Positions 1 through 26,547 of a DNA stretch of 26,547 bases are shown piece after piece. Both the position numbers and the translations under genes were made by a program. The stretch is from Anaerolineales bacterium (GTDB lineage Bacteria; Chloroflexota; Anaerolineae; Anaerolineales; E44-bin32), in contig WVZH01000216.1 in assembly GCA_011772595.1 (NCBI GenBank), forward strand, positions 63,735-90,281, in the 5' to 3' direction. Below the pieces are notes generated by a model. That model saw nothing but the letters and a program-made list of their open reading frames with translations. It did not search any database and was not told the origin of the DNA. Each line of letters begins with the position of its first letter. The stretch's first letter is position 1.

Positions 1-534
1 TAAGAGCGAATCCACCTCCAATATCGCCCGTAGAGGATAGCTCTTGTAGGCCACCCTGGCTCGTTCGGCTTGTGGATCATACCAATTCGAAGATCCTTTC
101 GGCATTGTATGCAAGAAGAAGCTCAAGGGACGTAGGATGGGCCTTAAGCGTTTCAAGCGAGGATCGGGAGGTAGGCGATAAGGGGTCGACAAGGCAGCAA
201 CGGCTCGGACCTCACGCCTGGCGGATTGTAGCAATGATAATGCTCCTCCAACGGAAAACCCAACTGCGATTACCTGCTCACAGATAGTACTCAAGATCTC
301 GTACCCGTCTTCTACGGAAGCCAACCAATCATGCCAGCGGGAGCGATTCATGTCTTTGACGTTCGTTCCATGGCTGGACAGTCGAACACCGAGCACGGTG
401 TGGCCTTGACGGGCTAGAAACGCGCCGAGTTCACGTACCTCCTGTGGTGAGGCCGTGAATCCATGCGTCAGCAGGCAACCGACTTTCCCGCCGGGGAAGA
501 AGAACGGCTCGGCCCCTCGAATGATCTGCCTCAC
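1..534 (-). CDS. Alpha/beta-hydrolase (carboxylesterase-like), second tandem paralog, partial
   Basis: This reading frame is open from base 534 to the window edge, about 178 codons, so the C-terminus is missing. It begins VRQIIRGAEPFFFPGG and continues GCLLTHGFTASP, which matches the start of the neighbouring hydrolase almost residue by residue. The nucleophile elbow is visible as GFSVGG (G-x-S-x-G). The Asp and His of the triad would lie beyond the window. The start is GTG and overlaps the TGA of the upstream gene as GTGA, with a weak GAGAG seven bases before it, so translation is probably coupled. By family this is a soluble serine hydrolase acting on carboxyl esters or a related acyl substrate. 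The true substrate cannot be read from the sequence. Confidence 0.85.
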   Translation of the reverse strand, partial: MRQIIRGAEPFFFPGGKVGCLLTHGFTASPQEVRELGAFLARQGHTVLGVRLSSHGTNVKDMNRSRWHDWLASVEDGYEILSTICEQVIAVGFSVGGALSLLQSARREVRAVAALSTPYRLPPDPRLKRLRPILRPLSFFLHTMPKGSSNWYDPQAERARVAYKSYPLRAILEVDSLL

Positions 535-1295
535 GACGTTGCTCTCTGGATGAAGTCAACGACGTTAGCGAAGACGGTCTGGCGTTCGGCGTCCCGAGGG
601 ACGACGTGACCACTATCTGTAACCCACACGAGTTGCTTGTGTTTGGAAGAAATCGCTTCATGTATGGCGTGCGCGTGTCCCCCGGAGACCGATAGGTCGC
701 CCTTCGAGTGGATCAATAACACGGGGATTTCCAGACCAGGGAGACTGCGCCGCATCAATCTGAGAAGGTTGTCTACTTCCGAGCCCCCTCGAACGGGATA
801 ACTTGCATAATCCAGGTGACTTTCTGCAGCCTCGCTGTCGTGCCAATCGGAACGTCCCCTTTTGGTTCGATATCGCCATACTAAGCTCAAGCTTGGAAGG
901 ATACGGCGAAATCGTTTCGCAAGTTGATATGGCATATCGTAGGGGGTCGACATCGCAACCACACCAGTTACAGGAAGGTATGAGCTTACATACAGCGAGA
1001 GCACTCCACCCATGGATAAACCCATAACGATGATTTGAGAGCAGACGTCGTTCAGAAGATGGTATCCATCCTCGGCCGAGGCGACCCAGTCTTTCCACCG
1101 GGCTCGGACGATATCTTTAACCTGGGTGGCGTGTGCGAACAAGCGCGGCGCATGCACGGAGTACCCATGATTTGCTAGTTGATCGCCTAGCCAACGCATT
1201 TCGAACGGGGTTCCCGTGAATCCGTGAAGTAGGAGGCAGCCGATATCTCCACCTGGAAGGTAGAATGGCTCAGCGCCCCTCATAATCTGTTTCAA
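531..1295 (-). CDS. Alpha/beta-hydrolase (carboxylesterase/monoglyceride-lipase-like), first tandem paralog
   Basis: A 254-residue serine hydrolase of the alpha/beta fold. The HGFTGTP oxyanion loop is near residues 24-30, the nucleophile is Ser94 in GLSMGG, the likely acid is Asp200 in HSKGD, and the likely His is 230 in DSGHVV. The length fits single-domain carboxylesterases. The frame can be extended to a GTG at 1334, but I chose the TTG at 1295. It has a strong GGAGG seven bases upstream, it overlaps the peptidase stop as TTGA, and it puts the N-terminus (LKQIMRGAEPF) in register with the paralog downstream (VRQIIRGAEPF). It is the middle gene of a three-gene minus-strand operon after an M24 peptidase. 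Substrate unknown; probably cytoplasmic, as no signal peptide is seen. Confidence 0.88.
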   Translation of the reverse strand: MKQIMRGAEPFYLPGGDIGCLLLHGFTGTPFEMRWLGDQLANHGYSVHAPRLFAHATQVKDIVRARWKDWVASAEDGYHLLNDVCSQIIVMGLSMGGVLSLYVSSYLPVTGVVAMSTPYDMPYQLAKRFRRILPSLSLVWRYRTKRGRSDWHDSEAAESHLDYASYPVRGGSEVDNLLRLMRRSLPGLEIPVLLIHSKGDLSVSGGHAHAIHEAISSKHKQLVWVTDSGHVVPRDAERQTVFANVVDFIQRATS

Positions 1296-2392
1296 GCGAT
1301 AACCTCCAAATCGCGAGAATAAGAAGTAAGGCACTCGCCGCTGTTGGGAGAGACGATCAAGTTGTCTTCTATGCGGATGCCGCCTTTATTCGGGAGGTAG
1401 ATTCCCGGTTCGATTGTGAAGGTCATTCCGGGCGCGAGGCGTAGATCGTTGTCTGCACGGATCCCCGGGGGCTCGTGCGCGTCGAGACCGATACCATGAC
1501 CAGTACGGTGGATGAAATATTCTCCATATCCCGCATTTTCGATCACCGCTCTGGAGGCGCGATCGATCTGGCCACAAGTTACATCGGGTCGCACGGCCTC
1601 CCTTCCTGCGGCGTTCGCTTCTTGAACGATCCGATATACTTTCTCGAGTTCGGCGTCGATCTCACCAATGGCAAACGTGCGAGTGATATCGGAGATGTAT
1701 CCCTGCGCTCTGGCACCCCAATCCAGGATCAGCAGATCGCCTACTAGTAAGCAACGCTCAGTCGGAGTCGCGTGGGGCAAGGCGCTGTTAGGACCGGAGG
1801 CCACAATTGGACTAAAGGGAAGTTCGGTCTCCGATCCGGCGCGCAATAATTGGACGACGAGTTCGGCTTCTAATTCGCGCTCGGTCATCCCTTGACGAAC
1901 GAGAGGTAGCGTGGCTTCCAGCGCTTTTTCTGCGATCGCGACGGCGCGGCGCATCGACTGGACTTCTGCCTCGTCTTTGAGTATGCGAAGATTGGTGAGC
2001 ACACTCGCCGCGGACACAAATTGTGCATCGGGTGCAACGTTTTCCAATAAACGGAGTTCGAAGACGCGCAGGCGAAGCGGTTCCACACCCACACGACGAC
2101 CGTTCAGCTTATCCGTGACAGATTGAAAGGCTTGGATGCGGGAGGTTTCATCCTCACCATATGTCCGAACTTCGATGTCCAATGTAGACCCCTCGGCTTT
2201 GGTGCGCTCCAACTCCGGCACGACGAGCACCGGTTTTTCATCACGAGAGAAGAGTCCAATGACGGGTCTTTCCATGAGGTGGAAGGACAGTCCGGTGAGG
2301 TAAAAGAAGCTAGTTCCGGGATTGAGAACTATGACCTCGAGTTTCTCAGCTTGTAATGCTGTAAGCAGCTTATCGATGCGTTCCTTAAGCAT
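1292..2392 (-). CDS. M24 family metallopeptidase (Xaa-Pro aminopeptidase/dipeptidase-like)
   Basis: A 366-residue pita-bread fold peptidase expected to cleave N-terminal residues next to proline, using two metal ions. The N-terminal creatinase-like domain covers roughly residues 1-130. The catalytic domain carries all five metal ligands of the family: Asp224 and Asp235 (in LDWGA...SDITRTF), His299 (in HRTGHGIG), Glu328 (in FTIEPGIY) and Glu342 (in GGIRIEDN). The frame is open upstream to 2488, but the ATG at 2392 is preferred. It begins MLKERIDKLLTAL like its family, has an AGGAGGGG Shine-Dalgarno just upstream, and lies about 16 bases after the start of transcription predicted from the promoter at 2415-2443. 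Its stop overlaps the next gene. Xaa-Pro dipeptidase (PepQ-like) and aminopeptidase (PepP-like) cannot be separated here. Confidence 0.93.
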   Translation of the reverse strand: MLKERIDKLLTALQAEKLEVIVLNPGTSFFYLTGLSFHLMERPVIGLFSRDEKPVLVVPELERTKAEGSTLDIEVRTYGEDETSRIQAFQSVTDKLNGRRVGVEPLRLRVFELRLLENVAPDAQFVSAASVLTNLRILKDEAEVQSMRRAVAIAEKALEATLPLVRQGMTERELEAELVVQLLRAGSETELPFSPIVASGPNSALPHATPTERCLLVGDLLILDWGARAQGYISDITRTFAIGEIDAELEKVYRIVQEANAAGREAVRPDVTCGQIDRASRAVIENAGYGEYFIHRTGHGIGLDAHEPPGIRADNDLRLAPGMTFTIEPGIYLPNKGGIRIEDNLIVSPNSGECLTSYSRDLEVIA

Positions 2393-2414
2393 GCTCCCCT
2401 CCTGGTGAGAATGG

Positions 2415-2443
2415 ATTATAGTTGCGCGGGGAGCGAAGATCAA
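2415..2443 (-). promoter_or_regulatory. Sigma70-type promoter for the peptidase-hydrolase operon
   Basis: Read on the minus strand, TTGATC (2443-2438) and TATAAT (2420-2415) are separated by exactly 17 bases. The peptidase ATG lies at 2392, leaving a short leader that holds the Shine-Dalgarno. Confidence 0.75.
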
Positions 2444-2451
2444 TGCGCGGC

Positions 2452-2480
2452 TTGACAGTGAATTTGCGCTCAGGTACAAT
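2452..2480 (+). promoter_or_regulatory. Sigma70-type promoter for the tRNA-Ala/leuS region
   Basis: A perfect TTGACA (2452-2457), a 17-base spacer and TACAAT (2475-2480) stand 16 bases before the first tRNA. Its -35 box is only 8 bases from the -35 box of the divergent promoter on the other strand. Confidence 0.85.
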
Positions 2481-2496
2481 GCCCTCACCTCGGCGG

Positions 2497-2569
2497 GGGC
2501 CTGTGGCGCAGTTGGGAGCGCGCATCAATCGCACTGATGAGGTCGCGGGTTCGAATCCCGCCAGGTCCA
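2497..2569 (+). tRNA. tRNA-Ala (anticodon CGC)
   Basis: A full cloverleaf of 73 bases can be drawn. The acceptor stem GGGCCTG pairs with CAGGTCC, the D stem is GCGC/GCGC, the anticodon stem is CATCA/TGATG, and the T arm is GCGGG-TTCGAAT-CCCGC. The loop ATCGCAC gives anticodon CGC at 2530-2532, which reads GCG (Ala). The G3-U70 wobble, the main identity element for alanyl-tRNA synthetase, is present (G2499 with T2566). The discriminator base is A2569 and CCA is not encoded. Confidence 0.97.
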
Positions 2570-2581
2570 CTGAGCATGCAA

Positions 2582-2654
2582 GGGCCCATGGCGCAGTTGG
2601 GAGCGCGTCTCAATGGCATTGAGAAGGTCGTGGGTTCGAATCCCACTGGGTCCA
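2582..2654 (+). tRNA. tRNA-Ala (anticodon GGC)
   Basis: A second cloverleaf 12 bases after the first, of the same length and with an identical D arm. The acceptor GGGCCCA pairs with TGGGTCC and again has G3-U70 (T2651). The anticodon stem TCTCA/TGAGA closes the loop ATGGCAT, giving anticodon GGC at 2615-2617, which reads GCC (Ala). The T arm is GTGGG-TTCGAAT-CCCAC, the discriminator is A2654, and CCA is not encoded. The pair looks like a duplication followed by divergence of the anticodon arm. Confidence 0.97.
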
Positions 2655-2670
2655 CCTGAAAATTGCATAG

Positions 2671-2947
2671 CAGGCCATGGCGGGAGTAGTATGCCATCTG
2701 CCAGCGAGTCGGGGACGGTGTGAGCCCGGCGCGGTGTTCTCAGAGCACATCCAGACAAGGCTGAACTCGCCTGCCGTCCCATGTGGGACAAGCCCTCTTG
2801 GTGAAGCTAGTAGCCAAGAGCGGGATTCGCCCGATATCGCGAGAAGAGCTGCCCGGTGTCGGCATTTAGAATATAGGCTGAGAAGCCGGGAAGCAGGGTG
2901 GTACCGCGGAGCACCCCTTCGTCCCTGAACAGACGGAGGGTTTTTTT
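2671..2947 (+). ncRNA. T-box leader (Leu specifier CUC) controlling leuS
   Basis: This is a tRNA-sensing leader that lets transcription into leuS proceed when uncharged tRNA-Leu accumulates. The T-box AGGGTGGTACCGCGG is at 2895-2909. Its TGGT bulge (2899-2902) would pair with the tRNA 3' end ACCA, so U faces an A discriminator. Stem I has the S-turn AGTA (2685-2688) on its 5' side, a distal GGTGTGAGCC loop (2717-2726) and GAACTC on its 3' side. This puts the specifier CTC at 2766-2768, a leucine codon. A hairpin CTCTTGG/CCAAGAG follows around 2795-2819. The leader ends in a rho-independent terminator. The motifs are seen directly; the switching mechanism is known for the family. Confidence 0.95.
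2915..2947 (+). terminator. Rho-independent terminator of the T-box leader
   Basis: CCCTTCGTC (2915-2923) pairs with GACGGAGGG (2932-2940), including one T-G wobble, followed by seven T (2941-2947). Its left arm lies directly after the T-box element, so forming the antiterminator would break it. This is the regulated stop before leuS. Confidence 0.93.
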
Positions 2948-2998
2948 ATTCGGTCACGGTGTCATACTGGGAAAAGGATCAAGCGTCGGAGAATGGAT

Positions 2999-5815
2999 AT
3001 GGGAAAGAAAAAAGGAAGCAAGAAAAAGATCGCCGAGCGCCCTCACATCGAGCGGTATGATCCTGGGGAGATCGAGCATCGTTGGCAGTCTCGTTGGGAG
3101 GCGGACGAGTTGTACAAGGCAGTGATCGATCCAAAGAAAGAAAAGTTCTACTTCCTGACCATGCTCCCCTATACCTCCGGGGATATGCATATCGGACACT
3201 GGTATGCCATGACGCCCTCGGATGCGCGCGCGCGCTACTTGCGAATGCGGGGTTTCAATGTGATGTATCCGATTGGCTTCGATGCTTTCGGTTTGCCCGC
3301 GGAGAACGCGGCAATTGATCATGGTATCCACCCCAAGGAATGGACTTACAAGAACATCGAAAACCAGCGGCGCCAACTGCGTAGTATGGGGGCCATGTGG
3401 GATTGGTCGCGCGAGGCGATCTCATCCGATCCGGAATATTACCGTTGGTCGGAATGGTTCTTCCTGCAGATGTACAAGAACGACCTGGCGTATAAAAAGA
3501 TGTCGCCCGTCGATTGGTGTCCGCAATGCAATACCACCTTGGCTCGTGAACAGGTATGGGGTGAAGACCGTCATTGTGAGCGCTGCAAGACGCCTGTGAT
3601 CAAGAAGAACCTGGATCAGTGGTTCTTTCGTATCACCCGATACGCCCAAGAGCTACTCGACTTCGCGATCCTAGACTGGCCCGATCCCGTCAAGACTCTA
3701 CAAGAGAATTGGATCGGACGCAGTGAAGGTGCGAATGTCACCTTCCCAACGGAAGATGGAGATCCAATTGAGGTTTTTACCACACGTCCCGATACGCTCT
3801 GGGGAGCAACGTTCATGGTTCTTGCACCCGAGCATCCGCTGGTCGAGAAGTTGACCTCCACGGAGCAGACCGAAGTTGTTCATGAATATGTCCATCAGGC
3901 TGCACGACAATCAGACATCGAACGTGAGGCCATCGACAAAGAAAAAACCGGTGTTTTCACAGGGGGCTATGCAATCAACCCGGTTAACGATGAGCGCATT
4001 CCGGTGTGGATCGCCGATTACGTCTTGATGACCTACGGCACTGGAGCGATCATGGCTGTGCCCGCACACGATGAACGTGACTTCGAATTCGCCTTGAAAT
4101 TCGGTCTGCCCATTCTGCCTGTCATTGAGCGACCTGATGGTTTGACGAAATCGATGGCCCTGGCAGGGACGATGAAAAAGGGTTTCGCCCAGGCTCTAGA
4201 TAAGGAAAAAATCCCTTTCGAGGAGCGCGAAGGTTCGCTTTTGATCAATATTCCACTTGATAAGGTCTCCCGCTATATCGAGATCGCACAGGAATATGTC
4301 AAACCGGATTCCTGGGTGGAGGTGGTGGGAACCAACTGGTCGTTCATTTTCCATGACGAAATTTGGGAGTGGAATTCGTATGCTTCCGATGTGCGCATCC
4401 TAGAGCGATGCCAGTCTTTGGAACCCAACGTGCGCGACAAACGTACCGTGATGGAGTTGCTGTGGGGGGTTGAGTTTTACCGTGACGCGCTTTATCACGA
4501 TGGCTATGGAACGATGATCAACTCGGGTCCTATGACAGGGACGCCGGGTGAAGAAGCCTTTGAGCAGACGAACGCTTTTCTTGAGCAGAAGGGGGTCGGG
4601 CAGTACGCCGTCAACTACCGTCTTCACGATTGGTTGATCTCGCGTCAGCGCTATTGGGGAGCGCCGATCCCGATCGTGTACTGTCAAGAGTGCGGCATTG
4701 TGCCCGTGCCGGAGGAACAATTGCCCGTGGTGCTGCCCGATGATGTGGAGTGGCGGCCCACGGGTGAGAGTCCACTGAAGTTTCATCCCACATGGAAGCA
4801 CACCCAATGCCCTGTGTGTGATGAACCAGCAGAACGCGAAACCGACACCATGGATACCTTCATGTGTTCGTCCTGGTATCACTTGCGCTACCTCAGCCCA
4901 ACGTATGACAAGAGCCCGTTCGATCCAAAAGAGTACGACTATTGGATGCCGGTCGACACGTACACTGGCGGTGTGGAACACGCGACGATGCACCTGATAT
5001 ACACCCGGTTCTTTCACAAGGCATTCAGGGACTTGGGCGTAACGGAGGGGCACGAACCTATGCTGCAATTGCGCAACCAAGGACAGATTCTCGGACCCGA
5101 TGGGCAACGCATGAGTAAGTCGCGTGGCAACGTGATCGACCCCGATGAACAGGTCGCCACGTATGGTGCCGATGCCGTGCGGGCGTATCTGATGTTCGGT
5201 TACCGTTGGTCGGAAGGTGGTCCTTGGAACCCGGATAACATCCAGGGTGTTGTACGCTGGCTGCATCGCGTTTGGTCCTTGGTGCTGGAAACCAAAGATG
5301 CGCAAGCCGTCGAGGAGGATGCCGAGCGCGCTCGGACCTTGCTGCGTAAAGTGCATCAGACGATACGCCAAGTTTCACATGATTTTGAAAATTTCGAGTT
5401 CAATACGGTCATCTCTGCATTGATGGAACTGACAAATACCATCGCCGATGCGCGCGATACGCAGCAGGCTGGAACACCTGCGTTCGAACAGGCCATCGAG
5501 ACCTTGTTGCTGTTGATGGCCCCACCTACACCGCATATCTCCGAAGAGCTGTGGATGAGACTCGGTAAACCCTATTCCATCCACAATCAACCGTGGCCTG
5601 AGTATGATCCCGAACTGGCGAAAGAGGATGAGATCACATTGGTTGTACAGGTTAATGGCAGAGTACGAGATCGAATCACGGTTCCCGCCGATATACGTGA
5701 AGAGGATGCTAAGGCGATTGCCTTGGGAAGTGAAACTGTGCAGCGTTTCACCGGTGGAGCGGAACCGCGCAAGGTAATCTTCGTTAAAGGACGCTTAGTG
5801 AACATCGTGATATGA
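2999..5815 (+). CDS. leuS: Leucyl-tRNA synthetase
   Basis: A class Ia aminoacyl-tRNA synthetase that charges tRNA-Leu in the cytoplasm. The HIGH signature is at residues 64-67 of this start (MHIGHWYAMT), within a typical LeuRS context (SDARARY...YPIGFDAFGLPAENAAI). A zinc-binding CPQC...CERC pair follows, then the CP1 editing domain with TTRPDTLWG and MAVPAHDERD, and the second signature as RMSKS near residues 704-708. The length, about 938, fits bacterial LeuRS. The frame also has an ATG at 2993, but GGAG (2988-2991) is seven bases before the ATG at 2999 and only one base before 2993, so 2999 is favoured. A lysine-rich N-terminal tail (KKKGSKKK) precedes the catalytic core. Expression is controlled by the T-box leader just upstream, whose Leu specifier agrees with the product. 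Confidence 0.98.
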   Translation: MGKKKGSKKKIAERPHIERYDPGEIEHRWQSRWEADELYKAVIDPKKEKFYFLTMLPYTSGDMHIGHWYAMTPSDARARYLRMRGFNVMYPIGFDAFGLPAENAAIDHGIHPKEWTYKNIENQRRQLRSMGAMWDWSREAISSDPEYYRWSEWFFLQMYKNDLAYKKMSPVDWCPQCNTTLAREQVWGEDRHCERCKTPVIKKNLDQWFFRITRYAQELLDFAILDWPDPVKTLQENWIGRSEGANVTFPTEDGDPIEVFTTRPDTLWGATFMVLAPEHPLVEKLTSTEQTEVVHEYVHQAARQSDIEREAIDKEKTGVFTGGYAINPVNDERIPVWIADYVLMTYGTGAIMAVPAHDERDFEFALKFGLPILPVIERPDGLTKSMALAGTMKKGFAQALDKEKIPFEEREGSLLINIPLDKVSRYIEIAQEYVKPDSWVEVVGTNWSFIFHDEIWEWNSYASDVRILERCQSLEPNVRDKRTVMELLWGVEFYRDALYHDGYGTMINSGPMTGTPGEEAFEQTNAFLEQKGVGQYAVNYRLHDWLISRQRYWGAPIPIVYCQECGIVPVPEEQLPVVLPDDVEWRPTGESPLKFHPTWKHTQCPVCDEPAERETDTMDTFMCSSWYHLRYLSPTYDKSPFDPKEYDYWMPVDTYTGGVEHATMHLIYTRFFHKAFRDLGVTEGHEPMLQLRNQGQILGPDGQRMSKSRGNVIDPDEQVATYGADAVRAYLMFGYRWSEGGPWNPDNIQGVVRWLHRVWSLVLETKDAQAVEEDAERARTLLRKVHQTIRQVSHDFENFEFNTVISALMELTNTIADARDTQQAGTPAFEQAIETLLLLMAPPTPHISEELWMRLGKPYSIHNQPWPEYDPELAKEDEITLVVQVNGRVRDRITVPADIREEDAKAIALGSETVQRFTGGAEPRKVIFVKGRLVNIVI

Positions 5816-5848
5816 GACTCGGTCTCGAGACAAGTAGTTAGAAACTCG

Positions 5849-5874
5849 TAGGGACGTTCAATCGAACGTCCCTA
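5849..5874. repeat. Perfect palindromic hairpin after leuS
   Basis: TAGGGACGTTC (5849-5859) and GAACGTCCCTA (5864-5874) form an 11-bp perfect stem with a 4-base loop. There is no T-run after it, so it is a poor rho-independent terminator, though it may still help end leuS transcription. It resembles the GGGGCG-type palindromes near 17300-17390. Confidence 0.75.
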
Positions 5875-6023
5875 TGTTGCTCTAGAAGAGGGTTGGCGCT
5901 ATAAACTGTAACCAAACTGTTATAAGTTGGTGAACCTGTTGTGAATTTGATACGCGAGATTAGGAGTTGATCTTCTATTTGAATCAACTAGATAAAGGAA
6001 ACTCGCGTTTGAGAGGTTTGGCA

Positions 6024-8684
6024 ATGCGATACCCGGATGATAAGACACCTATGATTTTGGCGAGCATCTTGCTTCAGCTGGCGCTTTTGCTCTCTGGTTG
6101 TCAACGTGGGGACGAGATATCTGAGCCCGGGGCAATGCGGACATTGACGGCTGTCGCCGATCTCCAGCAAGAGCCGAGCGCTATCCAGGCGAGATCCTCC
6201 CCGCAACTTCTCCCGGACTTGGTAGTGGAGTCGATTTCCGTAGAGTGGACAATTCTCGACGATTGCTTCAGCATTTCAGACACTGCGACTTTCCAGGTCA
6301 GTATTCGGGTTACCAACATAGGAGAAGCGGACGCCGGCACCTTTCATTTTTTGGTCAACCAGTTTCGGAGTGAGGATGTCTCTAGTGGGTTGAGGAAAGG
6401 AGAAACAGGAACGTATACGTATGATGGTAATTCCTTGGCATTGGATCTTGGTAAGACCGTATGGGTAGATGTAGACAATGAGAACGAGATTATTGAGAGT
6501 AACGAGGGTAACAACCTTCGTGCGCATATGATTTCGGCGCCTGAATCGGTTCCACCATGTCCCTCGATCGAACCAGATCCGTGTCCGGAGCCTACTTCGA
6601 TACCTCTATTCTCTGAAGACCAAGCGATCACCTTTTCAGAGCTCCACATGATCGACGGTTTGAACGGCTGGGCGGTATCAAGTGTCGAAGATGAAGACGA
6701 TCACATTCTTCGTACCGAAGATGGCGGCAGATCTTGGAAGGATGTCACACCACCGCAATTGAGCCTGATATGCGAACTGGCCCCCTTGCGCGCAGCGCGC
6801 TTTTTCCTTAATGAAGAAGTTGCTTGGGTTTTATATTATGAGCCCTCATCTGGTCGAGGCATATTTGGTTCCTGGCGTACTCTCGATGGCGGAGAGACTT
6901 GGGAACGAATGTCCTTTCTTCAAGTTAACACAGACATTTTAGGAGGTTTCTTTACATGGCCAATCCTCGAGTTCAGGGACTCTCAGCATGGTTGGTTGTT
7001 GATTGATTACTTCATGGGGGCGGGTTCTCATGCAGCCGAACTCTACAGAACCATCGATGGGGGCAGGTCTTGGGAATTGATCCCGGAGGTTTACTTGGAG
7101 GCGTACTTGACTCATGGAAGCGGATTGGATTTCATTGACGATAGGCACGGCTGGGCAACGTCAAACGATCCTGTCCTCGTCTATATGGGTCTCAACGTGA
7201 CGAACGATCGGGGACACACGTGGCATTTTCAAGAACTGCCCTATCCAAGCGAGTTGCTTGGTGTAAATGAATATGATCCCCATTCATGTTACGTCTCTAG
7301 ACCCAGACTACGAACTGCTCGAATTGGTTCCGTCGTTGTAGAATGTGAAGGCGACTATTTCCTATACACCTCAGAGGACGGTGGTCAATCCTGGAGGGGT
7401 GTGGCAATACCGGGTGGTCCTCCGCAACTTCTTGACCCGATGACGGGCTGGACACTCGATGGGCACGTTTCCGATGACCTCGATCCAGACGAGATCCGTT
7501 CGTGTGATCTCTATAAGACTGAGGATGGAGGCTATAGCTGGACGAAGGTTACGACAGTGGACTGGTGCGGTACATTGAATTTCGTCAGTGATGAGGTTGG
7601 GTGGGCATTGGGAGCGATTGCGGATGAGACTGCGTTTATGCACACCAAGGATGGAGGGCGAACGTGGGAGCGGATATCTCCCCTCATCGTCTCTTATGAA
7701 GTCTCTCAAGAAAGGGATGTCACTCCGTATCTCGTGCTGCCTGAGGAACTTCAGCCCATCGGATCAGGTAATCTTCATCAATTGCGGATTCTTGCAGAAG
7801 TTCCTGCCAAGGACGCGACCAGATTAGCCTTCCCCCCTGAAGGAGGTGCTCTATTCGTGACGCACAGTGACGGCACGATTTCAGAGTGGGAGCTCGAAGG
7901 GGTAGCTTCTCCATCCATTGCCAGGATTCACACAGATTGGATTTACGATCTCGATTTCTCTCTGGATGGGGATTGGTTAGCGACGGCCTCCAAGAGCGGT
8001 GAATTGGAGTTAGAGGGCATTGATGCCTATGTAATTCCGACTGAGGATATTCAGACGCTTACAATGAACTACGGCGAGGTGACCAGCGTGGCTTTCTCGC
8101 CATCTGCTGACATCCTGGCTGCTGGCTATGAGGACAAGACAATCGTACTATGGCAGTATTCCGAGTATGGGTATGATTCAGAGATACGAAGTAAGTTAGA
8201 TGGCCACACAGGGTGGGTCTGGGACGTTATGTATTCGGTCGATGGGCGTACCCTTGCCTCGGGCTCGAGTGACCGCACTGTGAGGCTTTGGGACGTTGAG
8301 CGTGGAGAGACTCTGCACACGCTACGGGGGCACACATCCACCGTATGGAGAGTGGCATTCTCACCTGACGGACAGGTACTGGCTTCTGCTTCGTGGGACG
8401 GGACGGTGTCGCTGTGGGATCCGCTGTCCGGTGAGGAATTGCGTACGTTGCGAGGGCATACGGATTGGATAACGGATATCGCATTCGCGCCATCTGGTGA
8501 GATCCTGGCTACAGCGTCGAAGGATGGCACGGTACTATTGTGGGCACCGGATCGCGAAGGGCCGCCACATACTCTCTGGAAACACCATTCTCCTGTGAAT
8601 GCTCTGGCATTCTCGCCGGGTGGGCAACTCTTGGCAACAGTGTCGGATGATGGTTCCTTGCGCTTCTGGGGTGTCGAGCCTTAG
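6024..8684 (+). CDS. Lipoprotein with CARDB-like, Asp-box (BNR/YCF48-like) and WD40 propeller domains
   Basis: An exported protein of 886 residues. The N-terminal signal peptide ends in a lipobox, LLLSGC, with the lipidated Cys at 26, so it is probably anchored on the outer face of the cytoplasmic membrane. Residues of about 43-146 look like a CARDB/adhesion domain (DLVVESI...FQVSIRVTNIGEADAG). Seven Asp-box repeats follow (for example EDGGRSWKD, LDGGETWER, IDGGRSWEL, EDGGQSWRG, KDGGRTWER), suggesting a sialidase-like or YCF48-like propeller. The C-terminal third has seven WD40 blades ending in units such as DRTVRLWDV and DGTVSLWDP, enough for a closed propeller. The start at 6024 is chosen because GAGAGG (6011-6016) is seven bases upstream; the frame itself is open from 5967. 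No catalytic residues are recognised; a binding or scaffold role is inferred. Confidence 0.88.
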   Translation: MRYPDDKTPMILASILLQLALLLSGCQRGDEISEPGAMRTLTAVADLQQEPSAIQARSSPQLLPDLVVESISVEWTILDDCFSISDTATFQVSIRVTNIGEADAGTFHFLVNQFRSEDVSSGLRKGETGTYTYDGNSLALDLGKTVWVDVDNENEIIESNEGNNLRAHMISAPESVPPCPSIEPDPCPEPTSIPLFSEDQAITFSELHMIDGLNGWAVSSVEDEDDHILRTEDGGRSWKDVTPPQLSLICELAPLRAARFFLNEEVAWVLYYEPSSGRGIFGSWRTLDGGETWERMSFLQVNTDILGGFFTWPILEFRDSQHGWLLIDYFMGAGSHAAELYRTIDGGRSWELIPEVYLEAYLTHGSGLDFIDDRHGWATSNDPVLVYMGLNVTNDRGHTWHFQELPYPSELLGVNEYDPHSCYVSRPRLRTARIGSVVVECEGDYFLYTSEDGGQSWRGVAIPGGPPQLLDPMTGWTLDGHVSDDLDPDEIRSCDLYKTEDGGYSWTKVTTVDWCGTLNFVSDEVGWALGAIADETAFMHTKDGGRTWERISPLIVSYEVSQERDVTPYLVLPEELQPIGSGNLHQLRILAEVPAKDATRLAFPPEGGALFVTHSDGTISEWELEGVASPSIARIHTDWIYDLDFSLDGDWLATASKSGELELEGIDAYVIPTEDIQTLTMNYGEVTSVAFSPSADILAAGYEDKTIVLWQYSEYGYDSEIRSKLDGHTGWVWDVMYSVDGRTLASGSSDRTVRLWDVERGETLHTLRGHTSTVWRVAFSPDGQVLASASWDGTVSLWDPLSGEELRTLRGHTDWITDIAFAPSGEILATASKDGTVLLWAPDREGPPHTLWKHHSPVNALAFSPGGQLLATVSDDGSLRFWGVEP

Positions 8685-8709
8685 TCGTAGGTCCTCCGGC
8701 AATTGCTCT

Positions 8710-8738
8710 TTGCCCTGATTGGGAGAGGGGCGTACAAT
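8710..8738 (+). promoter_or_regulatory. Candidate promoter for ridA
   Basis: TTGCCC (8710-8715) and TACAAT (8733-8738) are 17 bases apart, 28 bases before the ridA start. The -10 box is good and the -35 box is weak. Confidence 0.5.
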
Positions 8739-8766
8739 CAGGCAACCCAAAATCAGGAGGATTGGC

Positions 8767-9174
8767 ATGGCTTCGAGAAGGCGCGAAGTGATCATTGCCG
8801 ACAAGGCACCCAAAGCCATTGGCCCATACTCGCTCGGCATCCTCACCCAGGGTCTGATCTTCACATCAGGTACGATTGGCGTCGATCCGGGTACGGGTGA
8901 TTTCGTCCCTGGTGGGATCGAGGCGGAAACACGACAGGCGCTTGAAAATATCGCCAACATCTTGGCGGGAGGGGGTTCGTCTCTGAAATCGGTGGTTAAA
9001 ACGACGGTCTTTATGCGCGACCTGAGCGACTTCAGCAAGATGAATGCCGTCTATGCCGAGTACTTCGGAGATGATCCACCTGCCCGTTCAACCATTCAAG
9101 TGGCGCGGCTTCCGAAGGACGCTGCCATCGAAATTGAAGCTATAGCCGTCGTCGGAGAGGCGCACGGCGATTGA
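8767..9174 (+). CDS. ridA: RidA family enamine/imine deaminase
   Basis: A 135-residue member of the YjgF/YER057c/UK114 family, which hydrolyses reactive enamine/imine intermediates such as 2-aminoacrylate made by PLP enzymes. It normally works as a cytoplasmic homotrimer. The family signature is intact near the C-terminus, with Arg107 in PARSTIQVARLP, which binds the substrate carboxylate, and Glu122 in IEIEAIA, at the same spacing as Arg105/Glu120 of the well-studied enteric proteins. The reading frame extends upstream to 8719. However, AGGAGG at 8755-8760 lies six bases before the ATG at 8767, and family members start at about this place. It appears to be a single-gene unit, with a long hairpin 38 bases after its stop. 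Confidence 0.95.
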   Translation: MASRRREVIIADKAPKAIGPYSLGILTQGLIFTSGTIGVDPGTGDFVPGGIEAETRQALENIANILAGGGSSLKSVVKTTVFMRDLSDFSKMNAVYAEYFGDDPPARSTIQVARLPKDAAIEIEAIAVVGEAHGD

Positions 9175-9211
9175 CGGATGGAGAGGGAGGCTTGTTCTGC
9201 AAAGGAGTGGA

Positions 9212-9265
9212 GGATAGGATCCCCTTACAGCTGGCTCGTCTGAATGAGCAAAGGGATTCCTATCC
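9212..9265. other. Long imperfect hairpin between ridA and the two-component genes
   Basis: GGATAGGA (9212-9219) pairs with TCCTATCC (9258-9265). The helix continues, after a one-base bulge, with TCCCCTT against AAAGGGA (one mismatch). An inner GCTC (9234-9237)/GAGC (9246-9249) stem caps it. No T-run follows. It could stabilise the ridA 3' end or be part of the leader of the response regulator. Confidence 0.55.
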
Positions 9266-9413
9266 GGATCGATGAGCAAGGCAGCACCGCAACCGGCTTG
9301 ATCAAGAGAGATCTCATGGATTAGAAGACAAGGTGCATCAAAGATCCCTGGAATGGATTGTGACCTATATACGAGCGTGTATCTTGAGCGGTCACCATTG
9401 AGTAGGGGGTGCT

Positions 9414-10100
9414 ATGGCAGGTGAGCAGATCCTGGTCGTCGATGATGAGGAAAACATTATTGATCTGACGCGTCTCTATCTTGAACGTGAGGGTTTCCGC
9501 ATTCAGGGGGCCACCGATGGCGCGCAGGCGCTCAAGAAGATTGCCGAGCTTAAGCCGGCTTTGATCGTCCTCGACATCATGCTGCCCGAGGTCGATGGTT
9601 TTGAGGTCTGCCGACGAACGCGCGCCGAATCGGACGTCCCCATCATCATGCTGACGGCGCGGGACGAGGACATCGACAAGATCGTGGGGCTTGAATTGGG
9701 CGCTGACGATTACATGACCAAGCCATTCAATCCGCGCGAGTTGGTGGCGCGCGTCAAGGCCATTCTACGCCGTGTGGAGAGGGCGCCGCGTGACGAAACC
9801 GGTCCGTTGGAGATAGGCGACGTGACGATCGATCCGGCTCGCAGAGAGCTGACCGTCGCTGGGGTTTCTGTCGATCTACGCACCAAGGAGTTCGACCTGC
9901 TGCTCACATTCGCTGAGCACAAAGGCATTGTGCTGACTCGAGAACAGTTGCTCAATCTGGTTTGGGGTTTTGACTTCTACGGTCAGACACGAACCGTCGA
10001 TGTACACGTGGCGCATCTACGGAAGCGACTGGCTGGCAGTAAGCGCGTGAGCATCGAGACCGTGACCGGTGTTGGATACAAGCTGATCGATCGGGGCTGA
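9414..10100 (+). CDS. OmpR/PhoB-family response regulator
   Basis: A 228-residue DNA-binding regulator. The receiver domain, about residues 4-120, has the acidic pair in VVDDEE, the phosphoacceptor Asp54 in IVLDIMLP, the switch Thr81 and the conserved Lys103 in MTKPFNPREL. The C-terminal winged helix, about 130-226, has the usual LRTKEFDLLLTFAEH and TVDVHVAHLRKRL segments and the GVGYKL hairpin. The gene has a G-rich AGGGGG Shine-Dalgarno four to five bases before ATG. The histidine kinase starts one base after its stop, so they are surely a pair. The sequence alone does not tell the regulon. The metallopeptidase downstream or the ridA/lipoprotein genes upstream are possible targets only by proximity. 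Confidence 0.96.
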   Translation: MAGEQILVVDDEENIIDLTRLYLEREGFRIQGATDGAQALKKIAELKPALIVLDIMLPEVDGFEVCRRTRAESDVPIIMLTARDEDIDKIVGLELGADDYMTKPFNPRELVARVKAILRRVERAPRDETGPLEIGDVTIDPARRELTVAGVSVDLRTKEFDLLLTFAEHKGIVLTREQLLNLVWGFDFYGQTRTVDVHVAHLRKRLAGSKRVSIETVTGVGYKLIDRG

Positions 10101-10101
10101 C

Positions 10102-11532
10102 GTGCTGCGCTCACTGCGTTCGCGCCTTTTCTTCACGTACCTCTTGGTGGCAGGGATCATCCTCGCCCTGGTGGCTATCACGCTGTTGGTAGTCTTGGTG
10201 CGCAACATCGAGCGCCTGGAACTAGGGCGGCTAGGAATCCTGCTCAACGCACTCGTTTTACGGGATGCACCCGCGTTGTCGAGGCTAATGCCAGATAGGT
10301 TGACGGATTTTGTCGTGCGAGTGGACCAACTCACCAATGTAAACATCCGCATCCTGGTGGTAAACGCTTCAGGGAAGGTGATCGCCGACAGCCGGTCGGG
10401 AAAGGGAAAGCTACCTCAAGATGTCATTAACAGGATCATGAGCAGTGAAGATGGTCTGTCGGGTCGGTTTGGCGACAGAGGTTCTGGGACGTGGCTGTAT
10501 GTCTCCTCGCCGATAAACGAACAACGTTGGGTGATTTTTGCCTCACCGAGGCCTACCCTGCGTGCTCTTTCCATATGGCGAGATGATCTCTTGATTCCCT
10601 TGTTGAGGGCGGGCCTCGTGGCACTGCTCGTCTCTGCAATCCTGGCATGGCTGATTGCCCGCTGGGTTGCGGCGCCGCTCGGTAAGGCTGCGCACGTAGC
10701 GCGCGCCGTCGCATCGGGGAATTACCATCAGAAGATTGATGTTTCAGGACCTGCCGAAGCGGAAAGCATGGCGGTGGCTTTCAATGAAATGGTGCGTCGT
10801 GTCCAGGCCAGCCAAAATTCACAGCGAGATTTTGTGGCAAACGTATCCCATGAATTAAAGACGCCGCTCACGTCCATACAGGGTTTCGCACAGGCTATCT
10901 TGGATGGCACGATTGAGAGTGCCGAGGAAAGAATGCATGCAGCGCAGGTCATCTACGACGAATCTGATCGTTTAAGACGATTGGTGGAGGATTTACTCGA
11001 TCTTGCTCGTATCGACTCAGGGCAAGTAGCCTTCGAGCGCCAGCCGGTAGATCTGGGAACGCTGGTGCACGGTGTTGTGGAACGATTGGGGGTACGTGCA
11101 GTGGAGCAGGATGTTCGTCTGGATAACCAGCTTCCCCCCCTCCCAATCATCATCGGTGATGGGGATCGCTTGGCACAGGTGTTTACCAATCTGATCGACA
11201 ATGCCATCAAACATACTCTTGAAGGGACCAAAGTGACTCTTCGAGGGGAAATCGGAACGGGTTGGGTATCTATACACGTTGACGATAAGGGGCGTGGAAT
11301 CCCCGCCGACGAGCTTTCACGCATTTTTGAGCGTTTTTACCAACTGGATAAGGCGCGGGCTGGAGGGCAAAAGCGTGGTGCTGGACTGGGATTGGCGATA
11401 TCGCGAGAGATTGTACAGGCGCACGGAGGGCGTCTCGTAGCCCAGAGCGTCGTCGGCAGCGGTAGCCGCTTCACTGTGCAGCTTCCCATCGTCCTCCCGG
11501 GTGATCGAACCCTCACACACAGCCCGCCATAA
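10102..11532 (+). CDS. Membrane sensor histidine kinase (HAMP-HisKA-HATPase)
   Basis: The partner of the response regulator, starting with GTG one base after its stop. Two membrane segments (about residues 9-34 and 162-190) enclose an extracytoplasmic sensor region of about 125 residues with no recognised fold. A HAMP linker (about 190-240) leads to the HisKA helix with the phosphorylated His250 in VSHELKTPL. The ATPase domain shows the N box (FTNLIDNAIKH), G1 (DDKGRGIP), the F box (IFERFYQ) and G2 (GAGLGLAI). The total of 476 residues is typical of PhoR/ResE-like kinases. All catalytic motifs are intact, so it should be an active kinase. The signal sensed is unknown. Confidence 0.96.
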   Translation: MLRSLRSRLFFTYLLVAGIILALVAITLLVVLVRNIERLELGRLGILLNALVLRDAPALSRLMPDRLTDFVVRVDQLTNVNIRILVVNASGKVIADSRSGKGKLPQDVINRIMSSEDGLSGRFGDRGSGTWLYVSSPINEQRWVIFASPRPTLRALSIWRDDLLIPLLRAGLVALLVSAILAWLIARWVAAPLGKAAHVARAVASGNYHQKIDVSGPAEAESMAVAFNEMVRRVQASQNSQRDFVANVSHELKTPLTSIQGFAQAILDGTIESAEERMHAAQVIYDESDRLRRLVEDLLDLARIDSGQVAFERQPVDLGTLVHGVVERLGVRAVEQDVRLDNQLPPLPIIIGDGDRLAQVFTNLIDNAIKHTLEGTKVTLRGEIGTGWVSIHVDDKGRGIPADELSRIFERFYQLDKARAGGQKRGAGLGLAISREIVQAHGGRLVAQSVVGSGSRFTVQLPIVLPGDRTLTHSPP

Positions 11533-11697
11533 CGAATCCGATATAATGACCATGCTGGAAAGATTAATCACCAGCTGGGAAAAAGGAATAAGTGGGGGCG
11601 GTAATCGATAACACATCGCATTCCGTTCCCTCTCTCGCTTTTAGGCCTTCTTTAGTATCGTAATTTTCTGCTTGGGAAGGTTTTCTTGGAGGTGTAG

Positions 11698-13758
11698 ATG
11701 GAAACAAGAGAAAAGCCCACGGCTTGGTGGTTTGCTGTGGGATTGGTGACAACGGTGATTGTATGTTTGTGCCTCGCTGTGGGTGTCTTGGGTGTCAGCT
11801 CGATCGGAACTGTCATCGGGCGCATGCTCTCGCAGGAGGTGGGTACTTTAAGCAGCCAGACGCAGGATGCAGAAGCGCCAGGAGAAGTGGCTGATCCCTC
11901 GACACCGGAGATGCTCTCAGATGAACCAGGAACCGAAATGGATCTGGCAGCCGAATCGCTCAAGTTGATTTCAGACACCGTCGTGCCGATAAACGATCCG
12001 ATTTCCCTCGCCCAACGACTCAAAGGACTGGAGGAGGTCCCAAAGTTGTTGGCCGAAAGTGCGCAACCTCTTTCTGTGGGGACGGTTGAGACGTTTTGGG
12101 TCTTGGACAGTGTCGAGATGCACAATTTTCAGATTTCGGCCGAGTTGGTTTACATCTCGGATCACGTTTACTTCTGGGTTGAGACGGAGGTGGAATACGA
12201 ACTTGAGGACGTCGCCAACCTGGTGGAGGATTTCGAGGAAAACATCTACCCAACAAATCGTGCCTTTTTCGGAAGCGAATGGACGCCCGGTGTGGATGGT
12301 GATCCACATCTCTACATCCTGTACACACGTGGGCTAGGGGCAGCGATCGCCGGTCAATTCGGACCTAACGACGAGTATTCCCCTCTCGTACACCAATATT
12401 CCAACGGCCATGAGATGTTTTATCTCAACGCTGATAACCAATACCTTTGGGCGGATTACACCCGCGGCGTCCTGGCCCATGAATTTCAACACATGATCCA
12501 CTGGTCCCGAGACAGCAACGAGAGTTCGTGGTTGAACGAGGGCTTTTCGGAATTAGCAGTTCTTTTAAATGGCTACGACATTGGCGGTTTCGACTATGTG
12601 TTCGCCAGCGATCCGGATCAGACGCTGGATTTCTGGCCCGGTCCGGGTGACACTGCACCTCATTATGGACAGGCGTTTCTGTTTGTGACCTACTTTTTCG
12701 ATCGTTTCGGTGCGGAAGCGACTCAATCGGCTGTCGCCAATCCCGCCAACGGATTGACCTCGATCGATCAAACGCTCAAATCCCTAGGCATCCTCGACTT
12801 GCAATCGGGGGAGCCAATCACTGTGGATACCGTCTACGCCGACTGGGGGGTAGCGCTTTGGGTGCAGGATATCACCGTGGATGATGGACAATTCGGCTTC
12901 AAGTCTTATGATCCACCACGTCCGGCCATATCCGACCAGTTTCACGAGTGTCCCTTTGAGGAACAAACCCGGCAAGTGGGACAGTACGGCTTGGATTACA
13001 TCCAGTTTTATTGCCAGGGTCAGCACACCTTGACTTTTGATGGAATGGACATCGTACGCGTCGTCCCTGCCGATCCACATTCGGGATCATACGCATACTG
13101 GTCTCAGCGCGGGGATACATCGGATATGAGGCTTACACGTGCCTTTGACTTTCGGGACGTGACCGGTGAAGTCTCCTTCAGTTATTGGGTCTGGTATGAT
13201 ATCGAAGAAGATTGGGATTACGTGTACTTAGAAGCCTCGATCGACGGTGGTGAAAGTTGGCAGATTCTCACCACGCCTTCAGGTACGGACACCAACCCCA
13301 CTGGAAATTCGTACGGTTGGGGATACACCGGGTACAGCGGCGGTAGGAGTTCGCCGATCTGGATTCAAGAGACGGTTGACCTATCGGAGTTTGCCGGTAA
13401 AGAGGTGTTGCTCCGCTTTGAGTACGTCACCGATGCTGCGGTTAATGGCGAAGGCCTCCTGCTTGATGATTTAGTCATCGAAGCGATCGGATATCAAGAG
13501 GATTTTGAGTCCGAAGATGATGGTTGGGAAGCCGAGGGGTTCGTGCGTCTGTTCAACCGATTGCCGCAGACTTATCGCGTGCTACTGGTCGAAACAGGCG
13601 CCGAGACGCGCGTGCGCGAGATGCCCCTCGACGAAAAACGCCACGCGGAAATCGACCTGAACCTGGGCGGTGAGTACGATGAAGCGGTTCTCATGGTGAT
13701 TGGAACTACGCGACACACCTGGCAACCGGCGATCTACCGCTTCCAGACTGTACCATAA
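11698..13758 (+). CDS. Membrane-anchored zinc metallopeptidase (HExxH, M6/M30-like) with C-terminal beta-sandwich
   Basis: A 686-residue protein with one N-terminal membrane segment (about residues 11-35), probably a signal anchor or signal peptide, and the rest outside the cell. The zinc site is clear: His261, Glu262 and His265 in AHEFQHMIHW, with a Glu in WLNEGFSE (281 or 285) as likely third ligand, a layout seen in hyicolysin-like M30 and immune-inhibitor-A-like peptidases. The C-terminal region (about 430-600) has a jelly-roll-like segment (FSYWVWYDIEEDWDYVYLEA, later LLLDDLVIE) like the domain that follows the catalytic domain in immune inhibitor A proteins. GGAGG lies five bases before the ATG. 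It follows the histidine kinase by 165 bases. Family placement between M6 and M30 is uncertain; the peptidase call is firm. Confidence 0.88.
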   Translation: METREKPTAWWFAVGLVTTVIVCLCLAVGVLGVSSIGTVIGRMLSQEVGTLSSQTQDAEAPGEVADPSTPEMLSDEPGTEMDLAAESLKLISDTVVPINDPISLAQRLKGLEEVPKLLAESAQPLSVGTVETFWVLDSVEMHNFQISAELVYISDHVYFWVETEVEYELEDVANLVEDFEENIYPTNRAFFGSEWTPGVDGDPHLYILYTRGLGAAIAGQFGPNDEYSPLVHQYSNGHEMFYLNADNQYLWADYTRGVLAHEFQHMIHWSRDSNESSWLNEGFSELAVLLNGYDIGGFDYVFASDPDQTLDFWPGPGDTAPHYGQAFLFVTYFFDRFGAEATQSAVANPANGLTSIDQTLKSLGILDLQSGEPITVDTVYADWGVALWVQDITVDDGQFGFKSYDPPRPAISDQFHECPFEEQTRQVGQYGLDYIQFYCQGQHTLTFDGMDIVRVVPADPHSGSYAYWSQRGDTSDMRLTRAFDFRDVTGEVSFSYWVWYDIEEDWDYVYLEASIDGGESWQILTTPSGTDTNPTGNSYGWGYTGYSGGRSSPIWIQETVDLSEFAGKEVLLRFEYVTDAAVNGEGLLLDDLVIEAIGYQEDFESEDDGWEAEGFVRLFNRLPQTYRVLLVETGAETRVREMPLDEKRHAEIDLNLGGEYDEAVLMVIGTTRHTWQPAIYRFQTVP

Positions 13759-13919
13759 TCCATGATGCTGGTTTCCTATATTTTCTACTCCAAGAAGTAC
13801 GCTATAGCACGATACAATAGAGGTGTAGTGTTAGAAATCGGATACGAGAGTTTTATCCTTTGAGAGTGCTTCGCAGTGGACACAGCGATCGTGGATTGGA
13901 TCATGGATAGGAGCTTTGT

Positions 13920-15668
13920 ATGACTTTCCCATCCCTCTTGGATGACCACCAGGCTAAGATTTGGGAAGCGGAGAAAAGACAGATCCAACAGCTTATCTCC
14001 CTCCTGAGTGACTGGGAGACCGACGCCGCCGATCTGGATCATCTGCGTCAAGCCCTGCATCAGCTTGATGAGCTTTTCCTCCTTGTGGTCGTAGGGGAGT
14101 TTAACAGCGGAAAATCCGCGTTGATCAATGCGCTCTTGGGGAAGGACTATCTCACTGAGGGGGTCACGCCGACCACCGATCGAATTTATGTGGTGCGTTA
14201 CGGGGAGACTGGACCATCCGAGTTCGCCGCCGAGGACGTGCGCGTGCTACGCTATCCCGCCGAATTCTTGCGTGAGATCAACGTCGTCGATACCCCTGGA
14301 ACCAATGCTGTGTTGAGACGTCACGAGTCGATCGTGCGAGATTTCATCCCCCGCAGCGATTTGGTGATCTTCGTGACCTCAGCCGATCGTCCTTTCACGG
14401 AGAGTGAACGAGTTTTCCTGGAACACATTCAGAAGTGGGGGAAGAAGATTACCGTAGTGATCAACAAAGTGGACATTCTTGATAATCAGGACGCCGTGGA
14501 TGAGGTGCAAGAGTTCGTGCGCGATCAGGCACACACCCTTCTCGGTCTTATGCCCCAGATCTTTTCTGTTTCGGCGAGACGTGCCCTTCGAGCTTCGCTT
14601 AACGGGGGTGAGGAAGACGCCCTCTCCGAAGCAGAAGGTTTCATGAGGTTCCGCAATTACCTCATGGAGAGTTTGACCCAACAGGATCGGATTCGCTTGA
14701 AACTTCTCAGCCCGTTGGGGGTGGCACGCAAAATCGGCAATCAATATCACGAACTTGCTGCGGAGCGATTGAACATTTTATCCGACGATGTGCAAGTTCT
14801 GGAGAAGGTGGAGCAGCATCTGGAACTATACGCAGAGGATACCGATGCCGAATTCGAGCGACATCTCCTGAGTATCGACAACGAGTTGCTCGAGATGCGT
14901 TTACGTGGCGAGGAATTTCTTGACGATCGAATGCGTTTGTTTAAGGTACGTGAGATGCTCAAGGGTGGCGTACTGCGCAAGGCATTTGAAGACGAAGTCG
15001 TGGGAGACACACCGGAGAAGATCGCAGTCGATGTTCAGGAGATCATCGACTGGCTGGTTGAACGCGAGTTGCGTCAGTGGCGCCTAATGGCCGATGAGTT
15101 GAGCCGTCGTCGGGAAACGGAAACCCTGCGAGCCGCGGCCGAAGAAGCCTCGAGCGGGTTTGCATATAACCGACGACAACTCCTGGACAACCTGGGTGTG
15201 AGAGCCGAAAGAGTCATCAGTACGTACGACCGTGAGGCGGAAGCCGTACGTCTCGTGACGACTGTTCAGGAGTCGATCGCCATGGTAGGGTTGGTGGAGA
15301 TCAGCGCCATTGGTCTGGGCTTGGTGCTGAAAGCGCTTCTTGTGGGCGCCACGGCTGACGCTACAGGTCTACTGGCGGCAGGTGTTCTCGGTATCTTAGG
15401 ATTTGCGATCATTCCCTTCAGGCGCGGTCGGGCGAAGAAAGAACTCCGTCAGAAGGTGGGAGATTTGCGTTCACAACTAAGGCGTGTGTTGCGTGAAAGT
15501 TTCAAGCGTGAATTGGACCGTTCGATTGGGCGCTTGCGAGAGGCGCTCGCTCCTTATCGCCGTTTCGTGTTGCATGAGAGAAGCCATCTAGAGGGGATTG
15601 ATTCGGGATTGGGGGAGGTGCTGGACTGGCTCTCTGCACTAGAAAGCGAAATCAAGGAAGCTGATTGA
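13920..15668 (+). CDS. Bacterial dynamin-like GTPase
   Basis: A 582-residue large GTPase with the dynamin/mitofusin layout. The G1 P-loop GEFNSGKS is at 59-66, a likely G2 Thr lies in TPTTDR (about 84-86), G3 DTPG is at 124-127 and G4 NKVD at 182-185. A long helical stalk with coiled-coil character follows. A hydrophobic hairpin at about residues 455-503 (IGLGLVLKALLVG, then GLLAAGVLGILGFAIIPF) could insert in the membrane, followed by a basic patch (RRGRAKKELR) and a final helical part. The family remodels or fuses membranes. Many bacteria carry two such genes side by side; only one is seen here. AGGAG is six bases before ATG. The stop overlaps the phosphatase gene. Confidence 0.9.
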   Translation: MTFPSLLDDHQAKIWEAEKRQIQQLISLLSDWETDAADLDHLRQALHQLDELFLLVVVGEFNSGKSALINALLGKDYLTEGVTPTTDRIYVVRYGETGPSEFAAEDVRVLRYPAEFLREINVVDTPGTNAVLRRHESIVRDFIPRSDLVIFVTSADRPFTESERVFLEHIQKWGKKITVVINKVDILDNQDAVDEVQEFVRDQAHTLLGLMPQIFSVSARRALRASLNGGEEDALSEAEGFMRFRNYLMESLTQQDRIRLKLLSPLGVARKIGNQYHELAAERLNILSDDVQVLEKVEQHLELYAEDTDAEFERHLLSIDNELLEMRLRGEEFLDDRMRLFKVREMLKGGVLRKAFEDEVVGDTPEKIAVDVQEIIDWLVERELRQWRLMADELSRRRETETLRAAAEEASSGFAYNRRQLLDNLGVRAERVISTYDREAEAVRLVTTVQESIAMVGLVEISAIGLGLVLKALLVGATADATGLLAAGVLGILGFAIIPFRRGRAKKELRQKVGDLRSQLRRVLRESFKRELDRSIGRLREALAPYRRFVLHERSHLEGIDSGLGEVLDWLSALESEIKEAD

Positions 15669-16174
15669 TTCGAAGCCATATGAAAAGGTTGTATCTGGTC
15701 CGGCATTCGAAATCAAGTTGGAAAAATCCGGGTTTGACAGATTTCGATCGCCCATTGAACAAGCGTGGTAAACGGGATGCACCTTTTATGGGCGCACTGC
15801 TCATGGAGCGAGGTGTTTTCCCGGATATCATTCTATCGAGTCCAGCGAAGCGGGCACTAAGAAGTGCCAAGATTATTGCCGAGGAAATCGAATACCCTCT
15901 CGAAGAGATTGTCACACTTCCTGAACTTTATATGGCAAGTGCGCATGAATTGCTCGATTTGATTCGCTACCTCGACGACGTATATGCTGAGGTCATGTTA
16001 TTCGGTCACAACCCAGGGTTTACGGATCTAGCCAATTTTCTCACCGAGTATGACGTCGATAACATCCCAACAAGTGGGGTCTTCTGTGTCGATTTTGATG
16101 TTTTGTCTTGGGGCGAAGTTTCGGAAGGGAGTGGAAAAGTGGCGTTTTTCGATTACCCTAAGAAATTCCGTTGA
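15665..16174 (+). CDS. sixA: SixA-type histidine phosphatase
   Basis: A short, single-domain member of the histidine phosphatase superfamily (169 residues from TTG, or 164 from the ATG at 15680). The nucleophile is in LVRHSKSSW, the SixA-like version of the RHG motif, and the second catalytic His is in LFGHNPGFTDLANFL. SixA proteins remove phosphate from phosphohistidine proteins such as phosphotransfer domains; other small-molecule substrates are possible. The start is unsettled. The TTG at 15665 overlaps the upstream stop as TTGA and has AAGGA about six bases before it. The ATG at 15680 fits the usual MKRLYLVRH start but lacks a good Shine-Dalgarno. Either way it is translationally close to the dynamin-like gene. 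Confidence 0.88.
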   Translation: MIRSHMKRLYLVRHSKSSWKNPGLTDFDRPLNKRGKRDAPFMGALLMERGVFPDIILSSPAKRALRSAKIIAEEIEYPLEEIVTLPELYMASAHELLDLIRYLDDVYAEVMLFGHNPGFTDLANFLTEYDVDNIPTSGVFCVDFDVLSWGEVSEGSGKVAFFDYPKKFR

Positions 16175-16258
16175 TGGGATTACAATGACAGCGCGAGACC
16201 AGTTCCTACACCGCGAAGGGTAAATTTGTACAGATTACTATTGGGAGGTCCAGTTACC

Positions 16259-17281
16259 ATGTCTACGCATGATCTAGAATCTGTCGCATTAGCGATCGTC
16301 GCCGAGGGAAAGGGTATTCTTGCCGCCGATGAAAGCTCTCCCACCATCAAGAAGCGGTTCGACAGCATAGGTGTGGAATCTACGGAGGAAAATCGCCGCT
16401 CATATCGTGAGATGTTGTTTACGACAAAGGGCGTCGAGGAGTTCATCAGCGGAGTTATCCTTTTCGATGAGACCATTCGCCAGAAGTCCGTGGATGGCGT
16501 GCCCTTTCCGGAGTTGCTTTCGAAGAAAGGTATTATCCCCGGGATCAAGGTGGACACAGGGGCCAAACCCATGGCTGGTTTCCCTGGCGAAAAAGTCACG
16601 GAAGGTCTGGACGGTTTGCGTGATCGGCTTGAGGAGTATCGCAAGTTGGGCGCCAAATTCGCCAAGTGGCGGGCGGTGATCACCATCGGGGAAGGTATCC
16701 CGACACGAGGTTGCATCGATGCCAATGCTCATGCGCTCGCCCGATACGCCGCGCTTTGCCAGGAGGCAGGGTTGGTTCCCATCGTTGAACCTGAAGTTTT
16801 GATGGACGGAGATCACGATCTCGAGCGTTGTGAGGATGTGACTGCGGAAACACTGCAACAGGTTTACGAGGCGCTTTTCGATCAACGTGTTGTTCTCGAA
16901 GGGACGTTACTCAAACCCAACATGGTGATCTCCGGGAAAGGTGCCAAAGTCCAGGCCAGCGCGGAAGAAATCGCCGAGGCGACAGTCAGGACATTCCACC
17001 GCACAGTACCGATCGCAGTTCCTGGCGTGGTATTTCTGTCTGGTGGGCAGACACCTGAACAGGCGACTGAAAATCTCAATGCCATGAACGCCATGGGCAA
17101 ACATCCTTGGGAACTCAGCTTTTCATATGGTCGGGCATTACAAGCGCCGACTCTGAAATCTTGGGGAGGCAAAGCGGAGAACGTGGCCGCTGGCCAAAAA
17201 GCGTTTTACCACCGGGCGAAACTCAACGGTGCGGCGCGGTATGGTAAGTATTCCGGGAAGATGGAAAAAAGCGTCGAGTGA
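16259..17281 (+). CDS. Class I fructose-bisphosphate aldolase
   Basis: A 340-residue Schiff-base aldolase of glycolysis/gluconeogenesis, which splits fructose 1,6-bisphosphate to glyceraldehyde 3-phosphate and dihydroxyacetone phosphate in the cytoplasm. It is of the metazoan/plant type rather than the DhnA type: it has GKGILAADES near the N-terminus, KWRAVI in the middle, the Schiff-base Lys219 in LEGTLLKPNMV, and VFLSGGQ. The frame extends back to 16226, but the ATG at 16259 is preferred. GGGAGG ends ten bases before it, and MSTHDLESVALAIVAEGKG matches the family N-terminus. It appears to be a single-gene unit, ending in two palindromes that face the convergent YceI-like gene. Confidence 0.97.
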   Translation: MSTHDLESVALAIVAEGKGILAADESSPTIKKRFDSIGVESTEENRRSYREMLFTTKGVEEFISGVILFDETIRQKSVDGVPFPELLSKKGIIPGIKVDTGAKPMAGFPGEKVTEGLDGLRDRLEEYRKLGAKFAKWRAVITIGEGIPTRGCIDANAHALARYAALCQEAGLVPIVEPEVLMDGDHDLERCEDVTAETLQQVYEALFDQRVVLEGTLLKPNMVISGKGAKVQASAEEIAEATVRTFHRTVPIAVPGVVFLSGGQTPEQATENLNAMNAMGKHPWELSFSYGRALQAPTLKSWGGKAENVAAGQKAFYHRAKLNGAARYGKYSGKMEKSVE

Positions 17282-17300
17282 GAATCCGGGGAAGGGCTGC

Positions 17301-17325
17301 AGGGGCGACTCGGTGGGTGGCCCCT
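17301..17325. repeat. Imperfect GGGGC palindrome after aldolase
   Basis: AGGGGC (17301-17306) pairs with GCCCCT (17320-17325), with a G-G mismatch followed by an AC/GT pair inside. The flanks resemble those of the stronger hairpin 30 bases downstream, so it looks like a decayed copy of the same family. Confidence 0.55.
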
Positions 17326-17356
17326 ATGATTCGGCCATGCTAGTAGTTAATCTACG

Positions 17357-17386
17357 TGCAGGGGCGGACAGCCGTCCGCCCCTGCA
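17357..17386. terminator. Strong GC-rich hairpin between convergent genes
   Basis: TGCAGGGGCGGAC (17357-17369) and GTCCGCCCCTGCA (17374-17386) make a perfect 13-bp stem with a 4-base loop. It sits between the stops of the aldolase (+) and the YceI-like gene (-). It may act as a two-way terminator, though no T-run follows. It is equally a member of a palindromic intergenic repeat family. Confidence 0.65.
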
Positions 17387-17446
17387 TTGTCATCATCGGT
17401 AGCGGAGATTAGTGTGTTTGCGCGGTGACAACCCGTTGGTCGCTAA

Positions 17447-18187
17447 TTATCCTTGATTGTGCAGTGTGAATTCCAACTCGACTATTACGTCGTCCTCCGC
17501 GGCAAGAATATTGACGATGGAGGGAGGATCGAAGCCGAAGTCGGTCATCAAAAATTCGGTCTTCGCTAAACCACGAAGGAAATCTCCACTTCCAACAGCG
17601 AGCACGTCAAAGGTCAACGAATGCGTCACATCGTGGATTGTCATTTCACCCAGTAGTTTGAACTCAACCTCCTCCCCTTCGTTGAAACCAAAGTCGACGG
17701 GAAACGCTTCCACGGCTGTAGGAACGAAAACGGCGAGCGGATAGGAATTCGATTCCAGCCACCGCTGACGGATGGCATTATCGCGACGCCTTTCATCGCT
17801 AGTCAGACCTCGCAAATCGACGCGTATTTCACCGCCTTCAACGCTTGGCACCCCATCGATGTTGATGGTTAACTCGCCTTCGATGACGTTTGTCACGCCG
17901 ATTGCTGTGTTGAATCCTTTTCCGAAGAATTCTTCTTCGACGATATAGCGCGCCTCAGTCTCTTCGGGGACGATTTCCAGCACGTAGGTGCCGTGAAATT
18001 CTTTCTGCCCGCCGACCGAAGGGTCTCCTGAGGCGGGTAGAGCCTCCTCGGACTCAGTCACCGCGGCGGGAGTCGCAGTAGCTGGATCCGAGACGGAGTC
18101 TACGCTCGGATTGGTTTGTTGGCATGCTCCCGTTGGTAGCAGTAGGATAAGAGCAAACGTGATGCGGTGTGTAGTTGGTCTAAACAA
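17447..18187 (-). CDS. YceI-like exported protein, probable lipoprotein
   Basis: A 246-residue protein with a hydrophobic N-terminal signal (ITFALILLLPTGAC). The Cys follows T-G-A, an acceptable but not classical lipobox. A Ser/Thr/Pro/Glu-rich linker follows, then a YceI-like lipocalin-shaped domain. Family hallmarks are the ARYIVEEEF start, the segment DERRRDNAIRQRWLESNSYPLAVF, and the end MTIHDVTHSLTFDV. YceI proteins bind isoprenoid-like lipids in the periplasm; the ligand here is unknown. The frame extends to a TTG at 18199, but that codon overlaps the GGAGG that serves the TTG at 18187, five bases further on, so 18187 is taken as the start. It is convergent with the aldolase gene. Confidence 0.9.
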   Translation of the reverse strand: MFRPTTHRITFALILLLPTGACQQTNPSVDSVSDPATATPAAVTESEEALPASGDPSVGGQKEFHGTYVLEIVPEETEARYIVEEEFFGKGFNTAIGVTNVIEGELTINIDGVPSVEGGEIRVDLRGLTSDERRRDNAIRQRWLESNSYPLAVFVPTAVEAFPVDFGFNEGEEVEFKLLGEMTIHDVTHSLTFDVLAVGSGDFLRGLAKTEFLMTDFGFDPPSIVNILAAEDDVIVELEFTLHNQG

Positions 18188-18515
18188 GATTTCCTCCAAT
18201 TCGGTTATGATCTTGGTCTTCTGATTTGCGGTCGGTCCAGACTTTCATTGCCATACTTTAGCTAATGGATACATCGGTAATAAGACTATTACCATGAATT
18301 TAACCGATTATTGAAAGATTCTCGATTCAATCCGATCAGATCCACAGCATCCACATACTCTCATGGCGAACCGGGCGCAAAGATCAAGGTGGTCGCTGTG
18401 ACAGGCATAGTCCAGTGCTCATACCTTGTCGACAACTTGACTTCGAGGGGTAGAATGAGAGGAGCAGATGTAGTTTCTATGCGGCCAGGGAGGTCGGGAC
18501 GGGAAGGAGGGGATC
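18188..18515. other. Gene-free divergent intergenic region
   Basis: This 328-base stretch lies between the divergent YceI-like and crotonase genes and must hold both promoters. On the + strand TAGAAT (18451-18456) could be a -10 box. The best -35 match, TTGTCG at 18426-18431, is 19 bases away, so I do not call it. No clear promoter is seen on the minus strand. AAGGAGG (18504-18510) is the crotonase ribosome-binding site. No convincing gene, RNA or repeat is visible. Confidence 0.6.
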
Positions 18516-19268
18516 GTGGAGCACATCCAAGTTTCCAGCTCAGAGGGGATTGCAACGTTAGTCTTGCAGAAGGGCAAGGTCAATGCCCTGAATGCAAAAA
18601 TGGTAGAGGAACTTCGAACTTCTCTTAATGATCATGAGGAGGATCCGAGCGTAAAAGCCGTCGTATTGACGGGTAGGGGTAAGTTCTTTTCCTTCGGTTT
18701 TGACATCCCCAGTCTATTGAAATTCTCACAGGACGCCTTTGAAGTCTTCTTGACCATGTTCACAGATCTTTACACATATCTTTATCTTTATCCGAAACCG
18801 GTGATCGCGGCGTTGAACGGGCACACCATCGCTGGAGGCTGTATGATCGCCCTGGCTTGTGATTATCGTCTCATGACGACAGGAAGAGCGAAGATATCAC
18901 TGAACGAAATCACCTTTGGCGCATCCGTTTTCGCCGGGAGTGTTGAGATGCTAAGAGCGTGTGTCGGTCTGAGGATCGCGGAGAAGATCCTTCTTTCTGG
19001 TGATATGTACGTCGCGGAGGAAGCGCTAAGGTTTGGCCTCGTCGATCAAATCGTCCCTCGTGATCGGCTGATCGAGGAAGCCATGATCATCGCCATGAAT
19101 CTTGCCAACAAAGATGGAGTAGCTTTTCGATCACTGAAGCAGTTGTTAAGAAAACCAGTCTTGGAGGTCATGAGGGAGCGGGAGAAAACGTCCATCCAGG
19201 AATTTGCTGAAATCTGGTATTCGCAGAACACGTGGAAGAACCTCGAGCAGATCGAGATTTATGAATAA
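18516..19268 (+). CDS. Crotonase-family protein, probably an enoyl-CoA isomerase
   Basis: A 250-residue crotonase-fold enzyme starting with GTG, five bases after AAGGAGG. The oxyanion-hole segment is HTIAGGCMIALACDYR. The Gly-Gly-Cys at 107-109 is followed by Met110, where true enoyl-CoA hydratases have the first catalytic Glu (E144 in the rat enzyme). The second catalytic Glu is present as Glu131 in SLNEITFG. One Glu in an LNE context, an AGGC segment ending in ALACDYR, and a C-terminal EEALRFGLVDQIVP all resemble mitochondrial delta3,delta2-enoyl-CoA isomerase. I therefore infer movement of a double bond in beta-oxidation of unsaturated acyl-CoA rather than hydration. It appears to be a single-gene unit with no beta-oxidation neighbours. 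Confidence 0.85.
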   Translation: MEHIQVSSSEGIATLVLQKGKVNALNAKMVEELRTSLNDHEEDPSVKAVVLTGRGKFFSFGFDIPSLLKFSQDAFEVFLTMFTDLYTYLYLYPKPVIAALNGHTIAGGCMIALACDYRLMTTGRAKISLNEITFGASVFAGSVEMLRACVGLRIAEKILLSGDMYVAEEALRFGLVDQIVPRDRLIEEAMIIAMNLANKDGVAFRSLKQLLRKPVLEVMREREKTSIQEFAEIWYSQNTWKNLEQIEIYE

Positions 19269-19437
19269 TACCCTCCGTCCCCGCAACCTTGAAGATCAGA
19301 CCATCAAATGCCTAGTAAAGTAGAATGACGTTTTGAAAACATCAGGACTTCGCTACTTGCCTGGTGACTAGATCTCCGCAAATCAATACATCGTGTTTAC
19401 GATCATAATTCGCGTTCAAAATCTTGGGAGGGATTTG

Positions 19438-20241
19438 ATGGATCGATACCGTGTAAAATCTGGAAGTAAGATCGATCTGCGTTTGTGGGATCCAAATGAT
19501 AAGAGCGCCTTCCCTATCGATAAGGAGCATGGGCGTGAAAAGATAGATGCATTGAATGCTCGTCTGGAGGAACTTCAAGAGTTACTCTTCGCTGAAGGCA
19601 AGCATAAGCTGCTTATCGTGCTACAAGCAATGGATACAGGTGGTAAAGACGGTGTCATCCGGCACGTATTTGACGGGGTCAACCCTCAGGGTGTACGCGT
19701 GGCGAGCTTCAAGAAACCAACGCCAGAGGAATTGAGTCACGACTATTTATGGCGAGTTCACAAGTGCGTTCCGGGGCGGGGTGAGGTCGTCATCTTCAAT
19801 CGCAGCCACTACGAGGACGTACTGGTCGTGCGTGTACGTAGTCTGGTTCCTGAAGAAGTATGGTCAAAGCGATACGATCAGATCAACGCGTTTGAACGCA
19901 TGCTGGTGGAAGAGGGCACAACGATCTTGAAATTCTACCTGCACATCGATCTCGAAGAGCAGAAAACGCGCCTGCAGGCCCGATTGGATGAACCGCATAA
20001 ACAGTGGAAATTTAACCCTGACGATTTAGAGAAACGTAAACTTTGGCCTCGATTTATGAAAGCCTATGAGGATATGCTGAGTAAAACAAGCACATCATGG
20101 GCCCCGTGGTTTGTCGTCCCCGCTAACCGAAAATGGTACCGTAATCTAGTGGTGGGAACGATCATCGTCGAGACCCTTGAGGAATTCGACATGAAATTTC
20201 CATCACCGGATTTCGATCCCTCCCAGATCACGATCCCCTGA
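19438..20241 (+). CDS. ppk2: PPK2-family polyphosphate kinase
   Basis: A 267-residue cytoplasmic enzyme that moves phosphate between polyphosphate and nucleotides. The Walker-A-like motif is AMDTGGKDG (64-72) with the key Asp66. The Walker-B-like segment is NRSHYEDVL (121-129). The lid region and the C-terminal SWAPWFVVPANRKWYRN motif are complete. The size and N-terminal IDLRLWDPND fit the single-domain PPK2 proteins that act on nucleoside mono- or diphosphates; the class cannot be settled by eye. The frame is open to 19393, but GGGAGGG lies five bases before the ATG at 19438. No ppk1 or exopolyphosphatase gene is seen beside it. Confidence 0.94.
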   Translation: MDRYRVKSGSKIDLRLWDPNDKSAFPIDKEHGREKIDALNARLEELQELLFAEGKHKLLIVLQAMDTGGKDGVIRHVFDGVNPQGVRVASFKKPTPEELSHDYLWRVHKCVPGRGEVVIFNRSHYEDVLVVRVRSLVPEEVWSKRYDQINAFERMLVEEGTTILKFYLHIDLEEQKTRLQARLDEPHKQWKFNPDDLEKRKLWPRFMKAYEDMLSKTSTSWAPWFVVPANRKWYRNLVVGTIIVETLEEFDMKFPSPDFDPSQITIP

Positions 20242-20334
20242 AGCAGGACATCTCCAGCTTGAACCGCAACTTTTCAATTCTTATCGTTGTATCTAAAGTA
20301 GCATAGTCTTTTTTGCGGGACTGGAGCGGTTGAT

Positions 20335-20363
20335 TTGGAAGTTTACTCCCGTCTCGATATAAC
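20335..20363 (+). promoter_or_regulatory. Candidate promoter for the glycoside-hydrolase-like lipoprotein
   Basis: TTGGAA (20335-20340) and TATAAC (20358-20363) are separated by 17 bases, 18 bases before the ATG at 20382. The implied leader is short and has no strong Shine-Dalgarno. Confidence 0.45.
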
Positions 20364-20381
20364 CTTAGAAGCTGGATCCCG

Positions 20382-21506
20382 ATGAACGTGAACAAATGGG
20401 CATTCGGAGCGTTGTTGTTCTTTCTGTTCTTTGCTGCGACAGCTTGTGAGGAATCCGAAAGTCCCGGCCCTACAAGCAATCCCGATGTCCTTCCCACAGC
20501 TTCTCGCCAGGGTGGAACGACGCAGAGAAAGCATCGATACCTGGGCGTTGACATCAGCGTACCTGAGGATGGCGACTACGATCGAGCCTTCACGATGGTT
20601 TACGAGCTGGGTGCGCGTGAGATCAGCCTGTCTGTCGCCTGGGACGACATTGAATCCGCTCCGGGCGTCTACGACCCCGATCCAAATTGGTTGGCAATCG
20701 CAAATATTTATTACGGTGCTGTGGAGGATGTCGTCATCTCGCTGATGATCGGTCTGATCGATACCAACATAAATTGTGTGCCTTCCGATCTGGCAAATAA
20801 ACCTTTTGACGATCCGGAGGTGATCCAGCGCTATCAAAAACTCCTGGATTACGTCTTTGACCAAATCCCGGACTTGGAATTGCTTTCCCTTTCAATCGGG
20901 AACGAGATTGACGCTTATTTGGGGACCGACCCGGAGCTGTGGAGGCAGTATCAAGCCTTTTACGAGGCTGTGTCGGCTTATGCACGGGCACAACGTCCTG
21001 GTCTGCTGGTGGGCGCTAAGGCGCAACTCGATGGTTTGTTGGGTCCTCCAAAATCGTATTTGAGATCGCTCAACGAGTTAAGCGACGTGATTTTGGTGAC
21101 ATACTATCCACTTGGGGGTGATTTCGCGGTAAAGAATCCACGTGTTGTGTGGGAGGACTTCCAGGCACTCGTTTCGGCATATGAAGGCCGGACGATTCAT
21201 ATGTTGGAAGTCGGATACCCAACGAGCGCAGCGCTCAACAGTTCAGAATCGAAGCAGGCGGATTTTATGCGTGAGGTGTTCAGGACCTGGGATGCCTATG
21301 CTGATCAAATCCACGTTGTCTCGTTCACCTGGTTGACAGACGTACCTCAATCCTCCGTGGAGGAGATGGAGGCGTATTATGGTTTCTCGGCGTTCAATTT
21401 TGCCGAGTTTTTACGCACCCTCGGACTGCGGACGTACGAGGGATCAGGTGAGGATAAGCAGGCATTTGGGGTACTCGTTGAGGAAGCGAAAGCACGTGAG
21501 TGGTGA
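20382..21506 (+). CDS. Glycoside-hydrolase-like (clan GH-A type) lipoprotein
   Basis: A 374-residue exported protein. A signal peptide with a lipobox, AATAC, puts the lipidated Cys at 22, followed by a Ser/Pro/Thr-rich linker. The rest looks like a TIM barrel of the GH-A clan: YLGVDISVP at strand 1, VAWDDIESAPGVYD near strand 2, the putative acid/base Asn174-Glu175 in SIGNEIDAYLG after strand 4, VTYYPLGG at strand 6, and the putative nucleophile Glu276 in HMLEVGYPTS at strand 7. Both Glu are kept at the places expected for retaining glycosidases, so it may be active on a cell-surface or environmental glycan. The family (GH5-, GH53- or arabinogalactanase-like) cannot be fixed by eye. Upstream is a candidate promoter; the Shine-Dalgarno is weak. 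Confidence 0.78.
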   Translation: MNVNKWAFGALLFFLFFAATACEESESPGPTSNPDVLPTASRQGGTTQRKHRYLGVDISVPEDGDYDRAFTMVYELGAREISLSVAWDDIESAPGVYDPDPNWLAIANIYYGAVEDVVISLMIGLIDTNINCVPSDLANKPFDDPEVIQRYQKLLDYVFDQIPDLELLSLSIGNEIDAYLGTDPELWRQYQAFYEAVSAYARAQRPGLLVGAKAQLDGLLGPPKSYLRSLNELSDVILVTYYPLGGDFAVKNPRVVWEDFQALVSAYEGRTIHMLEVGYPTSAALNSSESKQADFMREVFRTWDAYADQIHVVSFTWLTDVPQSSVEEMEAYYGFSAFNFAEFLRTLGLRTYEGSGEDKQAFGVLVEEAKAREW

Positions 21507-21612
21507 AGGATTGAACTGATTTGGTAATGAAACATGCTTTGGAATGTCGATCGGAAGGAGGGATATCTTAACTGACCTTGCATAGGATCGGGCCTTTTGT
21601 TAGGCTTGGTTC

Positions 21613-22038
21613 ATGATCGATGTTACGCCCGCTCTTTCCCTCGATGAAAGTGAACTTCAATTTGAATTCGTTCGCGCTGCTGGCCCTGGCGGCCAGAAGG
21701 TCAACAAGGTTGCCACGGCCGTGCAGTTGCGATTCGATGTACACGGGTCGCCGTCGCTGCCTGAGGATGTGCGCGCACGGCTGATTGGCATTGCCCGCAA
21801 TCGTATCAACGAGTCGGGGGTGTTGATCATCAACGCGCGTCGCTTCCGCACACAATCTCGCAATCGCCAGGATGCGATCGATCGACTGGTGGAATTGATC
21901 CGCCAGGCTACGGAGAAACCCAAGCCCCGCAAGAAGACCAAGCCAACGTTGGCTTCGAAACAACGTCGATTGCAGGCCAAGCGTCGTCGCTCGGAGATCA
22001 AGCGTCTGCGCCGCTCGCCTCCGTCTTTCGATGACTAA
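21613..22038 (+). CDS. arfB: ArfB-like peptidyl-tRNA hydrolase (ribosome rescue)
   Basis: A 141-residue protein with the release-factor catalytic loop GPGGQKVNK (GGQ at 26-28) but no codon-recognition domain. It ends in a long Arg/Lys-rich tail (about residues 108-137) that in ArfB enters the empty mRNA channel of ribosomes stalled at mRNA 3' ends. It should hydrolyse peptidyl-tRNA on such ribosomes. The length is that of the family. An in-frame stop lies just upstream (21601-21603), so the ATG at 21613 is the earliest start. There is no good Shine-Dalgarno near it, which hints at weak or leaderless translation. It is not in an operon with the transporter downstream. Confidence 0.93.
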   Translation: MIDVTPALSLDESELQFEFVRAAGPGGQKVNKVATAVQLRFDVHGSPSLPEDVRARLIGIARNRINESGVLIINARRFRTQSRNRQDAIDRLVELIRQATEKPKPRKKTKPTLASKQRRLQAKRRRSEIKRLRRSPPSFDD

Positions 22039-22142
22039 CCGATAGTGATTCATAACTTGTATAGGAAATGGATTCAAGTACCCATGTGGCTGTCTCCGCG
22101 CAGGGGTATTGAATAGCTTCCAGGAAGTGGTGGATCAAAATA

Positions 22143-22177
22143 AAGACTTCCGAAGTCTTTCATACTTCGGAAGTCTT
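22143..22177. repeat. Nested double palindrome
   Basis: AAGACTTCCGAAGT (22143-22156) is a perfect inverted repeat of ACTTCGGAAGTCTT (22164-22177), a 14-bp stem with a 7-base loop. Each arm is also nearly palindromic by itself (AAGACTTC/GAAGTCTT on the left, ACTTC/GAAGT on the right), so it can form one long or two short hairpins. It may end arfB transcription, but no T-run follows. Confidence 0.7.
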
Positions 22178-22347
22178 GTGCCATTGGCGCTGGAAAGACC
22201 TACTCAACAGTCTAATACAGTTGGGTGAAAGTAGATTCGACAAGTGTTTGCTCACTTTCTTCATACTGAGGGTTCGCGGTTGGGCTAGACACGGAGCCAG
22301 CGATGGCGTATATTTTCATTAATGCACAAGCAAGGAGGAGGATTACG
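22178..22347 (+). promoter_or_regulatory. Unassigned foldable leader upstream of the ECF S component
   Basis: This 170-base stretch has several possible helices: ACTCAAC (22202-22208) with GTTGGGT (22220-22226), GAAAGT (22227-22232) with ACTTTC (22254-22259), and a GGCT/AGCC hairpin around 22283-22299. Substrate-binding genes of ECF importers are often under riboswitch control. However, I do not recognise the thiamine, cobalamin, FMN, folate, purine or preQ1 core here. The stretch ends in AAGGAGGAGG, the ribosome-binding site of the S gene. Confidence 0.3.
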
Positions 22348-22923
22348 ATGGACAGAATTCGACGTGAATTCACAACACTGACGCTGGTCCTGATCCCGGT
22401 TGCCATCGCCATCAACATAGCAATAGGTCAAATTCCTTTCGCACTTAAGGTGCCACTCTACCTAGATTCGATCGGCACGGTGCTCGTCGGAGTCCTCGTG
22501 GGACCCTGGGCTGGGGCGCTGACAGGATTCCTGGCCAACTTTATTTGGACGATCACCGGCCTCTTCCCGGAGGCGGTCGCCTGGGCAGGGGTTGCGGCCA
22601 TCATCGGCGCCTTGGCGGGTGTGTTCCGTACTGGCGATTGGATGAAGGTTTGGTGGAAATCCATCGTCGCCGGCTTGATCACAGGGGTGATCGCCGCCAT
22701 TTTGTCCGCGCCCATCGCCGCCTATGTGTTTGGTGGTGTGACGGGCGCAGGCACTGATGCGCTGGTCGGCATGTTCCGGGCTGCAGGTCTCGACATGCTC
22801 GGCGCAAACATGGCCCAAGGCGTCGTCTCGGACCCAATCGATAAGGCAGTGACTTTCTTCATCATCTGGGCCATCCTGCTCGCGTTACCGGAGCGCTTTA
22901 AGGCTCGTTTCTCGGGTGAGTGA
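22348..22923 (+). CDS. ECF transporter S component (substrate-binding membrane protein)
   Basis: A 191-residue, very hydrophobic protein with about six predicted membrane helices. Features seen in S components are the short cytoplasmic N-terminus, the early LKVPLYLDSIGTVLVGVLVGPWAGALTGFLANFIW stretch (interrupted by small residues that pack on EcfT) and a moderately polar loop before the last helix. It would bind the imported compound and topple in the membrane when coupled to the EcfT-A1-A2 module encoded 290 bases downstream. The ATG at 22348 is preferred over 22303 because AAGGAGGAGG ends six bases before it. The substrate is not readable; the downstream PfkB kinase hints at a hydroxyl-bearing compound such as a nucleoside, sugar or vitamin. 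Confidence 0.82.
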   Translation: MDRIRREFTTLTLVLIPVAIAINIAIGQIPFALKVPLYLDSIGTVLVGVLVGPWAGALTGFLANFIWTITGLFPEAVAWAGVAAIIGALAGVFRTGDWMKVWWKSIVAGLITGVIAAILSAPIAAYVFGGVTGAGTDALVGMFRAAGLDMLGANMAQGVVSDPIDKAVTFFIIWAILLALPERFKARFSGE

Positions 22924-23025
22924 GGTGCCATTGGGAACGTAGAGCATCCCGAAGTACCAGAATTAAGAAAGACTGTTTTAAATTCCATGCACGTGGTTGG
23001 TGATGAATAGAAAATCACCGTAGTG

Positions 23026-23125
23026 CCATTGCGGGGAGCTCTTCGTCAAGCTCGGGGTGAACTTCCCGGCGAAGCGATCTCCAATCCACAACAAGGAGAT
23101 TGCTTCGCCTTCGGCTCGCAATCGA
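23026..23125. repeat. Palindromic intergenic repeat (MITE/REP-like) between S component and ecfT
   Basis: GGCGAAGCGATCTCC (23068-23082) pairs with GGAGATTGCTTCGCC (23095-23109), 15 bp with one G-T wobble and a 12-base loop. Outer arms ATTGCG (23028-23033) and CGCAAT (23117-23122) close it. The left arm holds about 22 extra bases. The ATTGCG...GAAGC-ATCTCC pattern is that of a palindromic repeat I know from many bacterial genomes. Confidence 0.7.
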
Positions 23126-23159
23126 TGTAGCAAAGGTCACATTCCGTTGTCCGTGTATC

Positions 23160-23180
23160 GCTGTTGAAACAGCTTTTTTT
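23160..23180 (+). terminator. Short rho-independent-like terminator before ecfT
   Basis: GCTGT (23160-23164), loop TGAA and ACAGC (23169-23173) form a 5-bp hairpin followed at once by seven T (23174-23180), 33 bases before the ecfT start. The stem is short, so termination may be partial. Confidence 0.5.
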
Positions 23181-23212
23181 AATCTGCAGGCTTATCATAT
23201 ACTCACAAGCAC

Positions 23213-23995
23213 ATGAGCACACCGACATTGTATCTTCACCGACCAAGTGGGTTACACGCCTTACACCCTCTCACCAAATTAGCCCTTACCGGCTTTTTCC
23301 TCGTCTCTGCTGCTACCCTCCCAAACATCTGGCTGGTGTTAGGTTTTTATGTTATTGGGCTTCTCCCATTAGCCGCCTGGGGGCTAGTGTTCAAACCCTT
23401 TTTGAAAAGTAACGCGCTCTTGATCTGGCCGTTCGCTCTCTCTCTGTTCTTGATCCAGGGTTTCTTCACGCCTGGAGAGAGCGTCTTGTTCACAGTAGGC
23501 CCTTTCACGTACACGCTGGAGGGCGTATGGCTGGCAGCGAGGTTTAGCGCACGTATTTTGGTATGGTTGGGCGCGGCGACGCTCTTGATGATCGTCACGC
23601 GCCCAGACAATCTCATGCTGGCGTTGATCGAACGCGGTTTGCCCAGGGAGATCGCCTACATCATTTTGACCTCCCTACAGATCATCCCGCGTTTCCAAAG
23701 CAAAGCCGAGGTGATTCTAGATGCGCAACGTTCGCGTGGGCTGGAGACGGAAGGATCACTACTTCATCGTATGCGGATCTTAGTTCCCCTCATCGCTCCC
23801 TTGATCCTCAGCAGCATCCTGGAGTTGGATGAGCGCGCCATCGCCTTGGAGGCGCGTGCCTTTAGCCGCCCGGGTCCCCGAACTAACCTTACAAGACTGG
23901 AGGATACGTCGATTCAAGCGGCAGCTCGTTGGGGATTGCTGGTATTGATCATCATCTTGATAGGGATTCCGCTTGTGAGTTTTTTCTTGACATGA
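23213..23995 (+). CDS. ecfT: ECF transporter T component
   Basis: A 260-residue membrane protein that links the S component to the two ATPases. Several hydrophobic helices lie in the N-terminal half (LTKLALTGFFLVSAATL; ALLIWPFALSLFLIQGFF; ILVWLGAATLLMIVT) and one at the C-terminus (GLLVLIIILIGIPLVSFFL). The long cytoplasmic coupling helices carry the two Arg motifs of the family that insert in the ATPases: QRSRG (Arg173 and Arg175) and EARAF (Ala214-Arg215-Ala216). The opening LHRPSGLHALHPLTKL is typical of EcfT. No strong Shine-Dalgarno is seen before the ATG. The stop overlaps ecfA1 as ATGA, so translation is coupled. Confidence 0.93.
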   Translation: MSTPTLYLHRPSGLHALHPLTKLALTGFFLVSAATLPNIWLVLGFYVIGLLPLAAWGLVFKPFLKSNALLIWPFALSLFLIQGFFTPGESVLFTVGPFTYTLEGVWLAARFSARILVWLGAATLLMIVTRPDNLMLALIERGLPREIAYIILTSLQIIPRFQSKAEVILDAQRSRGLETEGSLLHRMRILVPLIAPLILSSILELDERAIALEARAFSRPGPRTNLTRLEDTSIQAAARWGLLVLIIILIGIPLVSFFLT

Positions 23996-24828
23996 TACGC
24001 GTCGAATCGTTGTCCTACAGCTACCCCAACTCGGATCAAATCGTGTTGCGGGAGATCGATCTTCGTATCCCGAAAGGTCAGTTTTGTGGCGTCGTGGGGC
24101 CAAACGAGGCCGGGAAGTCGACACTTTGCTACGCGCTTACAGGATTCATCCCGCATTACTACAAGGGGAACCTGACGGGTCAGGTTTCAATTGCAGGGAA
24201 AGACGTCGCGAATACCCCATTGTATGAGCTCGCAGGGGTGATTGGTCTAGTCTTCCAGAATCCTTTCAATCAAATCACGGGCTCGCGTTTTACCGTGCGG
24301 GAAGAGGTTGCGTTTGGGCTCGAAAACCTGGGGATGGAGCGCGAGGAGATGTTTAAACGTGTCGCGTGGGCGTTGGATTTGATGGGTTTGAAGGATCTTG
24401 CAGACCGCTCTCCCTTTGCGCTCTCCGGCGGTCAGCAGCAACGATTGGCGATTGCGGCGATGGTCGCCATGCGCCCGAGGATCTTGGTGCTCGACGAGCC
24501 CACCAGCCAATTAGATCCCGTTGGAACACGCGAATTGTTTGCGTCGTTACACGCGATGAGTGAGGAGGGGGAGATCACCGTGGTGCTTGTCGAGCATAAG
24601 TTGGAGTGGCTGGCAGGATTTGCCGATCGGGTGATCCTACTTGCTGAAGGAAGCATTGTTGCTGACGGGCCGCCACGAACAGTGCTCGCCTCCCCATTGA
24701 TGGAGCGCTACGGGGTGAGGCAAACTCGCTACACTCGAGCGGCAAGCCTGGCCCAAGAACGCGGTGCGATCGGTCGTGACCGGATGCTGCCCGTCACGCT
24801 CGAAGAAGCGGTTGATACCTTCCGATGA
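23992..24828 (+). CDS. ecfA1: ECF transporter ATP-binding protein A1
   Basis: A 278-residue ABC ATPase, one half of the heterodimer that powers the importer at the inner face of the membrane. Walker A is GPNEAGKS (36-43), with Glu where many have Gly. The Q-loop is FQNPFNQ (about 88-94), the signature LSGGQ is at 144-148 and followed by QQRLAIA, and Walker B VLDEP has the catalytic Glu169. The switch His is in VEHKLEW. The start ATG overlaps the ecfT stop (ATGA), and the stop overlaps ecfA2 in the same way. A C-terminal extension of about 60 residues follows the ATPase core, as in other EcfA proteins. All catalytic motifs are canonical apart from the Walker A Glu. Confidence 0.95.
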   Translation: MIRVESLSYSYPNSDQIVLREIDLRIPKGQFCGVVGPNEAGKSTLCYALTGFIPHYYKGNLTGQVSIAGKDVANTPLYELAGVIGLVFQNPFNQITGSRFTVREEVAFGLENLGMEREEMFKRVAWALDLMGLKDLADRSPFALSGGQQQRLAIAAMVAMRPRILVLDEPTSQLDPVGTRELFASLHAMSEEGEITVVLVEHKLEWLAGFADRVILLAEGSIVADGPPRTVLASPLMERYGVRQTRYTRAASLAQERGAIGRDRMLPVTLEEAVDTFR

Positions 24829-25634
24829 ACGCGATTATCGAGGGCGTTTCCTTCAATTACCCCTCCGGCGTAATTGCGCTTAAAGAAGTCAGCTTGAAGA
24901 TCATGGGCGGGGAGGCGGTGGCGATTATCGGCGAGAACGGCGCCGGAAAAACCACACTTGCCAAGCATTTGAATGGTCTGCTTGAGCCAACCGAGGGTCG
25001 CGTCTTGATTGGCGATTGGGACACCCAAGAACACACGGTCGGGCAGCTCTCGAAGCGTGTGGGATTTGTCTTTCAGAATCCGGATGACCAGCTCTTCGCG
25101 CGGAGTGTGCGAGCAGAGGTCGCTTTCGGTCCGAGCAATCTTGGTTTAAATGCCGAGGAGGTCGAAGTGCGTACGGATCAGGCGCTTGCCCAGGTTGGTC
25201 TTAAAGAATTGGCAGAGCACCATCCATATGATCTTCACGCGGCGACACGAAAGCTCGTTGCCATCGCTGCGACGTTAGCCATGGGGACACCTATCGTGAT
25301 CTTCGACGAACCCACTACAGGTCAGGATTCTCGAGCGGTAGGACACATCGGTCGTCTCGTGGAGGAGTTGAAGTCCGAAGGCCGAACCGTGATCACGATC
25401 TCGCACGATTTAGATTTTTGTGCGGAACACTCCGAACGTTTCATCGTTCTATCGCAAGGGCAAGTTCTAGCTGACGGTCCTGCAGAAAGAGTGTTGTCAC
25501 ATGAGGAGGTCTTGCACGAAGCCGGAGTGGAAGCACCGCAGATGGTGCGTCTTGCGAAGGCGCTCGATCTTCCATCGAGTCCACGAACTGTAGAGAACTT
25601 CGTCGAGGCATGGTGCGTGCAACGCAGGGCTTAA
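24825..25634 (+). CDS. ecfA2: ECF transporter ATP-binding protein A2 with degenerate signature
   Basis: A 269-residue ABC ATPase pairing with EcfA1. Walker A GENGAGKT (36-43), the Q-loop FQNPDDQ (about 83-89), Walker B IFDEP and the switch His in ISHDLDF are intact. Where the family has LSGGQ, this protein reads LHAAT (137-141), followed by RKLVAIA. In the heterodimer the site formed by A1 Walker A and the A2 signature should therefore be weak or inactive, while the opposite site looks complete. The start overlaps the ecfA1 stop by 4 bases, and the kinase gene follows after 11 bases, so the four genes ecfT-A1-A2-kinase form one operon. Confidence 0.94.
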   Translation: MNAIIEGVSFNYPSGVIALKEVSLKIMGGEAVAIIGENGAGKTTLAKHLNGLLEPTEGRVLIGDWDTQEHTVGQLSKRVGFVFQNPDDQLFARSVRAEVAFGPSNLGLNAEEVEVRTDQALAQVGLKELAEHHPYDLHAATRKLVAIAATLAMGTPIVIFDEPTTGQDSRAVGHIGRLVEELKSEGRTVITISHDLDFCAEHSERFIVLSQGQVLADGPAERVLSHEEVLHEAGVEAPQMVRLAKALDLPSSPRTVENFVEAWCVQRRA

Positions 25635-25645
25635 GAGAGGGAAAC

Positions 25646-26547
25646 ATGATCATAGTTCTAGGGGACCTCATCGCTGATCTAAGTCTTCACATCCCTCATT
25701 TCCCCGTTCAAGCAGGCGACATCCAGCGTGCCACATATCTGGAAATTGGCCCAGGAGGGGCCACCAATGTGGCCATCACCGCAGCGCGATTGGGTTTGCG
25801 GGTTGGTTGCTTGGGGGAGATTGGGAGCGACCGTTTTGGTCGGGTTGTGCTCGAAGGTCTGGAGCGTGAAGGAATTGACATTTCAGGTGTGCGCATCACC
25901 CCTGGTGCTGAGACACCCGTTGCCGGTGTTGTCGTCGACGGACAAGGTGAGCCCGCGTATCTGGGATATGGTGGTAGTTTGCAATTGAAACGCTTTCCCG
26001 ATGGATGGCGAGTGCCTATCGAGGGTGCGGATGCTGTGTTCACTGGTGGTTGGGCCGAGTATGATTGGACTCCCAAAATCATCTTGGAGGGAATGCGCGT
26101 TGCTAAGAAAGCCAACGTGCCCGTGTTTTTCGATCCCGGTCCTGGGAATCCTGCTGTTGATTCTGGTTGGTGGGGTAAGGCGCTGGAACTCACAGATGTG
26201 TTCCTGGCCACGGAAGCTGAGGCCAGGAAGCTGTCAGGCAAGGATGATCCCCTGGCATCCGCGCGTCAAATTCTTGGGAAAGGCCCAGGCATGGTGGTGA
26301 TCAAACGTGGCGCAGCGGGATGCTTCTTCCTGACGGAAGAGGGGGAACACATTGCGCCAGGATTCCCAGTCCAGGTGCGCGATGCCACCGGTGCCGGTGA
26401 CAGTCTGAACGCGGCAGTGATGTATGCCTATTTGAACAAGATGGACCTCGAAGCGACCGGTAGATTGGCGAACGCCACAGGGGCGGCGAAGGTGGAGAAG
26501 CTTGGGACAGGACATAACCTGCCGACCGCTGAGGATATCCGTGCCAT
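25646..26547 (+). CDS. PfkB-family carbohydrate/nucleoside kinase, partial
   Basis: The gene runs off the window after 300 codons; few residues are likely missing, as the family is about 300-320 long. PfkB signature 1 is seen as GPGGATNVAITAARLG (Asn41) and signature 2 as DATGAGDS (246-253), where Asp252 is the catalytic base. Family members phosphorylate a hydroxyl of a sugar, nucleoside or related compound with ATP. GAGAGGG stands about four bases before the ATG, and the gene begins 11 bases after ecfA2. The context suggests it traps the compound imported by the ECF transporter. Ribokinase, adenosine/inosine or pseudouridine kinase, or sugar kinase activity cannot be told apart by eye. Confidence 0.9.
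   Translation, partial: MIIVLGDLIADLSLHIPHFPVQAGDIQRATYLEIGPGGATNVAITAARLGLRVGCLGEIGSDRFGRVVLEGLEREGIDISGVRITPGAETPVAGVVVDGQGEPAYLGYGGSLQLKRFPDGWRVPIEGADAVFTGGWAEYDWTPKIILEGMRVAKKANVPVFFDPGPGNPAVDSGWWGKALELTDVFLATEAEARKLSGKDDPLASARQILGKGPGMVVIKRGAAGCFFLTEEGEHIAPGFPVQVRDATGAGDSLNAAVMYAYLNKMDLEATGRLANATGAAKVEKLGTGHNLPTAEDIRA

What the first reader, a model, noticed from the sequence alone, without database searches (positions are those of the whole stretch)
22178..26547. ECF importer plus PfkB kinase: candidate uptake-and-phosphorylate module for an unknown compound
One S component, EcfT, two ATPases and a PfkB kinase lie in a row, with 4-base overlaps T/A1/A2 and 11 bases to the kinase. A dedicated S gene next to its own energising module (group I arrangement) with a sugar/nucleoside-type kinase suggests import followed by metabolic trapping. 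I do not recognise the S component as ThiT, RibU, BioY, FolT, PdxU, CbiM or QueT. This is the strongest candidate here for an undescribed system. The gene order is seen; the shared substrate is inference.
Basis: partly seen in the sequence, partly recalled or inferred. Interest (0 to 1): 0.75.

Follow-up and report, generated by a model that had tools for sequence, protein, structure and literature searches.

The report
ECF importer with a linked kinase
A bacterium related to Anaerolineales carries a complete energy-coupling-factor importer next to an unusual sugar/nucleoside-type kinase; relatives of the importer's binding protein often sit beside nucleoside-cutting or queuosine-recycling genes, so it most likely brings in a nucleoside that the kinase then locks inside the cell, although the exact compound is still unknown.

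Summary
The genes are as described: S component (start 22348), EcfT, EcfA1, EcfA2 and a PfkB kinase (25646 to the window edge), with 4-base overlaps and an 11-base gap; 289 structured bases separate S from EcfT. The linkage is conserved: 13 of 16 informative loci of the window's S branch have S-T-A1-A2-kinase, and among 298 genomes of the class the kinase ortholog occurs in 15, behind EcfA2 in 11. S passes only the generic PF12822 cut-off. Other members of the S family lie beside nucleoside hydrolases (37 of 80 loci) or queuosine-salvage genes (11 of 80). The kinase fails the ribokinase cut-off; genomes with the ECF-linked kinase mostly lack nucleoside hydrolases (3 of 17 have one), while a kinase of the hydrolase-linked branch is a ribokinase by NCBIfam. 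Where the kinase is not by the transporter it adjoins cytidylate kinase or CTP synthase (4 of 4 genomes, two branches). I read the unit as a ribonucleoside importer with its own nucleoside kinase (about 50%). Which nucleoside (pyrimidine, pseudouridine, queuosine-like) is unresolved, and by fold the kinase is nearer to sugar kinases. No substrate test was possible. New variant of a known kind.

The parts
22143..22177 (.). 14-bp hairpin upstream of the S gene, terminator-like on the minus strand
22348..22923 (+). ECF S component, 191 aa; best NCBIfam model CD3073, below its cut-off
22924..23212 (+). S-T intergenic stretch, strongly structured as RNA (MFE -100.3, z -4.9, 0 of 200 shuffles as low), with a terminator-like hairpin at 23160-23173 plus T run; no Rfam family
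   Evidence: only one 29-base match in the loci held. Terminator-like patterns are no commoner here than in shuffles
23213..23995 (+). EcfT, 260 aa, with two Arg motifs (SRG, ARA)
23992..24828 (+). EcfA1 with LSGGQ signature and DEP Walker B; Walker A reads GPNEAGKST
24825..25634 (+). EcfA2 with intact Walker A and B but no LSGGQ signature (PYDLHAATRK instead)
25646..26547 (+). PfkB-family kinase K, cut by the window end (314 aa in full, P0121); candidate nucleoside kinase

Best explanation
A dedicated ECF transporter takes up a ribonucleoside (ordinary or modified) through its S component, powered by EcfT and an asymmetric EcfA1/EcfA2 pair. The adjacent PfkB kinase K then phosphorylates the nucleoside at its 5'-hydroxyl, which traps it and feeds nucleotide pools. 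Shown: gene order, its conservation, fold and family of each part, family-level neighbours. Inferred: that the genes are co-transcribed, that S binds a nucleoside, that K acts on the same compound, and on its 5'-OH.
For: Linkage: 13 of 16 informative loci of the window's S branch have K behind EcfA2 (4 more end or hit an assembly gap first); K is behind EcfA2 in 11 of 15 K-bearing genomes among 298. S family: 37 of 80 loci have a nucleoside hydrolase homolog next to S (tblastn; two scanned are PF01156), 12 of these also a ribokinase-like gene; TGT or PF10343 homologs in 5 and QPTR homologs in 6, 11 different loci together. No locus of the 80 has both K and a hydrolase. ECF-linked-K genomes rarely have any PF01156 match: 3 of 17; in the class sample 2 of 11 against 168 of 287, Fisher p 0.011, not corrected for kinship. 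K fails ribokinase TIGR02152 (134.2 bits, cut-off 299.65) while the one hydrolase-linked kinase scanned passes it (357); K lacks the GGKGAN Lys and the LQLE Glu of the linked kinases and has an own DGWAE / FFDPGPGNP signature. Unlinked K adjoins a cytidylate-kinase protein (L115) or CTP synthase with a roadblock protein between (L116-L118), on two branches of the K tree. Related kinases (36-41% identical) lie near nucleoside hydrolases, PsuG, ADP-ribosylglycohydrolases or ABC importers.
Confidence: 0.5

Rival explanations
1. Queuosine-type salvage: S imports queuosine, queuine or another 7-deazaguanine compound, and K acts on the imported nucleoside or is a by-stander.
For: S relatives adjoin PF10343 + TGT (L025, L027, L029), TGT (L037), PF10343 (L034) and QPTR (L002, L042, L044, L051, L053, L059) (Pfam run on L025 for the first two and on L002 for QPTR). 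A Roseiflexus-type branch, one of whose six rows (L037) has TGT next to S, groups with much of the window's branch (99/94). The window's clade shares D137, Q157 and D162 with the TGT-linked clade, where the hydrolase/ribokinase clade II has S, T and E. K genomes have no QueC match above 30 bits (0 of 21) yet have TGT and QueA (12 of 12 tested, QueA partial in G002 and in two pieces in G031), so they are predicted to need preQ0/preQ1.
Against: 19 of 21 K genomes already have a QPTR, whereas the five genomes with TGT- or PF10343-linked S (G010, G011, G013, G016, G017) have none. PF10343 is absent from 7 of 7 ECF-K genomes tested (G015, with an unlinked K, has it). 4 of 5 actinobacterial genomes tested with hydrolase-linked S have no TGT. 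D137/Q157/D162 are also shared with other small clades and may be ancestral. A kinase has no place in base salvage.
Confidence: 0.2
2. Pseudouridine uptake: K is an alternative pseudouridine kinase feeding PsuG.
For: 15 of 17 ECF-K genomes have PsuG (G329 a fragment, G085 split over two contigs). Of 11 ECF-K genomes whose PsuG stretch I opened, 10 show no PfkB gene beside it (two stretches, L143 and L147, end within about 200 bases on the side where a kinase would lie), and G281 shows none either, while four genomes of the window's branch without a seen K (G001, G006, G023, G025; the loci of G001 and G025 are cut) have a PfkB-PsuG pair. Two K-related kinases lie next to PsuG (L125, L132).
Against: PsuG is common anyway (231 of 298; K genomes 12 of 15, p 1.0). 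Canonical PsuK-like genes occur in 7 of 15 K genomes, the class rate (135 of 298; at most 7 candidates scored per genome). PsuG without a PfkB neighbour also occurs in all four clade-II genomes opened. Three unlinked-K genomes lack PsuG.
Confidence: 0.12
3. The kinase is a free-sugar kinase (ribose-like or other) and S imports that sugar or an unrelated vitamin-like compound; the nucleoside links of more distant relatives do not carry over.
For: Closest solved structures are ribokinase and sulfofructose kinase. Weak ThiW match of S (21.8 bits, cut-off 84.35) and weak FolT match of the S profile in the PDB (22.6 bits). Three Bacteroidota/Ignavibacteria members of the S family lie behind pyruvate dehydrogenase genes.
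Against: Loss of the Lys and Glu conserved in the linked ribokinase-like genes; pyrimidine-nucleotide neighbours of unlinked K.
Confidence: 0.18

Closest known systems
QueK-QrtT-QueL queuosine salvage of Clostridioides difficile (seen in passages of PMC11477304 and PMC11130926)
   Same: PF12822-type ECF S component next to a hydrolase gene; S-family relatives here adjoin nucleoside hydrolase, TGT, PF10343 or QPTR
   Different: The window shows no hydrolase or lyase but a PfkB kinase and its own T/A1/A2; no reference QrtT or QueK sequence was available for comparison
NCBIfam NF045596, CD3073 family putative ECF S component
   Same: Best curated match of S (111.9 bits) and of the four other family members scanned (117-122 bits)
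   Different: Below the cut-off of 180; the model's name gives no substrate
Ribokinase RbsK (TIGR02152)
   Different: 134 bits against cut-off 299.65; two conserved motif residues of the linked ribokinase-like genes lost; own signature
Group I ECF vitamin importers
   Same: S, T and two ATPases together; S-component fold
   Different: EcfA2 lacks LSGGQ in all members read; kinase as fifth gene

Membership tests
ECF-type transporter, group I | Six-helix S component | tested here: met
ECF-type transporter, group I | EcfT with paired Arg motifs and two ATPases beside the S gene | tested here: met
ECF-type transporter, group I | LSGGQ signature in both ATPases | tested here: not met
   xSGGQ present in EcfA1 (window and 7 relatives; VSGGQ in L007), absent from EcfA2 in the window and 30 of 30 relatives read
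NCBIfam CD3073 S family | Score above the curated cut-off | tested here: not met
   111.9 against 180
ThiW | Score above the curated cut-off | tested here: not met
   18.6 against 30.3 in Pfam, 21.8 against 84.35 in NCBIfam
ThiT, RibU, BioY, FolT, PdxU, QueT and other curated S families | Match to the curated family model | tested here: not met
   No such model among matches up to E 0.1 for the window S; that each has a model in these libraries is recalled
QrtT queuosine transporter | Close similarity to a tested QrtT | not testable with these tools
   No reference sequence; the PNAS 2019 paper is not held
QrtT queuosine transporter | Linkage to queuosine genes | tested here: inconclusive
   Seen in 11 of 80 relatives, not in the window; the nearest case is L002 with a convergent QPTR
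Ribokinase | TIGR02152 cut-off | tested here: not met
   134.2 against 299.65
Nucleoside kinase (PfkB type) | Phosphorylates nucleosides | not testable with these tools
   Only neighbourhood evidence
Pseudouridine kinase PsuK | NCBIfam NF007355 cut-off | tested here: not met
   29.4 against 540; no PsuG seen at the locus

The most novel reading that the evidence does not exclude
The unit imports queuosine (or another 7-deazaguanosine) by an ECF transporter and K is a queuosine 5'-kinase, a phosphorylation that the Figure 1 legend of PMC11130926 lists only among possible pathways drawn with dashed arrows. The window's S shares its conserved polar positions D137/Q157/D162 with the TGT- and PF10343-linked branch.
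Probability: 0.12. Interest if true: 0.75.

Novelty: new variant of a known kind. Interest (0 to 1): 0.45.

Why it matters
ECF importers are known chiefly for vitamins, metals and queuosine precursors. A family whose branches are linked to hydrolase plus ribokinase-like genes, to a distinct kinase, or to tRNA-queuine insertion would show one transporter family serving nucleoside-type salvage by several chemical routes. It gives small, expressible gene sets that make substrate assignment directly testable, and a kinase subfamily whose substrate is not known.

Tried and rejected
Riboswitch as a substrate clue: at gathering scores the window holds only two tRNAs; one chance-level match at E up to 5 around the module; only tRNAs in ten relatives.

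K as a replacement for PsuK: attractive from the first PsuG neighbourhoods, weakened when the class rates were measured.

Q precursor need as the reason for the module: TGT and QueA present, QueC absent, but QPTR present in 19 of 21 K genomes.

L001, the nearest named relative (90% S identity), looked like a decayed module; its sequence runs into a stretch of N after the start of EcfA1, so it was not counted.

Papers: searches. None of the listings showed an ECF transporter paired with a PfkB kinase, or an ECF nucleoside importer outside the queuosine case; the library lacks most subscription papers. I saw passages only of PMC11130926, PMC11477304, PMC5372724, PMC6593275 and PMC11109136; everything else as listings.

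Rows dropped before counts: L024 (fragment) was left out of the S tree (80 rows: 79 of 80 loci plus the window); L040 and L048 also out (78 rows). Gene calls used simple ORF rules and missed genes; locus counts rest on the tblastn table, so most hydrolase, TGT, PF10343 and QPTR labels are by similarity to a Pfam-scanned relative. EcfA2 motifs were read in 30 relatives and EcfA1 motifs in 7, a subset of those held. In the kinase tree row L124_9110 was a wrong ORF pick (branch 5.3) and L125_12213 is another very long branch (5.1); the fork that joins K with its relatives is unresolved inside, so K alone is not shown to be one clade.

Full report
The window carries, on the plus strand, an ECF S component, EcfT, two ATPases and a PfkB-family kinase. 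The 4-base overlaps T/A1 and A1/A2 and the 11-base gap before the kinase are exact. The S gene most likely starts at 22348 rather than 22303, because the identical database protein has 191 residues. S and T are 289 bases apart. That stretch folds far better than its shuffles (z -4.9, 0 of 200) and holds a terminator-like hairpin near its end (where such patterns are no commoner than in shuffles). It has no Rfam match and only one 29-base match in the loci held. The kinase is cut by the window end; the complete protein has 314 residues (P0121).

The linkage to the kinase is real. A scan of GTDB genomes with the S alignment found 454 relatives, of which the best 80 were kept as loci. In the window's own branch of the S tree (20 named loci besides the window, the Roseiflexus-type group left aside), 13 have K directly behind EcfA2, 3 have the transporter without it (L002, L012, L014), and 4 cannot tell because the contig ends or an assembly gap intervenes (L001, L005, L006, L013). 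Searching K orthologs in 298 genomes of the class gave 15 with at least 456 bits, the next matches being at 285 bits or less; 11 of the 15 have EcfA2 directly upstream.

The wider S family points to nucleoside-type compounds. Of the 80 loci, 37 have a nucleoside hydrolase homolog beside S, in several cases two in tandem, and 12 of these also a ribokinase-like gene; two hydrolases scanned are PF01156, and the one such kinase scanned is a ribokinase by NCBIfam (357 bits, cut-off 299.65). The three hydrolases scanned against NCBIfam score best with the pyrimidine-specific RihA model, below its cut-off. Three Ardenticatenaceae/Ardenticatenia loci (L025, L027, L029) have PF10343 (queuosine salvage) and TGT before S; L037 has TGT; L034 has PF10343 behind its ATPases. 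QPTR homologs (PF02592) lie at L002, L042, L044, L051, L053 and L059. In L042, L051 and L059 the order is QPTR, ribokinase-like, hydrolase, hydrolase, S. Loci of a Roseiflexus-type branch adjoin photolyase genes and three loci (Bacteroidota, Ignavibacteria) pyruvate dehydrogenase genes, which I cannot place.

The tree separates these arrangements. Much of the window's K-linked branch groups with the Roseiflexus-type branch (99/94), the remaining K-linked rows joining at low support (83/48). The hydrolase/ribokinase rows of Chloroflexota form a clade of their own (99/97). The TGT/PF10343 rows, the actinobacterial hydrolase rows and the pyruvate-dehydrogenase rows lie together with weaker support (96/78). 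Positions D137, Q157 and D162 are shared by the window's clade and the TGT-linked clade and changed to S, T and E in the hydrolase/ribokinase clade; other small clades also share most of them, so they may be ancestral. That they line the pocket is inference from their place in the last two long helices.

Genome content suggests two alternative ways to use the imported compound. None of the 80 loci has both K and a hydrolase. Of 17 genomes with ECF-linked K, 3 have any PF01156 match (G024 with a partial 104-bit match, G031, G150). In the class sample this is 2 of 11 against 168 of 287 (Fisher p 0.011), but several of the 11 are close relatives, and when the 4 genomes with unlinked K are added the difference vanishes (6 of 15, p 0.19). 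The reading is that one branch cleaves the nucleoside and phosphorylates ribose, while the window's branch phosphorylates without cleaving.

Where K is not with the transporter, its neighbours are a cytidylate-kinase protein (L115) or a roadblock protein followed by CTP synthase (L116, L117, L118). These lie on two separate branches of the K tree, which supports a pyrimidine nucleotide link. Against a plain uridine/cytidine kinase, 15 of 17 ECF-K genomes have a Udk-like PF00485 match above 120 bits. Related kinases, 36 to 41% identical to K and joined with it against ribokinase and PsuK at 98/97, lie near PsuG (L125, L132), nucleoside hydrolases, ADP-ribosylglycohydrolases or ABC importers, and one (L129) overlaps a QPTR gene.

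Pseudouridine was tested as a substrate. PsuG is present in 15 of 17 ECF-K genomes. In 10 of the 11 whose PsuG stretch I opened no PfkB gene lies beside it (two of these stretches are too short to tell on the relevant side), whereas four genomes of the window's branch without a seen K have a PfkB-PsuG pair. Yet PsuG is in 231 of 298 genomes of the class and canonical PsuK-like genes in 135; K genomes show the same rates (12 of 15 and 7 of 15; p 1.0 for both), and four clade-II genomes also have PsuG alone. This neither supports nor excludes it.

Queuosine was tested too. All 12 ECF-K genomes examined have TGT and QueA (QueA partial in one and in two pieces in another); none of 21 K genomes has a QueC match above 30 bits, so they are predicted to need preQ0 or preQ1. 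But 19 of 21 have QPTR, and 0 of 7 examined ECF-K genomes have PF10343, though one genome with unlinked K (G015) does. In contrast the five genomes with TGT- or PF10343-linked S have no QPTR. Hydrolase-linked S also occurs in actinobacteria without TGT (4 of 5 tested), so the family as a whole is not only a queuosine system.

Conclusion. The best-supported reading is a ribonucleoside importer with its own nucleoside kinase, at about even odds. The base is unresolved. The arrangement is a new variant of a known kind: an ECF importer with a distinct kinase, in a family that seems to serve several salvage routes. My paper searches did not show a description of it, within an open-access library only.

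Noticed in passing
24825-25634 and EcfA2 of 30 relatives: EcfA2 has Walker A and B but no LSGGQ signature (typically PYDLxxxxRK) in the window and all 30 relatives read, while EcfA1 keeps it in the window and the 7 relatives read; one ATP site of this ECF family should be degenerate.
   Followed up: partly
L025, L027, L029 (around 5000-8600): PF10343 queuosine-salvage gene, TGT and S-T-A in one run in Ardenticatenaceae/Ardenticatenia whose genomes show no QueA or QPTR match: a candidate queuine/queuosine uptake and insertion unit.
   Followed up: partly
L042, L051, L059: Run of QPTR, ribokinase-like gene, two nucleoside hydrolases, then S (and ECF genes where the contig allows): two different transporters in one salvage cluster.
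   Followed up: partly
L060, L063, L080: Members of the same S family directly behind genes with pyruvate dehydrogenase E1 beta and E2 type domains (Pfam run on L060) in Bacteroidota/Ignavibacteria; purpose unknown.
   Followed up: no
L116, L117, L118: K ortholog, roadblock/LC7 protein and CTP synthase in a row; the roadblock protein between them is unexplained.
   Followed up: no
L125, L126, L127, L130, L131, L132, L129: PfkB kinases related to K with PsuG, nucleoside hydrolases, ADP-ribosylglycohydrolases, ABC importers or (L129) QPTR in nearby genes, in mixed combinations.
   Followed up: partly
window 22924-23212: 289-base structured intergenic stretch between S and EcfT; may set S and module expression apart. 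Gaps in 17 relatives are 36-183 bases and show no sequence match to it.
   Followed up: partly
window 20382-21506: 374-aa protein with a lipoprotein-like start and no Pfam match.
   Followed up: no
window 1-534 and 531-1334 (minus): Two tandem, related hydrolase-like genes overlapping by 4 bases.
   Followed up: no
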